Below are positions 1 to 64,000 of a DNA stretch of 64,000 nt, piece by piece. How positions within the stretch are numbered: position 1 is the first letter of the stretch; each line of letters begins with the position of its first letter. Both the position numbers and the translations under genes were made by a program. The stretch is from positions 124,001-188,000 of the forward strand of contig JAHJUE010000007.1 of NCBI GenBank assembly GCA_018829205.1, written 5' to 3'. The DNA comes from Bacteroidota bacterium (lineage in GTDB: Bacteria; Bacteroidota; Ignavibacteria; Ignavibacteriales; Melioribacteraceae). Under the pieces are notes generated by a model. The model made no database searches. It was not told the origin of the DNA and worked only from the letters and a program-made list of their open reading frames with translations.

Positions 1-2
1 TC

Positions 3-887
3 CGTTCGACTATTGGATTAACAAGTCGTGACGGTATAATTCCTTTGTTTTTAAGAAATGATATCGGCGGACCTCTGGCCCGAACCGTTGAAGACGCCGT
101 TCGGGTCCTTGAAGTTATTGCAGGTTACGATCCTGCTGATCCGGTTACACAATTATGCAAGGGAAAAGTACCCAAAAGCTATACTCAATTCTTACAAAAA
201 GACGGATTGAAAGGCGCGCGTATTGCGGTTTTCAGAAGGTATATTGATACTGATTCTATTGACCCGCAGGTAAAAGAGATTACTCTTAATGCTATAAAAA
301 ATATTAAGGAACAAGGCGCAGAGATTATTGATTCTTTTGATATTCCAAATTACGAAGTACTTACGGAAAATATTTGGTGCAGCACTTTTCAATATGATTT
401 AAATAATTATCTCATATCTCTCGGTGATAAGGCACCTTATAAATCCTTAAAAGAAATTTATGAATCAGGTTTATTCCTTCCATATATAAAAGAATCTATG
501 GAATATGAATTAGAATACACATCCCCGCCCGAAGAAAGAGAAAATCCATGCGGCGATATTTACAGTACAGAAAAGAACATAAAATTCATTGAAGCTGTTT
601 TAAATGAAATGAATAGATATAATATTGACGCAATTATTTACCCGACATGGAGCAATCAGCCGAGAAAGATAGGAGATATGGAAAGTCCCGACGGAGATAA
701 CAGTCAAATACTTTCGCCCCATACCGGTTTCCCGGCTATAACAGTTCCGTCAGGTTATACACAAGAAGGAATGCCAGTCGGTTTAACTTTTTTAGGCCGG
801 GCATTCAGCGAACCTGAATTAATTAAATTTGTTTATTCATTTGAGCAGGCAACAAAACATAGAAAAGCTCCGGGTTTGTTCCCTTAA
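3..887 (+). CDS. Amidase signature family hydrolase, C-terminal part (5' end outside window)
   Basis: The frame is open to the left edge of the window, so the true start lies outside it; the TTG at 45 is internal. The first visible residues ([15 protein letters not shown]) directly follow the place where the Ser nucleophile of the Ser-cisSer-Lys triad sits in this family. The [14 protein letters not shown] block is the classic amidase-signature segment. Near the C-terminus, [11 protein letters not shown] and [15 protein letters not shown] are typical of the family end. These enzymes hydrolyse amide bonds, including carboxamides and acyl-amino groups; the substrate cannot be told here. The catalytic Ser and Lys are outside the window. 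Family is clear, substrate unknown. Confidence 0.9.
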
Positions 888-995
888 TTAGGATAAGCCG
901 GTTAAAAGATTTTTCATAGTTTCATTTAACTACATGAAATTATATTTATTTTTTCAGGCAGATTTGTCAACAAGAGATATTGAGGAAACACAATA

Positions 996-1026
996 AATAA
1001 ACCGTCGGAAATTAAGACGGTTTATT
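996..1026. terminator. Bidirectional hairpin terminator between convergent genes
   Basis: Perfect 11-bp arms, AATAAACCGTC (996-1006) and GACGGTTTATT (1016-1026), with a 9-base loop. The hairpin sits between the end of the amidase gene on the plus strand and the end of the minus-strand gene at 1043. A T/A-rich tail on each side makes it usable in both directions. Confidence 0.75.
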
Positions 1027-1042
1027 ATTCTTTACAAAAAAA

Positions 1043-1657
1043 TTACTTTAATTTGTCCGGAGCCGTGTTATTTCTTTTTTTACCCAAAGTTTTAGGAACG
1101 CTAGAAGCGGGCGCAAGAGATTTCATTCTAATTACATCGTCTCTGCTTATTTTAAATCCATTTTTAGATTCATTTAATTCGACACTCTCATTAGATTTTA
1201 ATTTCAAACTTGTAATAGAAGAATCTGATATAGAAAATGATTTGAAGTTTTCGTCAAATTTTGCTGCGGCCGCATCGCCATAAATATAATTAAGAACAGA
1301 GGCTTCGAATTTCTGGCTGCTGAAATAAGTTACAACCGCTAAACCTTTATTAGTCCAATTATCTTTTACGTTTGCGAGGCTTACAAAATTAAAATCGGAA
1401 CCGTTTTTAAAATTATAGAATACTTTATCATAATTACAGATCATCATTCCGTTTTTAACTTCGGCGTTTAAAAACCTTAGCACAGGATGAAAGTTTTCCC
1501 CGGCATTTAAACTTTCTTTTACATCAGAATTAAACTCGTATTCGAGCATACAGGGGCAGTTAATTTCTTTATCTGAATTATTATCGCTTTGCGAATAAAT
1601 ATAATCGTTAGATAAAAACATTGTCGCGAGTATTATTAATATCGATATGGATTTCAT
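1043..1657 (-). CDS. Secreted hypothetical protein
   Basis: 204 residues from the ATG at 1657, chosen because AAGGAGAAGAT lies directly before it and the first residues (MKSISILIILATMFLS) form a signal peptide ending near YSQS. A longer reading from 1711 would bury the signal. The mature part starts with a Cys pair (INCPCMLEYEF) and continues as an alternating beta/turn-rich domain, then a Lys/Ser-rich tail. I do not recognise the family. It is probably periplasmic or surface exposed. It stands alone, converging on the amidase gene across a shared terminator. Confidence 0.75.
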   Translation of the reverse strand: MKSISILIILATMFLSNDYIYSQSDNNSDKEINCPCMLEYEFNSDVKESLNAGENFHPVLRFLNAEVKNGMMICNYDKVFYNFKNGSDFNFVSLANVKDNWTNKGLAVVTYFSSQKFEASVLNYIYGDAAAAKFDENFKSFSISDSSITSLKLKSNESVELNESKNGFKISRDDVIRMKSLAPASSVPKTLGKKRNNTAPDKLK

Positions 1658-1794
1658 ATCTTCTCCTTTTATTATAAATATACTAGAAATAACTGCCATT
1701 AGATTTTTCATTAAGAAGCCGGCAAGGGTAAGAAAAAAAGAATAGAAATTATGTGGTAAGAATTTGTATATACTAGTTACGGTAATAAAAGCAG

Positions 1795-1827
1795 AATAGC
1801 CATATTATTTTTCATAATACGGCTATT
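1795..1827 (-). terminator. Hairpin downstream of the DUF1028 gene
   Basis: Imperfect inverted repeat with outer arms AATAGCC and GGCTATT, inner arms TATTAT and ATAATA, and one mismatch between them. In the minus direction it is followed within a few bases by a T-rich stretch. It lies 19 bases after the stop of the DUF1028 gene and is its likely terminator. Confidence 0.5.
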
Positions 1828-1845
1828 TAACCTAAAAAGAGCAAA

Positions 1846-2937
1846 TTATAATTTCGGTTTCCATAAACCGTTCCGGAATACCATTTTTATATCAGCCAAA
1901 ACTTCTTTATCAATCATAAGTTTTTCACCTGCCGATAAATTTACTTTTTCTACATTTGAGATTCTTAAATCATAATTTTCCCATCCCATAAAACTTATAA
2001 GTGTTTTCTGAAACTCCGCATCAACTTTTCCATTAATTTCTCCGTTATAAAATCCTCGTTTTTTCCAGATAGCCTGAATTTCTTTCGCGATATCTTCTGT
2101 AACCGGAATCATATTTTCGGGTTTGGATTGAGTAAAATAAAGATTATTTAACATGTACAATCTTTCAAGTTCGGCAATTGGTGTTAAATGATCATAAACA
2201 GAAATATCAATAAAATTATCCATCGCGTCATATCCGGCTCCTTTTCTAACCACAAGCAAAGCCGCGCTCTGTTCTCCTCTTTGATCTCCTCCGGCTTTTC
2301 CTCCTGCAATTAACGCAGCCATTAATTTATCAGAAAGTTCCCCTTGAGTTTCTTCAAAGGCATTTGCCATTGCTTCAACAGTTTCTTTGCCCGTAAGTAT
2401 ATTTCCCTGCGCTGTAAAATTTTTACCTGTAATAACATTTGATTTATTACTTTTTTCATCTTCGGCTTTAAAACTTGTCTTATTATTTACTTGCCCAATT
2501 ACCGCTCCTGCCCAATCGCTGCATTTTGAGCCGGTCCATGCGGCTGCGTTTCCATTTGCGTCAACAATACCAACCTGCCGCTGTTCTCTTCCCGGATCAT
2601 TCTTTAAAATTATTTTTAACGCCTCTTCGGCGCTTGCCTCGTTCTCCATTAATTCAAGTCCTTTTGTCGCATAATCAATTTTCGCGAAACTTTGAGTTGC
2701 CACCGCGCCTACTCCGGCTTTAGCCCAAGGCACAACCGCGCGAACATTGGGAAATTTTGACTGGACTGCCACTCCTAAATCACCTTTTACAGGATCAAAT
2801 CCTACTATCGAAAAAGTACTTACAAAATGTTCCGTTGAGCTGATATTATTATCCGAACGGATTAAATTAAATAAAACAATTGTTGTTATTGTTATAGTTA
2901 CAAACCAAACAGTATTTAAAGTATTTATTTTTTTCAT
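1846..2937 (-). CDS. DUF1028 family protein (Ntn-hydrolase-like fold) with putative peptidoglycan-binding tail
   Basis: 363 residues from the ATG at 2937, preceded by AAAGGAGTAATT; the longer frame to 2976 has no better start. Residues ~10-30 form one hydrophobic segment (membrane anchor or signal). The DUF1028 domain starts at TFSIVGFDPVKGDLGVAVQSK and runs through WAKAGVGAVATQSFAK, NDPGREQRQVGIVD and GGDQRGEQSAALLVVRKG, all hallmark blocks. DUF1028 proteins have an Ntn-hydrolase-like fold, but no reaction is established. The last ~80 residues (AIWKKRGFYNGEINGKVDAE) match the small putative peptidoglycan-binding module often attached to DUF1028. Single gene with its own terminator. Confidence 0.9.
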   Translation of the reverse strand: MKKINTLNTVWFVTITITTIVLFNLIRSDNNISSTEHFVSTFSIVGFDPVKGDLGVAVQSKFPNVRAVVPWAKAGVGAVATQSFAKIDYATKGLELMENEASAEEALKIILKNDPGREQRQVGIVDANGNAAAWTGSKCSDWAGAVIGQVNNKTSFKAEDEKSNKSNVITGKNFTAQGNILTGKETVEAMANAFEETQGELSDKLMAALIAGGKAGGDQRGEQSAALLVVRKGAGYDAMDNFIDISVYDHLTPIAELERLYMLNNLYFTQSKPENMIPVTEDIAKEIQAIWKKRGFYNGEINGKVDAEFQKTLISFMGWENYDLRISNVEKVNLSAGEKLMIDKEVLADIKMVFRNGLWKPKL

Positions 2938-3103
2938 AATTACTCCTTTATAATCATTTAATTCTTTTAATCGCAAATATATTAATGCAAATTACATTTT
3001 TAAAAATCTTACTTCACAATTTAATTTTGAAACCATAATTATTTGATATCAACACAAAGAAACTGCATATTCTTTTTAAAAAATATAAACAAAACAATAA
3101 AAT

Positions 3104-4501
3104 ATGAAATTTACAAAATTGAAAGCGCCGAACACTTATTTTATAATATTTTCTCTTTTAATTTTAGTTGCATTACTTACCTGGATTATTCCCGCGGGTG
3201 AATTTAACCGAATAGAAAAAAACGGGAAAACAATAGTTGACGGCGGATCTTTTCATTTAGTAGAAAGCAATGAACAAAACATTGGCGATGTATTAAAGGC
3301 TCCTATAAAAGGTTTTGTTGAAGCATCTTTAATAATCGGTTTCGTGCTTATTGTGGGTGGAGCGTTTTCTGTTTTCCAAAAAACAGAAGCCGTTGACAGC
3401 GCGATAAAATCAATTGCTAAGGCATACTCCAAATCCAAAGTAGTGCGCGTATTAATAATACCAATATTTATGATTCTGTTTTCATTAGCCGGAGCCGTGT
3501 TCGGAATGAGCGAAGAAATAATCCCCTTCATTCTTGTTTTTGTTCCTATGGCCTTAATTTTAGGTTATGATTCGGTTACCGGTGTTGCAATTCCATTCAT
3601 TGGCGCGGGCGCCGGATTTGCGGGTGCTTTTTTAAATCCGTTTACGGTTGGAATTGCTCAAGGAATTGCTGATGTGCCGCTTTTTTCCGGAATTGAATAT
3701 AGAATATTTGTCTGGTTCGTAATTACATTAATCGCAATTCTTTTTGTCGTCCGTTACGCTTCCAAAATAAAACTAAACCCTCAAAAAAGCATTACATACG
3801 AAATAGACAAAAAGAAAAAACAGAACCTTCATATTGAAGGAATTGAAAATTTCGCAGGTATTGACAATAAACATAAAATAGTACTTACTGCATTTTTAAT
3901 TGGACTTCTCGTTATTGTATTCGGGGTGTTAAAATTAGAATGGTTTATTGAAGAAATATGTGCCGTATTTTTAATTACCGGAATAACGGTAGGCATATTA
4001 GGCAGACTTTCAATCAAGGAAATATCGGACGGATTTGTACAGGGGGCAAAAGACTTAATAGGAACAGCACTTGTAATTGCGCTTGCCCGCGGAATATTGG
4101 TAATAGCATCCGAGGGTAGAATTATTGATACAATTTTATTTTCACTTTCTCAAAATTTGGATCAGCTTCATCCTATAATTTCCAGCCAGGGTATGTTCGC
4201 TGTTCAATCCTTTATAAATTTCTTTGTCCCTTCCGGAAGCGGACAGGCTGCTTTAACAATGCCTATAATGGCTCCTTTAGGCGATCTGGTGGGAGTATCG
4301 CGGCAGACAGCAGTTTTAGCTTTTCAATTCGGAGACGGATTTTCAAACATGATTATTCCAACTTCTGCGGTAACAATGGGTATTTTAACGCTGGCTGAAA
4401 TTCCGTGGGAAAAATGGGCGAGATGGATATTACCGCTCGAAATTTTATTTTTTATCGCCGCGCTGCTATTACTTGTACCGCCTTATTTCTTAAACTGGTA
4501 A
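3104..4501 (+). CDS. YfcC/DcuC-family basic amino-acid or C4-dicarboxylate carrier
   Basis: 465 residues with about 12 hydrophobic segments. The start (NTYFIIFSLLILVALLTWIIPAGEF) is the signature opening of YfcC/ArcD-like members of the C4-dicarboxylate anaerobic carrier family. Internal blocks such as GMSEEIIPFILVFVPMAL and NFFVPSGSGQAALTMPIMAP are conserved family motifs. The protein is an inner-membrane secondary transporter. The family includes arginine/ornithine antiporters and short-chain carboxylate carriers, so the substrate is open. It stands downstream of the divergently transcribed DUF1028 gene and converges on the lipoprotein gene at 4515. Family assignment is firm. Confidence 0.85.
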   Translation: MKFTKLKAPNTYFIIFSLLILVALLTWIIPAGEFNRIEKNGKTIVDGGSFHLVESNEQNIGDVLKAPIKGFVEASLIIGFVLIVGGAFSVFQKTEAVDSAIKSIAKAYSKSKVVRVLIIPIFMILFSLAGAVFGMSEEIIPFILVFVPMALILGYDSVTGVAIPFIGAGAGFAGAFLNPFTVGIAQGIADVPLFSGIEYRIFVWFVITLIAILFVVRYASKIKLNPQKSITYEIDKKKKQNLHIEGIENFAGIDNKHKIVLTAFLIGLLVIVFGVLKLEWFIEEICAVFLITGITVGILGRLSIKEISDGFVQGAKDLIGTALVIALARGILVIASEGRIIDTILFSLSQNLDQLHPIISSQGMFAVQSFINFFVPSGSGQAALTMPIMAPLGDLVGVSRQTAVLAFQFGDGFSNMIIPTSAVTMGILTLAEIPWEKWARWILPLEILFFIAALLLLVPPYFLNW

Positions 4502-4514
4502 AAGGATAAAATTT

Positions 4515-5129
4515 TTAGAATGGCAGATTTTCAATAATTTCTTCTATGGCCGCTTCAATTGCTTCAATTGGGCGGGGAGTCATTTGTCCGCTCCATGCAT
4601 TCTTTTGTGTGGCAACCGCGGTCGCTTCAGATAAAATATAACAATTTGTTGTCGAAAATAATTTGTACTTTACTTCAGCGGTTGTTCCTCCAATTACTTG
4701 TCTGTGAACTGGACGTATTTTTTTAATATCAATTATTTCAAATTGGATAACGGCATTTACATTTAACTCATCCCCAATTTGTTTTAATAATTCTGAATCT
4801 AATTTCTCCTTTGTTATATAGTTATGCCAGCAGTTTTGCCATTCATTTAATAGATCTTTATTTAGAAGGATTTCTGTTGTTACTTCCGGCGGTATTACTT
4901 TTTTAACAGTGGAATATGTTAATAGCGCGTCGATAATTTCTTCATTAATTTCCTCAATTTCAGATTCGCTTAATTCTTTCGGTATTAGCGGCATTACGGC
5001 AATATTAAGTCTATGCATATCTTTAGGAAGAGCGTAAAAATTATAGTCGGCTGAAACCTCCGGTGTAATGCAGCCGTTTTGCAATAAGAGAAGTATAAAG
5101 AGTAGAATTGTAAGAATTAATTTGTGCAT
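4515..5129 (-). CDS. Putative lipoprotein of unknown function
   Basis: 204 residues. A hydrophobic N-terminus (LTILLFILLLLQNGC) ends in a Cys at about position 20, which suggests a lipoprotein, although the Q-N-G before it is not an ideal lipobox. The mature part alternates strand and helix: the strand LNIAVMPLIP, the helix ESEIEEINEEIIDALL, and INEEI/VIPPEV segments. It then has NVNAVIQFEIIDIKK and a C-terminal helix. This layout recalls the CsgG/LpoB/GNA1162 group of outer-membrane lipoproteins that share an anticodon-binding-like fold; that link is inference from layout only. It stands alone between two convergent or divergent operons. Confidence 0.7.
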   Translation of the reverse strand: MHKLILTILLFILLLLQNGCITPEVSADYNFYALPKDMHRLNIAVMPLIPKELSESEIEEINEEIIDALLTYSTVKKVIPPEVTTEILLNKDLLNEWQNCWHNYITKEKLDSELLKQIGDELNVNAVIQFEIIDIKKIRPVHRQVIGGTTAEVKYKLFSTTNCYILSEATAVATQKNAWSGQMTPRPIEAIEAAIEEIIENLPF

Positions 5130-5281
5130 AGAAATTCAAATATAAAACGAATGAAAAAAAATTTAATAAGAAGATTTGAAAATAAATTTTTATAAATAAT
5201 ATTCAAGCCCAAAATATCTGCACAATGAATAATTCCTTATTGAATTAAATTATTAATTTACATAACCGTAAAATTATTATC

Positions 5282-5296
5282 GATAGAAATTCTATC
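5282..5296. promoter_or_regulatory. Short perfect palindrome upstream of mlaE
   Basis: GATAGAA-A-TTCTATC, a 7-bp perfect dyad with one central base, lies about 60 bases before the mlaE start in otherwise very AT-rich sequence. It could be an operator or only a chance palindrome. No known binding protein is implied by the sequence. Confidence 0.25.
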
Positions 5297-5354
5297 TTTT
5301 ATCTTATTATTTTCTTAATTTTAACATCTAATTTTACGAGGTTGCTTAAATATT

Positions 5355-6110
5355 TTGGAATCTTTCAAATTAACCCTTCTCAAACTTCAGGATTATACAT
5401 TATTAACATTTGATATTTTCAAAGGTCTTTCTCTTTTTAAGAAGTATTGGAATGATATCCTTAGAGAAATGTATTTGATCGGAGCGAGCGCTACAAGATT
5501 AATATTTTTCGGCGGTTTGTTTATGGGTATTGTTCTTACAATTGAAACGGGTCATCAGCTTGATGAATTCGGCGCTAAAACTTTAGTAGGCAGAACTGTT
5601 GCATTAGGAATGATAAGAGAACTCGGCCCAGTAATTACAGGAATATTATTAGCGGCAAGAACTGGAGCAAAGAACGCATCCGAAATAGGGGGAATGCAGT
5701 TAAGCGAGCAGATTGACGCGATGCGCGCGTTCGGAACAAATCCGGTTCATAAACTTGCCATGCCAAGAACAGTTGCTGCTGTTGTTATGTTTCTTCCGCT
5801 TACTCTAATTGCGGATATTACAGGAATATTAGGCGGAATGGTTGTAGCTAAATTATCCTTATTTGTTGATTCTTCCTTTTTCTGGCAGCAGGTTTTTGAT
5901 TCATTAGCTATAAAAGATTTTATCGCGGGATTAACTAAACCTCTGCTGTTCGCATTTTTTATTTCAACCATAAGTTGTTACTACGGTTTTACAACAAGAG
6001 GCGGTACAACAGGTCTTGGGAAAAATACAATTAATGCCGTTGTTGTTTCTTGCGCAATTATATTATTGCTCGATTTTGTGGCAGCAAAAATTATTTGGGA
6101 ATTCTTTTAA
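5355..6110 (+). CDS. mlaE: MlaE-type ABC transporter permease (MCE system)
   Basis: 251 residues with 5-6 membrane segments. GGLFMGIVLTIETGHQLDEFG and LGPVITGILLAARTGAKNASEIG are the hallmark blocks of the MlaE/YrbE permease family, the latter being the coupling region to the ATPase. No ATG is available at the expected length. The TTG at 5355 is the only suitable start after an upstream in-frame stop at 5322, and the nearest GAGG is 13 bases away, so translation may be weak. It heads an operon with the ATPase (5-base gap) and the MCE protein. The complex moves phospholipids between inner membrane and outer envelope. Confidence 0.9.
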   Translation: MESFKLTLLKLQDYTLLTFDIFKGLSLFKKYWNDILREMYLIGASATRLIFFGGLFMGIVLTIETGHQLDEFGAKTLVGRTVALGMIRELGPVITGILLAARTGAKNASEIGGMQLSEQIDAMRAFGTNPVHKLAMPRTVAAVVMFLPLTLIADITGILGGMVVAKLSLFVDSSFFWQQVFDSLAIKDFIAGLTKPLLFAFFISTISCYYGFTTRGGTTGLGKNTINAVVVSCAIILLLDFVAAKIIWEFF

Positions 6111-6115
6111 ATAAT

Positions 6116-6874
6116 ATGATAGAACTACTAAACGTTTCGTTAAATCTTGACGGGAAACAAATACTTGATAATGTTTCTCTTAAAATTAAAAAAGGTGATA
6201 TCGGGGTTGTGCTCGGTCCGAGCGGTGCCGGTAAAAGTTCAATACTAAAAATGATTTTAGGATTATGGAAACCCGACAGCGGCTGTGTTGTTATTGACGG
6301 TGTGGATATATGCGGATTAAAAGAAAAAGAACTTCTTAAAATAAGAAGAAAGATGGGAATTGTATTCCAGGGCAACGCCCTTTTTGATTCATTAACTGTT
6401 CGTCAGAATATAGGTTATTTTTTATATGAACAGAATGAAATGGAGTCGAAAGAAATTGCCGATTTAATCGAAGAGGTTTTAACATTTATTAATATGCCCG
6501 GAATTCAAAGAATGTACCCCGACCAGTTAAGCGGAGGAATGAAAAAGCGGGTGGCTATTGCACGAGCAATGATTTATCAGCCTGAAATTGTTTTATACGA
6601 CGAACCTTCGGCCGGGCTTGATCCGATAAACGGCAAACAAATTTTAGACTTAATTAAAAAAGTAAGAGACAAAGGCTCAACCTCCGTTGTTGTTACGCAT
6701 ATTATGAACGATGCGGTTTCAATTGGCGATCAATTAACATTAGTTAACAACGGAATAATTGTTGAAAACGGAAGCGTGCACGATATACTGAATTCAAAAA
6801 AAGAATTTGTAAAAGATTTCTTTTATGAAATTTTTCAGGATATAGAATTACTAAAAAAGGAACAATTAGTTTAA
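6116..6874 (+). CDS. mlaF: MlaF-type ABC transporter ATPase
   Basis: 252 residues from the ATG at 6116, five bases after the mlaE stop; a longer frame from 6050 would overlap mlaE and add a non-homologous head. The Walker A motif is GPSGAGKSS, the signature motif LSGGMKKRVAIARA, and Walker B IVLYDEPSAGLDP, followed by the switch His in VVVTH. The LSGGMKKRVA variant and QGNALFDSLTVRQNIGY are typical of the MCE-system ATPases. It energises phospholipid transport by the MlaE permease. The near absence of a ribosome binding site suggests translation coupled to mlaE. Confidence 0.93.
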   Translation: MIELLNVSLNLDGKQILDNVSLKIKKGDIGVVLGPSGAGKSSILKMILGLWKPDSGCVVIDGVDICGLKEKELLKIRRKMGIVFQGNALFDSLTVRQNIGYFLYEQNEMESKEIADLIEEVLTFINMPGIQRMYPDQLSGGMKKRVAIARAMIYQPEIVLYDEPSAGLDPINGKQILDLIKKVRDKGSTSVVVTHIMNDAVSIGDQLTLVNNGIIVENGSVHDILNSKKEFVKDFFYEIFQDIELLKKEQLV

Positions 6875-6883
6875 GAGATTATT

Positions 6884-7846
6884 ATGGGAAATGACAAACT
6901 GAAGTATGCTAACTTAAAAGTCGGATTAACTGTATTTACCGGCATAGCAATATTCTTGACTTTTATTTTTTTAGTGGGAACGGAAATTAATATTTTCAAT
7001 AAAACACTGCGGTTAAAAATCTTTTTGGGGAGTGTTGAAGGTTTTTCTACGGGCTCGATGGTTACGCTTGGCGGATTAAAAATTGGTTCGGTTGATGATA
7101 TTCATTTCTCTCAAAAAGAAGGCGTTAACGGCGTTGATGTTGCTTTTACAATTAATGCGAAATACAGCCCTCATATTACCGAGTCTTCCTTGGCTACAAT
7201 AAAAAATAAAGGATTGTTAGGGGATAAGTATATTGATATTTCAATCGGGCAGGACGGTGAAATGCCTGTTGCCGACGGTTCGTATCTTCCGTTATCCGAA
7301 TCAATTTCGCTCGAAAAATTTACGCATAAGCTTGAACCTATGATGGATAACCTTGATACAGTTTTAAAAAATCTTCATACAATAAGCACCAATTTAACGA
7401 CCGACAAAAGCGCGATTGGAGTTCTGCTGAATGATCAGAAAGTCGGAGGTGAGTTAAAATCAGTTATTGCTGATTTAAGTTCATTCACAAAAGCAGTTTC
7501 AAACCAAAAAGGATCGCTTGGAAAATTGGCTTATGATAATTCGTTATATAATAATCTGAACAGCATCACAAACAACCTGGATTCAATCACAATTTCTTTA
7601 AATCAAGGAAAAGGTACACTGGGCAAACTGATAAACGAAGACGGTTTATATTCAGAATTTCACTCAATATCAAAAAGGCTGGACAAACTAATTTCGAAAA
7701 CCGAAAATGATTCTACAATGATAGGCGGTTTGTTGAATGACGGGAAATTCTATAAACAGTTTAATGCTCTTGTAAAAGATCTTGATAAACTTCTTATTGA
7801 TTTAAAAGAACACCCCGATAAATACGTGCAGTTTTCTATATTTTGA
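6884..7846 (+). CDS. mlaD: MCE-domain (MlaD-like) substrate-binding membrane protein
   Basis: 320 residues. One N-terminal membrane helix (VGLTVFTGIAIFLTFIFLVG, ~13-32) is followed by an MCE domain beginning FLGSVEGFSTGSMVTLGGLK with the characteristic G-x-V-x-x-I continuation (IGSVDDIHF). LLGDKYIDISIG closes the domain. The C-terminal ~190 residues are helical with repeats of a Gly-Thr-Leu-Gly-Lys-Leu unit (GKGTLGKLINEDGLY), a feature of MCE tails. It is the third gene of the operon, nine bases after mlaF. No mlaA, mlaB or mlaC follows, as is common outside Proteobacteria. Confidence 0.9.
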   Translation: MGNDKLKYANLKVGLTVFTGIAIFLTFIFLVGTEINIFNKTLRLKIFLGSVEGFSTGSMVTLGGLKIGSVDDIHFSQKEGVNGVDVAFTINAKYSPHITESSLATIKNKGLLGDKYIDISIGQDGEMPVADGSYLPLSESISLEKFTHKLEPMMDNLDTVLKNLHTISTNLTTDKSAIGVLLNDQKVGGELKSVIADLSSFTKAVSNQKGSLGKLAYDNSLYNNLNSITNNLDSITISLNQGKGTLGKLINEDGLYSEFHSISKRLDKLISKTENDSTMIGGLLNDGKFYKQFNALVKDLDKLLIDLKEHPDKYVQFSIF

Positions 7847-7943
7847 AAATTTTATTAATCAGTGAATAAGTTTGTTTGTCTGGAAATAAGATTGATTGTC
7901 TAATTATATTGTTTAATTTGTATTTATACTTTCCGGAGAAAAG

Positions 7944-8438
7944 ATGTTTATTAAAAATGAAGATACTGAATCAGTAAAGCAAAATTCAAATAAGGCGGAT
8001 GAGCTTAAATCTTATATTCGTAAAAGTATTCCCCTTACTGAATTTATGGATTTTAATATAGATGAACTCACTGATTTTTCGGTCAAGGTATCAGTTCCAA
8101 TTAGAACTAACGGCAACCATTATAATACCGCCTTCGGCGGAAGTATCGCAACTCTTGGTATTCTTTCGGGGTGGACGCTTTTGCATTCTAAAATGAAAGA
8201 AGAAAATGTTAAAGGAACCCTTGTAATAAAACAAAGTATTACAAAATATATTGCCCCGGCCCGAACGGATTTTGAAGCCGTATGTAATGATTTAACCCGT
8301 GAAAACTGGAATAATTTTAAATCCGAACTTTCAAATAACGGAAAAGCCTCATTAATTCTTCATTCTCAATTATTCTCATCTGAAACCTTGGTCGCAAAGC
8401 AGGAAAGTATTTATGTTGCTTTATTAAAAGCCGTATAA
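7944..8438 (+). CDS. YiiD_C-type hotdog thioesterase-like protein
   Basis: 164 residues, preceded by GGAGAAAAG. The central block NGNHYNTAFGGSIATLGILSGW is the signature of the YiiD C-terminal putative thioesterase family, a hotdog-fold group. The following KGTLVIKQSITKYIAPARTDFEA matches the second half of the domain. The first ~35 residues are a charged leader with no clear domain, and the GNAT domain present in E. coli YiiD is absent. It is cytoplasmic. It follows the mla operon after ~100 bases and could be cotranscribed, which would fit lipid metabolism; that is inference. Confidence 0.8.
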   Translation: MFIKNEDTESVKQNSNKADELKSYIRKSIPLTEFMDFNIDELTDFSVKVSVPIRTNGNHYNTAFGGSIATLGILSGWTLLHSKMKEENVKGTLVIKQSITKYIAPARTDFEAVCNDLTRENWNNFKSELSNNGKASLILHSQLFSSETLVAKQESIYVALLKAV

Positions 8439-8551
8439 ATTTCCGGTCCCGTCAAATTTGGAGAAATATTTTTACCATTAATTAATTTCCGTTTTAAATT
8501 ACATTCTTAATTTCAGTACGTCCAATAATAATAATTTTAATTGGGTACTCT

Positions 8552-10294
8552 ATGAAAATTACTTTCAGAAAATTAATGCTTCCACTTTTATTGATCTTAA
8601 TATTGTTATCATGTAAACCCGTTTACGGTCCGGAAGAAAAATTAAATGATATTTCCGCGCTTATGCAATTAAATGAGAATCAAAGAAAAGCCCATATGTA
8701 TGGTGACGCGGAAATGCTCGCAGCCGAAATAGCAGATACTATGATTTCGGTTTCACGAGGTCATATTTATATAAATTCCAACCGGGAAATTTATGACCGT
8801 TTTAATAACTATTTCAAAAACATAGAATATATAAAGTGGGATGATCTTGAAGATCCCATAATTAATATTTCCGATGACGGCTCGTATGCCGAAATGATCT
8901 TTAAAAAAATTGTTCAGACAAGACATAAAAATGAAATTGGCAATTGGGAAAAAAGCTCGACATTATTTTCCTGGTCTGCTTATCACAAAAAATTAAACGG
9001 CAAATGGAAGATTGTTTCAAACACTTCAACCAGAGAAAGTCTGGAGTTTCCTACATACGATGAATTTTACAGCAAGGGAATGATGTCTTTTCGCAATAAT
9101 AAATTTGATGAGTCTCTTTATTATTTTGAAAGAGCTTATTATATAGCCCCCGATAATGTGACCATTCTGTATAATTTTGCCAAAGCTCTTACTTTAAATA
9201 ATCATTATGAAAAAGCGATTTCGGTATTACAAAGACTTGCTGAAATCCGATTTATTGGCTTAAATAATTTTGAAACGGATACTTTATTCCAAAATCTAAA
9301 ACAACAAAAAAACTATTATGCTCTTTTGGAAAAAATAAAGGAGAATAAAAAAACGGTCAGCAGAAGCGAGATTGCATTTAGCATAACTGAAAAGGATTTG
9401 ATTCCCGAAGGAATTGCATTTGACTCCAACACAGGCACTATTTATTTAAGCAGCGCGTATAAAAGAAAAATATTGTCAATTGATAAAAACGGGATTATAA
9501 AGGATTTTAAATCAGAAGTCGAAGACGGATTGTGGAGTACCTGGGGAATGGAAGTAGATGAGATGAGAAATCATCTTTGGGTTATATCTTCTTCAACTTC
9601 GCAGGGTATGCTTGTAAAAAAATCAATACCGCAAGAGCAGTACGGTAAATCAAAAATTTATAAATATGATTTAACAACCGGCAATCTCTTAAAAATTTAT
9701 ACTTACGATGCAGCCGGACAAGAACATTTCTTCAACGATTTAACAATCAGCAAAAGCGGCGACGTTTATATAACAGAATCTCTCACTTCAAAAATCTATA
9801 AAATCTCAGATGAAAAAGATGAAATTGAACTGTTGTATCAGGCTGATCCTATGTTTTCTTTTTTAAACGGATTGGCATTAAACAATGATGAATCAAAATT
9901 ATTTGTAGCCAGCAGTGAAGGAATTTCAATACTTAACTTGGAAACTTTAAACTGGCAATTATTGCAGCATCCTAAAAATGTATCGCTTGAAGGAATTGAC
10001 GGTTTGACATATTATAACGGGTCATTAATAGCCCAGCAATCCGGCTATCCGGTTAACAGCGTTATGCTGTATTTTCTGGACGAATCAGATTATAAAATAA
10101 CCGGAAGTAAAATATTGGAATCAAACAATCCTTTTTTTGATTCGGCGACCACCGGTGAAATTTCAGGTGAGTATTATTATTATATTGCTAACAGTCAGGT
10201 AAGAAGCGCATTTGAATGGAAGAATACGGGACCGGATAAAATTAAACCATTAGAGCAATTAAAAGAGTTAGTGCTGTTAAAAGTAAAACTGTAA
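8552..10294 (+). CDS. Lipoprotein with NTF2-like, TPR and SMP-30/NHL-type beta-propeller regions
   Basis: 580 residues. The signal ends in a good lipobox (LILLSC), predicting a lipidated envelope protein. Residues ~35-170 resemble an NTF2/SnoaL-like alpha+beta domain ending in KLNGKWKIVSNTSTRES. Residues ~180-240 form TPR-like helices (ESLYYFERAYYIAPDNVTILYNFAKALTLNNHYEKA). From ~275 the protein follows the SMP-30/gluconolactonase propeller pattern: PEGIAFDSNTGTIYLSSAYKRKI, WGMEVDEMRNHLWVIS, FFNDLTISKSGDVYITES and FLNGLALNNDESKLFVASSEG. This three-part architecture is unusual; function is not known. It is preceded by a ~110-base gap. Confidence 0.75.
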   Translation: MKITFRKLMLPLLLILILLSCKPVYGPEEKLNDISALMQLNENQRKAHMYGDAEMLAAEIADTMISVSRGHIYINSNREIYDRFNNYFKNIEYIKWDDLEDPIINISDDGSYAEMIFKKIVQTRHKNEIGNWEKSSTLFSWSAYHKKLNGKWKIVSNTSTRESLEFPTYDEFYSKGMMSFRNNKFDESLYYFERAYYIAPDNVTILYNFAKALTLNNHYEKAISVLQRLAEIRFIGLNNFETDTLFQNLKQQKNYYALLEKIKENKKTVSRSEIAFSITEKDLIPEGIAFDSNTGTIYLSSAYKRKILSIDKNGIIKDFKSEVEDGLWSTWGMEVDEMRNHLWVISSSTSQGMLVKKSIPQEQYGKSKIYKYDLTTGNLLKIYTYDAAGQEHFFNDLTISKSGDVYITESLTSKIYKISDEKDEIELLYQADPMFSFLNGLALNNDESKLFVASSEGISILNLETLNWQLLQHPKNVSLEGIDGLTYYNGSLIAQQSGYPVNSVMLYFLDESDYKITGSKILESNNPFFDSATTGEISGEYYYYIANSQVRSAFEWKNTGPDKIKPLEQLKELVLLKVKL

Positions 10295-10413
10295 GTTTAT
10301 TATGCAAATAATCCGGTTAATAATTTTATAAAGAAGAATTAACTGAATTAATGTTGAATCTTTTACAAGTATTTATCATCTGATTTTATACAAAAATAAT
10401 TGGAGAAGTTATC

Positions 10414-10611
10414 ATGAAAATAAACGTAGGTTCAACAGATAGAATATTAAGAATAATCGCAGGTTCGGCAATTGTTGCTGCGGGTTTTATTTTTCAGACA
10501 TGGTGGGGAGTTATTGGAGTAATCCCGATAATTACCGGGTTCGTAAAAACGTGTCCCGCATATCTTCCGTTTGGTTTGTCAACTTGCAAAGTGGATAAGT
10601 TGAAACAATAA
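10414..10611 (+). CDS. DUF2892 (YgaP-like) small membrane protein
   Basis: 65 residues, preceded by GGAGAAGTT. The opening MKINVGSTDRILRIIAG is the signature of the DUF2892 inner-membrane family, followed by two hydrophobic helices and the conserved CPAYLPFGLSTC end with its two Cys residues. Related domains are fused to rhodanese in E. coli YgaP, so a link to sulfur chemistry is possible, but none is shown here. The gene ends just before a strong hairpin terminator. Confidence 0.9.
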   Translation: MKINVGSTDRILRIIAGSAIVAAGFIFQTWWGVIGVIPIITGFVKTCPAYLPFGLSTCKVDKLKQ

Positions 10612-10622
10612 TTACATAAAGG

Positions 10623-10658
10623 CGGAGAAATTATTTATAGTTTCTCCGTTCTTTTTAT
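10623..10658 (+). terminator. Rho-independent terminator after the DUF2892 gene
   Basis: Arms CGGAGAAA (10623-10630) and TTTCTCCG (10641-10648) with a 10-base loop, followed on the plus strand by TTCTTTTTATTC. The hairpin overlaps the last codons of the convergent cation-exporter gene, so it may act on both strands. Confidence 0.7.
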
Positions 10659-11567
10659 TCTTTCATCATCATCTGGTTCAATATGAATTAACACATTAGC
10701 AACTCTTGGATTTTCCAATCTTACGACTGTTTTTACGTTATGAGCAATTTGGTGCCCTAACCGCACTGATATTTCACCTTCAACAATTACATCGAGATCC
10801 ACATAATATTCAAAACCCATTTTCCTGATTTTGCATTTATCCAGCGCTACAACTCCTTCAACACTTTTAGCCGAAGCACGTATATTTATTTCAACTTTTT
10901 CAGAGGGTGAATGGTCCATTAGATCGCGTACCGCAGGTTTTAGCAATCTATACGCATTAAAAATAATTATTCCCGATGCTGCCAGCGCGGCAATATCATC
11001 GGCGCTTTCGTATCCATCACCGCCTATAAGCGCTATCGCGATTCCGACAAAAGCCGCTGCCGAAGTTATTGCATCGCTACGGTGATGCCATGCATCCGTT
11101 TTAACTGCAGTGCTTTCAATTGTATCCCCCACTTTAAAAACGAATTTAAATAACGATTCCTTAACAACTATAACTCCAAGCAGTACAATTAATGTAAAAG
11201 GCTCAGGCGCGTGATGGGGATTAATAATTTCCGCCGTACTTTGAATAATTATAACTACCGCAGCTATTATTAAAGCTATAGCTACTACAGACGCAGCGAG
11301 CGGTTCGGCTTTGCCGTGTCCGTACGGATGATTATCATCTGGAGGTCTGACCGCAATTTTTAATCCGCTGTAAACTATAATTGAACTGATTACGTCGGAA
11401 AGAGATTCAATTCCATCTGCAATCAGAGCGTATGAATTACCCAGATATCCGGCCGTTGATTTTGTTACGGCAAGTATCAAATTTGAAAGAATACCGATTA
11501 AGGTTGTACGAAGTCCCTTAGCGGATATATTTTTAATTATTTCAGAGTTCGGATTTTCCACATGCAA
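10635..11567 (-). CDS. Cation diffusion facilitator (CDF) family metal exporter
   Basis: 310 residues with six membrane helices and a cytoplasmic C-terminal domain. TAGYLGNSYALIADGIESLSDVIS carries the S-x-A-L-x-A-D-x-x-x-S/D-x-x-D metal-site pattern, and PPDDNHPYGHGKAEPLAA is the conserved H-P-Y-G-H-x-K-x-E loop. KTDAWHHRSDAITS supplies the second half of the transport site with H-x-x-x-D. The tail (VVALDKCKIRKMGFEYYVDLDVIVEGEISVRLGHQIAHNV) is the dimerising cytoplasmic domain. The family exports Zn, Fe, Mn or Co in exchange for protons; the HxxxD site favours Zn/Fe-type members such as FieF, but the metal is not fixed by sequence alone. Confidence 0.92.
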   Translation of the reverse strand: MHVENPNSEIIKNISAKGLRTTLIGILSNLILAVTKSTAGYLGNSYALIADGIESLSDVISSIIVYSGLKIAVRPPDDNHPYGHGKAEPLAASVVAIALIIAAVVIIIQSTAEIINPHHAPEPFTLIVLLGVIVVKESLFKFVFKVGDTIESTAVKTDAWHHRSDAITSAAAFVGIAIALIGGDGYESADDIAALAASGIIIFNAYRLLKPAVRDLMDHSPSEKVEINIRASAKSVEGVVALDKCKIRKMGFEYYVDLDVIVEGEISVRLGHQIAHNVKTVVRLENPRVANVLIHIEPDDDERIKRTEKL

Positions 11568-11626
11568 ATATACAAATAAGGCATATGTTTTATTAAATAT
11601 TTTTGTGAACAGCTTTCAAATACAGG

Positions 11627-12031
11627 TTACTTCCAAACTCCAAGTATACCCCCCATTATTGTATAAGTAACGATTTGATAACCTGCATTAATAAAGAATA
11701 ACTTTAATGACTTTCTCTCAAAAAGATAAACTGTTCCAATCGACATTGCGACCCAGCCGAAACCCGCGGCAAAACCGGCGAACAAACCAAATGCAAAATC
11801 ACCTTTTGGACCTATAAACGCAGCTAGATTAAAAGATATTACTAAGGCGAGTAAGAACGACGTCCCGAAAATTTTTCCCATGTTGGCGTTTTTCATATCT
11901 TCCTCTTTAAAACCGTTTTCTTTCATCCATGAATTTGCAAACATGATTGGCGAATACCAGACTCCGCCGATTACAAAACTAATTAATGCTGAAACTACAA
12001 CCGCGAAAATATTTATTGTTGATAAATCCAT
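11627..12031 (-). CDS. DUF1761 family membrane protein
   Basis: 134 residues with four membrane segments. FVIGGVWYSPIMFANSWMKENGFKEEDM is the signature start of DUF1761, with the conserved G-x-x-W-Y-S-P. The last helix ends YTIMGGILGVWK. A strong GGAGGGC ribosome binding site precedes the ATG at 12031. Function is unknown. It sits between the CDF gene and the divergent sensor kinase gene. Confidence 0.88.
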   Translation of the reverse strand: MDLSTINIFAVVVSALISFVIGGVWYSPIMFANSWMKENGFKEEDMKNANMGKIFGTSFLLALVISFNLAAFIGPKGDFAFGLFAGFAAGFGWVAMSIGTVYLFERKSLKLFFINAGYQIVTYTIMGGILGVWK

Positions 12032-12160
12032 TCTGCCCTCCGATTAATGTTTTTGAAAAACTGTAGAGAAAGTAGATATATTATTGTGAGATTTCATAAA
12101 TTATAAACCGAAACACAAAATAATGCAACCGAACCGGGATATTTTTATTCCGAAACTTCT

Positions 12161-13198
12161 ATGAAAAACAAATACAAAATAAACGATACTAAGATCAGAT
12201 TAATTTTAATACCCGGATTCGGAATTATAATTCCGAATCTTACAGGACTTTTCGGCAATCTCTCATTTTCATCTCCGTATTATTGGATCGGATACTTGTA
12301 CTTTATTCTAGTTGCTTTTGTAATTTGGCATGGCAACAGATATTTCTTTTTCAAACAAAGTGAATATTATGATTGGTTTAAAAAACCGGCTCGTAAATTA
12401 GTTGTGCTTATTTTCGCGAACGTTTTTTATACGGCTCCGGTTACATTTATAATGATTTATTTCTGGTATAACTTTGCCGGTTTTGCGCAGCCTGATTGGA
12501 ACGCGATGAAAATTGTTTTGTTGATGAATGTTATAGCTGTAATATTTATAACTCATGTTTATGAAACGGTATTTTTGATAAAACAGCGTGAGCACGATTT
12601 AGTAAATTTTGAAAAACTTCAAAGAGCAAAAGCTGAAAGCGAGCTTGAAGCATTAAAAAATCAGATTGATCCGCATTTTATGTTCAATTCGCTCAATACT
12701 CTTTCGTATTTAATAGAAACAGATAAAATAAAAGCGCTCGAGTTCAACGAAAGTTTATCGGATGTTTACAGATATATATTAATGAATAAAAACAAAGAGC
12801 TAGTTCAGCTTGGCGAAGAGCTGACTTTTTTAAACAACTATTACTCCCTTCTAAAACTGCGTTTTGGAAATAGTATAAATTTTCAAAATGAGATTAGCAA
12901 TAATTCAGATGATTTTTTAATTCCTCCGATTTCACTGCAGATACTTCTCGAAAACGCGGTTAAACATAATAAGTTTGATGAGAAAGAACCGTTAAATATT
13001 AACATGATGATTACGGAATCATCATTAATATTTATTAATGAAATAAGAAAAAAAATACTTAGGCGCGAATCGTCTAAAATTGGTTTAATAAATTTGCACG
13101 AACGCTATAAATTAATTACAAATAAAGATATCGAAATAATAAAAGATGAAATTAATTTCACAGTTAAACTGCCGTTATTAAAAACCGCGACAATATGA
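12161..13198 (+). CDS. LytS/YehU-type membrane sensor histidine kinase
   Basis: 345 residues. About four membrane helices occupy ~13-145, followed by a short coiled coil and the His_kinase family block LKNQIDPHFMFNSLNTLSYL, in which the His is the phosphorylation site. ISLQILLENAVKHN is the N-box of the ATPase domain; the terminal part is short and the glycine-rich loops are weak (GLINLHERYKL), as is usual in this subfamily. It overlaps the LytTR regulator start by four bases (ATGA), so the two form a translationally coupled pair. No sensor domain outside the membrane is evident. Confidence 0.9.
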   Translation: MKNKYKINDTKIRLILIPGFGIIIPNLTGLFGNLSFSSPYYWIGYLYFILVAFVIWHGNRYFFFKQSEYYDWFKKPARKLVVLIFANVFYTAPVTFIMIYFWYNFAGFAQPDWNAMKIVLLMNVIAVIFITHVYETVFLIKQREHDLVNFEKLQRAKAESELEALKNQIDPHFMFNSLNTLSYLIETDKIKALEFNESLSDVYRYILMNKNKELVQLGEELTFLNNYYSLLKLRFGNSINFQNEISNNSDDFLIPPISLQILLENAVKHNKFDEKEPLNINMMITESSLIFINEIRKKILRRESSKIGLINLHERYKLITNKDIEIIKDEINFTVKLPLLKTATI

Positions 13199-13947
13199 AA
13201 ATACTAATTATTGAAGATGAAAAACCCGCGTATGAACGTCTTTCTAAAATGCTGAAAGAATATGATTCCGAAATTATTGATTTAGGAAATCTTACCGGAA
13301 TAAATAATTCTATCAATTGGTTTGCCAAAAATAAACAACCGGACTTAATTCTTCTCGATATTCAACTTTCAGACGGACTCTCATTAGAAATTTTCAGCAA
13401 GGTTAAAATTACTTGTCCGGTAATTTTCACCACGGCATATGACGAATATATTCTCGACGCGTTTAATTACAATGGAATTGATTATCTGCTTAAACCAATC
13501 AAAATAGAAAAACTCTTTTCGGCTCTTAATAAATACAAAAACTTAAAAGAACATTTTGCGCAGGATTATTTTTCAATTTTTAATAAACTCACTCAAACGG
13601 ATAAAACTTACAAAGAAAGGTTAACGGTAAAAACCGGTAGCGAATTTATATCGATTGGTATTGACGACGCGGCTTATTTCGTTTCCGAATACAAATTAGT
13701 ATTTCTTGTGACCTGTGCCGGCAAAAAATATTCTTATGATAAAAATCTCTCGCAGCTTGAGGATGAATTGGATCCTAAAAAATTTTTCCGTGTGAACAGA
13801 AATTACATAATTTCTATAAATTCTATAAAAAGTTTTAAGCCGTTTTTTAAGGGAAAATTATTAATTGAAATTCTTCCTTCGTCTAAGGAAAAAATATTTA
13901 TCAGTCAGGAGAAAGCATCGAAATTTAAAGAATGGCTCGAAAAATAA
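13195..13947 (+). CDS. LytTR-family response regulator
   Basis: 250 residues. The receiver domain (1-120) has acidic residues at 7-8, the phosphoacceptor D55 in LILLDIQLSDG, a Thr in FTTAYDEY and Lys in LLKPIK. The C-terminal LytTR DNA-binding domain runs from RLTVKTGSEFISIGIDDAAYF to the NRNYIISINSIKSF block. Partner of the upstream kinase. LytTR proteins bind direct repeats upstream of few target genes; no such repeat was recognised nearby, and targets are unknown. Confidence 0.93.
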   Translation: MKILIIEDEKPAYERLSKMLKEYDSEIIDLGNLTGINNSINWFAKNKQPDLILLDIQLSDGLSLEIFSKVKITCPVIFTTAYDEYILDAFNYNGIDYLLKPIKIEKLFSALNKYKNLKEHFAQDYFSIFNKLTQTDKTYKERLTVKTGSEFISIGIDDAAYFVSEYKLVFLVTCAGKKYSYDKNLSQLEDELDPKKFFRVNRNYIISINSIKSFKPFFKGKLLIEILPSSKEKIFISQEKASKFKEWLEK

Positions 13948-13951
13948 TTTT

Positions 13952-14410
13952 TTAATCCGCTACTTTTTTCGCTTTCAAATTAATTTCATATTGTTTTGCA
14001 TAAGTATTATTAAATAAAGAAAGATCCATCTCCGTTCCAGGTCTTTTGAGATTAATTACTTCTGCGTTTAACGTATCAGCTTTAAAACCCTCGCTTATTG
14101 ATTTTGTTATAATTCTGTCAAAAACATTTTTTGCGGTGCTTTTCTCAGTTATAGTTGTGCACATCTCCGCCTGGTATATTCCATCTTTATTACCGACGAA
14201 CACCATTCTGTTAGTTTTACCCTTATAAAAAATACATTCCATTTCCGGCGAACTTTTATCATGATATGTCGGTTTTCCGTAAGTTGCCGCAACTTTGGAA
14301 ATTTTCTCGCCGATAATATCGTATACAGGTTTATCTTGTGCTAAAAAAGATGTTGGAATAAGTAGAAGTAATATAAAATATTTTACTTTTTTTGAATTGA
14401 TGCTCTCCAT
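13952..14410 (-). CDS. Secreted hypothetical protein
   Basis: 152 residues from the ATG at 14410, preceded by GGAGGAACAA; the longer frame from 14437 has no ribosome binding site. The signal peptide (KYFILLLLIPTSFLAQ) is followed by a small mature domain: YDIIGEKISKVAATYGKPTYHD, then CIFYKGKTNRMVFVGNKDGIYQAEMCTTI. The pattern of an initial helix with 'GKP' and a later strand/Cys segment recalls SmpA/BamE-like or PepSY-like periplasmic modules, but I cannot assign it. It converges on the LytTR gene with a four-base gap. Confidence 0.7.
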   Translation of the reverse strand: MESINSKKVKYFILLLLIPTSFLAQDKPVYDIIGEKISKVAATYGKPTYHDKSSPEMECIFYKGKTNRMVFVGNKDGIYQAEMCTTITEKSTAKNVFDRIITKSISEGFKADTLNAEVINLKRPGTEMDLSLFNNTYAKQYEINLKAKKVAD

Positions 14411-14638
14411 TTGTTCCTCCGAATTATAATCAGTCATGATTTTCTTCAGGAGTATTAGGAATATTTAATCTATTTTATTATTAAATATTTTCTATATGGG
14501 AGAGAGAATTTGTACTCAGAACATATTTAATAAATTATTATATTAGAATCAATTCATACTATAAATCTTTTATTTGGACTATATGTCCTTTAGATGAAGC
14601 GGTTTTATAAAAATAAGATTACTTAAAGCGAGGAAGAA

Positions 14639-15715
14639 ATGAAACTTGTGAAATTATTTTTCCTATTAATTTTAATTTCATATTGTGATTGTTTTGCGCA
14701 GGAAAAACAAAACGAAACGGTACTTGAAAAACTTGAGAAACAAAATGAGTATTTACAGCACAGACTTGATGTACTTCAGAAAAATATTGACGATATTATT
14801 TGGCACCAGCGTGTTGGGAACGCAGCTTTTATTGACAAAGTTTATATATCCGGCCCTCCTAGATGGAAGGTAAAGAATCCTACCGCGATGGGCGCAAATA
14901 ATCCCTTAAAATTCTGGTCTTATGTTTTTATCCCCAAAGATATTGATATGAATAAAAAATATCCTTTAATTGTTTTTCCTCACGGAGGCGTTCACGGCGA
15001 TTTTTCAACTTATTACACACATATTGTAAAAGAACTTGTTGCGCAGCAGTACATTGTTGTTGCGGCCGAATACCGCGGCAGCACCGGATACGGAAAATCA
15101 CATTACCAGAATATTGATTACGGCGGATTGGAAATTGAGGATGTTGACGCAAGCCGGCAGTATATGATTGATAATTATGATTTTGTTGATGAAAGCAGGG
15201 TTGGGATAATCGGATGGAGCCACGGCGGATTAATTACTCTCATGAATATTTTTGATCATCCCGAAAATTACAAGGCCGCTTTTGCAGGCGTTCCGGTCAG
15301 CGATTTAATTGCGCGTATGGGATATTACGATCAGGAATACAGAGATTTATATGAAGCCGAACATCACATTGGCCAAAGCGCGAATGAAAACGTTGCTGAG
15401 TATAGAAGACGCTCGCCCGCATGGCAGGTAGAAAGATTTCAAAACACGCCCTTGTTAATTCATACGAATACTAACGACGATGATGTAAATGTTCTTGAAG
15501 TTGAACATCTTATTAAATCATTAAAAGCGGCAGACAAAAAATTTGAGTACGAAATATTTAAAGATATTCCCGGTGGACATTCATTCGACAGAACCGACAG
15601 AAAGCAGGCTAAAGAAATCCGTTTGAAAATTTATAATCATCTAGCGAAATATTTGAATCCGCCGAAACAGTTAAAAACATTAAGTGATATTAATAAAGCG
15701 GCTTATTTGAAATAA
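14639..15715 (+). CDS. Secreted prolyl-oligopeptidase-like (S9) alpha/beta hydrolase
   Basis: 358 residues with a signal peptide (1-20, ending FAQ) and GCGAGGAAG upstream. A short coiled coil (~25-50) precedes the alpha/beta-hydrolase domain. The nucleophile elbow is GWSHGG (S194), the acid is likely D280 in HTNTNDDDV, and the His is H314 in GGHSF. YRGSTGYGKSHY is a strong S9-type motif. There is no N-terminal propeller, so this is a minimal peptidase or esterase. The usual HG before the acid residue is HT. The envelope location is inferred from the signal. A palindrome follows the gene. Confidence 0.85.
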   Translation: MKLVKLFFLLILISYCDCFAQEKQNETVLEKLEKQNEYLQHRLDVLQKNIDDIIWHQRVGNAAFIDKVYISGPPRWKVKNPTAMGANNPLKFWSYVFIPKDIDMNKKYPLIVFPHGGVHGDFSTYYTHIVKELVAQQYIVVAAEYRGSTGYGKSHYQNIDYGGLEIEDVDASRQYMIDNYDFVDESRVGIIGWSHGGLITLMNIFDHPENYKAAFAGVPVSDLIARMGYYDQEYRDLYEAEHHIGQSANENVAEYRRRSPAWQVERFQNTPLLIHTNTNDDDVNVLEVEHLIKSLKAADKKFEYEIFKDIPGGHSFDRTDRKQAKEIRLKIYNHLAKYLNPPKQLKTLSDINKAAYLK

Positions 15716-15724
15716 TTCAACAAT

Positions 15725-15753
15725 CCTTTGGAGGTTTTTAAAACCTCCAAAGG
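15725..15753. repeat. 29-bp perfect palindrome, possible terminator or dispersed element
   Basis: Two 14-bp arms, CCTTTGGAGGTTTT and its exact complement, flank a single central T. The dyad starts nine bases after the hydrolase stop codon. The long, near-loopless structure and absence of a T run on the plus side make it look more like a dispersed palindromic repeat than a simple terminator. Confidence 0.6.
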
Positions 15754-15765
15754 TTTAAATTTATT

Positions 15766-15969
15766 CTAAAAAAGAATTCCCATAGTAATAAACTTATCAC
15801 GATAGTTATCGATGTCATATCCAATTGCAGCACGTAAAACCCCTAATGATTCTGAATTATAATTGGCGCCAAGACTCAATAATGTTCTATGTTTATCAAT
15901 TAAAGTGTAATAGTTGCCAGATGCTTCTATTATAACACAAAAATTATTTTCTACAAATAAATTGTTAAT
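15766..15969 (-). pseudogene. C-terminal remnant of an outer-membrane beta-barrel protein
   Basis: The minus frame is open for 67 codons from an in-frame TGA at 15970-15972 down to a TAG at 15766, with no plausible start codon or ribosome binding site. The translation alternates polar and hydrophobic residues (LLSLGANYNSESLGVLRAAI, then DIDNYRDKFITMGILF) and ends in Phe, the typical last strands of an outer-membrane barrel. It is best read as the tail of a gene whose 5' part has been lost, left between the hydrolase gene and the trehalase gene. Confidence 0.5.
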
Positions 15970-15983
15970 TCACAAATTCCTAT

Positions 15984-16025
15984 GCCGGAAAAAGATTTTA
16001 TTTTTATTCGAATATTTTTTCCGGC
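15984..16025 (-). terminator. Hairpin overlapping the trehalase stop codon
   Basis: Arms GCCGGAAAAA (15984-15993) and TTTTTCCGGC (16016-16025) enclose a ~22-base loop that contains the trehalase stop codon. In the minus direction the second arm is preceded by a T run. A weak terminator at best because the loop is long and no T run follows. Confidence 0.35.
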
Positions 16026-17911
16026 GGAATGACTTCGTTTAACTTGTTCTTTAATTCATTATTTAAAAATGTTAGTCCGACTTTAAATGAAGCGTTCATC
16101 CAGCCGAATCCTTCCCGGCTGATATAATCGAATTCTGTACCAACGTTCCCGTATTCAGCGAACACTTTATGCGTGCATGATACAACGTCATATTTTTCAG
16201 GAATTGTTCCGTTATAATCTACAGCGTTTTTTAAAATTACATAAAGCCATTTATAAACAAGTCTTTCGGCTATTTCATCATAACCATAATTTTTTAATCC
16301 TTCCCAAATTAATATTTGATGCGGCGCCCAGCCGTTCGGATAATCCCATTGCTTCTGCGGCCTTTCTTCATTTATAATTCCTACCGATTCTTTTGAAGAA
16401 CCTGCAATGCCGCCGGCAAATTCCAAAAGCGGTAAAGCTTTTTTTACAAGCGTTTCCGCTTGTTCCCGAGTTGCAAGTTTAACCCATAACGGATAAAACG
16501 CTGTCGCGCTTTCAAACCCGGTTTGTTCTTCTTTAACAAAATTATAATCAAAGAAAAATCCCTTTTCTTCATTCCACATTAATACATTAATTTTTGATTT
16601 TCTTTCTTCGGCCTTTTTAAACCAGGATTCGCTGTTTTCAATTGATCCATCATATGAAATGAAGTTATTGTCAAATTCGTTTTTGATGATTTCAGCAATA
16701 TCAATTTCATATTTATAAAGCAATGAATTCAGATCAACAGTATTTAAACTTGCACTTATTTTGTCAAGCCGGTATGATGTATCATGACCGGACTCTCTAA
16801 TGCTTCTATCGTGTTTTATAAATTCTTCTATTTCGGGTTCGATTATTTCTCTGTTCAGATATTTTTTATGGTATTCTCTTATTGATATCCCAGTCTTTTC
16901 AGCAAATGGTTTTAACAATGAATCAAAATGTGTTTCTTCTGTTTCCGGCGCGAGGCCAATTCCGGCTCCGTAATATCGGCTAAGTTTATTCTTGGTTATT
17001 TTCGATCCGCTACTCCAAACTGTTTTATATTCTTTTATACAAAAGTTTAGGAGTTCCGCAAGCCATTCTTTACTTTTATTATTTTTCGGCAATTCTTTAT
17101 AAACGGCCAGAGCAAGCGAAGTTAAAAAAGGCGGCTGCGAACGAGTTAAATAATATGTTCTGTTCGCGTTTAAGATTTGTCCGTAGTGCTCAATTTCATA
17201 AACAAAATTATCGGCCATAGCTTTCGCAAGATCAACTCTTCCATCAATTATTAGCCCGAGCGATTCAAAGTAGCTATCCCATCCGTACATTTCGTTAAAT
17301 CTTCCGCCGGGCACAACAAACGGTACTCCTTCAATTTTTCCTATTTTATTTTTCTTTAAAGCAAGCGAAAGCACCCCAGGTTTCATATTAATACTGTAAA
17401 CATATTCGGGTGTTATTTTTTCGGGAAGTTTAACAACGATTATATTTATGTTCTTTATATCCGCCGCAACTTTTTTATAATATTCTAATGCGTTTAAATC
17501 TTTGAAAGGCACATATAAATAATAATCTTTTGATTCTAAGTTCGACAAACTCAGTTCAGAGGATTTTGAATCAACCAGAGCTTTTCTTATCCCGTCGGCG
17601 TCAATTCTTCTTGTTAGCCCGTCCCAGAAATACTCTTTTATCATTCTGTTTATTCTGTCAACGGGTTTTTCAAAAATATTTCCCGAATTAATATTTACAA
17701 CTTGACTGCCGCTTTCTTTAGCAAGTACAAGCTCTTGCAGTAAGTTTGATAAATAGTAAGTTCCGGCAATCTCTAAAGTAATTCCTTCGGCAGTAATTAT
17801 GTTAAATTTTTTAGGACCTTTATCTTCAATTGTTATTTTTTTGTCATTGTCTGTGTCTTCCTGCCGCAGTAAATTATTTAGAGTTTCTTGTACATTACAT
17901 GAAAATATCAT
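16004..17911 (-). CDS. treA: GH37 alpha,alpha-trehalase of fungal neutral-trehalase type, with Ca-binding N-terminal domain
   Basis: 635 residues from the ATG at 17911, which has GGAGAG seven bases upstream; a longer frame to 17977 has no ribosome binding site. Both GH37 signatures are intact: PGGRFNEMYGWDSYF (201-215) and QWDYPNGWAP (521-530). It hydrolyses trehalose to two glucoses. The N-terminus is not the usual bacterial one: EDTDNDKKITIEDKGPKKF (~18-36) matches the EF-like calcium motif of fungal neutral trehalases. The next stretch (GTYYLSNLLQELVLAK, KEYFWDGLTRRIDADGI, LPEKITPEYV, LNANRTYYLTRSQPPFL) follows the fungal sequence closely, by recall. No signal peptide, so cytoplasmic. Last gene of the alpha-glucoside locus. 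Confidence 0.92.
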   Translation of the reverse strand: MIFSCNVQETLNNLLRQEDTDNDKKITIEDKGPKKFNIITAEGITLEIAGTYYLSNLLQELVLAKESGSQVVNINSGNIFEKPVDRINRMIKEYFWDGLTRRIDADGIRKALVDSKSSELSLSNLESKDYYLYVPFKDLNALEYYKKVAADIKNINIIVVKLPEKITPEYVYSINMKPGVLSLALKKNKIGKIEGVPFVVPGGRFNEMYGWDSYFESLGLIIDGRVDLAKAMADNFVYEIEHYGQILNANRTYYLTRSQPPFLTSLALAVYKELPKNNKSKEWLAELLNFCIKEYKTVWSSGSKITKNKLSRYYGAGIGLAPETEETHFDSLLKPFAEKTGISIREYHKKYLNREIIEPEIEEFIKHDRSIRESGHDTSYRLDKISASLNTVDLNSLLYKYEIDIAEIIKNEFDNNFISYDGSIENSESWFKKAEERKSKINVLMWNEEKGFFFDYNFVKEEQTGFESATAFYPLWVKLATREQAETLVKKALPLLEFAGGIAGSSKESVGIINEERPQKQWDYPNGWAPHQILIWEGLKNYGYDEIAERLVYKWLYVILKNAVDYNGTIPEKYDVVSCTHKVFAEYGNVGTEFDYISREGFGWMNASFKVGLTFLNNELKNKLNEVIPPEKIFE

Positions 17912-18010
17912 TCTTTTACTCTCCAAAAAACTTTTTTTAATCCGCATTAAAATTAAAAAACAAAAAATTTTCAACACTGATTTTTCTATAGTGTCGTTTC
18001 AATGATGGAC

Positions 18011-18113
18011 TGTCATTCAAGCTTGTCTACCGCAGGCAGGCTTGCCTTCGGCATGCAGGTTTACCAACCGCTTTTCTCAAATAGATCACTTCGTATTTAG
18101 TTTGGCAATGACG
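18011..18113. repeat. GC-richer dispersed-type repeat with short terminal inverted repeats
   Basis: A ~100-bp island of GC-richer, non-coding sequence in AT-rich surroundings. It begins TGTCATTC and ends GGCAATGACG, giving a 6-bp terminal inverted repeat (GTCATT/AATGAC). Inside are CCGCAGGCAGGCTTGCC and GGCATGCAGG, which can pair imperfectly. It separates the trehalase gene from the GH65 gene. The layout fits a short non-autonomous or REP-like element. Copies elsewhere in the genome cannot be checked here. Confidence 0.5.
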
Positions 18114-18179
18114 GATCCAATATTTTCATTACTCAGCTATTAGATTTCGGCAAAATAAATACAGGAATGACACCAAATC

Positions 18180-20378
18180 TTAACGCGGAATTTTCTCAAG
18201 TTTATTGTCTTTTATAATTATATCATACCTTTTATTATTCAGCGTAATATTTCTTAAAATTAATTTTGTAATCTTATCCGGAAGCATCGGTTTGTATTTT
18301 TGTATTATTCCTTCATCTGTAATTCTTAATCCAGTATATCCGAAAATTATCTGCTGAAGAAACGAACCGGCACCCGTTAAGAAATTAACGGATTTGTTTT
18401 TATGAGTTTCCGAAAGAACGTTAAACGGGGGCTTTAAATATCCTTTTAGAGTTTTGTCTATTGTTAAATTAAGAAGCGAGTCGCTTCCCAATTCGGCTGC
18501 AATAATTGAAAGAAAGTTTACTCCCATCATAGCGCCCGCTCCGTGAGTTTCCAGACTTTTTACGGCATGGTTTAAATCATTGCGTTTTGTGTTTTCGGAC
18601 ATTTTCATTTGAAGAGGGAAATCCAATAAATTTACAACGCTCGACCAAAATTTAGAAGCGCCTTCGCCTGCTACTGCGCTTTCGTGTAAGGGATGAAACT
18701 CTTCTTCCTCGTTAAAAGGAATATACATTTTATCGCTTACCTTTTGCCAATCCGGGTTAACTGCAAGATTAAGAAGCTGAGATGCTTTAACGGCAAGATT
18801 TAGATTTATTTTCGCAACAGCGTTTGTATAAGTTTCATTGTTTACATCTTTTTCAGATTCACTCACGGAAATAACATTATGAATTTCATACCTGTCTTTT
18901 TGTTCATTGTATGTTATCCTTGAAAGCCAAAAGTCAGCAGTCTGTCTTATAATTTCAGCGCCGTATTTTCTTAAATAATTAGTGTCTTTTGTTGCGGAGA
19001 AATATTGCCATTGAGCAAAAGCAACATCGCCGACAACATGGTTTTCTTTTAATGCGTTTTGATATGCGAAATACGGGGTTGTTTCTTTTCCTATTTCATC
19101 AGATTCCCACGGGTACATCGCGCCATTGTAATTATTAAGTTTCGCATTTTCTTTGGCGTTTTCCAAAGTTTTATATCTAAACTTTACAAGTGATTTTGCT
19201 ATTTCAGGATGCATCAATAAAAATGGCGGGAACATATATATATCGGAATCCCAAAATATGTGTCCGTAATAGCCGGCAGTCGATAATCCCATCGGGGGAA
19301 TTCCAAAATCAGTATTCTTGTCGGCGCTGCACAATAAATAAAAAATCATCGAGCGGACAATTTTTTGAAGTTCATTGTCGCCTTCAATTATTATATCTGT
19401 ATCCCATATATTTCCCCATTTGTTTTTATGATCGGTAAAAATATTATCATACCCTAATGACAATGAGTGATTAAGATTTTTAACCGCCTCTTCGATTAAA
19501 TTTCCGCCGGCTTCAAACTCGGGAACAATAGAGACAAACTTATAGAATGTATATTTTTTCCCCGCCTCTGTATTAAATAATAATTCAACCGAAGTTGAAT
19601 TATTTTTATTATTATTAATTTTTATATCGGCATTAAAATTATTTTCACTGCAGAATATTTCGGCCGCTATTCCTGCTTTAGTAAGTCTGCCGTCTGTCTG
19701 TATCTTAGCTGTAATTCTTCCACCGCTGCCTGTTTTAAAGGCGTTTATTTCTGCCACTTCCGTAAACCCTGGATACCAGAATTTCGGCCATTCGTCAGGA
19801 TCTCCAAAGTCGTCTATTTTTTTAATAACTCCTAAATTAATCCGAACCGGTTTTGGCCTTTCCGAAATCGGAAAAATTAATTTTATTTCATCGGAAAAAT
19901 TTGGAGTCAGTTCGAACTTAATTACGGCTAAATTTTTATTGCTTCTTGAAACAAATGATGTTATGTGAATATCTGAAATTCTGTCCTTTGAATTATTCCA
20001 CCTGTAATTGGTCTCAAGATAACCGCCAAACATATTAAGGGTTTGTTTGTAATCTGTAATTTGTTCTGAATTTACATCAACATTATTAATCCATTTTTCT
20101 CCGTTAAAATAATTAATTTCATTCCATTCGGGTAAAGCGGCTATTCTGGGAATATCATTCTTACCTTCATCGTAAAAATTTATCATATACGATTCGGCAG
20201 GCGCAGTTCCAAGCCTTGATGAAGAAATACTGAAATGACCATTACCGATATATGCCGGGTAATAAGTTTGAACCTTGCCTGCTGTTAAAATAAAACCTGA
20301 GTCTTGTGAAAAAAGTACGTTTTCAACAACCAGATTAATAATGAATGAAAGCAGTAGAATTCTAAAAAGAGTTTGCAT
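18180..20378 (-). CDS. Secreted GH65 family alpha-glucoside hydrolase or phosphorylase
   Basis: 732 residues with a signal peptide (ending near LFSQDS). The N-terminal beta-sandwich (to ~290) is followed by the (alpha/alpha)6 barrel containing GYYGHIFWDSDIYMFPPFL (370-388) and NGAMYPWESDEIGKETTP, both GH65 hallmarks. The general acid Glu aligns with E507 in VISVSESEKDVNNETYTN, although the common GPDEYH sequence around it is altered to SVSESE. The secreted location and the non-phosphorylase-like active-site neighbourhood suggest a hydrolase, such as an acid-trehalase or kojibiose-hydrolase type, rather than a phosphorylase. It lies between the trehalase and the MFS carrier. Confidence 0.85.
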   Translation of the reverse strand: MQTLFRILLLSFIINLVVENVLFSQDSGFILTAGKVQTYYPAYIGNGHFSISSSRLGTAPAESYMINFYDEGKNDIPRIAALPEWNEINYFNGEKWINNVDVNSEQITDYKQTLNMFGGYLETNYRWNNSKDRISDIHITSFVSRSNKNLAVIKFELTPNFSDEIKLIFPISERPKPVRINLGVIKKIDDFGDPDEWPKFWYPGFTEVAEINAFKTGSGGRITAKIQTDGRLTKAGIAAEIFCSENNFNADIKINNNKNNSTSVELLFNTEAGKKYTFYKFVSIVPEFEAGGNLIEEAVKNLNHSLSLGYDNIFTDHKNKWGNIWDTDIIIEGDNELQKIVRSMIFYLLCSADKNTDFGIPPMGLSTAGYYGHIFWDSDIYMFPPFLLMHPEIAKSLVKFRYKTLENAKENAKLNNYNGAMYPWESDEIGKETTPYFAYQNALKENHVVGDVAFAQWQYFSATKDTNYLRKYGAEIIRQTADFWLSRITYNEQKDRYEIHNVISVSESEKDVNNETYTNAVAKINLNLAVKASQLLNLAVNPDWQKVSDKMYIPFNEEEEFHPLHESAVAGEGASKFWSSVVNLLDFPLQMKMSENTKRNDLNHAVKSLETHGAGAMMGVNFLSIIAAELGSDSLLNLTIDKTLKGYLKPPFNVLSETHKNKSVNFLTGAGSFLQQIIFGYTGLRITDEGIIQKYKPMLPDKITKLILRNITLNNKRYDIIIKDNKLEKIPR

Positions 20379-20487
20379 ATTAGACTTCTCCCAAAATCTA
20401 AAGAGGATTTGCCTTTATGTTAGATTGTAATAGCTTTATAGTTTAATACTCTTTCCATCTAAATCCCTTAGTTCTTATGAGTTACCC

Positions 20488-21711
20488 TTATAAAGTATGA
20501 TGTTCTATCGCAAATTTATCAGATAATTTTTTATAAGGAATTAAAGTGAATGCCAATAGCGCTATTGGAATTAAAGGGAAATAAAACGCGTTGTGAACGC
20601 TAAAATTTTGTGAAAAAAATCCAATTATCATTGAACCGGAAGTTCCGCCTAAAGCTGAAAAGATTATTATAAGTCCCGTCATTGAACTATGTCTTCCCTT
20701 TTCAAGTTTGCTTAAAACAATTGAACAAATTGTTGGATAAATAGGGCCTATAAAAAAACCGACCATCGAAAAAACAAAAGCAAGCGGCGGAGCCTGATAC
20801 CAATTTTCGTGTTGTTCGGATGTAAAGCCTATAGTTTGAATTAGTATTATAAACGTAAGCAGAAAGGCACCGACTAAATAAACAAGCTGGATACTTAACC
20901 ATGAAAATCGTTTTGATAAATATCCGGCTAAAAACCTGCTGGCGGCAATTGACCCGGCGTAAATACTAAGGAATGATGCGGACTGAGCCGACGTTAATTT
21001 AAATATTTCCCTGTTAAACGTAGGCAGCCAAGTTCCGAAACTTTGCTCAATCATCACATACAAAAAAGCGCAGATAATAAATACCCAAACCATCGGGTAT
21101 TTTAATAGTGCAAACATTTTTATAAAACTTGAGTCTTTTGCTCCTTCTTTTACACCGCTTTCGTCAATATTCGTAAATAACATTAATACAAGTGATATTA
21201 CGGTTAAAATAGCTATCACCCAGTAAGTATTGTTCCAGTGACTGAAACTTATCATAACCGAAAATATCAACGGTCCCACAAGTGAGCCGGTCATAAATAT
21301 TCCTTCCAGAGTATTCATAAAACCGGTATGTTCTTGCTGGTTTTTAGTAATTAAACCTACTGTTGAATAAACAGCGACTTTCATCAGCGCGAAGCTTGCG
21401 CCCGTAACGGCATATAAAACCGGGGCCGACCAATATTCCGTAACAGAAGCAATAATCATACATCCGAATGTAAGCGCAATAAGTCCGTAAATCATTGTTC
21501 TGCGATAACCGAATTTAGGAACGAACGAGGCGAGGGCAAAAGAAACAAACATAATTGTCAGATCTTTAAATGCTTCTAATGTGCCGGCTGTAATTCTGCT
21601 AACATTGTAATCTTCTATTACCTGCGCTATTACAATTCCAACAGTATTAAGGAGAATAGCCAACACAAAATAACTTAAGAAAAGCGATATTTTAATTTTC
21701 CATTTTGACAT
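20488..21711 (-). CDS. MFS transporter, TsgA/FHS-like sugar carrier
   Basis: 407 residues with 12 membrane helices. The opening (SYFVLAILLNTVGIVIAQVIEDYNVS) and LEAFKDLTIMFVSFALASFVPKFGYRRTM are typical of the TsgA/FucP-like branch of the major facilitator superfamily. GFFIGPIYPTICSIVLSKLEKGRHS is the conserved second-half loop. In context it is the likely inner-membrane importer for the sugar released by the secreted GH65 enzyme, or for trehalose, to be cleaved by the cytoplasmic trehalase. The specificity is an inference from position. It is 133 bases after the TonB-dependent receptor and 109 before GH65. Confidence 0.85.
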   Translation of the reverse strand: MSKWKIKISLFLSYFVLAILLNTVGIVIAQVIEDYNVSRITAGTLEAFKDLTIMFVSFALASFVPKFGYRRTMIYGLIALTFGCMIIASVTEYWSAPVLYAVTGASFALMKVAVYSTVGLITKNQQEHTGFMNTLEGIFMTGSLVGPLIFSVMISFSHWNNTYWVIAILTVISLVLMLFTNIDESGVKEGAKDSSFIKMFALLKYPMVWVFIICAFLYVMIEQSFGTWLPTFNREIFKLTSAQSASFLSIYAGSIAASRFLAGYLSKRFSWLSIQLVYLVGAFLLTFIILIQTIGFTSEQHENWYQAPPLAFVFSMVGFFIGPIYPTICSIVLSKLEKGRHSSMTGLIIIFSALGGTSGSMIIGFFSQNFSVHNAFYFPLIPIALLAFTLIPYKKLSDKFAIEHHTL

Positions 21712-21844
21712 TTGAGATAATCCGCAAGATTATGATATTACGCAGCACAGGCTATATCGATTATTATTTCAACTTTGCCCGTGCCGCATCAATTATCTGT
21801 TTTTAAGGTATATTAAATTCTTTCAGAAATTTTCGCCTTGTTAT

Positions 21845-24355
21845 CTAGAAATCCACGCTAATCGAGAACTTTATTGAACGTCCAAATAGAGGACGACCGT
21901 TTTTTGCTGTAGGATCGCGGGGATCACCTTCTGTTAAACCTTCTGAGTTTGTTAAATTATCACCGCTTAAGTTAAATGTTAAACCTCCGGATGTGGCAAC
22001 ATTAAGCCCGATATCTAATTTGGAATATGAATCCAGTTCATAAGAATTATCCCTGTCGTTCCAGCGTGAACCTACATATCTTAATGCACCGTACAAAGTA
22101 GCATTAAGATTATCTCCTAATTGGAAGTCATAACTTGGCGCAAGGCGGAATTGCATACTCGGTTGACGCCAGATTTTATTGCCAACTGTTTCGGGTGCAT
22201 TGGGGGACTCTGTAATTTCTCCGCTCTGCAATGTTCCTGTTAATTTAAGTCTGAATGCATCAACACTTAATCCGGCGTCTATCTCTGTTCCAAAAGTTCT
22301 TGTTTTTAATTGAGCCGCTTCAAATGTTGAACCGACACCGCCGTCATATATTTCTACTGTGTTGAAAAAACCTGTTAAGAATAGGCTGAAGATTTGATGT
22401 TCATATTTTAATCCAAGCTCAAACTGGTTAAACAAACTTGATTCAATTGTACCGTCAGTTAATGTCCCGCTCGTTAAGTTATAATTATTTCCCTCTCTAA
22501 TATTATCAAAGTTAGGATAAAACAATCCTTTCGATCCGCGGGCAAATATTCCGAAATCTGTATTGATTGCATAATTAATAGCCGCGGTTCCGGCCCAGTC
22601 GTTACCGTCTAATGAAGCTGTTAGATCTGTTACTCCGTCAGGATGTGAGCCAGCGTCTAATGTAAAATTGAGATTAAAGAAATGATATCTCGCACCGAGA
22701 TCCAGTCTAAATTTTTCATCTAACTGCCATGAATCGCCGGCATAAATTGCGAATACTCTTGCATCACCTGCTTCGTTAAGTCCGTAATTCCAGCTTCCGG
22801 CAACTTCATTGGGATCAACATCTTTTATAATGTCGCCGTTCTCAACATTTTCAACAAGAACATGATTTCCTAGAGTCCAGAAATCATTAGTTGTCCAAAA
22901 TGCTTGATAAGCTCCGATAGTAAGTTTATGGTTTTCCACATTTTTTGTTAAGCTTATATCGTTTGTTAAAGATTCCAATTGTTTTTGAACTACCCAGCTA
23001 CCGTAACTTTGAACATAACCGGAGGTAAGAGTTTTGCCTCCGACAGTTTCAATAGTACTTGCGCCGATTTTTGCCTTAAGAGCAGATACACCCATTGGAT
23101 TCCCGTTCGGCACAAAACCGTAAGTATCGGCATTACCTTTTGTATAAGAAAGGTTGTCTCTAACAGTCCAGCCACCGCCTAAATCGTAATCAAAATTTAA
23201 CCCGCTTATCGCGCCTTGCCATCCGCGTCCTCTTGAAAAATCAAAAGTAGCGCTGTCTCCCTGCGTATTTATCTGCAGCGTACGGAAACGGGTTGAATTT
23301 CCAAGAGGTGAAAATTCACCTAAATCATTACCGGTGCCCAATGCCATTGGCAGAACCCATTGACCGTGGTCATTTGTAAGTCGTGAGAATACATTCAAAA
23401 CCCCTTTATCATAAACCTTGGTAAGCTGAAATGTAATTTGCTGACCGTTTTCTGAATTAAATTGGGTGTTTCTAATTCCCGGTGAAGTTCTAAAGTACCC
23501 GCCTATCATATAGTATAATTTTTCAGAAACAGGTCCGCTTAATACGGCATCTACTCTTTGTTGTCCGTAATCTGTAGTTGCGTACTTAACCCTTCCTTTG
23601 GTTAAATCAGTTCCTTTTTTCAAATTAAAGTTTGTAGTTAATCCCGCTTCGCCGTTTGAGAAAACAGAACTTGGTCCGCCTCTCAATGCTTCTGTTGATG
23701 CGACTGTTTCATCAATACGGAAAATTGTACTTTGTTCAAAAAAAGAAAGTGTTTGAGTACCGTAAAGCGGCGCACCGTTAATCGACATAGTTACGAAAGG
23801 CGCATCACCGCCGGACGGCAATCCTCTAACCATAATATTAGCTCCTGCAACTCCGCCTGTACTTTCAGACCAAACACCTGGTACTAGATCTAATGCGGCT
23901 GCGGTACTCTGAGGCGCTAATTGTTCAAGATCAGCCGGAGAAATTGTAGTAATTGCAAAACTGGCATCTTTCTTTTTTATACCTGCACCGCCGGCAGTAC
24001 CGGTAATTACAACACCTTCCATTTGTAAAACATCTTCGGAAAGAGTAAAGTTTTGTGTTGTAGTTGTCCCGGAAACAATGGTTACCTGCGCGGTGCTTTC
24101 ACGGTATCCAATTACAGTGGCGCGAAGAATATAATTTCCGGCAGGAACTTTTTCAACTGAATAGCTGCCGTCAATATCACCGGCAGCGCCCATGGTTGTG
24201 CCGACCAAAATTATATTTGCGTATGGAACCGGGTTTCCTTTTGTATCGATAATCTTTCCGGTTATTTTTCCGCTATTCTGCGCAAAAAAGAAAACCGGGC
24301 ATAACAAAAGGAATAAAACAATTTTTTTTAATTTGTTGTAAATGCTTTTCGTCAT
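21845..24355 (-). CDS. TonB-dependent outer-membrane receptor with CarboxypepD_reg-like N-terminal domain
   Basis: 836 residues. The signal peptide ends PVFFFAQ. Residues ~29-113 are the carboxypeptidase-regulatory-like beta-sandwich (GKITGKIIDTKGNPVPYANIILVGT), next comes the plug (VVITGTAGG, LEQLAPQSTAAALDLVPGVW, EALRGGPSSVFSNGEAG), then a 22-strand barrel ending in Phe. AAGGAGTA lies five bases before the ATG. There is no SusD partner, so it acts as a single-component receptor. It leads the minus-strand run TBDR-MFS-GH65-trehalase, so an oligosaccharide such as an alpha-glucoside is a reasonable ligand guess. A -24/-12-like motif is found ~100 bases upstream. Confidence 0.92.
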   Translation of the reverse strand: MTKSIYNKLKKIVLFLLLCPVFFFAQNSGKITGKIIDTKGNPVPYANIILVGTTMGAAGDIDGSYSVEKVPAGNYILRATVIGYRESTAQVTIVSGTTTTQNFTLSEDVLQMEGVVITGTAGGAGIKKKDASFAITTISPADLEQLAPQSTAAALDLVPGVWSESTGGVAGANIMVRGLPSGGDAPFVTMSINGAPLYGTQTLSFFEQSTIFRIDETVASTEALRGGPSSVFSNGEAGLTTNFNLKKGTDLTKGRVKYATTDYGQQRVDAVLSGPVSEKLYYMIGGYFRTSPGIRNTQFNSENGQQITFQLTKVYDKGVLNVFSRLTNDHGQWVLPMALGTGNDLGEFSPLGNSTRFRTLQINTQGDSATFDFSRGRGWQGAISGLNFDYDLGGGWTVRDNLSYTKGNADTYGFVPNGNPMGVSALKAKIGASTIETVGGKTLTSGYVQSYGSWVVQKQLESLTNDISLTKNVENHKLTIGAYQAFWTTNDFWTLGNHVLVENVENGDIIKDVDPNEVAGSWNYGLNEAGDARVFAIYAGDSWQLDEKFRLDLGARYHFFNLNFTLDAGSHPDGVTDLTASLDGNDWAGTAAINYAINTDFGIFARGSKGLFYPNFDNIREGNNYNLTSGTLTDGTIESSLFNQFELGLKYEHQIFSLFLTGFFNTVEIYDGGVGSTFEAAQLKTRTFGTEIDAGLSVDAFRLKLTGTLQSGEITESPNAPETVGNKIWRQPSMQFRLAPSYDFQLGDNLNATLYGALRYVGSRWNDRDNSYELDSYSKLDIGLNVATSGGLTFNLSGDNLTNSEGLTEGDPRDPTAKNGRPLFGRSIKFSISVDF

Positions 24356-24670
24356 ATCGTTACTCCTTGTAATTTTGAAAAATATAATTATATGCGGTAA
24401 GTTTTACTATTATTTTTAACGAAATTAGTTTTTTCGAAATTCTCTTATTCTTATTTGAAGCCAATATATATGCCAACAGAACAATATTATTTCTAAGACG
24501 GACAGATTATTAAAATTTTGCTTTACGGTTATTTAGATGAATGTTTTATAACGATTTAGACTAGGAAACTATTTAGAGAGGAAGAATTAATAGCAATTTT
24601 TGCCGGATGCATATGTCTTTTGTTGTTATCAATTGCATAACATAGTTGTCAAATTGATAATTTTTGTGGG
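24356..24670. other. 315-base non-coding region upstream of the TonB receptor
   Basis: AT-rich spacer with no supported gene. The part nearest the receptor holds its ribosome binding site and a candidate -24/-12 element (24460-24475). No terminator hairpin was seen for the regulator gene ending at 24671. Confidence 0.6.
24460..24475 (-). promoter_or_regulatory. Candidate sigma-54-like -24/-12 element upstream of the TonB receptor
   Basis: Read on the minus strand: TGGCATATATATTGGC, with TGGCA and TTG at the spacing expected of -24 and -12 boxes. The base after the -12 TTG is G rather than the usual C. A start site near 24449 would give a ~94-base leader to the ATG at 24355. A sigma-54 activator gene ends ~200 bases further upstream. 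Supported only by pattern. Confidence 0.4.
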
Positions 24671-26137
24671 TTATTTTAAACCTAATTCTTTACATAAACG
24701 ATGAAAATTCGAACGTGCAATTCCCAGTTTATTTGCCGCTTCGGCATCAGTTCTGCTGTTCTTGCGTACAAATTGCACGAATCTTTTCCTAAACTCTAAT
24801 TCCGCTTCCTTAAGAAAAGGGACTTCTTCTTTTGAATAAATAGGCAGCGTAAATCCTCCGAATGCCCCTTGATTTTTAATACCGAGCGCCGCCTCAACTT
24901 CATCAATACCGATTGTGCTCGCACCCATTAATACTAATCGCTGCACAACATTTTTTAATTGCCTTACGTTACCCGGCCAATAAAAGTTGGATAAAAACTT
25001 TAAACCTTCATCTGAAATTTCCGGCAAATATACATGAAATTCATTGCATGATTTTTCCATAAAATTTTTAAGAAGTCTAATAATATCATCCTTACGTTCT
25101 CTTAATGGCGGGAGCTGTATATTTAGAATGTTTAATCTGTAATACAAATCTTCCCTGAACTGTCTTTCACGCATTAACATTTCAATATTTTTATTTGATG
25201 CCGCAATTACCCTTACGTTAACACCGTAACTTTTCTTTCTGCCTATTTTATCAATCTCACCGTTCTCTAAAACCCTTAAAAGTTTTGCCTGTGCAAGCAA
25301 AGGGAGTTCGCTAATTTCATCAAGAAATATTGTACCGCCGTTTGCCTGTTCAAACAAACCTGCTTTTTCTTCTTTTGCATCTGTGAACGCCCCTTTTTCA
25401 TATCCAAAAAGTTCGCTTTCAATTAAATCATTTGGTATTGCAGAACAGTTAACGGTTACAAAGTTTTCAAATTTTCTTTGACTGTAATAATGAATATTTC
25501 TCGCAACCAATTCTTTCCCCGTCCCAGATTCGCCAAATATAAGCACGTTGGCATCAGTAGTTGCGTAATTTTCTATTGAACGTTTTATTGATTTTATAGC
25601 GGCTGATTCGCCGATTAAAAAATAATTCTTTATCATTTTTTGAACATTGTTTTGAAGTTTCGATTGCGAGCTGGAATGTTCCTTTCTTAAAATTTCTTTT
25701 TCAATTTCTAGTTTTCTTTTTTCATATGCGTTTTTAATGGCTAGAACAAAATCCGTGGGCTGATAAATATAATCTAAATCGGTAGGATTTTTAGTGCCGA
25801 ACCAGGAAGCGCCGCTTTCAATCAACTGAGTTGCAAACTGAAGATCGGTTTGATTGATAGTCATTTTTGTAATTACAATAACCTGAAGCGTGTTGTCTAT
25901 TTTTTTTATTTCTTCAATAAGTTCCTCGCCATGCAGACCGCCTGATATTTGATAATCAAGAATAACAACATCAAAAAGATGTTTGTTGTTTTTAATTAAT
26001 TTAAGCGTGTCTTTCCCAGAAGAAACGATTTCTTTAACGCACATAATTTCATTAAAGGGTTTTAATGTTTCCTGAACTCTTTTAACGTCGAATTCTTCGT
26101 CTTCTACAATTAGAATATTAATTTTGTGATCATTCAT
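24671..26137 (-). CDS. NtrC-family sigma-54-dependent response regulator
   Basis: 488 residues. The receiver domain (~7-125) has D61 in VVILDYQISGG as phosphoacceptor. A linker coiled coil (~145-175) leads to the AAA+ domain with Walker A GESGTGKE (~201-208), Walker B GTIFLDEI and the arginine finger region REDLYYRLN. The sigma-54 contact loop reads GAFTDA instead of GAFTGA. The C-terminal Fis-type helix-turn-helix is RTDAEAANKLGIARSNFHRLCKELGLK. Third gene of the SBP-kinase-regulator cassette (12-base gap). It likely drives the adjacent receptor/glycosidase operon from sigma-54 promoters. Confidence 0.93.
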   Translation of the reverse strand: MNDHKINILIVEDEEFDVKRVQETLKPFNEIMCVKEIVSSGKDTLKLIKNNKHLFDVVILDYQISGGLHGEELIEEIKKIDNTLQVIVITKMTINQTDLQFATQLIESGASWFGTKNPTDLDYIYQPTDFVLAIKNAYEKRKLEIEKEILRKEHSSSQSKLQNNVQKMIKNYFLIGESAAIKSIKRSIENYATTDANVLIFGESGTGKELVARNIHYYSQRKFENFVTVNCSAIPNDLIESELFGYEKGAFTDAKEEKAGLFEQANGGTIFLDEISELPLLAQAKLLRVLENGEIDKIGRKKSYGVNVRVIAASNKNIEMLMRERQFREDLYYRLNILNIQLPPLRERKDDIIRLLKNFMEKSCNEFHVYLPEISDEGLKFLSNFYWPGNVRQLKNVVQRLVLMGASTIGIDEVEAALGIKNQGAFGGFTLPIYSKEEVPFLKEAELEFRKRFVQFVRKNSRTDAEAANKLGIARSNFHRLCKELGLK

Positions 26138-26149
26138 ATATTATCATTT

Positions 26150-27613
26150 TTAGTTATGAGGAATTTGAATAACAATAACAGCCCCGGATTTACCGTTATA
26201 CGCATCAATTTTCATTCCGCAGCGTTTGCAATTTTCATATGCAATATAACAACCGTAGCCGGAATTTTGTGCTTTACTTTTTGTAGTAATTTTTTCCATG
26301 AATAATTTTTTTATTCCGTCTGCGTCGGTTTTTAAAATTTCTTTACTGAAACCTATTCCGTTATCTTCAATTATAACATTGGATATTTTTCCTGAAGGCG
26401 AATATTTTGTTCTTATCGAAATAGTAGTATCATGATCTTTATTGTGATCTATACAATTCTGTATAAGGGGCTCGATAATTTCCCATAAAACGTATTCATT
26501 AATGTGAAGAGCCGGCATATTATCGTCAAGTTCCAACTCAAAATTATATTGTTCGTTTTCTTTATAAACTCTTTTAAAAATATTTTTTATGATAAATCGA
26601 ATAACAGAATTAAGGTTTGTATTAAAACTTACATTTCGAATTACATTAATGGGAGGATTAAAATTTTTCATGTCGTAAACTACGCGCCCTACAAAATTTG
26701 CATATTTAACAACCTGATTTTTTATTTCTTCAAAGTTTGATTCAGTCAGATTCAGAATATCCTGTTTTATAAAACCCATTATCTTTTCGGCTTTATGCTG
26801 GGCGTGATATATTCTTTTTGTAAACAGAGCTTCTTTTTGTTCCTCTATTTTTTGCGTTAGCTGTTTTTCCCTCTGCATAAATAGTTCTGACTGCATCTGG
26901 TCTCTTTCCCTAACAAGAAAGGTTGTTATAAGAAACATCAATAGGATACTAAATAATATTAACGCTGAAAAAAGCGCCCCGGTTTGGTCGGATGAGCTTG
27001 TAATAACCTTCATAATATCAGTAAAGTCGGGAATAATTTTCATATAAACAGAACCCACAACTTCTCCTTTTACCGAAAAGGGGACGAGAACATGAAAAAC
27101 CTGCGAAGTTTCTTTTTTGTTAAGCACAGTTTCACTTTTAAATAAACTTTCCCTTGATTTTACAAATAGTTCTTTTGCTTTCCCGCGGTATGCCGTGTTT
27201 ATGATTTTACTTGTTTGACGCATAACAACATAGTTATAAAGCGCACGCCCGTCGTCTATATCTATTACTTTTTCCCCGTTATAAAACAACAGACATATAT
27301 CTTCAATATTTTTTTGAAGTCGCTGTTGTGTTAGAATAAAATCGAGCGCTTCTATAACAGATGAATAATCCGTCTCATTTTCGGATGAAAAATTACTGCT
27401 CTGCATCAGCAGCTCAAGAGAGGTGGTTGTTAAATCTGCAATTCTTTCCGCCGTATCCCAGCGGTAAATATCTATAGATTTCCCGATAAGATTTTGTGTT
27501 GAACGCGTGTTTATATAAGATAAAGTGATTTGAGAAATACTTATAATTAATATTAATATTATAAAATGGTAAAACTCAAACCTGTATTTTTTTATTCGAT
27601 TTAAAAAACTCAT
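26150..27613 (-). CDS. Membrane sensor histidine kinase with periplasmic domain
   Basis: 487 residues. Two membrane helices (~15-33 and ~212-232) enclose a ~180-residue periplasmic sensor domain; a coiled coil follows. The dimerisation region is atypical: it has HAQHKAEKIMGFIKQDILNL but no H-E-x-R-x-P box. The ATPase domain is clear, with ENLVQ-like IIEPLIQNCIDHN, NVIIEDNGIGFSKEIL and SGYGCYIAYENCKRCG. It lies between the solute-binding protein gene (14-base gap) and the sigma-54 activator, so the three form one sensing unit. The lack of a canonical His box makes the phosphorylated His uncertain. Confidence 0.87.
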   Translation of the reverse strand: MSFLNRIKKYRFEFYHFIILILIISISQITLSYINTRSTQNLIGKSIDIYRWDTAERIADLTTTSLELLMQSSNFSSENETDYSSVIEALDFILTQQRLQKNIEDICLLFYNGEKVIDIDDGRALYNYVVMRQTSKIINTAYRGKAKELFVKSRESLFKSETVLNKKETSQVFHVLVPFSVKGEVVGSVYMKIIPDFTDIMKVITSSSDQTGALFSALILFSILLMFLITTFLVRERDQMQSELFMQREKQLTQKIEEQKEALFTKRIYHAQHKAEKIMGFIKQDILNLTESNFEEIKNQVVKYANFVGRVVYDMKNFNPPINVIRNVSFNTNLNSVIRFIIKNIFKRVYKENEQYNFELELDDNMPALHINEYVLWEIIEPLIQNCIDHNKDHDTTISIRTKYSPSGKISNVIIEDNGIGFSKEILKTDADGIKKLFMEKITTKSKAQNSGYGCYIAYENCKRCGMKIDAYNGKSGAVIVIQIPHN

Positions 27614-27627
27614 ACTGCCGCCAAGTT

Positions 27628-28998
27628 TTATTGTTCGTTTTCAAATGATAAATTTATTATAATGTTAATTTGCGCCTGTGCCGATTTAAGGGCTTCATCC
27701 ACCGATAATTCTTTTTTTAATGCTTTATTTAAATACGTTGAAAGCACGTCGGATATTTTTGTATAATTATAATCCGATGGCCTGTGCAGGCCGTTTGTTA
27801 TTATATTATTAAAATTCCCCAAACGAGGATATTCGTTAATTATATTTTTATCCGTATAAAATATTTTAAGAATGGGTAAGTAAGAGCCTGATTTATAGTT
27901 TAGCTCCTGAATCTTCCGCGAAAGCACAAATTTTATAAAAGTAACCGCTTCTTCTTTTACCGAAGAGAACCGGGATAATATAAAATTCCACCCGCCAATT
28001 GCCGATGTAGAATGACTGCTTAAATTTTTGGGCAGAGGCACAGCTTCCAGCAAATTCAGCTTGTTCGTAGTTTTAGAAACAAGGTTCGAATATTTTATTG
28101 TTGTTGGCCATCCCCTAAAAAAAGGAACATCGTTTTCCAATGCATATTCATAAGCCCCGCTTTCATCAAAACCTGCAACTTCTTTTGGCGATATTTTATA
28201 TTTATATATAAAATCAACTAACTTTTGCGCGCTTGCAACCGTACTCGGATTGTAAACATTAAATTTGCCGTTGCTGTAAATATTCCCTTCATTTGCGCCG
28301 AGAATCTCAATATAATTGCATATCAAACCTTCGTAAGCATCGCCTTGAAAAACATAAAGATAATTTTTCGGTAAATTTTTATCCTTTAGTTTTATTAATT
28401 CTTCCCATGTAATTCCTTTTTTTAATTTATTTTCAATCTCTTCCGCATCATTAAGTTTTTCTATTAAATCTTTCCTGTAATACATTACTCCCACATCAAT
28501 AAAAAAAGGAACAGCGAACAACGAATCGTTATAAATACATGTTTCAATAGCTTGGGGCAATAATTTTTCCAATTCATTTTCGGAAAAATAATTTTCCAAA
28601 GGCTCTGCCCATTTTGCAAATCTGGGAATCCATATTTGGTCAATAGCGAAGATATCAATCCGGCTGTTGCGGCTTCGCAGAGTTCTCGTAATTAATTCTT
28701 TGCGTTTATTAGTCGTGAATTTTACTGTTGGTATATCAACGGGAATTACTTCTATTTTACCTTTATATTTTTCATTAAAAATATCTATAAGTTCAATATG
28801 AGCTTTTGTGATATTATCAGCGAAATATACTTTTGCGACTTTTTCATCGGTAAGAAAACTGTTTTGAAAGGGAAATAAATAAAATATTACCGAAGTTATA
28901 ATAGCAATCAATATTAAAAAATATATTAGCCAATTTGGAATATTGCTGCGGGCGGTTGATTGCGGAACGGAATCATAAATGTTTCGAAAAGGATTCAT
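27628..28998 (-). CDS. Membrane-anchored family-1 extracellular solute-binding protein (sensor type)
   Basis: 456 residues, with AGGGAGG before the ATG. One N-terminal helix (~24-43) anchors the protein. The rest is a family-1 sugar-type binding fold: AHIELIDIFNEKYKGKIEVIPVDI, RIDIFAIDQIWIPRFAKWAEPL, DSLFAVPFFIDVGVMYYRKDL, and GGWNFILSRFSSVKEEAVTFIKF. There is no lipobox, and no ABC permease or ATPase gene lies nearby. The next two genes are a histidine kinase and a sigma-54 activator. This suggests it captures a ligand, probably an oligosaccharide, to signal rather than to import. Confidence 0.88.
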   Translation of the reverse strand: MNPFRNIYDSVPQSTARSNIPNWLIYFLILIAIITSVIFYLFPFQNSFLTDEKVAKVYFADNITKAHIELIDIFNEKYKGKIEVIPVDIPTVKFTTNKRKELITRTLRSRNSRIDIFAIDQIWIPRFAKWAEPLENYFSENELEKLLPQAIETCIYNDSLFAVPFFIDVGVMYYRKDLIEKLNDAEEIENKLKKGITWEELIKLKDKNLPKNYLYVFQGDAYEGLICNYIEILGANEGNIYSNGKFNVYNPSTVASAQKLVDFIYKYKISPKEVAGFDESGAYEYALENDVPFFRGWPTTIKYSNLVSKTTNKLNLLEAVPLPKNLSSHSTSAIGGWNFILSRFSSVKEEAVTFIKFVLSRKIQELNYKSGSYLPILKIFYTDKNIINEYPRLGNFNNIITNGLHRPSDYNYTKISDVLSTYLNKALKKELSVDEALKSAQAQINIIINLSFENEQ

Positions 28999-29023
28999 AA
29001 CCTCCCTTGTTTTTATATGAAGT

Positions 29024-29039
29024 TACAATCATTATGCCA
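29024..29039 (-). promoter_or_regulatory. Candidate -24/-12 element upstream of the solute-binding-protein operon
   Basis: Minus strand TGGCATAATGATTGTA has TGGCA and TTG at -24/-12 spacing, with T after the TTG. The same stretch can also be read as a sigma-70-type promoter: TTGGCA, 17 bases, TATAAA. Which holds cannot be decided from sequence. The short leader to the ATG at 28998 contains the ribosome binding site. Confidence 0.35.
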
Positions 29040-29109
29040 ATAGATTAATATAGTATTTGTAAAAACGTTTTTCATGTTTTTAATTTTCAGAAATATTTTA
29101 AAGATTAGA

Positions 29110-29150
29110 TGAATGGCTGATTGAAGTTCATTCAACCAATCACCCATTCA
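29110..29150. repeat. Imperfect hairpin in intergenic region
   Basis: Arms TGAATGG-c-TGATTG and CAATCA-c-CCATTCA pair with one mismatch around a 13-base loop. There is no T run. It may be a regulatory stem-loop or a remnant of a dispersed repeat. Confidence 0.4.
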
Positions 29151-29191
29151 TTCAATCTCTTGAGTTATAAATAATTTTTCATTTTTAGATC

Positions 29192-29221
29192 TTGACAAAA
29201 ACAAATACTTTTGAGGATACT
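29192..29221 (+). promoter_or_regulatory. Candidate sigma-70-type promoter for the cobalamin riboswitch transcript
   Basis: TTGACA at 29192, an 18-base spacer and GATACT at 29216 (four of six to TATAAT). It is correctly oriented and ~130 bases before the riboswitch. Confidence 0.35.
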
Positions 29222-29349
29222 ATTCATCCAATCGACATTTAAACCTTCTCTCAAAAAAAATAGGAATATTAGTAAATAAATCATTATTTGAAAGTTTTTA
29301 AAATTTTTCTTGCCCAACTAACAATATCATTATATATTACCTCCACAAA

Positions 29350-29545
29350 ATAATGGCCGTCGCGCGCAATTCTTGCGTGCGAGTTAATAGGGAATAAGGT
29401 GAAAATCCTTAACAGTACCCGCTGCTGTAAGTCCCGGCTCCGATCATTCGGGGTCAGAACCTTGGCAACTTTAAACCACTGTCTCGCTGTATGCGGGATG
29501 GGAAGGTCGCCGAAGGTCGGGATAAGTCAGAAGACCTGCCGTTAT
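29350..29545 (+). ncRNA. Cobalamin (adenosylcobalamin-type) riboswitch
   Basis: The conserved core elements occur in order: GGGAATAAGGTGAAAATCC near 29390-29408, then CCCGCTGCTGTAA near 29419, a stem-loop, GCCACTG-like AAACCACTG at ~29473, GGGAAGG at 29500, and the B12 box AAGTCAGAAGACCTGCC at 29524-29540. This is the standard aptamer of the cobalamin riboswitch family. It precedes the BtuB-like receptor gene by ~130 bases. Binding of cobalamin would lower receptor expression, probably by hiding the ribosome binding site or by termination. A stem GCTTT...AAAGC at ~29560-29576 and pairing AGGTC/GACCT further down could form the expression platform. Confidence 0.95.
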
Positions 29546-29675
29546 TAAAATAATTCATATGCTTTCGGGTTAAAAGCGGGAATGATTTAGGTCATACTTT
29601 TTAACTTCTTAAATCTTTCTTTCACTTTTAGACCTGTTGCAGATTTTTTTAACTCTTTCTATAAGGAATTATATT

Positions 29676-31862
29676 ATGAAAAAAGAGAAAAAGAATCCTG
29701 CAATCATGGTGATTGTAACAGGATTTCTAATTCTAATGCAGATTAACCTATCTGCGCAAAGCGACTCATTAAAAAATTATAATATCGACGAAGTTATAAT
29801 ATCAGCCACCCGCAGTGAAAAAAATCTTTGGAATGTAGGACGAAGCGTTTCGGTAATTTCAAAAAATGATTTTAACAATTCATTTTATTTAATGCCTTCC
29901 GAACTGCTGGCTTCGCAGGAAGGAATAAATATTATTGGAGCGGGACAAAATCCAGGCGCGCTGCAGAACATTTATATGAGAGGCTCACAGTCAAACCATA
30001 CCGTAATTATGATTGACGGACTTAGAATTTCAGATCCTTCATCGGTTGAAAATTCAATTGACCTTTCGGAATTATCATTTGCCAATATCCAAAAAATTGA
30101 ACTTGTAAGGGGTTCCCACTCAACACTTTACGGATCATCAGCAATTGGCGGAGTAATTAATTTTGTAACAGAAAAAAACATGAAGCCCGGCCTGAATGCT
30201 GATTTTAATTTAAGAACCGGCACTTTTGGAAATGGTGCATTCGACCTTTCACAAAATCTGCTTTTAAACTATACCGCATATAACGGATTCTATTTAAGCG
30301 GTGAAATTTTCAATGCAAATATAAAAGGTATTGACGCAACCGTTAAAAGAAACGGCGTTAATTTATTTCAAAATTATGATAATGATAATTTCGATAAGAC
30401 TGATTTATTCGGTAAAGCCGGGTATGCCGACAATAAATGGGATGTATTTATTTCATATAAAAGAACCGATCAGAAAGTTGATATTGACGACGGCGCTTTT
30501 AGCGATGACGATAATTATAATGTTGAATTTGAAAGAAACATATTTAATCTAGGCGCTTCATACAAATTGAATAACAAACTGAAGTTTATGCTTAGCAGCG
30601 GTTATACCGATATGAAACGATTTTCCGTTGATGATTCTTCAATTGTCGACAATTCAGGAACTACCGATCATTCCTATTTTGAAGGAACATACGATGGTTC
30701 AGTATTAAACAATGAACTGCAGGCTAATTTGAAATTTGAAAATTTTTCGGCTGTAATAGGAGGAGGACTATATACAGAGAAAATGAATAATAAAACATTT
30801 TTCTATTCCGGCGGGGCTTTCTCTTATCAATCTGAACAGAATTTGGATTCGCTTAATATTAAATCCGATATTAAAAATATATTCGCGCACGCTGATTTTA
30901 ACGGCGCGATAATTTCTAAAAACTTGAACGCATTTTCATTAGGTATAGGCGCGCGCTACAGCAGCCATTCTACTTTCGGCGGCGAAACTACTTTTGAAAT
31001 TAATCCGGCTTATAAATTTGCACCACATTCGTTATTGTATTTTTCATATGCAACCGGATTTAACGCTCCGTCTCTTTATAGATTATTTTCACCCGAAACC
31101 GATTTTTCTTCGGGTATTACTAGAGGAAACAAAAACTTAAAACCGGAATATTCTAAATCAATTGAACTTGGATTAAAACAAGGCCTGGGTGACGATTTGA
31201 ATTTTACTGTTTCCATATACAATACAGAAATTGATAATTATATTGAATATGTATACTTATGGAATAAAGACGTTAATATTTCAGAATTAGGCAATGACTG
31301 GATGCGTAATGATTTTAGAGGAGATACTTATATAAATCTAGGTAAAATGAGAAATAAAGGATTTGAAATTACCGTTGATTATAAATTAAATGATAAAATA
31401 TCAACAGGCGGAAATTTTACCATTGTCGACAGCAAGGTTGAATATTTAAGATCAGCCATTGAGGAAAATCATACAAAAGGAAATTATGTGCAGTCCTTCT
31501 TTTTCGGAGAGTTTGTAACTGAAGACGGAATCTCTAATTCAATGATAAAAAGATCAAACACCGCAAATCTTTTTGCCGCATATAAACCTATTGAAGATTT
31601 AACGCTGAGATTAAATGTTAAAATCGTCGGGAAAAAACAAGACGTGGCTTACGACGGTACACTTGGACCTTACGGCGCATTGGGAGCTCAAAACATTGCC
31701 GGTTATGCCCTGTTTGATTTGTCGGCAAAGTATAATATCCTTCAAAATCTTTCCTTGGGATTACGAATTGAAAACATTTTCGATAAAGAATACACAGAAG
31801 TTCTCGGTTACAGAACGAGGGGAAGAGGCGCATATTTCAGTTTGAGATACTCGCTTCAGTAA
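29676..31862 (+). CDS. btuB: BtuB-like TonB-dependent receptor for cobalamin
   Basis: 728 residues from the ATG at 29676, with AAGGAA upstream; the TTG-like start at 29637 lies inside the leader. The signal peptide ends NLSAQ. A TonB-box-like strand (IDEVIISATRSEK) and plug (NIYMRGSQSNHTVIMIDG, IELVRGSHSTLYGSSAIGGVIN) are followed by a 22-strand barrel with the end block LGLRIENIFDKEYTEVLGY and a terminal strand GAYFSLRYSLQ. The cobalamin riboswitch directly upstream is the main reason to call it a corrinoid receptor. No BtuCDF genes lie in the window. A terminator follows. Confidence 0.93.
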   Translation: MKKEKKNPAIMVIVTGFLILMQINLSAQSDSLKNYNIDEVIISATRSEKNLWNVGRSVSVISKNDFNNSFYLMPSELLASQEGINIIGAGQNPGALQNIYMRGSQSNHTVIMIDGLRISDPSSVENSIDLSELSFANIQKIELVRGSHSTLYGSSAIGGVINFVTEKNMKPGLNADFNLRTGTFGNGAFDLSQNLLLNYTAYNGFYLSGEIFNANIKGIDATVKRNGVNLFQNYDNDNFDKTDLFGKAGYADNKWDVFISYKRTDQKVDIDDGAFSDDDNYNVEFERNIFNLGASYKLNNKLKFMLSSGYTDMKRFSVDDSSIVDNSGTTDHSYFEGTYDGSVLNNELQANLKFENFSAVIGGGLYTEKMNNKTFFYSGGAFSYQSEQNLDSLNIKSDIKNIFAHADFNGAIISKNLNAFSLGIGARYSSHSTFGGETTFEINPAYKFAPHSLLYFSYATGFNAPSLYRLFSPETDFSSGITRGNKNLKPEYSKSIELGLKQGLGDDLNFTVSIYNTEIDNYIEYVYLWNKDVNISELGNDWMRNDFRGDTYINLGKMRNKGFEITVDYKLNDKISTGGNFTIVDSKVEYLRSAIEENHTKGNYVQSFFFGEFVTEDGISNSMIKRSNTANLFAAYKPIEDLTLRLNVKIVGKKQDVAYDGTLGPYGALGAQNIAGYALFDLSAKYNILQNLSLGLRIENIFDKEYTEVLGYRTRGRGAYFSLRYSLQ

Positions 31863-31871
31863 AGTTTTTAA

Positions 31872-31897
31872 ATCCCCGTTAATCGGGGATTTTTTTT
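31872..31897 (+). terminator. Rho-independent terminator after btuB
   Basis: Arms ATCCCCG and CGGGGAT with a 5-base loop, followed by seven T residues; starts 10 bases after the stop codon. Confidence 0.9.
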
Positions 31898-32112
31898 GAA
31901 TGAAAATAATGATACTATATTTATGATTATAAAATAATATTAGTTTTGCTTCGGCATATAATTTAAAAATATTTTATAAAGCCGCTTCGCCAAAACTTAT
32001 ATATCATGTATATGACATAAAAATATTTGTCAATATTGATGTTTAACAAAGCAAATGCTTGTTATCTTCGCCAATTTTTAACAAATTCATATTAATAAAT
32101 AATGGGATTAAA

Positions 32113-32568
32113 ATGAGCAGCGAATTATTATATAATTTTTTTTCCGATGATGACTTTTTGAGAATTTCCAACAAAATAAGCGAAATGGAAAAATTTACGG
32201 CAGGTGAAATTCGTGTCGCCGTTAAAGAGGAAAAACAATTCCTGAAAAAAAACAAATCATTGCGTGAACTCGCGGAAGAAGAGTTTCATAATTTAAAAAT
32301 GGATGAAACCCGGGATAAAACCGGAATTCTTTTATACCTTATTTTGCAAGAACGGCAGTTTTATATACTTGCCGATTCCGGAATAAATGAAAAAGTAAAA
32401 CAGGAAACTTGGGACAAAATACGAGACGAAATGCAGAATGAATTCCGTGAAGGACATTTTGCAAACGGTATGCTGCTTGGTATTGAAAAAGTGGGAAAAA
32501 TCCTATTAGATCATTTTCCGATTAAAGAAGATGATACAAACGAGCTTTCAAACAAAGTTGTATTTTAA
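32113..32568 (+). CDS. TPM-domain protein without signal or membrane segment
   Basis: 151 residues from the ATG at 32113; the earlier start at 32059 would add an unrelated head. The TPM domain is seen in KISEMEKFTAGEIRVAVKEE, the ARDKTGILLYLILQERQFYILADSGINEKV block, and WDKIRDEMQNEFREGHFANGMLLGIEKVGKIL. TPM proteins often carry a signal peptide and membrane helix; here neither is present, so it is cytoplasmic. Some TPM proteins have phosphatase activity or act in photosystem or membrane-protein repair; no role is implied here. The next gene starts 29 bases later. Confidence 0.85.
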   Translation: MSSELLYNFFSDDDFLRISNKISEMEKFTAGEIRVAVKEEKQFLKKNKSLRELAEEEFHNLKMDETRDKTGILLYLILQERQFYILADSGINEKVKQETWDKIRDEMQNEFREGHFANGMLLGIEKVGKILLDHFPIKEDDTNELSNKVVF

Positions 32569-32597
32569 TTCCCTATTAACCGCTCAGATGAAAACAC

Positions 32598-33254
32598 ATG
32601 GATATTAAAAAACATAGTTACCTGCTGGAATTAATTGTAGTATTTATTGGTCTATTTCTGGCGTTTACTTTAGACCGCATGTGGGATAATTACAAAACAG
32701 GAGTAGCCGAAGAAAATTATCTGAACGGATTTTTAAAAGATATTACATCAGATCATAATGATTTAGATTCAAGTCTGGTGGGATATAAATATAATGTAAA
32801 CAGATTACGAAATATTATTAATATGGCTGGCACAGACGGAATCCCTCAGGACACACTACTACCTTTAGCCGCGTTAATGGGATCGCAGTCAAAATTTGTT
32901 CCTCAGCGCATTACATATGAAACCCTAACGGCAAGCGGCAGTTTATCAATTATTTCAGATTATGAACTTCGCCAGAAAATTGCCGAACTTTACACAAAAT
33001 ATAATTCAATATTATTTATCGAAGAGACATTTAATAAATATATATCCGAAAATGTATTCCCTTTTCTTCAAAACAATTTTGATTTTATGGATAATTCGCT
33101 AATAGATAAAAATCTTGGCAAAAATCCGGTATTTAAAAATATGACCATGTTTTATTACAGCATTTATAAAGCAAAACTGGAAAACCTTACGCAGGTAAAA
33201 ATAATTGCGGAAGAAGTACTAGAACTGCTTCAAAAGGAATTGGACATTAACTGA
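32598..33254 (+). CDS. DUF6090-like membrane-anchored protein
   Basis: 218 residues. One N-terminal membrane helix (LLELIVVFIGLFLAFTLDRMWDNY) is followed by a helical extracytoplasmic domain. The ELIVVFIGLFLAF...WDNYK opening resembles the DUF6090 family of Bacteroidota. Later blocks (YETLTASGSLSIISDYELRQKIAELYTKYNSI) are shared by this family, whose function is unknown. It converges on the histone-deacetylase-like gene with an 8-base overlap. Confidence 0.65.
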   Translation: MDIKKHSYLLELIVVFIGLFLAFTLDRMWDNYKTGVAEENYLNGFLKDITSDHNDLDSSLVGYKYNVNRLRNIINMAGTDGIPQDTLLPLAALMGSQSKFVPQRITYETLTASGSLSIISDYELRQKIAELYTKYNSILFIEETFNKYISENVFPFLQNNFDFMDNSLIDKNLGKNPVFKNMTMFYYSIYKAKLENLTQVKIIAEEVLELLQKELDIN

Positions 33255-34164
33255 AAAGATCAAACGCAATTCTAAAAGTATTACAATGCGCTTCTACAAT
33301 TTCATTTATATTCGGCGAATAACCTCCTCCCATTGAAACCATTACCGGCAGGTTATTTGTTTTTGCAGTTTCAAAAACAAAATGGTCGCGCGCGGCACAG
33401 CCATCTATTGTCATACCTAATCTCCCCCATTTATCTGTGTGAAGAACATCAACCCCGGAAATGTAAAAAAGAAAATCAGGCTGAAACGATTTTATAATTT
33501 GCGGAAGGTTTTCATATAACAATTTTAAATACGTATAATCATCTATCTTATATTTCAGCGGAATGTCCAAATCGCTTTTTTCCTTGTACAAAGGATAATT
33601 AGCTTCTCCGTGCATGCTGAAGGTAAACACACTAGTATTATTTTCAAATATTTTTGCCGTTCCGTTTCCCTGGTGCACATCGAGATCAACAATTAATATT
33701 CTTTCGGCTAATTTCATATGAAGAAGATAGTTTGATGCAACAGCAACATCGTTAAGAAGACAAAAACCTTCCCCATGACCGGCATAAGCGTGATGAGTTC
33801 CGCCTGCAACATTTAATGCAGCCATGTTATCCATTGCTGAAAGTGCGCCTTTTATTGTTCCGCCGGCAATAATAAATTCGCGTTCTATTAATTCTTTTGA
33901 CAGAGGGAATCCGATTTTTCTTATTTCCCTTTCACTTAACCGCAGATTGACAAGTTTACTTACATATTCTTTATCGTGAGTTAATTCAACAATACTTAAT
34001 TCAGCTTTTGAAGGAGTAAATATATTTACTTCCGAAATTGTGCCTTCATTTATAAGTCTTTCGGGGATAAGTTTGTATTTGTCAATCGGGAACTTGTGGC
34101 CTTCCGGCAGCGGCAAAACGTATTCATTTGAATAAGCGATTTTTAGTTTTGAAGAAATTTTCAT
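33247..34164 (-). CDS. Histone deacetylase-like (class II HDAC/AcuC superfamily) Zn hydrolase
   Basis: 305 residues. The active-site blocks are complete: GGTHHAYAGHGEGFCLLND has the His-His pair, ILIVDLDVHQGNGTA holds Asp and His zinc ligands, and ISGVDVLHTDKWGRLGMT supplies the second Asp ligand, with SMGGGYSPNI near the end. Family members remove acyl groups from lysine, polyamines or other amines in the cytoplasm. Substrate is unknown. Divergent from the GSCFA gene across a palindromic repeat. Confidence 0.92.
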   Translation of the reverse strand: MKISSKLKIAYSNEYVLPLPEGHKFPIDKYKLIPERLINEGTISEVNIFTPSKAELSIVELTHDKEYVSKLVNLRLSEREIRKIGFPLSKELIEREFIIAGGTIKGALSAMDNMAALNVAGGTHHAYAGHGEGFCLLNDVAVASNYLLHMKLAERILIVDLDVHQGNGTAKIFENNTSVFTFSMHGEANYPLYKEKSDLDIPLKYKIDDYTYLKLLYENLPQIIKSFQPDFLFYISGVDVLHTDKWGRLGMTIDGCAARDHFVFETAKTNNLPVMVSMGGGYSPNINEIVEAHCNTFRIAFDLFS

Positions 34165-34230
34165 CTATAAAAATAAGGTAATCTGAGAATAGAAAGAATC
34201 AATTTATTTACTTATTCATTTTCTCTGTGT

Positions 34231-34318
34231 ACTTTGCGATTGTCTTTGCGGGCTCTGCGTGAGAAATATTTCTATCACGCAGAGAGCGCAGAGGTATTTT
34301 GCGCAAAGGGCACAAAGT
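34231..34318. repeat. Imperfect ~88-bp palindromic dispersed-type repeat
   Basis: Central arms CTCTGCGTGA (34253-34262) and TCACGCAGAG (34275-34284) are perfect. Outer segments (ACTTTG, CTTTGCG) pair again with CGCAAAG and CAAAGT on the other side. The core resembles the CTCTGCG/CGCAGAG palindromes seen scattered in many bacterial genomes. It lies between two divergent genes, so it may also influence their transcripts. Confidence 0.65.
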
Positions 34319-34363
34319 ATTAAATAATTGATTATTTTTATTAAAAATAATTCCAATGTTAAA

Positions 34364-35344
34364 ATGAAATTTAGAACAGAAATAGATATTCCCAAAAGCG
34401 AAATTCAATTTGAGCACAGTGACAACATTTTAACCTTAGGTTCATGTTTCGCGGAAAACATCTCAAAGTATTTCAGTTATTATAAATTCAACATACTCGA
34501 AAATCCTTTCGGCGTGCTTTACAACCCGGTTTCAATTTACAACTCATTAAAATTTACTATAGAGAACAAACAATTTTTGAAAGAAGATTTGATTTTTGAT
34601 CAATCAGAGTACCACAGCTTTTTTCATCATTCGGATTTTTCAAACCATAATTATGAAGCCTGTTTAAGTAATATAAATGATAATCTTTTGGTTACTAATG
34701 AATATTTAAAGGAGTGCAATAAACTTATAATATCATTCGGCACTTCGTACGTTTTCAGACATAAAGAAAGAAACATAATAGTCTCTAACTGCCATAAAAT
34801 TCCGCAAAATGAGTTTGAAAGATTTAGGCTAACTGTTGACGAAACAAAAGACTATCTTCAAAAAATTATAGACACATTAAAAATTCACAATTCAGCATTA
34901 AGCATTATTTTCACTGTGAGCCCGGTGAGGCATTGGAAAGACGGCGCGGTCGACAACCAATTGAGCAAATCAATTTTACTGCTTGCCATAAACGAAATTG
35001 TTAGCAAAAACAATAACTGCGAATATTTCCCCTCATACGAAATTATGATGGATGATCTGCGCGATTACCGTTTTTACGCTGAAGACTTAATACATCCGAA
35101 TAAAATCGCGACCGACTATATCTGGGAAAAGTTCAGTGAAAATCATTTCACCAGCGAGTGCTTTAAAGTTATGAATGAAGTAAAAAAAATAGTTCAGGCA
35201 GTTATGCATAAACCAAGGAATTTAAAATCGGCTGTTCATCTAAAATTTTTAGATACGCAGTTAAAGTACATCAATGAATTATCTAATAAATACGTATATA
35301 TAAACTTTACGGATGAAATTAATTTTATTAAATCACAATTTTAA
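34364..35344 (+). CDS. GSCFA-domain protein
   Basis: 326 residues from the ATG at 34364. The name-giving motif is present: ILTLGSCFAENISKYF, with the nucleophile-type Ser. Other family blocks are NPFGVLYNPVSIYNSL, ITFTVSPVRHWKDGA and the C-terminal EDLIHPNKIATDYIWEKF with the D-x-x-H pair of SGNH hydrolases. GSCFA proteins are thought to be esterase/lipase-like; the substrate is unknown. No signal peptide. Well conserved in Bacteroidota. Confidence 0.93.
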   Translation: MKFRTEIDIPKSEIQFEHSDNILTLGSCFAENISKYFSYYKFNILENPFGVLYNPVSIYNSLKFTIENKQFLKEDLIFDQSEYHSFFHHSDFSNHNYEACLSNINDNLLVTNEYLKECNKLIISFGTSYVFRHKERNIIVSNCHKIPQNEFERFRLTVDETKDYLQKIIDTLKIHNSALSIIFTVSPVRHWKDGAVDNQLSKSILLLAINEIVSKNNNCEYFPSYEIMMDDLRDYRFYAEDLIHPNKIATDYIWEKFSENHFTSECFKVMNEVKKIVQAVMHKPRNLKSAVHLKFLDTQLKYINELSNKYVYINFTDEINFIKSQF

Positions 35345-35459
35345 CCTTGGTTAATTTTACCTTTCAACTCCCTTCCGCTTTAGATGTCGATATATTCGAC
35401 CTTACTGTCGCAGCCAATTAAAATCAGATTGAATTTCTGTCAATTCATCAATATATACT

Positions 35460-35474
35460 TGGCATTCTTATTGA
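35460..35474 (+). promoter_or_regulatory. Candidate -24/-12 element upstream of the DUF2202 lipoprotein
   Basis: TGGCATTCTTATTGA has TGGCA and TTG at -24/-12 spacing, with A after the TTG. The predicted start near 35486 gives a 30-base leader to the ATG. Same motif as those before the receptor, solute-binding-protein and calcium-motif operons. Pattern only. Confidence 0.3.
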
Positions 35475-35515
35475 CTTATATATTAAAACAATAATTCAAT
35501 AAAAAAGGAAATAAT

Positions 35516-36169
35516 ATGAAAAATATAAAATTAATATTCTCCATAACAGTCACTGCTATTTTATTATTTGCGGTAGCAGGATGCGGTTCAAACTCAACTG
35601 AAAATGAAATTGAAGACACTGCCGTTGTGAATGAAAATGATTTATCTTTAACGACCTTAGCTAAAGATATTACAGATGAAGAAAGCGAAGCTCTCATTTT
35701 TATGCGAGAAGAGGAAAAACTTGCCCGCGACATTTATATATCATTTTATAAAACTTACGGGTTAAGGATTTTTAACAATATCTCTAAAAGCGAACAGCAG
35801 CACATGAATGCTATTAAAGTATTATTGGATTTATATGAAATTCAGGACCCAGTAAAGGATGACATTACAGGTAAATTTGAGAATCAGGATTTGCAGGATT
35901 TATTCGATCAACTTCTCTTACAAGGAAGCGCTTCAAAGACTGATGCTCTTGCTGTAGGCGCCGCGATAGAAGAAATTGATATATTGGACTTGTTAAAAAG
36001 TATTTCCAACCCTGAATTAAAATCTGAAATCCTTGTAGTTTTTAATAATTTAAAGAAGGGATCTGAAAACCACTTGCGCTCATTTGTAAGAAATCTGCAG
36101 GTTAACGGAATTGATTACGAAGCCCAATATCTTGATGAAGAATTTTACAAAAGCATTATAAGCAGATAA
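35516..36169 (+). CDS. DUF2202 ferritin-like lipoprotein
   Basis: 217 residues with AAAAAGGAAAT upstream. The signal ends in a lipobox (AVAGC, Cys near 22), so it is envelope-anchored. The DUF2202 domain is seen in ESEALIFMREEEKLARDIYIS, then FNNISKSEQQHMNAIKVLLDLYEI and the end GSENHLRSFVRNL. The E-x-x-x-x-R pattern and later E-x-x-H motifs are those of ferritin-like four-helix bundles that bind a di-metal site. Activity is not established. A strong terminator follows. Confidence 0.88.
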   Translation: MKNIKLIFSITVTAILLFAVAGCGSNSTENEIEDTAVVNENDLSLTTLAKDITDEESEALIFMREEEKLARDIYISFYKTYGLRIFNNISKSEQQHMNAIKVLLDLYEIQDPVKDDITGKFENQDLQDLFDQLLLQGSASKTDALAVGAAIEEIDILDLLKSISNPELKSEILVVFNNLKKGSENHLRSFVRNLQVNGIDYEAQYLDEEFYKSIISR

Positions 36170-36187
36170 AATAATTATATGTTATAC

Positions 36188-36227
36188 AAGTGAACATAAA
36201 AGTAATCTATTGCGTTTATGTTCACTT
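36188..36227. terminator. Bidirectional terminator between DUF2202 and NtrC-type regulator genes
   Basis: Perfect 13-bp arms, AAGTGAACATAAA (36188-36200) and TTTATGTTCACTT (36215-36227), 14-base loop. The plus side continues TTTTATTTTTT. The hairpin overlaps the regulator stop codon. Confidence 0.8.
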
Positions 36228-37595
36228 TTTATTTTTTAAGCCCAGTCTTTCCAATCTCGATCTTAAATGTCTTTCGGTTATATCAAGTTCACGCGCGGCG
36301 GCGCTTTGATTTCCATTGGTTCTATTTAATGCTTCTTTTATCAGTTCTGTTTCGAATGCCTTCATTTTTTCTTCGTAAGGTAGATCAAGATTACGGGGAT
36401 CAATAATATTTTTTTCGGCGGATTTCCCAAGTTGAGGGGGAAGATCATCGGTTGAAATATAATTATCTCTTGAAAGAATTACGGCACGTTCAATTATATT
36501 TTCGAGTTCTCTAATGTTCCCCGGGAAATTATATTTCATTAAAATATCCAGCGCTTCGCTTTTTATATTAGATATTTCTCTGTCATTTTGATTTGAGTAC
36601 TTACGAATAAAATGATCGATTAAAATCGGGATGTCTTCTTTCCGTTCGCGCAGTGAGGGCAGGTTAAGTGTTACTACATTAAGCCGGTAAAACAGATCTT
36701 CTCTAAATTCATTATTCTCAATCATCTTTTCAAGATTTTGATGAGTCGCGGCTATAATACGCACATCAACTTTTTTTGTTTTGTTGCTTCCTATACTTTG
36801 TATTTCGCCGAATTGAATTGCCCTTAATATTTTCACCTGAATATTAAGCGGAATATCTCCTACTTCATCAATAAACAATGTGCCGCCGTCAGCTTCTTCA
36901 AATCGCCCGATTCGTGTATCCATTGCCCCTGTAAAAGATCCTTTTACATGTCCGAACAATTCGCTTTCAAGAAGATTTCCGGAAAGAGCGGCTACGTTAA
37001 CTGTTACGAACGGTTTTTGATTTCTTTGACTTGTGAAATGAACTGCCTTTGCGATTAATTCCTTGCCTGTTCCGCTTTCTCCTCTAATTAGTACTGTAGC
37101 TTTACTTTGCGCTACTCTTCCCGCAAGATTTAATACGTTTTCCATTTTAGCGCTTTGAGATATAATGGACTCAAACTTAAATTTTTCCTGAAGCTGATTT
37201 TTCAGCGATTCATTTTCCTGCATTAAATATTTCTTTTCGCTAATTCGTTTTATTAAGTTTTCAAGCTCATCCAGATCAACAGGTTTCGATAAATAATCGT
37301 ATGCCCCGCTTTTCATTATTTCAACCGCTTGTTCAACATTACCGTAAGCCGTAATAATTACAACATCAATATTAGGATTTATTTTTTTGATTTCTTTAAG
37401 CACTTCTAACCCGCTCATTACCGGCATTCTATAATCACTTAACACAATATCTATCTGGTTTTCTTTAATAATGTTAATTCCCTCATTTCCGTTAAGCGTA
37501 GAAAAAACATTATGATCTCTTTTGGTAAGAAACCTTTTTAACGAATCCAATTGACCCTGTTCGTCGTCGATTAAAAGAATAGACATCTTTTTCAT
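36222..37595 (-). CDS. NtrC/AtoC-family sigma-54-dependent response regulator
   Basis: 457 residues. The receiver domain has D54 in [10 protein letters not shown], a Thr in VIITAYG and Lys in LSKPVD. The AAA+ domain has Walker [10 protein letters not shown], the sigma-54 contact loop GSFTGA, Walker [13 protein letters not shown] and [11 protein letters not shown]. The Fis helix-turn-helix is [26 protein letters not shown]. It overlaps the kinase gene by one base (TAATG) and is the last gene of the five-gene operon. Its targets likely include its own operon. Confidence 0.95.
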
Positions 37596-39607
37596 TATGG
37601 TATGTCCTTAATTTCAGGTTTCAATTTTATTGTAAATTTTGTGCCCTTGTTTATTTTGCTTTCGACATTAATTATGCCTTTATGTTCATTAATTATTCTT
37701 TGAGAAATACCCAGTCCAATTCCAGTTCCTTCAGGTTTAGTCGTAAAGTATAAATTAAATATTTTCGCAATATTTTCTTCAGGTATCCCGTTTCCGTTAT
37801 CCTCAATTTCAATATTGATATATTCTCCGATTTGACGCGATGAAATTTTAATTATCCCGTTTTCTCTTATTGAATCCCGCGCGTTTGCTATAAAATTAAT
37901 AAGCACCTGTTTCATTTGGTTTTCATCCCACAGAACCTGTCCCTTATAATCATTAGCCAAAACAAGTTCTATATTATTTTCTTTCAGAATTTGATTATGC
38001 TGCAGATAAATTTCTTTTAAGAAACTGTCCAATGAAAAATAATTTATATGAAGTGGCTCGGGTTTGGCAAGCTTCAAAAAATTTTCAATTGTTTTGTTAA
38101 TTCTTTTTACCTCTTTATAGACTAATTGCGTAAACGCGTTATAATCTTCCTGATCCTGCTTGGGTTCAAAATCCCGCGCGAGCTGCTGAATAATTGTTCC
38201 GATAGTATTAAGCGGATTTCTGATTTCATGAGCTACGCCCGAAGCCAAATGTCCCATTGCCGTAAGCTGTTTGCCCCTTACAATCTGTTCTTCCAGTTCT
38301 TTTATACTTGTAAGATCTTTAATAATAAGAACAAAATTAGTATTATTTTTTGAGTCTTTAAATTCACTTTTTGACATTAAGAGGTATTTTTTTTCGTCGT
38401 TTTTCTGACATGTTGTTTCAATTATGTTTGATTCCGAGCCGAATATTTTGCTTTCCGTTTCTTCGCATAATAATGTATTCAGCCCGTTTGAAATAATTTC
38501 ACTTTTTGAAATTTTAAAAAACTTTATTCCCGCAGGATTTATCTCTTTTATTTTTCTCTCTTCGTCTAAAACTACGATTACATCATTAGCATAATTAACA
38601 AGTTTATCGGCAAATCCTTCAATATAATCATACTTGTTTTTGAGCGCATTAAAATTTTGTTTTGCAAAAACTAATACAATAAGAAATGTTCCAAGCAGAA
38701 GCATTAAAAGTCCGCTTATAATTATTCTATTTGTAATTCGGTCGTATACTAAATTAAGCGGCTCTAAAGATAACCCAATTCTGAAAAGCCCGACAATTTC
38801 TCCTTCAATTTTAAATGCATGTACGGCTTCAAATATTTCCTCGCCGTTAAAATCCGCGAACCGCCATTTAAATATATCTTTTATAACTGATTCACTTAAA
38901 AATTCTGAATCTATAATATTGTCAAGATAATTAACATTTTTTGACGCTGCCAAAATTCCCGTTGTATCGACTAACGCGGTGTAAATTACACCTTTATTCT
39001 CTGTTAATTTGTTAAGCAATATTCCGAATCCGATCCGCTGCCTAAATTCCAACAATTTTTCAGCGTCAAGATTAAGAACAATCGCGCCTCTTTCTTTTGT
39101 TGCAATTGCGGCTACATATCTATATCCCTGCTGTAACCGCGCTTCTTTCAAACCAATTATAAGCGTATCCTGTTTACCTTGAAATATAGGCTGCAAAAAA
39201 TTCCTTGCATATTGACCTGTAATTCCGAATCTGGTTTTATCAACATTTGAATAAAGCAGATAGCCGTTATTATCAAAAACGTTAATCCTGTTTAATTCAT
39301 TTATTTCTGCAATTTCTTTAAGTAGTTTGTTTGAAAGCTTATTTTGTTCAAAAAGTATTTTAATAACCGCCGCGTTGTTCAAGAGTCTTTTATTCATTTC
39401 CTCTTCAAGTTCATCGCTTGCGAGCAGTACTTCCTGAGATGATATAAGCATTGTTTCCAATAAGGAGTGGGCCTGACTTTCGAGAATATTAAGCGTTTCT
39501 TTTTTACTTTGCTGAAGTTCACTTATCACCGCCGCCGCAACAATTATCATTACAACGGAAAAGATTAGCATTAGGCTCTTAGGCTGAATCAAGGTTTTTT
39601 TTAACAT
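37595..39607 (-). CDS. PAS-containing membrane sensor histidine kinase (NtrB/ZraS-like)
   Basis: 670 residues from the ATG at 39607, seven bases after the previous stop; the only earlier start is a TTG inside that gene. Two membrane helices (~10-30 and ~295-320) enclose a large periplasmic sensor domain with dCache-like features (NVFDNNGYLLYSNVDKTRFG, LIGLKEARLQQGYRYVAAIATKERGAIVLNLD). A PAS domain (~335-440) follows. The HisKA box is SGVAHEIRNPLNTIG; the ATPase has QVLINFIANARDSI and IEIEDNGNGIPEENI. Together with the regulator it forms a sensor of an envelope signal. Confidence 0.94.
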   Translation of the reverse strand: MLKKTLIQPKSLMLIFSVVMIIVAAAVISELQQSKKETLNILESQAHSLLETMLISSQEVLLASDELEEEMNKRLLNNAAVIKILFEQNKLSNKLLKEIAEINELNRINVFDNNGYLLYSNVDKTRFGITGQYARNFLQPIFQGKQDTLIIGLKEARLQQGYRYVAAIATKERGAIVLNLDAEKLLEFRQRIGFGILLNKLTENKGVIYTALVDTTGILAASKNVNYLDNIIDSEFLSESVIKDIFKWRFADFNGEEIFEAVHAFKIEGEIVGLFRIGLSLEPLNLVYDRITNRIIISGLLMLLLGTFLIVLVFAKQNFNALKNKYDYIEGFADKLVNYANDVIVVLDEERKIKEINPAGIKFFKISKSEIISNGLNTLLCEETESKIFGSESNIIETTCQKNDEKKYLLMSKSEFKDSKNNTNFVLIIKDLTSIKELEEQIVRGKQLTAMGHLASGVAHEIRNPLNTIGTIIQQLARDFEPKQDQEDYNAFTQLVYKEVKRINKTIENFLKLAKPEPLHINYFSLDSFLKEIYLQHNQILKENNIELVLANDYKGQVLWDENQMKQVLINFIANARDSIRENGIIKISSRQIGEYINIEIEDNGNGIPEENIAKIFNLYFTTKPEGTGIGLGISQRIINEHKGIINVESKINKGTKFTIKLKPEIKDIP

Positions 39608-39614
39608 GGTTTCA

Positions 39615-40457
39615 TTAGTTGTTGTAAGACTCAATCATGTTTATTAAATCTATTGGTAAGATATCATATTTTTCCGCAATGTTTTTTATTTTATCATCCT
39701 CTTTTATCGCGATTCCATTATTTTCTAAAATCTTTACTCCATCATTCCATAAAATGTTTTTATTCTTAAACAATTCCGAAATCATTTTTCTTCCGTATCC
39801 GCTTCCGGCTGATGTCAAAGTTTTATTCAGTGATGTAGAATTGCTGATTTTAAATAAATTATATATTTCACTTGGGGCAATTTTAAATTTCTCCCCAGCT
39901 TCTTGAATTGTCATTAATGTATCGCTAATCATATAACCATTCTTACTCATTATGCCCGAAAATTGTACGGCTGTTATTCCAATAGTTTTTGAAAACTCAG
40001 ATATGGTTAGAAGTTCAGCATGTGGAAAAGGGGGTTCAGTTTCATCAGTTGACCAGGAGTTTGTCATATATTCGCCAAATTCCATAACATAATTAAACGG
40101 TACAATTTGGAAATAACTTCCTGTGAATACAAAAACACTTAAACCGGCGGATAATATTAATTCAATTTTTATTTTATTCCCGGCTTCAACTTTTTTCCTT
40201 ATATAACTTATTATCGGTTTCCAATTAAATATTAAATGGAAGACCATAGCAACAACCCAAATAAACGAGAATAAAGTATGCAGCGACTGCCATTCTTCCT
40301 TTGTAATTCCCAGCATCAGCCAGTTTGACCAATGCGCTATTCTGCCCGGCGGTGAAATATATAAAGTTATTCCTGTAATTGTCATTATCAAAAAGGAAAA
40401 CACCATGTAAATACTTATAAATGAACGCCAATTGATTCCCGCATATTTTGTTTTCAT
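39615..40457 (-). CDS. DUF4405-type membrane protein with C-terminal helical repeats (possible b-heme protein)
   Basis: 280 residues. The first ~130 have four membrane helices with the DUF4405 pattern: NWRSFISIYMVFSFLIMTITGITLYI, IAHWSNWLMLGITKEEWQSLHTLFSFIWVVAMVFHLIFNW. The spaced His residues (AHW, LHT, FHL) could bind b-type heme, as in related cytochrome-like families; this is inferred. From ~145 on there are three or four copies of a helical unit ending in an I-x-P-x-x-hydrophobic turn (EAGEKFKIAPSEIYNLF, IAEKYDILPIDLINMI). The unit resembles small helical modules found in redox proteins. It sits between a barrel protein (11-base gap) and the kinase. Confidence 0.8.
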   Translation of the reverse strand: MKTKYAGINWRSFISIYMVFSFLIMTITGITLYISPPGRIAHWSNWLMLGITKEEWQSLHTLFSFIWVVAMVFHLIFNWKPIISYIRKKVEAGNKIKIELILSAGLSVFVFTGSYFQIVPFNYVMEFGEYMTNSWSTDETEPPFPHAELLTISEFSKTIGITAVQFSGIMSKNGYMISDTLMTIQEAGEKFKIAPSEIYNLFKISNSTSLNKTLTSAGSGYGRKMISELFKNKNILWNDGVKILENNGIAIKEDDKIKNIAEKYDILPIDLINMIESYNN

Positions 40458-40468
40458 ATTATGTTCGC

Positions 40469-41584
40469 TTAGAATTGTAATCCCAGATTAATAGTAAATG
40501 TACTTCCTTTGTAATCATACCAGTAGCTGTTTGAAGATTTGTTTATATAGGAATAGTTTATACCGAAATTAAGACTAGTCTGATTCGCACTGTCAAGCGG
40601 AATCGTTTTATTCATCTGCAAATAAAAAGCATTCTGCGAATCTTCTCTATCTGTGCCGGTTTCATATAATTCTGAATTTATATATATCCCTTGACTCGGA
40701 TAATTTCTTGAACTGATTTCAAAACCTGTTTTTGCTATTATCTCTAAAGGTAAAATCTGAGTCAGCTCTGCGCCGAAAGCGTTTTCGTTTCTGCTGTAAG
40801 GATCATCAAACAAATCTGATTCATCGCCGTATGATGAATAATAATCACCTAACAATGAAAGGGATTCACCAAGCAGTGAACGGTTTATATAATAAACCGC
40901 GAGTCCCGTATTTTCAAACAAGGACTGTGCAGCTCTAAAATTAAAATATAATTGAGTTGAAGATAAAGCGGAACTATTGTTTCTCGCTCCCAACATACTT
41001 CCCGTATTTAAGTAATATTTATAATTTAATGCCGAGTTAAGTATTAAAGCTGTTTTAGTATCAAAGCTTCTGTTTAAATTCAGTCCGGCGCTTATAAATA
41101 CATTATTGTAATCGCTTAGATTGGTATAATTTTTATAGCCGGCGGATAAGTTTAGAACAGGATTCATAAACAAACTATCTAATTTTTTTCTGTAATAACC
41201 CGTCACGCTTATATAATCGTAATAATTATAGAGTTCTTTGTTTATTCTTTGTTCGCCGTATATTCCTAAAATATTGTCTTCGCCCGATTTGTAAAATCCA
41301 AACTGATGCCAGTAATTATTTCTTTCAACCGATTTGTTGAATAAGGAATAACTTCCGTAATAAAGAAAATTGAAGCTAGTGAAATCATATTCAATTCCTC
41401 CGCTATATGAAGAAATTATTTCCGCTTCGGCAATAGGCGAACGGTACGGGTTGCTGTCATAAACCTGCGTAGTGGAGAAACCGGCGCTCAATTGAGCCGT
41501 ATTAATTTCCGGAATAGTTATAAGAATTACTAAAACTAAGGTCAGAATTAGATTTTTGTATTTTATTAATTCGGCATGTTTCAT
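40469..41584 (-). CDS. Outer-membrane beta-barrel protein of unknown function
   Basis: 371 residues with a signal peptide (ILTLVLVILITIPEINTAQ). The mature part is almost entirely amphipathic beta strands with tight turns (FNFLYYGSYSLFN, LNLSAGYKNYTNLSDYNN), about 16-18 strands, and ends in the Phe-terminated strand STFTINLGLQF. That is diagnostic of an outer-membrane barrel. It resembles the heterogeneous porin-like barrels that accompany envelope redox clusters, but I cannot name the family. Overlaps the upstream calcium-motif gene by four bases, so translation is coupled. Confidence 0.82.
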   Translation of the reverse strand: MKHAELIKYKNLILTLVLVILITIPEINTAQLSAGFSTTQVYDSNPYRSPIAEAEIISSYSGGIEYDFTSFNFLYYGSYSLFNKSVERNNYWHQFGFYKSGEDNILGIYGEQRINKELYNYYDYISVTGYYRKKLDSLFMNPVLNLSAGYKNYTNLSDYNNVFISAGLNLNRSFDTKTALILNSALNYKYYLNTGSMLGARNNSSALSSTQLYFNFRAAQSLFENTGLAVYYINRSLLGESLSLLGDYYSSYGDESDLFDDPYSRNENAFGAELTQILPLEIIAKTGFEISSRNYPSQGIYINSELYETGTDREDSQNAFYLQMNKTIPLDSANQTSLNFGINYSYINKSSNSYWYDYKGSTFTINLGLQF

Positions 41585-42018
41585 TTTTTAGCTCCTTTAC
41601 CCTTTTGATTTCCCTGACCTTTGTTGGAATTATTTCCGGTAGACTGATTATTTCCGTGCTGCGGAGCTAAACCATTAGGATTATTTAGTCCGTGTCCTTT
41701 CAGTTTATTATACTTTTGAAGATTATCATTAATCCCGTCGCCGTCCAAATCAACATAAGGCAGATTCTCAAATTTTCTTTTTTTGCTGAATTTCTGATAA
41801 TCAGGATCCAATCCGTTCGGTATACCGTCGCCGTCATGATCAGGGGCGTTATCATTATAACCGTCGCCGTTTTCATCAACAAACATTCTGCTTTGATGAA
41901 GCTTTTCTTTTGTTTCTTTTATTTTTGAAGCTGTAGTATCCTGCTGCGAGTATATTTGAACCGGTAGAAAGATTACGGCTAAAAATATAGCTGCAAATAT
42001 TGTTTTTATAGTTTTCAT
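41581..42018 (-). CDS. Small secreted protein with Asp-rich thrombospondin-type-3-like calcium motifs
   Basis: 145 residues from the ATG at 42018, preceded by GAGGT. The signal peptide (TIFAAIFLAVIFLPVQIYS) precedes repeats of the D-x-D/N-G-D-G-x-x-D type: DENGDGYNDN, DHDGDGIPNGLDPDY, DLDGDGINDN. These are the calcium-binding units of thrombospondin type-3 repeats. The tail is Asn/Gly/Lys-rich and low complexity (NNSNKGQGNQKGKGAKK). First gene of the five-gene operon that ends with the sigma-54 activator, so its calcium-binding domain may link to the sensed signal. Confidence 0.82.
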   Translation of the reverse strand: MKTIKTIFAAIFLAVIFLPVQIYSQQDTTASKIKETKEKLHQSRMFVDENGDGYNDNAPDHDGDGIPNGLDPDYQKFSKKRKFENLPYVDLDGDGINDNLQKYNKLKGHGLNNPNGLAPQHGNNQSTGNNSNKGQGNQKGKGAKK

Positions 42019-42040
42019 AATTTTTACCTCAATTATATAT

Positions 42041-42056
42041 TCCAATTGATATGCCA
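42041..42056 (-). promoter_or_regulatory. Candidate -24/-12 element upstream of the five-gene operon
   Basis: Minus strand TGGCATATCAATTGGA has TGGCA and TTG at -24/-12 spacing, with G after the TTG as in the receptor promoter. The predicted start near 42030 is only ~12 bases before the ATG at 42018, overlapping the ribosome binding site, which is a weakness. A TATAAT downstream could serve as an alternative -10 box. Confidence 0.3.
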
Positions 42057-42135
42057 GAATAAAGTCTCATTTTTATTCGAAATTTCAACTATTTATTTGC
42101 TTTTTTTGATTATTTAGCCGATTCGGTCGAGCGGT

Positions 42136-42153
42136 CTCGACTGATGAGTCGAG
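42136..42153. repeat. Short palindrome in GC-richer island
   Basis: CTCGACT-gatg-AGTCGAG, within a ~45-base GC-richer stretch between the two calcium-motif genes. A dispersed palindromic repeat or an operator for the operon. Confidence 0.4.
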
Positions 42154-42257
42154 CCGATAATCTAATTAATTCTTTAAATTTATATACACTTATCAAATTT
42201 TTATAGTGCTTAATATGATGTTTGTTTATCAATTTAGATTTAGCAGAAATTATTATT

Positions 42258-42292
42258 TAAAATAAAAATGGCAGCCCAAAAGGCTGCCAAAT
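42258..42292 (-). terminator. Rho-independent terminator after the Gly-rich secreted protein gene
   Basis: Minus strand TGGCAGCC and GGCTGCCA arms around a 5-base loop, followed by TTTTTATTTT. It separates the Gly-rich gene from the five-gene operon transcriptionally. Confidence 0.85.
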
Positions 42293-42317
42293 TTATGCAT
42301 GACAAAAAGCTTAATAA

Positions 42318-42710
42318 TTATTTTCTTCCGCCTCTTCTTCCGCCGGTTGATGTACCTGTTCCTGTACCGTCGCATGTACCTAAGCCTGTTCCGTTACCCG
42401 GGCCAAAACCTGTTCCATCCTGTGGGCGTGTTCCGCTTCCGTCACCATGTCCGTTGCCAAGACCCAAACCAACTGGTGTGCCAGGATTAGTGTTTCTCAT
42501 TTTCTTTGATCCTTTGTTCGAATTTCCGACACCTTGATTTACTGTTCCGAAGTTATCGCAAATTCCGTCGCCGTCAGCGTCAATCCATTGCGATTGGTTT
42601 AAGTTTAGTTTGGCTCCGAATCCGTTACCCGCGCCTGTCTGTGCGAATGTTACATTCGCGAACAGAACAAATGTTAATGCAAATACTGCAAGATTAATTA
42701 AGTTTTTCAT
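42318..42710 (-). CDS. Gly-rich secreted protein with a single calcium-type motif
   Basis: 130 residues with a signal peptide (FALTFVLFANVTFAQ). One motif, WIDADGDGICDNFG, is of the same D-x-D-G-D-G type as in the neighbouring operon's first gene. The rest is low-complexity Gly/Thr/Asn (GLGLGNGHGDGSGTRP, then TGTGTSTGG) ending in basic RRGGRK. Such tails suggest a disordered secreted or surface protein. It has its own terminator, so it is a separate transcript beside the five-gene operon. A TGGCAC motif is found ~60 bases before its start. Confidence 0.75.
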   Translation of the reverse strand: MKNLINLAVFALTFVLFANVTFAQTGAGNGFGAKLNLNQSQWIDADGDGICDNFGTVNQGVGNSNKGSKKMRNTNPGTPVGLGLGNGHGDGSGTRPQDGTGFGPGNGTGLGTCDGTGTGTSTGGRRGGRK

Positions 42711-42762
42711 TTTATACCTCCGTTAATGTTATTATTTGTTTATGTCTACGGTAAACTATATA

Positions 42763-42777
42763 GACAATACTGTGCCA
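42763..42777 (-). promoter_or_regulatory. Possible -24-type promoter upstream of the Gly-rich gene
   Basis: Minus strand TGGCACAGTATTGTC: perfect TGGCAC -24 box, but the TTG of the -12 box is one base closer than normal, which would be expected to harm sigma-54 use. A start near 42752 would give a ~42-base leader. Confidence 0.3.
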
Positions 42778-42881
42778 AATAATTATTAGCTGATTTTATC
42801 ATGAAAACAAAACAATCAAAAAGTTAGATTAAATAAATTTACAATTGCGGGCGAGTTATTCGACGGGCATGACGAGTTATA

Positions 42882-43781
42882 TTAAGATTTATTTTTTCTT
42901 TTTAATTGCACAAGCAGCGCCCCGGTTCCGGCTATTATCATGCCTATACCTTCTTTAAAAGTAATCGGTTCATCCAAAAACAGCCACGCGAGAAATGCAA
43001 TTTGTATTAACATTGTACCGTTAATAATACTTGATTCCATCGCAGATAAAGTACGAAGAGTTAAATTCCAAAGAGTAAACGCGAACGCTGTATTTATTGC
43101 GGCGAGCCATAAAAGATAAAACCAATTCTTTAAACTAATTGCCGGGAAACCTTGTGTAATAATTCCTGTAATTAATAATATTATAGATCCTATTCCCATA
43201 CTAATAATAGTAATTGTAAGCGGATGCAGATCCCCTTTTCGATTTACGCTTCTTCCCAGAATTGAAGAACCGGCGTTAGCGGCAACACCTATAATCATTA
43301 TAATAATTCCAAGCAGCTGATTATTTTCCGTTTCAAGCGGAATAAAGTATGTTAAAATACCGACTATAAAAAGCAAGGAACCTGTCCACTGTAAAAATGT
43401 GGGATATTCTTTTATTAGAAATATTCCCATCACAGCTACAATAATTGGAGTGAAATTTAAAATTAAACTTACTGTTACAGCGGGCAACAACGACAATCCT
43501 AAAAACTGCGCCCCCTGCGTAAAAGTTATAAACAGCAAACCGAGTATTGTTAATTTTATCCACTGGGGTTTATGAAGGTTTTTTATTTCCTCAATTCTTT
43601 CTTTTTTTAACGCGAATGGAAGCAGGCATATAAACGCGATGACATAACGCAGACCCGCAAACGTTAATGGCGGAATTTCATTTAACCCGAGTTTAATTAT
43701 TACGAAGGACGACGACCATAAAACAGTTACAAACAGCGCGGCAAAAATCGCGGCGGGACGTGAGATTTCTTTAGAAAACAT
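42882..43781 (-). CDS. EamA/DMT-family transporter
   Basis: 299 residues with ten membrane helices as two EamA repeats: LFVTVLWSSSFVIIKLGLNEIPPLTFAGLRYVIAFI, then ANAGSSILGRSVNRKG and a second repeat with AINTAFAFTLWNLTLRTLSAMESSIINGTMLIQIAFLAWLFLDEPIT. The family exports metabolites such as amino acids or nucleosides; substrate is unknown. Single gene with unusual terminal lysine-rich end. Confidence 0.9.
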   Translation of the reverse strand: MFSKEISRPAAIFAALFVTVLWSSSFVIIKLGLNEIPPLTFAGLRYVIAFICLLPFALKKERIEEIKNLHKPQWIKLTILGLLFITFTQGAQFLGLSLLPAVTVSLILNFTPIIVAVMGIFLIKEYPTFLQWTGSLLFIVGILTYFIPLETENNQLLGIIIMIIGVAANAGSSILGRSVNRKGDLHPLTITIISMGIGSIILLITGIITQGFPAISLKNWFYLLWLAAINTAFAFTLWNLTLRTLSAMESSIINGTMLIQIAFLAWLFLDEPITFKEGIGMIIAGTGALLVQLKRKNKS

Positions 43782-43799
43782 TTTTGCTCATAAAATTTT

Positions 43800-44677
43800 T
43801 TATTCTTGACCGACCCAATTTACATCATTTTTTTGAAAAGCTTCATTAATAATTTTAATAATATCTTCGGGGAGTTTTCCTTTTTCAATAATCTCAAAAT
43901 TTCGTTTTAAATGATTAAGATCCGTTGTTCCGACAATGCAGCTGTCAATTCCCATGTATAGGCGGAAAATCTTAATGCCGCTTCGTATAAATCCATATCA
44001 ATATTTAAATTCATATTTTGAAAACGCAGCCAGTATTCTTCGCAGTAATGCCCGGTTGGTCTTTCTGAAAACCTCCAAGGCGCGTTTGCTATCGGACGTT
44101 TCGCGATAAATCCCAAGCCTTTCTCTTTTGCTTTGGGAAGATTTGAATATAAATTTCTCTGATCGCATATGTTGAAAGAAGACTGAACACTGTCGAACCT
44201 ACCGATATTAATTGCGTAATTAAGATTTTCATTTTCTCCTGAATATGCCGAAAGTTTTATTTTGCCGTCGGTTTTTGCTTTATCCAGCGCGTCCATAACT
44301 TCGCCGCTCTTTAAAACTTCTAATCCGCAGGTATGAAGATGTACTATATCTATTACATCAGTTTTCATTTTTATTAATGCTTCATCAATTCCTTTTAAAA
44401 TGCAGTTGTGCGACCAGTCTTTTTCTCCTTCAACACCGTAACCGACTTTTGTAGAAAGCATAAATTCATTTCTTCTGTGTGAAATAAATTTTCCTATTCT
44501 CTCTTCGGAAGCGAAATACCCGCGTGCCGTATCTATTAAATTTATTCCAAGATCAAGCGCGGAGTTCAAAATTATTTCAACAGTTTTATCATCAACCGCA
44601 AAGTCGCCTATTTCGCCGGCTCCGAAACCGAGAGCGGATACTTTTAAATTGGTGGTGCCGAAGTTTCTAAAATCCAT
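43800..44677 (-). pseudogene. Aldo/keto reductase with a single-base frameshift near its 3' end
   Basis: The ATG at 44677 opens an aldo/keto reductase frame: FGTTNLKVSALGFGAGEIGD, INLIDTARGYFASEERIGKF (the D and Y of the tetrad), STKVGYGVEGEKDWS (Lys) and DIVHLHTC (His). The frame ends early at 43907 with a non-homologous tail after RFSAYTW. The next frame continues the family end: GIDSCIVGTTDLNHLKRNFEIIEKGKLPEDI, stopping at 43800. One extra G in the G3 run at 43951-43953 (coding strand) would restore a continuous reading through YTWGIDSCIVGTT. This is either a true inactivating deletion or a sequencing error. It follows the K+ channel by 15 bases. Confidence 0.85.
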
Positions 44678-44692
44678 AATTAATTCCAAAGA

Positions 44693-45508
44693 TTATAATT
44701 TTGAGCCGCAGTATTTGCAGTGATATGCGTCGGGATCGTGCCCTTCCTCGGCGCATTGAGGACATGCTTGAGTAGAAATTTTTAGTTTTCGAGTTGTCAT
44801 TTCCGAAGTAACAATTCCGGTCGGGACTGCAATAATACCATAACCTAAAATCATAATTATAACCGCCAGCATTTTACCGAGTCCGGTTTGCGGTGAAATG
44901 TCGCCGTAACCAACGGTTGTTAATGTAACAATTGCCCAATAAATACTTTCCGGAATGCTTGTAAAACCGTTTTCTTCACCTTCAATTACATACATTAACG
45001 AGCCTAAAATTACAACTACGGTTAAAACCGCGAACAAAAATACAGTTATTTTTCTGCGGCTCGCTTTAAGAGCCTGTGAAAGCATTTTAGCTTCACTTAT
45101 GTACTGCGCAAATTTTAATATTCTAAAAATTCTGAACACACGTAAAATTCTGAGCACTAAAAAATATTGACTGCCGGGGAGCAGTATGCTTAAATAAGTA
45201 GGTATGATCGCGAGCAGGTCAACAATTCCGTAAAAACTTAGCGCGTATTTATGAGGACGACCGATACTTATTAATCTCAAAATGTATTCAATAGAAAAAA
45301 GTATTGTAAATATCCATTCAAGAACTAATAGTATTTTCCCGTATTCAAAACGGATTGCCGCCACGCTGTCAAGCATAACAACAATAACGCTTAAAAGTAT
45401 TGCCGAGATCAAAAGAAGATCAAAAAACTTTCCGGCGGGCGTATCGGATTCGAATATTACAGTATGTAATTTACCGCGCCAGTTTTGTGAATTTGTTTTG
45501 TTATCCAT
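44693..45508 (-). CDS. Voltage-gated-type K+ channel with C-terminal zinc ribbon
   Basis: 271 residues with six membrane helices. S4 carries regularly spaced basic residues ([21 protein letters not shown]), and the pore loop holds the K+ selectivity filter in [15 protein letters not shown]. The C-terminal C-P-x-C...C-x-Y-C segment ([24 protein letters not shown]) is a zinc ribbon. It is a Kv-like tetrameric channel of the inner membrane. It is followed 15 bases later by the aldo/keto reductase gene, with which it is probably cotranscribed. Confidence 0.93.
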
Positions 45509-45624
45509 GGTTTTAAAATAACAAAAAATTTTTGTGAAAGGATTTTATTTCTTTTAATATTCGTCAGCTACCTCATTCCCTACATGTCTACGGCATGAAG
45601 GCTTCGTGGTGGAGGGGGATAAAT

Positions 45625-47640
45625 TTATAATATTTTTATTATTACGAAAGTCATATCATCATCCTGCGCTCTTGAGCCGCGCCATTGTTCGGCTGCTTTA
45701 AATAATTCGTTATTAATACCAGCCGCTTTTTTATCGGCGTGCCGCAGTAATATTTCTTTTACTTTTTCATAACCGAACATTTCCCTCTTTTCATTAAATA
45801 ATTCTGGTAACCCGTCGGACATCATTAAAATAACATCCCCGCTTTCAAGTTCGTTTTCTTCTTCATAATATTTAAAATTTCTGAAACCGCCGAGCGGCAT
45901 GCTTTTAATAATTATTTCATTAATTACATTTTTACTTTTCTTATAAATAAATATAGGAGGCATTCCGGCTGCAGAAGCAATCAATCTTTTATTTTTATAT
46001 CGGATAATTGTCATCGACATAAATATATTTCCCAGATTCATTGTTTTAATAATTTCCGTGCAGCGGTTAAAAAAATCGGGTATCATCATTTTAGCGCCCA
46101 GCGCGTTAAAAAGACTTTTTATTGTCGCTACCATCAAACCTGCTTTTGTACCGTGTCCGGTAGCGTCTCCTATAGCTATGTTTAATGTGCCGTCGTTCGA
46201 AAAATAATAGTCATAATAATCGCCGCCGACTTCGGTCGCGGTTTTCATATCAAAACAAATATCTAATCCTTCAATATCATTTAAACATGAAGGCAGCATT
46301 GAAAGCTGGAGTTTACGGGCTTCTTCCAATTCATTTGTTTTACGGATATTGTCGGCTTCAAGCAATTTTCTTTGAAGTTCCTGTTCACGGGCGAATCTTT
46401 CATGCTCAATTGTTTTTTCGGAAAGTGTTTTTACTTCAACAAGTTTTTTTTCTAGATCCTTGGAAGTCGAAGCGAAATCATACGCAAAAGCTATCGACAT
46501 CGAAATTACAAATACAATTACTCCGTATATATAAACATCGTTTAAACCAAAAATAGGAATTATTAAGCCCAGCGAATAAAGCATCTGTAAAATTCCTCCT
46601 AATGCCATAATTCCAAATCCCGCTTGAATTATTTTTTCTCCCATGTTTTTTTTCGTTGTGGGACCGAATAAATACCAGCTCCCCCAGACCGAAAATATCG
46701 TTATTGAAACAAAGGTTAAATAAAGGAATATTATAGAAGTAAATAGATACGCTGCGATTCCCAATGCGGCTGCATAAATCCAAAAGTATTTATAATATTT
46801 AGGAAGCGGTTTAAATATTGTATAAATGGCTGTCGAGGCGCTTAAAATAACAAACAGCAATAGAGCTTTAAACGCGGAATAATAAAAAACGTAAAATCCG
46901 GCGTTCCCGCTAAAGATAGAAATATAATTTCCGGTTAAGAAAAACGCGAAGAAGAATAAGAACAAAACATAGAACAGGTTATTTATTTTATGTTTATTAA
47001 ATACATAAAGAAAAAAATGAAATACTGCCAGTACAAGAGTAATAGACACAAAAATATTCTTACGCACGGATAAACTTGATAATACCGAAACTCTGGATTT
47101 AAGCGATTCATCAAATTTTACAAGAGATATTTGAAACCCGAAATTTAATCCTTTGTTTATCAGATTTTCAGCCTCGCTGAAATTTAAAACAACTTTTAAT
47201 ATCTGAAGAGAATCCCCCGAAAAAAATTCCTTTACCGGAAGAACAGGATTGCCGTCATTAAATATGCCTGTAAATATTAGTCTGTCATTTAAATAAACTT
47301 TTATATCAGCCCAAAATAGAAAATCAAACCCGACAGGTTTATTAAACAATGTAGAATCAATTATAAACTCTTTGTAAAACCAAACATTATTCGCGGAAGC
47401 CGGCGGCATGTTTTTATCATTAAAGAATGTTGATTGTATCTTTATCCAATCACTTTCGGAACCTTCTTTTATATTTCCGAAAGTTGAATCGGATACAAAA
47501 TATTTCCATCCTTCATTAAGAACAAGTTTCTCTCTTTCCGAAAATGAATTGTAATTTATTTTGTCCTGCGCGCATACAAAATTCGCGGCAAAAATAATTA
47601 TAAGCGTGGTGTATTTTAAAATAGATGGTAATATTTTCAA
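45625..47640 (-). CDS. 7TMR-DISM membrane receptor with PP2C/SpoIIE-type phosphatase domain
   Basis: 671 residues with a signal peptide. Residues ~25-175 form a jelly-roll ligand-binding-like domain (WFYKEFIIDSTLF, LFWADIKVYLNDRLIF). Seven membrane helices (~195-395, SLSVRKNIFVSITLVLAVFHFFLYVF) are the 7TMR-DISM core. A coiled coil (~400-440) leads to a SpoIIE-type PP2C domain: FDMKTATEVGGDYYDYY, IAIGDATGHGTKAGLMVATIKS, and GDVILMMSDGLPELFN with its metal-binding Asp residues. The protein probably dephosphorylates a partner of anti-sigma type in response to an external ligand. Gene is at the end of the desaturase operon (8-base gap). Confidence 0.92.
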   Translation of the reverse strand: MKILPSILKYTTLIIIFAANFVCAQDKINYNSFSEREKLVLNEGWKYFVSDSTFGNIKEGSESDWIKIQSTFFNDKNMPPASANNVWFYKEFIIDSTLFNKPVGFDFLFWADIKVYLNDRLIFTGIFNDGNPVLPVKEFFSGDSLQILKVVLNFSEAENLINKGLNFGFQISLVKFDESLKSRVSVLSSLSVRKNIFVSITLVLAVFHFFLYVFNKHKINNLFYVLFLFFFAFFLTGNYISIFSGNAGFYVFYYSAFKALLLFVILSASTAIYTIFKPLPKYYKYFWIYAAALGIAAYLFTSIIFLYLTFVSITIFSVWGSWYLFGPTTKKNMGEKIIQAGFGIMALGGILQMLYSLGLIIPIFGLNDVYIYGVIVFVISMSIAFAYDFASTSKDLEKKLVEVKTLSEKTIEHERFAREQELQRKLLEADNIRKTNELEEARKLQLSMLPSCLNDIEGLDICFDMKTATEVGGDYYDYYFSNDGTLNIAIGDATGHGTKAGLMVATIKSLFNALGAKMMIPDFFNRCTEIIKTMNLGNIFMSMTIIRYKNKRLIASAAGMPPIFIYKKSKNVINEIIIKSMPLGGFRNFKYYEEENELESGDVILMMSDGLPELFNEKREMFGYEKVKEILLRHADKKAAGINNELFKAAEQWRGSRAQDDDMTFVIIKIL

Positions 47641-47648
47641 ATGAATTC

Positions 47649-48104
47649 TCAGATTCTGGTATATGTTATAAAATCAATGTTAACAGGCTGAAATCCCGAA
47701 TTTCTTAACGCGGAATTTATTTGACCGCGGTGATAAGCGCTGTGCATCGAAACATGCGTTAAAATATCTTTAACAGATGTGGTATACTTAAATCCCTTGC
47801 TGTTTTTATATGTTACTAAACTATCCGGAATTTTGTCCTTTAAATTTTCTATAAAGTCCAAATATTGATTTGTATTATCGTCTATTAAAATTTTTAATTC
47901 GTCTTTAGAGATATCCGGCCAAAAATTATTTGTATTGATTTCTTCTCCTATAAGTCGTGACATCCAAGTTTTTTCGGCTATTAATACATGTATAAAATAT
48001 TTTAAAGCGATTTCAGGAAAGTTTTCTTCTTTAAAAATAATTTCTAAAATTTTAGAATTAGCCCAGTTATTATATTTAAATAGTTTTATAAAATGTTCTT
48101 TCAT
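47649..48104 (-). CDS. DinB-family protein (YfiT-like metal-dependent fold)
   Basis: 151 residues. LFKYNNWANSKILEII gives the first metal His-equivalent region, and ILTHVSMHSAYHRGQINSALR contains the H-x-x-x-H-R-G-Q signature of DinB proteins. ALKYFIHVLIAEKTWMSRL supplies the middle His. The four-helix bundle binds a divalent metal; members include thiol transferases and others with unknown activity. It lies between a small membrane protein and the PP2C gene in the same operon. Confidence 0.92.
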   Translation of the reverse strand: MKEHFIKLFKYNNWANSKILEIIFKEENFPEIALKYFIHVLIAEKTWMSRLIGEEINTNNFWPDISKDELKILIDDNTNQYLDFIENLKDKIPDSLVTYKNSKGFKYTTSVKDILTHVSMHSAYHRGQINSALRNSGFQPVNIDFITYTRI

Positions 48105-48114
48105 AAATACTCTT

Positions 48115-48525
48115 CTAACTATTGATTTCTTTTTTTTCTTTTTTCACCTCAAAAATTTTTACAATCACATAAGCAATTAATGCGAAAATAAAAAACACTA
48201 AAAGCATCCACGAAATACTTTGCAATGCCTCAATAATTGTCTGATAGATTTCAAGTGTCCACCGCTCAAATGTTAATTCTGTTTTAATCGCTTCGGGATG
48301 CTGAGAAGAAAGATATTTTTCATAATTCCAGAATTTAACTCCGCCCGAAATTCCCGTTACATAAATGGCGAATTTTACATACTTATGCCATGCGCTGCTT
48401 ATATCGTCCGAGATAATACGCGTTAGCATTTTTTCAATCGGTTTATCAAAAAATTTTACAATTATATGAGCAGTTACAAAAGCAATAACAAGTGTAACTA
48501 ACAGCAGCAGAAAAAACATAATCAC
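48115..48525 (-). CDS. Small membrane protein of unknown function
   Basis: 136 residues. A hydrophobic helix at the start (FFLLLLVTLVIAFVTAHIIV) and another at ~104-124 (WMLLVFFIFALIAYVIVKIF); a Trp/Tyr-rich segment sits between them with a possible third weak helix (YVKFAIYVTGISGGV). No family recognised. It is ten bases from DinB and six from the kinase-like gene, so it belongs to the operon. Confidence 0.75.
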   Translation of the reverse strand: MIMFFLLLLVTLVIAFVTAHIIVKFFDKPIEKMLTRIISDDISSAWHKYVKFAIYVTGISGGVKFWNYEKYLSSQHPEAIKTELTFERWTLEIYQTIIEALQSISWMLLVFFIFALIAYVIVKIFEVKKEKKEINS

Positions 48526-48531
48526 TCCGTT

Positions 48532-49176
48532 TCAAATTTTTGAATACTGTTCAATCCATTCTTTAACCTGCTCTTCAAAAGGAATTTTGAATGGTATTCC
48601 TTTTTCAAGGTTTCTGTTAATTGAAACAGCGTTTCCTGTTTTTAAAAATTCCTTAAACCCCTTTGAATTAGCCCAATAATAAATGCCCCAGTTTTCCAGG
48701 TTCCATTCGCAAGAATAAGGATTAATTTCATAATCAATATAATACAGCAAGTCCCTTTTAATCACAAAATTCGTAGGAAAATAATCAATATTAATATTCG
48801 CCTTTTGGGCTAAATCAGAAATGTTAAAAAGCTGTTCAATAATTCTTTCATTTATTTTGTTTAATGAAATCACTTCTGCCGCCGAATTTCCTTCTATGTA
48901 TTCTTTTATTAGATACTGTTTAGGCAGACTATACTCAATTAATTTTGGTATATGAATTCCAAGAGAATTTAATTTATTGTATGCGTTAACTTCCGCACTG
49001 GTTTTATCCGATGTAAAATGATAATACGGCGATTTTTCATCGTGCATTAATTTCAGAATTACAAATTCATTATTTAATTCTGATAAATATGAATATCCCG
49101 ATTTCCCTTTACCCATAAATTTATCTATAAGTAAATCGCCTGAATCAGCTTTGAATATACTGCCAATCTCAATCAT
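48532..49176 (-). CDS. Protein-kinase-fold (APH/lipopolysaccharide-kinase-like) protein
   Basis: 214 residues. MGKGKSGYSYLSELNNEFVILKLMHDE resembles the glycine-rich loop and VAIK Lys of kinase-fold proteins. QYLIKEYIEGNSAAEVI is the hinge. DYFPTNFVIKRDLLYYIDYEINPYSCEWNLENWG fits the catalytic loop and DFG-like YIDYE metal site. The canonical HxD is weak (NIDYFPTNF). So it is likely a small-molecule or lipid kinase, or an atypical protein kinase. It overlaps the desaturase stop by four bases (ATGA), implying linked roles; a sphingoid or lipid substrate is only a guess. Confidence 0.7.
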   Translation of the reverse strand: MIEIGSIFKADSGDLLIDKFMGKGKSGYSYLSELNNEFVILKLMHDEKSPYYHFTSDKTSAEVNAYNKLNSLGIHIPKLIEYSLPKQYLIKEYIEGNSAAEVISLNKINERIIEQLFNISDLAQKANINIDYFPTNFVIKRDLLYYIDYEINPYSCEWNLENWGIYYWANSKGFKEFLKTGNAVSINRNLEKGIPFKIPFEEQVKEWIEQYSKI

Positions 49177-50138
49177 AAATTATTTACCTGCATACCGTCG
49201 CGGTTGCTGCGCACAATTCTGGAATAAAGCGAAATGTTTTTATCGAATAAAAATTTAAGCCAGAGTTTAAACCATGATTTGTGAAAAATCAGATTATCAT
49301 AAAATTCCGGCGCCGTCTTTTTTAGTTTTCTCAAATTACTCCATGGAATGGAAGGAAAATCATGATGCTCATTATGATATCCTACATTAAGCGCGGGAAT
49401 ATTTAATATTCCGTAATAGCTGTATGTTTCCTGCGGAGGATATGTTAAGAAATGCTCCTGTATCCACCGGGCGCCTAAAGGATGAAAGCCGATAGAAAAG
49501 AAAAATGATAAAAACAGATAAAAGAAAGAGGCAGCTCCGAAATTTATAAATATTAAAACGTCAACTCCGAATACTACAAGCCAGTTTAATAATGTCCAGC
49601 CGTTCATAAATTTTATTTCTTTAAGTCTGGGAGGACGAAGAGCCTGGAACACAGGAAAAAATAATTCCCAAATTGCTTTCCCCAAAAACGAATGACCAAT
49701 TAATTTCGCTTCCCATTTACTCGCGAGATCCGCGTCAAGATTATAATCGCCTTGAAATGAATGATGTTTTAAGTGATAAGCTCTAAAGGAAACCGAACTC
49801 GGAAGCACATTAGGAATATCCGCAATTATTCCCGCAATTATATTTGCCGATTTTTTTTTAAATATAAGATTGTGCGAACATTCGTGAATCAGAACAAATA
49901 AGGCGTGATTAGCGAACGCGCCGACTAAATAGGCCGCAAGTAATACAGCCCACCAGGCTTGGCCGCTTAGTAAAATTGCTATGCTTAACTGAATCCCCAC
50001 AATAAATATTATTATAATAAAACTCAAAGGGTTACGTCCGATCAGATCTCTTACTTCTGGGTGTGATTTCAGAATTTCTTTTGTGCGTGCTTTGTGAGGT
50101 TCCGGCGAGTCTGAATAAACAAAATCATTTTTGTTCAT
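49173..50138 (-). CDS. DEGS1-like sphingolipid delta-4 (dihydroceramide) desaturase homologue
   Basis: 321 residues from the ATG at 50138, preceded by GGAGT; earlier start at 50204 has none. Three His boxes: HECSH (85-89), HLKHH (122-126), HNEHH (255-259). The N-terminus (DFVYSDSPEPHKARTKEIL, SHPEVRDLIGRNP) matches the N-terminal domain particular to eukaryotic sphingolipid delta-4 desaturases. The C-terminus (ETYSYYGILNIPALNVGYHN, then EHHDFPSIPWSN and ISLYSR) is near-identical in layout to human DEGS1. Length equals the family's (~323). Predicted to desaturate a long-chain acyl/sphingoid chain in the membrane, using a di-iron centre and O2. First gene of the operon with the kinase-like gene. 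Confidence 0.9.
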   Translation of the reverse strand: MNKNDFVYSDSPEPHKARTKEILKSHPEVRDLIGRNPLSFIIIIFIVGIQLSIAILLSGQAWWAVLLAAYLVGAFANHALFVLIHECSHNLIFKKKSANIIAGIIADIPNVLPSSVSFRAYHLKHHSFQGDYNLDADLASKWEAKLIGHSFLGKAIWELFFPVFQALRPPRLKEIKFMNGWTLLNWLVVFGVDVLIFINFGAASFFYLFLSFFFSIGFHPLGARWIQEHFLTYPPQETYSYYGILNIPALNVGYHNEHHDFPSIPWSNLRKLKKTAPEFYDNLIFHKSWFKLWLKFLFDKNISLYSRIVRSNRDGMQVNNL

Positions 50139-50420
50139 TTTTGTACTCCATCTATTTTTAAATGCAATTAATTGCTTTAATAAATTTAAATCCCACAATA
50201 ACAAATGAAACGTAACAACTAATATTTATTAAATCAACCTTCAAAAACCTTACAATTCCTTGCTTGTAATTTATTTATTAATCAGCGTGTTTTTATTGTG
50301 ATGCAAAACGGCAGCTGTATACAAATTACAGCAAATTTTAAAAGTATATCACAACCGACTTGATATGGTTTGCTAAGACATGGTTCATTATATTTAAAAA
50401 ATTAAAAAAAGGAATTATGC

Positions 50421-51044
50421 TTGTTTGGATTATATGAAATTATCGGTTATGCCGGTTCGTTTTTAGTCGCGGTTTCGCTTACTATGAAAAATATTGTAAA
50501 ACTCCGCTGGGTTAATTTAGCGGGAGCTTTTACTTTCGCTGTATACGGATTTTTAATTGAGGCGTATCCAATTTTTGCCGTCAACTTTTATATCACTGTA
50601 ATTGATATTTACTATATAGTGCAGATGTATTCTAAAAAGGATTCTTTTTCATTTGTAGGAGTTGAGTATAAAGAAAATTCTTATCTGGCCGAATTTCTGA
50701 AAATATACTGGGATGATATTATTAAATATTTCCCCGATTTTAAAAAAGAAGAACTTCATAAATTGAGCAGTCATTTTGTTTTAAGAAACCTTAATCCGGC
50801 CGGATTATTTGTATATGAAGAATTGGAAAATAATAAGATTAAAGTTCACGTTGATTACGCTATACCCGAATACAGGGACTTAAAAAACGCGATGTATTTG
50901 TATTCAACGGAATTAAACCTTTTAAAACAGAACAAAATATCGGGTTTGATTGCCGAAACTTCCGTTGAAGAACACAGAAAATATTTAATGAATATCGGCT
51001 TTAAACAAGAAAACAAAACTAATATTTATATAAAAACCGTTTAA
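50421..51044 (+). CDS. YgjV-type membrane protein with C-terminal GNAT-like domain
   Basis: 207 residues. Three N-terminal membrane helices (EIIGYAGSFLVAVSLTMKNIVKLRWVNLAGAFTFAVYGFLIEAYPIF, split over ~5-75) have the YgjV pattern. The C-terminal ~130 residues resemble a GNAT acetyltransferase (LNPAGLFVYEELENNKIKVHVDY, SGLIAETSVEEHRKYLMNIGF). The start is a TTG at 50421, nine bases after AAAAAGGA. The only ATG in the area (50417) is out of frame and opens a six-codon reading. Single gene. Confidence 0.75.
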   Translation: MFGLYEIIGYAGSFLVAVSLTMKNIVKLRWVNLAGAFTFAVYGFLIEAYPIFAVNFYITVIDIYYIVQMYSKKDSFSFVGVEYKENSYLAEFLKIYWDDIIKYFPDFKKEELHKLSSHFVLRNLNPAGLFVYEELENNKIKVHVDYAIPEYRDLKNAMYLYSTELNLLKQNKISGLIAETSVEEHRKYLMNIGFKQENKTNIYIKTV

Positions 51045-51104
51045 CTCCGCGGAACATAATATATTAATTTTAGTTTAAGAAAAGAATATAATAGCCGGGC
51101 TGCT

Positions 51105-52424
51105 ATGAAACATTTAATTATTTTTGTTTTCTTAACGCTTTCCGTAATAACTATTTCCTGCGGCGTAAAATTAAATAAACTTAAGCATAATGTTAATCAT
51201 TACAATGTGCGTCTAAATATATTTCCTGAAAACCGTTACTTAGAAGTTAAAGGCAAATTAATTTATATTTCCCCGGAACCTCTCTGCGATAGCGCAATAT
51301 TCTATCTGCACAAACAATTCAATATAAAATCAGTTTCCGGGAAAGATGTAGCCGGATATAAATTTTATACATCACCGGATTCATCGCTTATTACTAATCC
51401 AGACGCAAGGATATTACATATCTATTTTAACAGGATGCTGAATAAAGGAGAACAAAGCGAATTAGAATTTGAATACTCGGGAGAAATTTCCGAAATACAT
51501 AATCTTTCTCAAAATACAGTAACAAAAGAATGGACGGAAATCGGTTTCGATCTTCCCTGGTATCCGTATAATAAAAGGCACGGCGAGTTTACATTTGATT
51601 TACAAGTTAATTGCACAAACGGGTATATAGTAGGAGCTTCCGGACAATTTATTAATAATGACACCGCTTTTAACTTTAATTCCGAAAATCCCGTAAATGA
51701 TATTACCGTAATAATTTCAAAAAAATTAAAAGAAATTAATACAGAGGAAAAGGATTTTACTATTAGTTTATATTACAGCGACATCTCCGATTCCGCGGCA
51801 AAAGATATAAATAATAATTTAAATTGGATAATGCGTAACCTTGCAAATCGTTTCGGAGAAGACGGCGGGAAAAATTTAACCGTGCTACAGTCAATGCGCG
51901 ATATAGGAGGAAGTTATTCAAATCTCGGTATGATTTCTTTATCACAGCTATATGACTCTACTTATTATGAAAATTCAATAAAATATTTTATGCGGCTTTC
52001 ACACGGAGCGGCTAAACTTTGGTGGTGGCAGGCTGCGCACGATTGGAATGATTGGATGAATGAAGGGTTTGCCGAGTTTTCAGCATTATTACTTGTTAAA
52101 GAAAAATTCGGGGAAAATATTTTTAGAAAAATTTTAATTGAGAAAGAAGACAGCCTTGCAGGACTGCCTCCCGTATGGATGTTTAACAGAGAACATCTTT
52201 ATGATAAAAAATTATTTAATGACGCCAATAAAATAATGAATGTTAAAATCCCGGTTTTATTATTTCATCTTTATAAGAAAATCGGAAGTGAAAATTTTTA
52301 CAAACTCTGCAGAGAAATGATTACTAACGACGTTTCGTCAACAATTATTTTCCTTAGGCTTTTAGAACAAAGAGAGGGAAGAGCAACAGCCGAATGGTTT
52401 GAGGACAGGCTGAGAAACTTTTAA
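51105..52424 (+). CDS. Lipoprotein related to M1 aminopeptidases but lacking the zinc site
   Basis: 439 residues with a lipobox (ITISC). The beta-rich N-terminal domain (~30-210) and central block GGSYSNLGMISLSQLYDS correspond to M1 (gluzincin) peptidases. The zinc-binding H-E-x-x-H should be in LSHGAAKLWWWQAAHDW, but here it reads HGAAK: the catalytic Glu and second His are lost. The later Glu ligand region WMNEGFAEFSALLLV is kept. So it is probably a non-catalytic M1-fold lipoprotein, perhaps with a binding or scaffold role. Converges on the small gene at 52426. Confidence 0.85.
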   Translation: MKHLIIFVFLTLSVITISCGVKLNKLKHNVNHYNVRLNIFPENRYLEVKGKLIYISPEPLCDSAIFYLHKQFNIKSVSGKDVAGYKFYTSPDSSLITNPDARILHIYFNRMLNKGEQSELEFEYSGEISEIHNLSQNTVTKEWTEIGFDLPWYPYNKRHGEFTFDLQVNCTNGYIVGASGQFINNDTAFNFNSENPVNDITVIISKKLKEINTEEKDFTISLYYSDISDSAAKDINNNLNWIMRNLANRFGEDGGKNLTVLQSMRDIGGSYSNLGMISLSQLYDSTYYENSIKYFMRLSHGAAKLWWWQAAHDWNDWMNEGFAEFSALLLVKEKFGENIFRKILIEKEDSLAGLPPVWMFNREHLYDKKLFNDANKIMNVKIPVLLFHLYKKIGSENFYKLCREMITNDVSSTIIFLRLLEQREGRATAEWFEDRLRNF

Positions 52425-52425
52425 T

Positions 52426-52731
52426 TTAAGTCACAAGCTCGCCCCAAGACCAGTTTTCGCCTGCGGCAACGAACATTTTGCCTTCAACACCGGCTTCCTC
52501 AAAAATTTTTTTCGTATTGTCTTTTATATAATTCACGATTTCTGTTGAGGTATTGTCGGCATCTTTAGTAAACTGCCCGGCAAAGGTGTTTCTCGGCAGT
52601 TCGTTTGTTGTCCCGTATTCCGAGATAATCTCATTAATTAACCCGAGTGATTTTAATCCGCGGTTAACTTTAGCAAAATCTGTTTGACTAGCATTATATA
52701 ACTCATATGATAACACAACAAGCCAGCTCAT
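52426..52731 (-). CDS. Small protein of possible ferredoxin-like fold
   Basis: 101 residues from the ATG at 52731, with GGGAGG nearby. The order strand (MSWLVVLSYELY), helix (TDFAKVNRGLKSLGLI), strand (TFAGQF), helix (STEIVNYIKDNTKKIFEEAG), strand (KMFVAAGEN) resembles a compact ferredoxin-like alpha+beta fold as in Cas2/VapD proteins. I cannot assign a family and no CRISPR is present. Converges on the M1-like gene with one-base spacing. Confidence 0.65.
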   Translation of the reverse strand: MSWLVVLSYELYNASQTDFAKVNRGLKSLGLINEIISEYGTTNELPRNTFAGQFTKDADNTSTEIVNYIKDNTKKIFEEAGVEGKMFVAAGENWSWGELVT

Positions 52732-52980
52732 AAAACCTCCCAAATTTTTTACTTCGATAACAGCTGATTTTTTATAAAAGATAATAATTTATAAGGCAAT
52801 CATATTCAATATATAAATATGCAAAAGCACTTTACATCTGAATTTATATTTTTATTATAAATGCCCGCCGCCGAAAGAAAATCAACTCGCAATAAAAGAC
52901 ACATTGTATAATTATCTTGATTAATAAATATATCTCTGTGTAAATTGACGCATCACTTCAAAAAACAAAAAGGAGCGGCA

Positions 52981-53538
52981 ATGAAAATATATAAATTTTT
53001 GCTTTCTGCATTTTTAGTTTTTTCAACCTTTATTTATGCCGGCGGAAGTTCCGATGAAAAACCAGCCTCGGAATTTGCATCCGATTATAATAAATTACTG
53101 ACATATGTCGAAAATAAATTGGTTCAATTAGCCGAAGCCGTGCCGCAGGATAAAATGTCCTGGCGTCCTGCCGATGGAGTAAGATCTGTATCCGAGGTTT
53201 ATTTACATATCGCTCAAAGCGCGAAGTATTTATTGTCGGCTTTAGGAGAGGATGTTCCTCAAGAATACAACGCCGACGCAAAAACTTTTGAAAGTTCGAC
53301 TACTGATCCAGCTGAAGTTATAAAATCATTGCAAAAATCTTTCGGTTATATTAAAGCCGCCAGCCTAAAAATAGATGACGATAAACTGAACACAAAAGTA
53401 AACTTTTTCGGAAATGAATCCAGTATTAGATTTGTACTTGAAGCGTTGCTGAATCATGTGCATGAACATTTTGGACAGTCAATAGCATACGCAAGAATGA
53501 TAGGCGTAACTCCGCCGTGGAGTCAAAGCGATAATTAA
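52981..53538 (+). CDS. Secreted DinB-family protein
   Basis: 185 residues from the ATG at 52981, preceded by AAAGGAG; the earlier start at 52945 adds a basic leader without a ribosome binding site. A signal peptide (FLLSAFLVFSTFIYAGG) precedes a DinB domain: VENKLVQLAEAVPQDKMSWRPADGVRSVSEVYLHIAQSAKYL and ALLNHVHEHFGQSIAYARMIGVTPPWS. The H-x-x-x-H-x-G-Q motif is present as HVHEHFGQ. Periplasmic by prediction, which is common in Bacteroidota-type DinB. A shared hairpin follows. Confidence 0.92.
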   Translation: MKIYKFLLSAFLVFSTFIYAGGSSDEKPASEFASDYNKLLTYVENKLVQLAEAVPQDKMSWRPADGVRSVSEVYLHIAQSAKYLLSALGEDVPQEYNADAKTFESSTTDPAEVIKSLQKSFGYIKAASLKIDDDKLNTKVNFFGNESSIRFVLEALLNHVHEHFGQSIAYARMIGVTPPWSQSDN

Positions 53539-53561
53539 TTTATTCCTATACTACTTTAAAC

Positions 53562-53589
53562 TTCGGCGCGGAAAATTTTCTGCGCCGAA
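53562..53589. terminator. Bidirectional hairpin between DinB and DUF427 genes
   Basis: Arms TTCGGCGC and GCGCCGAA with a 12-base loop. It lies between two convergent genes. No long T run on either side. Confidence 0.6.
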
Positions 53590-53594
53590 TATGT

Positions 53595-53876
53595 TTAATC
53601 TGTAATTTTTACACCGCGCCAAAATGCCACGTAATTTTTTATTTCTTTTGCCGCGTCCTTAGGTTCGGGGTAATACCAGGCTGCGTCAATATTGGTTTCA
53701 CCATCTACATTAATAGAATAATAACTTGCAGTGCCTTTCCAATGACATTTAGTATGCGTGCCGCTGACTATAAAATATTCTCTATTTATAGTTTCGGGAG
53801 GGAAATAATGATTTCCTTCAATTTGAATTGTATTTGTACTTTCCGCTAATACTTTATTATTCCAAACTGCTTTCAT
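53595..53876 (-). CDS. DUF427 domain protein
   Basis: 93 residues. MKAVWNNKVLAESTNTIQIEGNHYFPPETINREYF and the THTKCHWKGTASYYSINVDG core with AAWYYPEPKDAAKEIKNYVAFW end are the DUF427 family hallmarks. A small beta-rich protein of unknown function, cytoplasmic. Confidence 0.95.
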   Translation of the reverse strand: MKAVWNNKVLAESTNTIQIEGNHYFPPETINREYFIVSGTHTKCHWKGTASYYSINVDGETNIDAAWYYPEPKDAAKEIKNYVAFWRGVKITD

Positions 53877-53986
53877 AATTTTGCCTTTCTTTTTTTCAAC
53901 GAATCCAAATGTGGGAGAGCAATATATGGGAATTTAATAATTAAGAATAAAAAAGGAATGGAAATATATTTCTAAAACAAGAATTT

Positions 53987-56080
53987 TTATACCCAGTTTA
54001 TTGTTTGGGCAACTTTATCATCGGCGCCGAAAAGAACGAGAATATCATCGGATTGAATTACATAATCGGGCGTTGGAATGTGAATTTTATTTTCTTCTTC
54101 AATTGCCATAATCGGTGAGAGCGGACGTTTAATCATGAGTACTTCCAAACCATGGTTGTTTCTAATTCTTAATTGAAGCAGCGATTTTCCGATAAACATT
54201 TCGGGAGCTTTTTTCTCCACTATCGAAAATCCTTCGGTTACCTGCGATGTCTGCGTAGTTTCAATAGATTTTAATTCACGCGCCATACCATCGGCTAAAT
54301 TGTATTTTAAACTTTCGCGGTTATATAGTGCGATTACATCCTGCCTCCAAACACTTGCAATAACCTTTCCCGGCACAGTTTTAGAAATTACAGGAAGCTC
54401 ATCAACATTTTTTTCTCCGAATAATTTGAGAACATAATCGAGATCATCGCTTTCGGAAACCTTTAATACTTCGTGCCTCGCAATATCATTAACAACAAGC
54501 ATGTCCCTAAGCTGTTCATATTCTGCAATTATTGGACGTAGTTCGCTTGTAGAAATTGTACCTGTCAGTTTTTTTTCTTTATTAACTATATAAAATGTAT
54601 TATGATGACTTTCGAGAAGTTCTCCTACAAGCACGGGAAGCGGCGTATCTTCGGGAATTAATACAATGTCTGTTTTCATCACATCTTTTACAAAATAGGA
54701 GCGGAGAATGCTTGTCTGCCTTCCTTGATTTAAAGTATAACCCTGTTCTTCCAAATGTTTTACATGAACGGAACCTTTAACAACAAGCTGAACTATTGTT
54801 GTGCTTATAACAACTGCAAGCATTAACGGAAGCATAAAGGAGTAATCTTTGGTCATTTCAAAAATTATAAGTATCGCCGAAATTGGAATTGAGTTTACTC
54901 CCCCCAAAACCGCACCCATAGAAACAAGAACAAACGTTGTGGTATCTAAATTCAGATCCCAAATATTATTGACTCCTGTTGCGAATAAAAATCCGAAACA
55001 CGCGCCTAAGAATAGAGAAGGCGCGAACACCCCTCCGAATCCGCCTGAATTTAATATCATAGGCACAAGTAAAAATTTTAATGCCAGTAATATTAATACG
55101 ATATCCCAGCTTATTGTGCCGGCTAGTATTTTATTTATTGCTTTATATCCTATACCGAATATATCTTTGTAAAAATATCCGGCAACACCTACAATCAAAC
55201 CAACAGCAACCATTAATAACCATTTGGGGAGTACTTTTAAAACTTTTTTCTTAAAGAATTCATTTACCGCGCTTGAGTATCTTATAAACGCAATTGATAA
55301 TATTCCCGCAGCAATTCCAAGAGCTATAAACAGATAGAAATCCGAATATGAAACAATAGAAGGAATATCAAATTGAAATGCGGGCGAATCGCCTAAAAAT
55401 ATCCTTGAAACGGCGCTTGCCGAAACAGATGCTAATATTAATGCTGAAAAAGTAGCCGACTGAAAATCATTTAACAAAACAATTTCCAGCGCAAAAAATA
55501 TTCCTCCAAGCGGAGTATTAAACACAGCCGATATTGCGGCGCCAGCACCCGCTGCCGTAAACATTCTTCTGCGTGCGTCGGAGATACCGATTAATTGCCC
55601 CAGCTTGCTTGCAACTCCGCCGCCCAATTGGGCAGCAGGTCCTTCGGGACCGACAGTTCCTCCTGAGCCGATATTAATTACAGGGGCGATAAAATGAAAA
55701 AGTGTTGTTCTAAAACGGATAAACCCGCCCCTGATTGCAACAGCTTTTATAACTTCTGAAACTCCTCTTTTTTTAGCCGTGGAAGGGAAAAAAGTTGTCA
55801 TTAAACTTTGAACAAGCATTCCCAGTGCCGGAAGAATAATTACAATTGCTCCTCCCCAGAAGGCAAAATTTCCGGCAAGCAGTTCAAAAAATATATATGA
55901 AATTAAATTAATAGCTTCGTGAAACGCTACAACAGCCAATCCAACCGATATACCTGTTAAAATTGAATAAATACTGAAGAGGGTATATTCCGGCATGTTA
56001 ATTCTGCTTAACTTATTCTGGAATATCCTTAACCAGTTTCCCGGAATTTTTGAGGCTGCTTTTATATAGCTGTTATTCAT
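53987..56080 (-). CDS. ClC-family chloride channel/antiporter with CBS pair and TrkA-C domain
   Basis: 697 residues. The membrane core holds GSGGTVGPEGPAAQLGGG (the G-x-x-G-x-x-G-P selectivity region) and SGGFGGVFAPSLFLGACFG. The gating Glu region is PEGP. A tandem CBS domain (FVKDVMKTDIVLIPEDTPLP onward, ~470-590) and a C-terminal TrkA-C-like domain (FIGKSLLQLRIRNNHGLEVLMI, ~625-697) follow. The protein moves chloride, possibly in exchange for protons. Start at the ATG at 56080. Confidence 0.93.
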   Translation of the reverse strand: MNNSYIKAASKIPGNWLRIFQNKLSRINMPEYTLFSIYSILTGISVGLAVVAFHEAINLISYIFFELLAGNFAFWGGAIVIILPALGMLVQSLMTTFFPSTAKKRGVSEVIKAVAIRGGFIRFRTTLFHFIAPVINIGSGGTVGPEGPAAQLGGGVASKLGQLIGISDARRRMFTAAGAGAAISAVFNTPLGGIFFALEIVLLNDFQSATFSALILASVSASAVSRIFLGDSPAFQFDIPSIVSYSDFYLFIALGIAAGILSIAFIRYSSAVNEFFKKKVLKVLPKWLLMVAVGLIVGVAGYFYKDIFGIGYKAINKILAGTISWDIVLILLALKFLLVPMILNSGGFGGVFAPSLFLGACFGFLFATGVNNIWDLNLDTTTFVLVSMGAVLGGVNSIPISAILIIFEMTKDYSFMLPLMLAVVISTTIVQLVVKGSVHVKHLEEQGYTLNQGRQTSILRSYFVKDVMKTDIVLIPEDTPLPVLVGELLESHHNTFYIVNKEKKLTGTISTSELRPIIAEYEQLRDMLVVNDIARHEVLKVSESDDLDYVLKLFGEKNVDELPVISKTVPGKVIASVWRQDVIALYNRESLKYNLADGMARELKSIETTQTSQVTEGFSIVEKKAPEMFIGKSLLQLRIRNNHGLEVLMIKRPLSPIMAIEEENKIHIPTPDYVIQSDDILVLFGADDKVAQTINWV

Positions 56081-56132
56081 GACCTTCAATATAATAACTA
56101 TAAATCAGAAATTTAATTTTTATTGAATAAAA

Positions 56133-56161
56133 AAACCCTCCATAGAAGAATTGGAGGGTTT
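56133..56161 (-). terminator. Rho-independent terminator after the TPR protein gene
   Basis: Arms AAACCCTCCA and TGGAGGGTTT with a 9-base loop; on the minus strand the second arm is followed by a run of T residues. It is 27 bases after the TPR gene stop and also insulates the ClC gene. Confidence 0.9.
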
Positions 56162-56187
56162 ATTGCCGGGAGAGCAATTAAGCAATG

Positions 56188-57087
56188 CTACTGCTTTTTT
56201 TTATAAAGTCCGTCAAAGTATATGCTCCAGGTTTTTCCTCCGTCATTTGAGCCTTCATACAGCTGTCTTACAGAACCGTCATCATTGGGAGTAAATTCCA
56301 TTCTTACAAGACTTTTACTTCCTGCTTTATCTATATTTTCACCCCATAAATACATTTTGCCGTCTTTTAATTCCCCGGAATAACGAGATACATTTCCCGA
56401 AATATCGGTCCAAATCTGCTGCCATATTTTATCCCCCGCGTCATAAAAATTAATGCTTTTACCGCTGTATCCGCTGAAGGCTTCATAATTTTCTATAATC
56501 AAACATCCTTCAAGACTATATTCAATTTTGCTGTTAGCCACATACTGTCCGTTCGCGTAAACCTGCCAATCGCCAAGCCAAAAATCGAATTGCCTGTTAA
56601 GCGGGTTATTTCTGCAGGGGAAAGCATTTTCTTCAGCCTTGGATAATAATTTTTGAAATTTTTCCTCATTATTAATTTCATCAAGTCTATTATTCGACTT
56701 AAGCAAACGCGGAGGAAGTCCCGCGGTTACAGCCTTATCAAGGTATTCATAAGCTTTTTCCTTATTCTTCATTTTAAGATAAGATATGCCCGTCTGAACA
56801 ATTGATCTGATATTTACCGGAGCTTCATGTTCTTCGGATTTAAGAAATGCATTTAACGCTTCTTCATAATTTTCAAGCTGATAATATGAAAACGCAAGGC
56901 TCTGCCATGCCTGACCGTCTTTTTTGTTTTCTTCAGTTGATAAATATTCATTAAATAATTCGGCAGATTTTATATAATTCCCGTCGGTGAACTCTTTATC
57001 GGCATTCTCTTTAAGCGGCTGTGAATTAAGCGAGCTGAATATTAAAATGCTAAATATTATAAACAACGGTAGGCTGGTATTATTCAT
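56188..57087 (-). CDS. Secreted TPR protein with a DUF1579-like lipocalin-type domain
   Basis: 299 residues. A signal peptide (FIIFSILIFSSLNSQ) is followed by TPR units (~28-130: NYIKSAELFNEYLSTEENKK, SYYQLENYEEALNAFLKSEE, YLKMKNKEKAYEYLDKAV). The last ~130 residues are a beta-rich domain (FDFWLGDWQVYANGQYVANSKIEYSLEGCLIIENY, with later GSVRQLYEGSNDGGKTWSIYFDG) like DUF1579-type proteins. No enzyme activity is predicted. It has its own terminator. Confidence 0.82.
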   Translation of the reverse strand: MNNTSLPLFIIFSILIFSSLNSQPLKENADKEFTDGNYIKSAELFNEYLSTEENKKDGQAWQSLAFSYYQLENYEEALNAFLKSEEHEAPVNIRSIVQTGISYLKMKNKEKAYEYLDKAVTAGLPPRLLKSNNRLDEINNEEKFQKLLSKAEENAFPCRNNPLNRQFDFWLGDWQVYANGQYVANSKIEYSLEGCLIIENYEAFSGYSGKSINFYDAGDKIWQQIWTDISGNVSRYSGELKDGKMYLWGENIDKAGSKSLVRMEFTPNDDGSVRQLYEGSNDGGKTWSIYFDGLYKKKQ

Positions 57088-57189
57088 TTATCCCCCAATA
57101 AATTTTAATTAAACGCAAAAATAGTTTTATTGATTTTTAAAGTCGTCAATTCCGATAAATATTTACAATAAAAAATGTAAATACGGCAA

Positions 57190-58362
57190 TTAATTTGTAA
57201 AGTGAGGGGCTTGAGAAAGTTTATATTCGGATGGCGTTATACCGGTTATTTTTTTAAATGTTTTATTAAAAGAAACTTTGTTGTTGAATCCCACATCATA
57301 AGCAATGCTCAATATTGTTAAGTTGGAGTACTCGGGATTTGTTAATCTTAATTTCGCTTCTTCAATTCTATAATTATTAATAAAATCAGCAAAGTTTACT
57401 TTTAGGTGTTCGTTTAATATTTGAGATAATTTATGCGTACTTATATCCAGCCGGACCGCCAAAGATCTTAAGTTAAAATCCGGATTAAGGTATAAATTTT
57501 CTTTTTTCATTAAATCGTTAATTATGTTTATATAATTTTGAGCTTCTTCAAACGGAATATTTGTTTTTTCATATTTCGCTTCATTTTTTATTATAGAAAT
57601 TCCCGAGAATATTTCTGGCTGTTTCATTGAATAAATAACTATAGTATAAATCACAACAACACCGAAGAAAGTTATAATATAATCTACTTCAATATGATAT
57701 TTAACACCCGTGTACATTAATATTTCATAAATAAACCACGATATAAAAAAACCGACAAACCCGAATGATAATTTTAACAACCATTTATAATTAATATACA
57801 TTAACGTGTTTTTATTTCCGTTTATGCTTTTTGAATATTCGGTTATTTTTTTTATTGAAAGAAACGAGTAAAGAAGAATATGGAAATTAAATAAAACACT
57901 TGGCAATATATTATTAATATTAGCGCCGGTGTATTCTCCGGTCAACATTTTTTTTATTATTTCTACCTTTGCATCGGTATCCAATAGAAAAACCGGGAAC
58001 GTCAAAGTAATTGAAACAACCGTTGGGATAAAATGAAGGATTTGTTTTAACCTGAATTTTTTATTTTTATTTATAACCGCCGAAACATATAAATAAAAAA
58101 GCGGACCCCAAGAATAATTTAGTATTCTTAATGTGCCCAGCATTTGAGGATACTTAACTAAATAGTTTGACCAATAAGCGGCGATAAATAAAAAATAATA
58201 AGAAAAGCAGAAGATTAGAATAGAAAGAATTTTATTAGCAGAAACATTCCCTTTTTTATGGAATAGTAATATTACTCCAAAAATAAATCCTTGTCCGGCG
58301 CATATTATTAATAGTAGCGACCAAAAATTCAACTGCGCAATTAAATTTATTTCATTTGCCAT
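57190..58362 (-). CDS. AraC-family regulator with multi-spanning membrane domain
   Basis: 390 residues. The N-terminal ~245 residues have seven membrane helices; the C-terminal AraC/XylS DNA-binding domain is seen in NLRSLAVRLDISTHKLSQILNEHLKVNFADFINNYRIEEAKLRL and ILSIAYDVGFNNKVSFNKTFKKITGITPSEYK. Membrane-bound AraC proteins of this type occur widely in Bacteroidota; the membrane part may sense a lipid or small molecule. Targets unknown. Confidence 0.93.
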   Translation of the reverse strand: MANEINLIAQLNFWSLLLIICAGQGFIFGVILLFHKKGNVSANKILSILIFCFSYYFLFIAAYWSNYLVKYPQMLGTLRILNYSWGPLFYLYVSAVINKNKKFRLKQILHFIPTVVSITLTFPVFLLDTDAKVEIIKKMLTGEYTGANINNILPSVLFNFHILLYSFLSIKKITEYSKSINGNKNTLMYINYKWLLKLSFGFVGFFISWFIYEILMYTGVKYHIEVDYIITFFGVVVIYTIVIYSMKQPEIFSGISIIKNEAKYEKTNIPFEEAQNYINIINDLMKKENLYLNPDFNLRSLAVRLDISTHKLSQILNEHLKVNFADFINNYRIEEAKLRLTNPEYSNLTILSIAYDVGFNNKVSFNKTFKKITGITPSEYKLSQAPHFTN

Positions 58363-58486
58363 TATTTTTTTGTGAGAATGATTATGTAAAACAAAATATT
58401 TTTCTAAATAATTAAAAGCAAGTGAGATAAAATAGCTGCAATTATAAAAAGCGGTTTTTTAAATTTTGATGTTATGAAGATTTCAA

Positions 58487-59485
58487 TTATTGCGGGAAGG
58501 TAATAATAAAATTGCTGCCGACTCCTTTGCTGCTTTCAATATTAATGTTAAGATTATTCATTTCACAATATTTTTTTACAAGCGCCAAGCCCAAGCCGTT
58601 TCCTTCGTACTTCCTTGTATAACCTTGATTTTCCTGTGAAAATGGGTCAAATAATTTGGACATATAATTTGATGATATTCCTATACCCGTATCGCGCACT
58701 TCTACAGTTAAAGCTGAGTTTAATTCTCTTCTGATGTTAATATCAATTTGGCCTTTATCCGTAAAATTATAAGCATTATCAATTATGTTGTTAAATATTT
58801 GCGTTACAGAATATTTATCAGCCGAAACAATATTATCATAAGAGTTATTATTAATGTTGAATAAAATATTTTTTGATTTTATTCTTAATGAGTAGTCATT
58901 GTATAACGGTGTTAAAACTTCTTCAACAATGTCAAAATCGGATTTTACATAATCATAAATACCTGTTTGTATTTCCGACATATTTAATATCAAATCTACG
59001 GTTCTAATTATCCTCATGCCCGCTTTTGAAATAATAGTAAATGTAGTTTTCAAATCTTCCGAAAGTTTATCTTCAAACTCATTTCTTAGAATACTGGCAA
59101 AGCTTAGTATTGAATTTATAGGAGTTCTGATTTCGTGTGACATTTGAGCAAGGAATTCAGATTTCAATTTATCGGATCTATCCGATTTTACAGCTTTTTC
59201 AATCGCTTCCAATAATTGCAGTTTAGACTGCTGTCTTTCAATTGCTCCGCCAATACTTCCGGCGGCCGCTTTAATTATAGCTTCTTCGGTATCGGACCAT
59301 TCCTTTTCGTCCTTTAAAGTATCAAGTCCCAAAATTCCCCAGAAAATATTCTCTACATATATCGGAACTAATAGAAGAGAATTTAATCCTAATTTCTTTA
59401 ATTGTTCTTTATTTTTATAATTCATTTTGCTTACAATTCCGCAAACAGATTTCTTCTCAAAGAATAAATGGAGCCATTCTTTCAA
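58487..59485 (-). CDS. C-terminal half of a frameshifted GAF/PAS histidine kinase
   Basis: This reading holds the end of a GAF domain (LLVPIYVENIFWGILGLDTLKDEKEWSDTEEAIIKAAAGSIGGAIE), HisKA with the phosphoacceptor His in FLAQMSHEIRTPINSILSF, and HATPase_c (QIFNNIIDNAYNFTDKG, RDTGIGISSNYMSKLFDPFSQ, GLALVKKYCEMNNL). It has no start or ribosome binding site of its own. The same frame is open upstream to about 59605 and encodes GAF residues (NQPLFAVREYKWKKENSI) that are continuous with the upstream gene. It is the 3' part of the gene at 59590-60666. Confidence 0.88.
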   Translation of the reverse strand: MKEWLHLFFEKKSVCGIVSKMNYKNKEQLKKLGLNSLLLVPIYVENIFWGILGLDTLKDEKEWSDTEEAIIKAAAGSIGGAIERQQSKLQLLEAIEKAVKSDRSDKLKSEFLAQMSHEIRTPINSILSFASILRNEFEDKLSEDLKTTFTIISKAGMRIIRTVDLILNMSEIQTGIYDYVKSDFDIVEEVLTPLYNDYSLRIKSKNILFNINNNSYDNIVSADKYSVTQIFNNIIDNAYNFTDKGQIDINIRRELNSALTVEVRDTGIGISSNYMSKLFDPFSQENQGYTRKYEGNGLGLALVKKYCEMNNLNINIESSKGVGSNFIITFPQ

Positions 59486-59589
59486 TCCATCTTCGTATGA
59501 AATTTTATTGTATAATTCATTAAAGGCAATAGAATTTTCTTTTTTCCATTTATATTCACGTACAGCAAATAAAGGCTGATTATGTTCGT

Positions 59590-60666
59590 TTAATATATTT
59601 TTGTAAAAAAATATATTCTGTCGACATTTGTAGAAATTCCGATGTATTCAATAGCTTTAGTAATAGCTGAGTCAAAGCTTGATTCCACAAGCAGGGTATT
59701 TGTAGCTTTATCGACACCTTTTAAGAGTTCCGATTGTTTTTTAAGATCATCTATATATTTTTTTCTTTCGGATATATCAATAAAACTTTCTAGGAATATT
59801 TCTTTATTGCCGATATAAAGATTAGACATTGTTTTTTGAACAGGGAACGGTACCTTTTCAGCATTTAGTAAATATGTCTCAACAGGCGTATTAGAACTAT
59901 TTGAGTCCTTTCTATTATTAATAAGATTTTCAAAATATTCCCATTCGTTCCGTTTGGTGCCGATTATAGAATCTTTGTCAGTTTTTAACAATTTAGCGGC
60001 GGCATCGTTAGTATCAATGATTGTACCGGTCGATTTTTCTATAATAAAAACGCCTGTAAGAATTGAATTAAGAATTAATTGTAATTCTCTTTGAGCCTGT
60101 TTAATCTTTTCAACCCTCAGTGAAATCTTCTGTTCAAGATCAGCTTCAAGATTATTAATTTCATTATTCAATTTCACGTTCGTTAACAGAAATGCGAATT
60201 GATTTGCGTGAAGTATTATATAATTTTGAATATTATCAGAAAAATTTTTTAAACCTATGCTGCCTAATACTTGAATTACGCCCATAATTCCCGCAGGAGA
60301 AACAACCGGAATTATAATAATATGACTATTCTGACCGTAGATTGAAAATACCAAATGCCCCTTATCAAGAGCTTTGCCAATTGTACCGTTCTCAATTAAA
60401 TAATCGAAAATATCCTGCTGTTCTTTTTCCGTAGCGTCAATTGTATGCCCCAGCCGAAATTCAAATGTTTCGTGATCGAGATAAAAGAGCGCCACTGAGA
60501 TAGTGCCCGGAAGGATTAAATACTTGTCGAGTATTTTGTGGTTTATTTGTGTAATATGTTCATCCCTGTAAAAACTTTGATTAAAATTAGCGACAGCTTC
60601 AATAAAAAGTTCTTCGCTTTTTATTCTTTTAGCTCCGCTTATTTTATTATTTCCGGGACTATACAT
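59590..60666 (-). CDS. N-terminal half of a frameshifted GAF/PAS histidine kinase
   Basis: 358 residues from the ATG at 60666. The first ~165 residues are a GAF-like sensor domain (GTISVALFYLDHETFEFRLGHTID, then VSPAGIMGVIQVLGSIGLKNFSD). A coiled coil (~170-200) leads to a PAS domain (ILTGVFIIEKSTGTIIDTNDAAAKLL). A second GAF domain starts at LLVESSFDSAITKAIEYIGIST and breaks off at VDRIYFFTKIY. One missing base in the homopolymers at 59598-59611 (T7 and A5 in the coding sense) would join it to the frame of the next entry. Together they make a ~725-residue soluble kinase. It follows the HDOD gene by 12 bases. Confidence 0.88.
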   Translation of the reverse strand: MYSPGNNKISGAKRIKSEELFIEAVANFNQSFYRDEHITQINHKILDKYLILPGTISVALFYLDHETFEFRLGHTIDATEKEQQDIFDYLIENGTIGKALDKGHLVFSIYGQNSHIIIIPVVSPAGIMGVIQVLGSIGLKNFSDNIQNYIILHANQFAFLLTNVKLNNEINNLEADLEQKISLRVEKIKQAQRELQLILNSILTGVFIIEKSTGTIIDTNDAAAKLLKTDKDSIIGTKRNEWEYFENLINNRKDSNSSNTPVETYLLNAEKVPFPVQKTMSNLYIGNKEIFLESFIDISERKKYIDDLKKQSELLKGVDKATNTLLVESSFDSAITKAIEYIGISTNVDRIYFFTKIY

Positions 60667-60678
60667 TAATTTCTCTTT

Positions 60679-61527
60679 TTATTCTGACAACAAAAGTTTA
60701 TTTGTTTCTTCAAAATTGCTTAGAAGTTCATCCATGCTATTCGTAAAGAATTTATCCGGAATATTAAGTTTTTCAAGAACAACTTCATTCGGCTGCGGTA
60801 TTAAATTGTCCCCGGGAAAACCAAGTTCTAGGGTTCGCGTTATTATGTCGGCAAGATAAACAGTAGCCACTAATTTTTCGGTACTGCCTTCCATAATTCC
60901 TCCGTGATGAAATCTGACGGCATTCTTAAGCGTTGGGGGCATATTCCATTTTTGACAGAGCATTTCACCGATTTTTGAATGATCGAATCCGATTATTTCT
61001 CTTTCCGCTTCATATATATAACATCTTTTTTCTTCTACAAGTTGAAGGACTTGTTCATATTCTTCAGGCGCGTATTCAAACAGTATTAGTTTTCCTATAT
61101 CATGTAAAATTCCTGCAAGAAAATAATTTTCAAGATTCTGAATCTTTAATGTATTTCCAATTACTCTGGATGAAATTCCAACAGCAATTGAATGTGACCA
61201 GAATTCGGCAGGTTTAAAATTCATAAGGTTTTTCTTTTTCTTAAATAAATTTATTACCGAAAGAGCGAAAATTAAATTTCTAATTTCGTTTAATCCCAGG
61301 TATAAAATTGCGCGCGAAATTGTATCAATTCTGCCGCTGAAACCATAAAACGCCGAGTTAACCACTTTTAATACCTTTATAGCCGCCGCCTGATCAGATG
61401 AAATAATTGCCGCCAAATCATCATTTGTTATTCTGGGATTGCTCATTGCGTCCGATAATCTTGAAAACACAGTAGGCAGCGTTGGAAGTTCCTTTATTTT
61501 TTCAATAATTTTTTCTTTGTTGGTCAT
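60679..61527 (-). CDS. HDOD-domain protein
   Basis: 282 residues. The HDOD domain spans most of it: LPTLPTVFSRLSDAMSNPRITNDDLAAIISSDQAAAIKVLKVVNSAFYGFSGRIDTISRAILYLGLNEIRNLIFALSV is its hallmark when read in parts, and AGILHDIGKLILFEYAPEEY shows the HD-like motif. HDOD proteins lack the metal-dependent phosphodiesterase activity and act in signalling. It overlaps the upstream small gene by TAATG and precedes the GAF/PAS kinase, so the three are a signalling operon. Confidence 0.93.
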   Translation of the reverse strand: MTNKEKIIEKIKELPTLPTVFSRLSDAMSNPRITNDDLAAIISSDQAAAIKVLKVVNSAFYGFSGRIDTISRAILYLGLNEIRNLIFALSVINLFKKKKNLMNFKPAEFWSHSIAVGISSRVIGNTLKIQNLENYFLAGILHDIGKLILFEYAPEEYEQVLQLVEEKRCYIYEAEREIIGFDHSKIGEMLCQKWNMPPTLKNAVRFHHGGIMEGSTEKLVATVYLADIITRTLELGFPGDNLIPQPNEVVLEKLNIPDKFFTNSMDELLSNFEETNKLLLSE

Positions 61528-61856
61528 TAACTTTTCCGTTTGGATAAATTCATCAATACTCTTTTAACGCCCATTTCAAATAGGTCTTTTTCGTAGCTGC
61601 TGGTGGGTTTCCAATTTATTCTATCCGAAAAAATTTTTTCAGCCTGTTCTTTCATTTCATCTGTAATAACTATTTCATCTTTACCATTCTCATTTTTAAT
61701 AGTAATTAATTTTATTCCCCATGTTAAAAAAAGTTTTTTATGATTTTCCTGCAGTTCAACTCCGGCTCCCAACAGCACCTGTCCGTATCTGTTAAGAATT
61801 GGTGCGGCCAATACCATACCCGTCTCAAATTTTGAAACTTCAATTAAACTGGACAT
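61527..61856 (-). CDS. Small protein resembling the N-terminal domain of HD-GYP proteins
   Basis: 109 residues. VSKFETGMVLAAPILNRYGQVLLGAGVELQENHKKLFLTWGI follows the pattern of the short N-terminal domain (DUF3391-like) found in front of HD-GYP phosphodiesterases, in which G-M-V-L-A-x-P/D is conserved. Here it is a free-standing protein, overlapped by the HDOD gene. It may be a small adaptor for the HDOD/kinase pair. Family assignment is moderate. Confidence 0.7.
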   Translation of the reverse strand: MSSLIEVSKFETGMVLAAPILNRYGQVLLGAGVELQENHKKLFLTWGIKLITIKNENGKDEIVITDEMKEQAEKIFSDRINWKPTSSYEKDLFEMGVKRVLMNLSKRKS

Positions 61857-62003
61857 AATAATTCCTTTAATTGACTAATAATCGATTAATTACTTATATA
61901 GTTTAAAAGACAAGATGTCTTTATTATATATATAAATATATTCTATAAATAATGTTAAAATTTTAAAAAACTAAAATGAAGGGATATATGCTAAGAAATG
62001 ATA

Positions 62004-62462
62004 TTATTTTTTTCCTTTATCTTCCCAGTCAATTAATAATTTATCTCGGAAGAAAAATGTAATATCACCGTATACATGTTGAGTAAAAATACCGTAATTG
62101 TATTTATCAGTATTGCTTTTATCTGGTTTGCCCCAGCTGTCTTTAAGCATTTCTTCTGTCATGCCTTTCCATATTCTGCCGTTTGCAACCATTGTGCCGT
62201 TATCTTTTCCGTATTTTGAAATGTAGAATTTTTCAAACTCGGATTTAATTTTCGCGTCGAGGTAGTCTCTATGTTTTGTTAATGTATCAAGATCTTTTTT
62301 CAGTGATTCAATATATCTTTTAAGGTTTTCTTTATAAGCTTTTAAACTGTCTTTTTGCGCGGCTATTTGTTCAGATGATAAAACGCTTTGGGCTTTAACT
62401 TCGGAAAGATTTAATGAGGCAAATACAACGGCAATTATAGAAATAAGTTTTAAAAAATTCAT
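62004..62462 (-). CDS. Secreted coiled-coil protein with SmpA/BamE-like end
   Basis: 152 residues. A signal peptide (SIIAVVFASLNLSEVKAQ) is followed by a long coiled coil (~28-80; DSLKAYKENLKRYIESLKKD). The last ~55 residues carry GRIWKGMTEEMLKDSWGKPD and TQHVYGDITFFFRDKLLIDW, the pattern of SmpA/BamE-like small periplasmic domains. No function is assigned. Confidence 0.75.
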   Translation of the reverse strand: MNFLKLISIIAVVFASLNLSEVKAQSVLSSEQIAAQKDSLKAYKENLKRYIESLKKDLDTLTKHRDYLDAKIKSEFEKFYISKYGKDNGTMVANGRIWKGMTEEMLKDSWGKPDKSNTDKYNYGIFTQHVYGDITFFFRDKLLIDWEDKGKK

Positions 62463-62538
62463 AACAATCCTAAATAATATTTTTAAGAAGCTTAGAATAT
62501 TAAAAAAAATAATTTATTCCAAACTTAGTTTATTTCTT

Positions 62539-63150
62539 TTAACTTCCGAATACATCCTCATAATCCTGCATTGACGCCTTAATGACCTCAAACGCATGTT
62601 CAGCGCCGTAAACATTTTCTATTGAAAAATGATGCTCGCTTCCAGGCACCATTTTATAAGTTGTAAAATAATGTCTTAACCGTTCAACTAAAATTTCGGG
62701 CAGTTCCGAAATATCGTTGACATTTCCCCAGAAGTTATCGTTGTCTAATACAGCTACAATTTTATCATCTGCTTCGTTGCCGTCAATCATTTTTAAGCCA
62801 CCTACAACTCTCGAGTTTAAAATCACTTCAGCCCGGTTTATCGGTCTTTCGCTTAATACGCAAATATCAAGGGGATCACCGTCACCCTCGGTTGCAGTTT
62901 TGCAGAGAGCCCCTACTCTTTTACCGCAGTATGTACGGGGAATAAAACCGTAAAGTGTAGGTGGGTGCGAAGAAGTGCGCTGGGGTCTGTCGACTCTTAT
63001 ATATCCAGTTACTTTGTCGACTTCATATTTAACAAGATCAAAAGGAGTAATTTCTATAAATGCCTGTACCAGCTGCGGCGGATTTTTACCTACTTCAAGT
63101 CCGTGCCAAGGATGAGGTCTCCAACGGAAAAAAGGATTTGGGAATGACAT
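62539..63150 (-). CDS. ppa: Inorganic pyrophosphatase (soluble family I)
   Basis: 203 residues. [20 protein letters not shown] and [14 protein letters not shown] are family I signatures, with active-site metal-binding Asp residues in [12 protein letters not shown] and later [13 protein letters not shown]. The [10 protein letters not shown] end with Lys completes the active site. It hydrolyses pyrophosphate to phosphate in the cytoplasm. The N-terminus is unusually extended ([20 protein letters not shown]), as in some family I enzymes of this lineage. Single gene. Confidence 0.96.
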
Positions 63151-63160
63151 TGTTACTCCA

Positions 63161-63634
63161 CTATTTAATTGAAATAAAAATTTCTACTTTATTATAAATT
63201 GTTTTATCATACTTTTCAAAATCAGCGGTGTATGCTCTTTCATATTTATTATTTTCTAAAAAATATTTCCAGATATATTTCCATGAATCAATTACAACTG
63301 CGGGCATTTCGCCTTCATTGGTAAATTTTAAATACTTGCCTTGTTCAATTCTTTGTGTGCGTAAATTATCGGGTATATTTTCAAACCCTTTAACTTCCTT
63401 GGCGATAAGCAAGGTATAATCGCCATTATAATCGCTTTCGTAATCAGTATAAATCCCCATAAAATACTTTTCATTTATTTTATTTGGAATTTGATCTTCT
63501 ATTTTTTCATCAAAGAATTTTTTGTACAGCGGCATTATTTTAGATTTTGAAGCATTGCTTTCATCTGCGTTATTTGTTCGTACTGATATTCCGGCTACAT
63601 TAAAGACATCTAAACTTACTTCATTTATTTCCAA
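63161..63634 (-). CDS. GyrI-like/AraC effector-binding domain protein
   Basis: 157 residues. The layout ([96 protein letters not shown]) is that of the GyrI-like small-molecule-binding domain, related to the effector-binding part of AraC/BmrR-type regulators. No DNA-binding domain is present. Overlaps the DinB-like gene by 14 bases, so it is probably coregulated. Confidence 0.88.
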
Positions 63635-64000
63635 AATAACTCTCCTGCTTTTTATCTATTGATTTAAAAAATCTTTCAATCTGAATTTTATGTCTTAATA
63701 TATGAACAATAGCATGTTCAAGTATGCTTTCTATAGAATATAAATCATCATTCCATGGAGTTTTCACTATTTTAGCGTCGATTTCTTCGTAAGAAATTTC
63801 TTTATCTGCAAAAACATTTTTCGTGAATTTAATTACATCTAAAAGTGATACTTCTATTTCATCTTTATTCATTAATTTATATGCGGGACGCGCTGTTTCC
63901 ACGTTAATAGAATTCCCAATATAAAAAGCGTATCCGTAACCTGAATTAATTATATGCGAAACTATTGTCTGAATCGAACGGCAGTCATTGTCTAAAGTTT
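63621..64000 (-). CDS. DinB-family protein, 5' end outside window
   Basis: The frame stays open to the right edge, so the start lies beyond it; the GTG at 63902 is internal, because the residues before it (LDNDCRSIQTIVSHIINSGYG) are a typical DinB first helix. ILEHAIVHILRHKIQIERFF at the end carries the H-x-x-x-H-x-x-Q signature. Metal-dependent four-helix bundle of unknown reaction. At least 126 residues are visible. It is followed, with overlap, by the GyrI-like gene. Confidence 0.85.
   Translation of the reverse strand, partial: TLDNDCRSIQTIVSHIINSGYGYAFYIGNSINVETARPAYKLMNKDEIEVSLLDVIKFTKNVFADKEISYEEIDAKIVKTPWNDDLYSIESILEHAIVHILRHKIQIERFFKSIDKKQESYFGNK

Follow-up and report, generated by a model that had tools for sequence, protein, structure and literature searches.

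A DES/DEGS-family desaturase of Melioribacteraceae as a candidate dihydroceramide desaturase

The desaturase gene and its neighbours

We analysed a 64,000-nucleotide stretch (the window) of the genome of a Melioribacteraceae bacterium (Bacteroidota, class Ignavibacteria; 4.59 Mb in 39 contigs), which carries on its reverse strand a desaturase gene, a gene for a small kinase-like protein and a small hydrophobic ORF (Table 1). The desaturase ORF can be read from an ATG, giving 321 residues, or from an alternative TTG, giving 343, and the ATG appears preferable because it matches the N terminus of the family. From that start, the protein has 321 residues against 323 in human DEGS1 (provisional sequence), to which it aligns end to end with 36% identity, 55% similarity, 200 bits and 8 gap positions in 320 columns. 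Its Pfam matches are Lipid_DES (3.7e-14, 52.3 bits, cut-off 23) and FA_desaturase, which is the stronger of the two (4.7e-28), and these are its only ones. The first-pass annotation had called the protein a DEGS1-like desaturase, and the Lipid_DES N terminus, the three His boxes, the C-terminal block and the length all agree with this. The metal-ligand motifs are intact: across 53 bacterial and 2 human DES proteins (the human sequences provisional), 42 positions are invariant, including the histidines of the three His boxes and the greater part of the ETYSYYG/NVGYHNEHHD block. At 8 positions, a residue that is fixed in human and in the bacterial proteins that join it in trees (subfamily A, see below) differs in the window protein and, among the remaining non-A bacterial rows, in 90% or more.

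Table 1. Coordinates of the desaturase, its motifs and the two adjoining genes in the window
Feature	Position	Strand	Basis and remarks
DES/DEGS-family desaturase, outside bacterial subfamily A	49173..50138	-	321 aa; Pfam, trees, AlphaFold2 model
Lipid_DES N-terminal domain, residues 3-38	50025..50132	-	Pfam; genome contig position C39:174025-174132
His box 1 HECSH, residues 85-89	49872..49886	-	all 55 aligned DES proteins have H85 and H89
His box 2 HLKHH, residues 122-126	49761..49775	-	all 55 aligned DES proteins have H122, H125 and H126
DES C-terminal block ETYSYYG...NVGYHNEHHDFPSIP, residues 237-265	49344..49430	-	alignment; contains His box 3
His box 3 HNEHH, residues 255-259	49362..49376	-	within the DES C-terminal block
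Small kinase-like protein, 214 aa	48532..49176	-	weak kinase profiles; motifs common to 8 orthologues
Small hydrophobic ORF, 136 aa from GTG (ATG at 48519)	48115..48525	-	neighbour; no family match

A sequence search of the PDB returned no match to the desaturase at 1e-3. By structure comparison, its AlphaFold2 model (24 sequences; mean pLDDT 86.6, pTM 0.86) resembles enzymes of the membrane di-iron desaturase/AlkB type. The best match is VIA (Z 18.3, rmsd 3.7 over 276 residues; second chain Z 17.2), both chains coming from FtsHi motor-complex entries; AlkB (AlkB-AlkG) reaches Z 13.2 and 12.6 and stearoyl-CoA desaturase (SCD1) Z 5.4-5.7, on a scale where helical proteins without kinship can reach Z 13. 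Matches from a viral structure library are general desaturases of giant viruses. At most, the common fold would indicate the type of enzyme, not its substrate.

The following gene had been annotated as overlapping the desaturase by four bases and as having a kinase-like fold. The overlap (ATGA, same strand) is there; the kinase likeness comes down to a set of motifs shared with eight orthologues and to weak profile matches only. Pfam gives Pkinase at 0.012, RIO1 at 0.026 (14.6 bits against a cut-off of 22) and ABC1 at 0.068, and the Bud32 model TIGR03724 matches at 2.1e-6 with 27 bits, its cut-off being 125. The motifs GKGKSG, K..H, IDYFPxNF and YIDYExN are common to the eight orthologues (48-53% identity). 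In its Gly-rich loop, Lys, Glu, catalytic Asp...Asn and metal-Asp motifs the protein is like the small kinases of the Bud32/RIO type, yet it lies far below all family cut-offs. Its structure model, folded alone, has a mean pLDDT of 32 and is unusable, and the kinase-like assignment therefore rests on the motifs and the weak profiles. No Pfam or NCBIfam model of a lipid-kinase catalytic domain (sphingosine, ceramide or diacylglycerol kinase) matched up to E 1. The third gene, first described as coding for a small membrane protein, is small and hydrophobic; it is a neighbour of the desaturase with no family above cut-off (48115-48522 searched), and none of the 99 other DES loci has a homologue.

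Family placement and distribution

In a quick tree of 68 proteins, the 53 bacterial DES proteins and the 2 human ones split with 94 SH-aLRT from 13 other FA_desaturase proteins, drawn from three genomes of the phylum; in a careful tree of 59 proteins, DES and human split from 4 outgroup rows at 100/100. Both trees have long outgroup branches, use provisional human DEGS1/2 sequences and were built without the source genome's other FA_desaturase gene (C3). Given these splits and the Lipid_DES and FA_desaturase matches, we firmly assign the window protein by sequence to the DES/DEGS family, as a member distinct from ordinary acyl desaturases; a position among the latter, which the first annotation had named as the outcome that would speak against it, is not what the trees give.

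Inside the family, human DEGS1/2 join the nine proteins of subfamily A, which come from families f8 and f43 (support 99 in the quick tree, 91/99 in the careful one); the five f8 members that were measured are 47-50% identical to the provisional DEGS1 sequence. The window desaturase is placed outside subfamily A, in a set of 15 (100/97, careful tree) made up of 13 proteins from the class or labelled Melioribacteraceae together with L098 and L117, and in neither tree is it the nearest bacterial sister, that is the one-to-one counterpart, of DEGS1. Some bacterial rows outside A group with A and human at mixed support (39/95), and "non-A" thus denotes a set of rows that is not shown to be a single clade. 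An AU test did not reject the arrangement in which human lies outside all bacterial rows and these form one clade (p 0.42).

Lipid_DES matched in 30 of the 294 genomes of the class, 29 of them over cut-off; in the remaining genome, G041, the match is under cut-off and the open frame there is no desaturase, so it was dropped, leaving 29 carriers. Across the phylum, 39 of 395 genomes matched, all over cut-off (16/98 in the class and 23/297 outside), in a sample that over-represents the window's class and with an in/out split derived from handle numbers and kinship labels. Among 14 control genomes, none had Lipid_DES and five had FA_desaturase. With tblastn (E <= 1e-3), the desaturase has at least 554 relatives in GTDB genomes, the best 80 of which are labelled mostly Ignavibacteria, Saprospiraceae, Chitinophagaceae or just Bacteroidetes. 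The closest named relatives among the matches listed, from which records nearest the window are possibly omitted, are Ignavibacterium, Ignavibacteriales and Melioribacter, at up to 74% identity. Six further relatives (two subfamily-A proteins of the class, two from Chitinophagaceae, one labelled Acidobacteria and one labelled Dadabacteria) all have both domains. No match was found in plasmids, and a search of viral contigs gave 20 pattern matches and 0 relatives. The C-terminal block had been taken as specific to eukaryotic sphingolipid desaturases: it is present, but since a large bacterial family has it, the sequences place it as a feature of that family and the specificity does not stand.

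Sphingolipid genes in the same genome and their co-occurrence with the desaturase

A search of the genome for serine palmitoyltransferase (SPT) and ceramide synthase had been proposed as a check, a missing SPT being the result that would count against the annotation. We found an SPT gene with an adjacent bCerS-like N-acyltransferase gene and an SDR gene, and that objection falls because SPT is there. A model of the alpha-oxoamine synthase subfamily has three matches in the source genome, at 396, 217 and 24 bits, of which the first (396 aa) is the SPT candidate and the second is nearest to BioF. On NCBIfam, the best model for the candidate is SerpalmtaseCFB, the Bacteroidota-type SPT, at 491 bits, below its cut-off of 640 and so short of a formal assignment, and the KBL models give 375 and 312 bits; on TIGR01822, a true KBL scores 694 bits against 312 for the candidate. 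Its best PDB match is the SPT of Sphingobacterium at 382 bits, followed by a bifunctional BioF/KBL (292), a Sphingomonas-type SPT (257), the best KBL (251) and a cysteate fatty acyltransferase (232). An identity as KBL (glycine C-acetyltransferase) was ruled out by the model scores, the PDB scores and the comparison with true KBL genes. Judged by these scores, the source genome encodes a serine palmitoyltransferase.

The SPT gene is flanked by a gene for a 373-aa GNAT-family N-acyltransferase and, divergently, by an SDR/epimerase gene. Among 31 SPT loci from class genomes (the best-scoring 30 and the source genome's own), the N-acyltransferase is found within about 1.5 kb on either side in 19, the SDR in 16 and both in 13. 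On a plasmid of Aureispira, an N-acyltransferase gene, an SPT-like gene (62.5% identical) and a gene for an NAD(P)-dependent oxidoreductase lie side by side, and a plasmid of Roseomonas marmotae has a full-length relative of the N-acyltransferase (35%) after two LptF/LptG genes and before a nucleotidyltransferase gene. In the portion of the C. crescentus study covered here, the order CC_1156, CC_1155, CC_1154, CC_1153 is an LptF/LptG pair, an N-acyltransferase and a nucleotidyltransferase, and CC_1154 is the proposed ceramide N-acyltransferase of that species (PMC11324152). Because the Roseomonas homologue occupies the place of CC_1154, we take the N-acyltransferase beside SPT as a putative bCerS, assigned by synteny through that homologue. 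The SDR matches too broad a family (SDR) for an assignment as CerR. A reading as an SDR-type threonine dehydrogenase, which would have pointed to threonine breakdown, is not favoured: no NCBIfam model of that name matched. Among the best 60 of 93 PDB rows, 3a1n and 3a9w, labelled NDP-sugar epimerase and which we take to be archaeal threonine dehydrogenase, reach 41 and 39 bits, whereas the best row has 82; threonine dehydrogenase thus does not appear as the nearest relative of the SDR.

An SPT-like gene occurs at E <= 1e-118 in 280 of the 294 class genomes, including all 29 desaturase carriers. This threshold alone admits KBL (Bacillus subtilis also matched); the weakest class match is 2.8e-126, and the class SPT rows listed score about 480-540 bits, where a true KBL of the phylum reaches 359. 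Outside the class, SPT was found in 17/23 carriers vs 189/274 non-carriers (Fisher p 0.81), the 17 carrier matches all being at 3.3e-147 or below and some non-carrier matches barely over threshold. We therefore rejected SPT co-occurrence as proof of desaturase function, SPT being near-universal in the class and not discriminating between carriers and non-carriers outside it. Oxygen use was likewise rejected as a discriminating test: genes of the heme-copper oxidase family are present in 29/29 carriers and in 47/51 relatives without the desaturase.

In all 17 outside-class carriers with SPT, a bCerS-like gene directly adjoins it on the same strand. In the other six (G404, G407, G481, G573, G585 and G588), no SPT passes the threshold applied. 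Their N-acyltransferase matches are 26-33% identical; since the SPT-adjacent copy in G319 also has only 31%, the absence of bCerS from these genomes is not proven. All six have an oxoamine synthase of the cysteate-C-fatty-acyltransferase (CFAT) type; L190, the single CFAT-type protein compared, reaches 611 bits with 7u7h, 577 with 28eh (cysteate-C-fatty acyltransferase) and 233 with SPT. A CFAT-type gene is present in 22/23 carriers outside the class vs 116/274 others (p 2.5e-7), an association confounded by lineage. In the phylum sample, all 98 genomes of the class lack such a gene, though 16 of them carry the desaturase; in the window's class, capnine is thus improbable as a substrate. SPT or CFAT is found in 23/23 outside-class carriers, but because only 11 of the 297 genomes have neither, this association is weak.

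Proposed role of the desaturase and competing explanations

We propose, with a probability of about 0.6, that the desaturase introduces a double bond into the long-chain base of dihydroceramide, the product of the cell's own SPT, bCerS and candidate CerR, and thereby forms true ceramide. The His boxes would hold a membrane di-iron centre that activates O2, and the enzyme would desaturate the base between C4 and C5 by removing two hydrogens, the trans-4,5 bond being assigned by analogy. The dihydroceramide would be supplied by the three upstream enzymes, and ceramide would be the product. Substrate, bond position, use of the N-acylated base in preference to the free one and the electron donor are all carried over from the eukaryotic DES enzymes. 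To DES1/DEGS1 (and DEGS2), the window protein is alike in its Lipid_DES N terminus, its length, its three His boxes, the ETYSYYG/NVGYHNEHHDFP block and an alignment with 8 gaps in 320 columns; it differs in being only 36% identical, in lying outside the nearest subfamily, in eight systematic differences and in having no glycine at position 2 (human sequences provisional). The clustering of SPT, a bCerS-like gene and an SDR gene in the source genome recalls the Caulobacter pathway (Spt, bCerS/CC_1154 and CerR/CC_1164), which, in the portions of the two papers covered, is described up to ceramide/dihydroceramide with no desaturase named (PMC11324152; PMC11087976). A sphingolipid role of the desaturase is likely, though unproven.

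Counting against the dihydroceramide role are an SPT distribution that does not discriminate, the six SPT-less carriers, desaturase loci with neither SPT nor bCerS beside them, the position of the window protein outside the subfamily nearest DEGS1, the 491 bits of the SPT against a cut-off of 640, and oxidase genes that do not discriminate either. Non-A proteins could share the family and the fold and still use a related amide lipid or give another outcome: capnine (sulfonolipid) bases where CFAT is present, C4-hydroxylation as by DEGS2, or another bond position. The CFAT-type gene of nearly all outside-class carriers, including the six without SPT, and the 8 positions at which the window protein and most non-A rows depart from A and human argue in that direction, whereas the lack of this gene in the 98 class genomes and the confounding by lineage argue the other way, and we regard such an outcome as unlikely. 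An ordinary acyl-lipid or acyl-CoA desaturase, DES-like by ancestry alone, would explain why FA_desaturase is the stronger Pfam match and why the neighbourhood has no link to sphingolipid genes. We consider this quite improbable: Lipid_DES is over cut-off, the DES block is mostly invariant, the protein separates from the 13 and the 4 other desaturases in the two trees, and 5 of the 14 control genomes have FA_desaturase but none has Lipid_DES.

The first-pass annotation had also joined the desaturase and the kinase-like gene into one lipid-modifying pair, for instance with desaturation followed by phosphorylation. The ATGA overlap on one strand and the conserved kinase motifs fit such a pair, and another family has three genomes in which the gene of a subfamily-A desaturase comes after that of an atypical kinase of the ABC1 type; ABC1 is, however, a different family, and the lipid-kinase domain is absent from the window's kinase-like protein. 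We compiled 100 DES loci, consisting of 20 genome stretches including our own and the best 80 of at least 554 relatives (some are duplicates and some are cut by contig ends), and the kinase adjoins the desaturase in 1 of 100, the window's own. Besides the source genome, 9 of 57 relatives have kinase matches (8 clear, 1 partial with stops), none of them beside a desaturase within about 1.5 kb: the orthologues stand beside other genes, and G079 and G191 carry desaturase and kinase on different contigs. Because the kinase is missing from the 99 other DES loci and its orthologues lie elsewhere, we read the overlap as that of chance neighbours on one strand, the kinase-like gene being probably unrelated, and hold a functional pair to be highly improbable. 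The 100 loci likewise have no SPT or bCerS beside the desaturase; the CerR-type matches near desaturases amount to a 27% SDR only, at one locus in 100, or two with a wider look at subfamily A. Desaturases have no general conserved neighbour, the commonest ORF cluster, sensor-kinase-like by eye, occurring in 12 of 86 loci at varied positions.

In the published descriptions, a recent review has the bacterial pathway halt at dihydroceramide in the part covered here, and the presence of the family in 39/395 phylum genomes runs against this printed view. No bacterial sphingolipid desaturase is named in the portions covered of PMC11765627, PMC13161914, PMC11211663 and PMC11087976, the last with 0 occurrences of "desaturase". 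For the 1-deoxyceramide-type lipids of the Black Sea, the portion covered reports bases mostly without unsaturation, and "desaturase" occurs 0 times in the main text (PMC11334938). A search of titles and abstract openings in the open-access literature returned no description of a bacterial DES member. A lipid desaturase common to bacteria and animals has a parallel in CarF/TMEM189, the plasmanylethanolamine desaturase, which belongs to a Pfam family different from Lipid_DES/FA_desaturase.

More broadly, and as a tentative generalisation that we hold to be somewhat doubtful, a large overlooked bacterial family would make 4,5-unsaturated sphingoid bases (in some lineages capnine/sulfonolipid bases), bacterial ceramide/sphingosine would occur widely, and the DEGS step of eukaryotes would be homologous to subfamily A and might stem from it. 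The CFAT-only carriers leave room for possible capnine-type substrates in other lineages. Going by the title of a 2022 paper by Stankeviciute et al., bacterial ceramide synthesis reportedly arose by convergent evolution; if our proposal is true, one step of a pathway otherwise called convergent would be homologous in bacteria and eukaryotes, and a eukaryotic origin could no longer be assumed by default for sphingosine-type bases of environmental or host samples. The carriers among the matches listed include cultured strains of culture collections (Chitinophaga japonensis, Chitinophaga rupis, Flavisolibacter ginsengisoli and Ferruginibacter paludis), which makes the role testable by lipidomics.

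SPT and bCerS-like genes

Among carriers (genomes with a desaturase bearing Lipid_DES, the DES N-terminal domain) outside Ignavibacteria, the genes for SPT (serine palmitoyltransferase) and the bCerS-like N-acyltransferase were directly adjacent in all 17 that bear SPT (for example G361, G438 and G484), as judged from match coordinates. This contrasts with PMC11334938, which restates for Bacteroidota a previously made observation: the genes spt, bcerS and cerR do not lie close to one another. The window's own genome also encodes a second bCerS-like paralogue (32% identical), and such a paralogue was present in many of the 52 genomes searched.

An SPT-like gene was also found, at about 1e-138, in many sampled members of family f37 (genera g158 and g163; genomes of about 2-3 Mb), and none of the 39 phylum-sample genomes with a Lipid_DES match belongs to this family.

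Relatives on contigs labelled as other phyla

Two desaturases with 60-61% identity to that of the window, and of unusual composition in the tree, lie on contigs labelled Acidobacteria and Dadabacteria (L098 and L117), a placement that may reflect transfer or mis-binning.

Neighbours of the desaturase genes

In three f43 genomes, a TetR-type regulator gene and an ABC1/UbiB-type atypical kinase gene precede a subfamily-A (DEGS1/2-grouping) desaturase in identical order, Pfam having been applied to the L230 genes only. This kinase and that of the window belong to separate kinase families, but both adjoin a DES gene. Elsewhere, an MBOAT gene immediately follows a subfamily-A desaturase. In the window, the small membrane ORF is followed downstream by a DinB-family gene and then by a gene that encodes a 7TM-DISM/SpoIIE phosphatase protein.

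Coordinates of the neighbouring and paralogous genes
Feature	Location	Strand	Basis
TetR-type regulator / ABC1/UbiB-type kinase / subfamily-A desaturase	L229 9110-12445		
TetR-type regulator / ABC1/UbiB-type kinase / subfamily-A desaturase	L230 2914-6120		Pfam
TetR-type regulator / ABC1/UbiB-type kinase / subfamily-A desaturase	L231 2842-6068		
MBOAT O-acyltransferase	L037 10184-11344		
7TM-DISM + SpoIIE phosphatase	window 45625-47640	-	
Second bCerS-like N-acyltransferase	G000:C27:65838-66941
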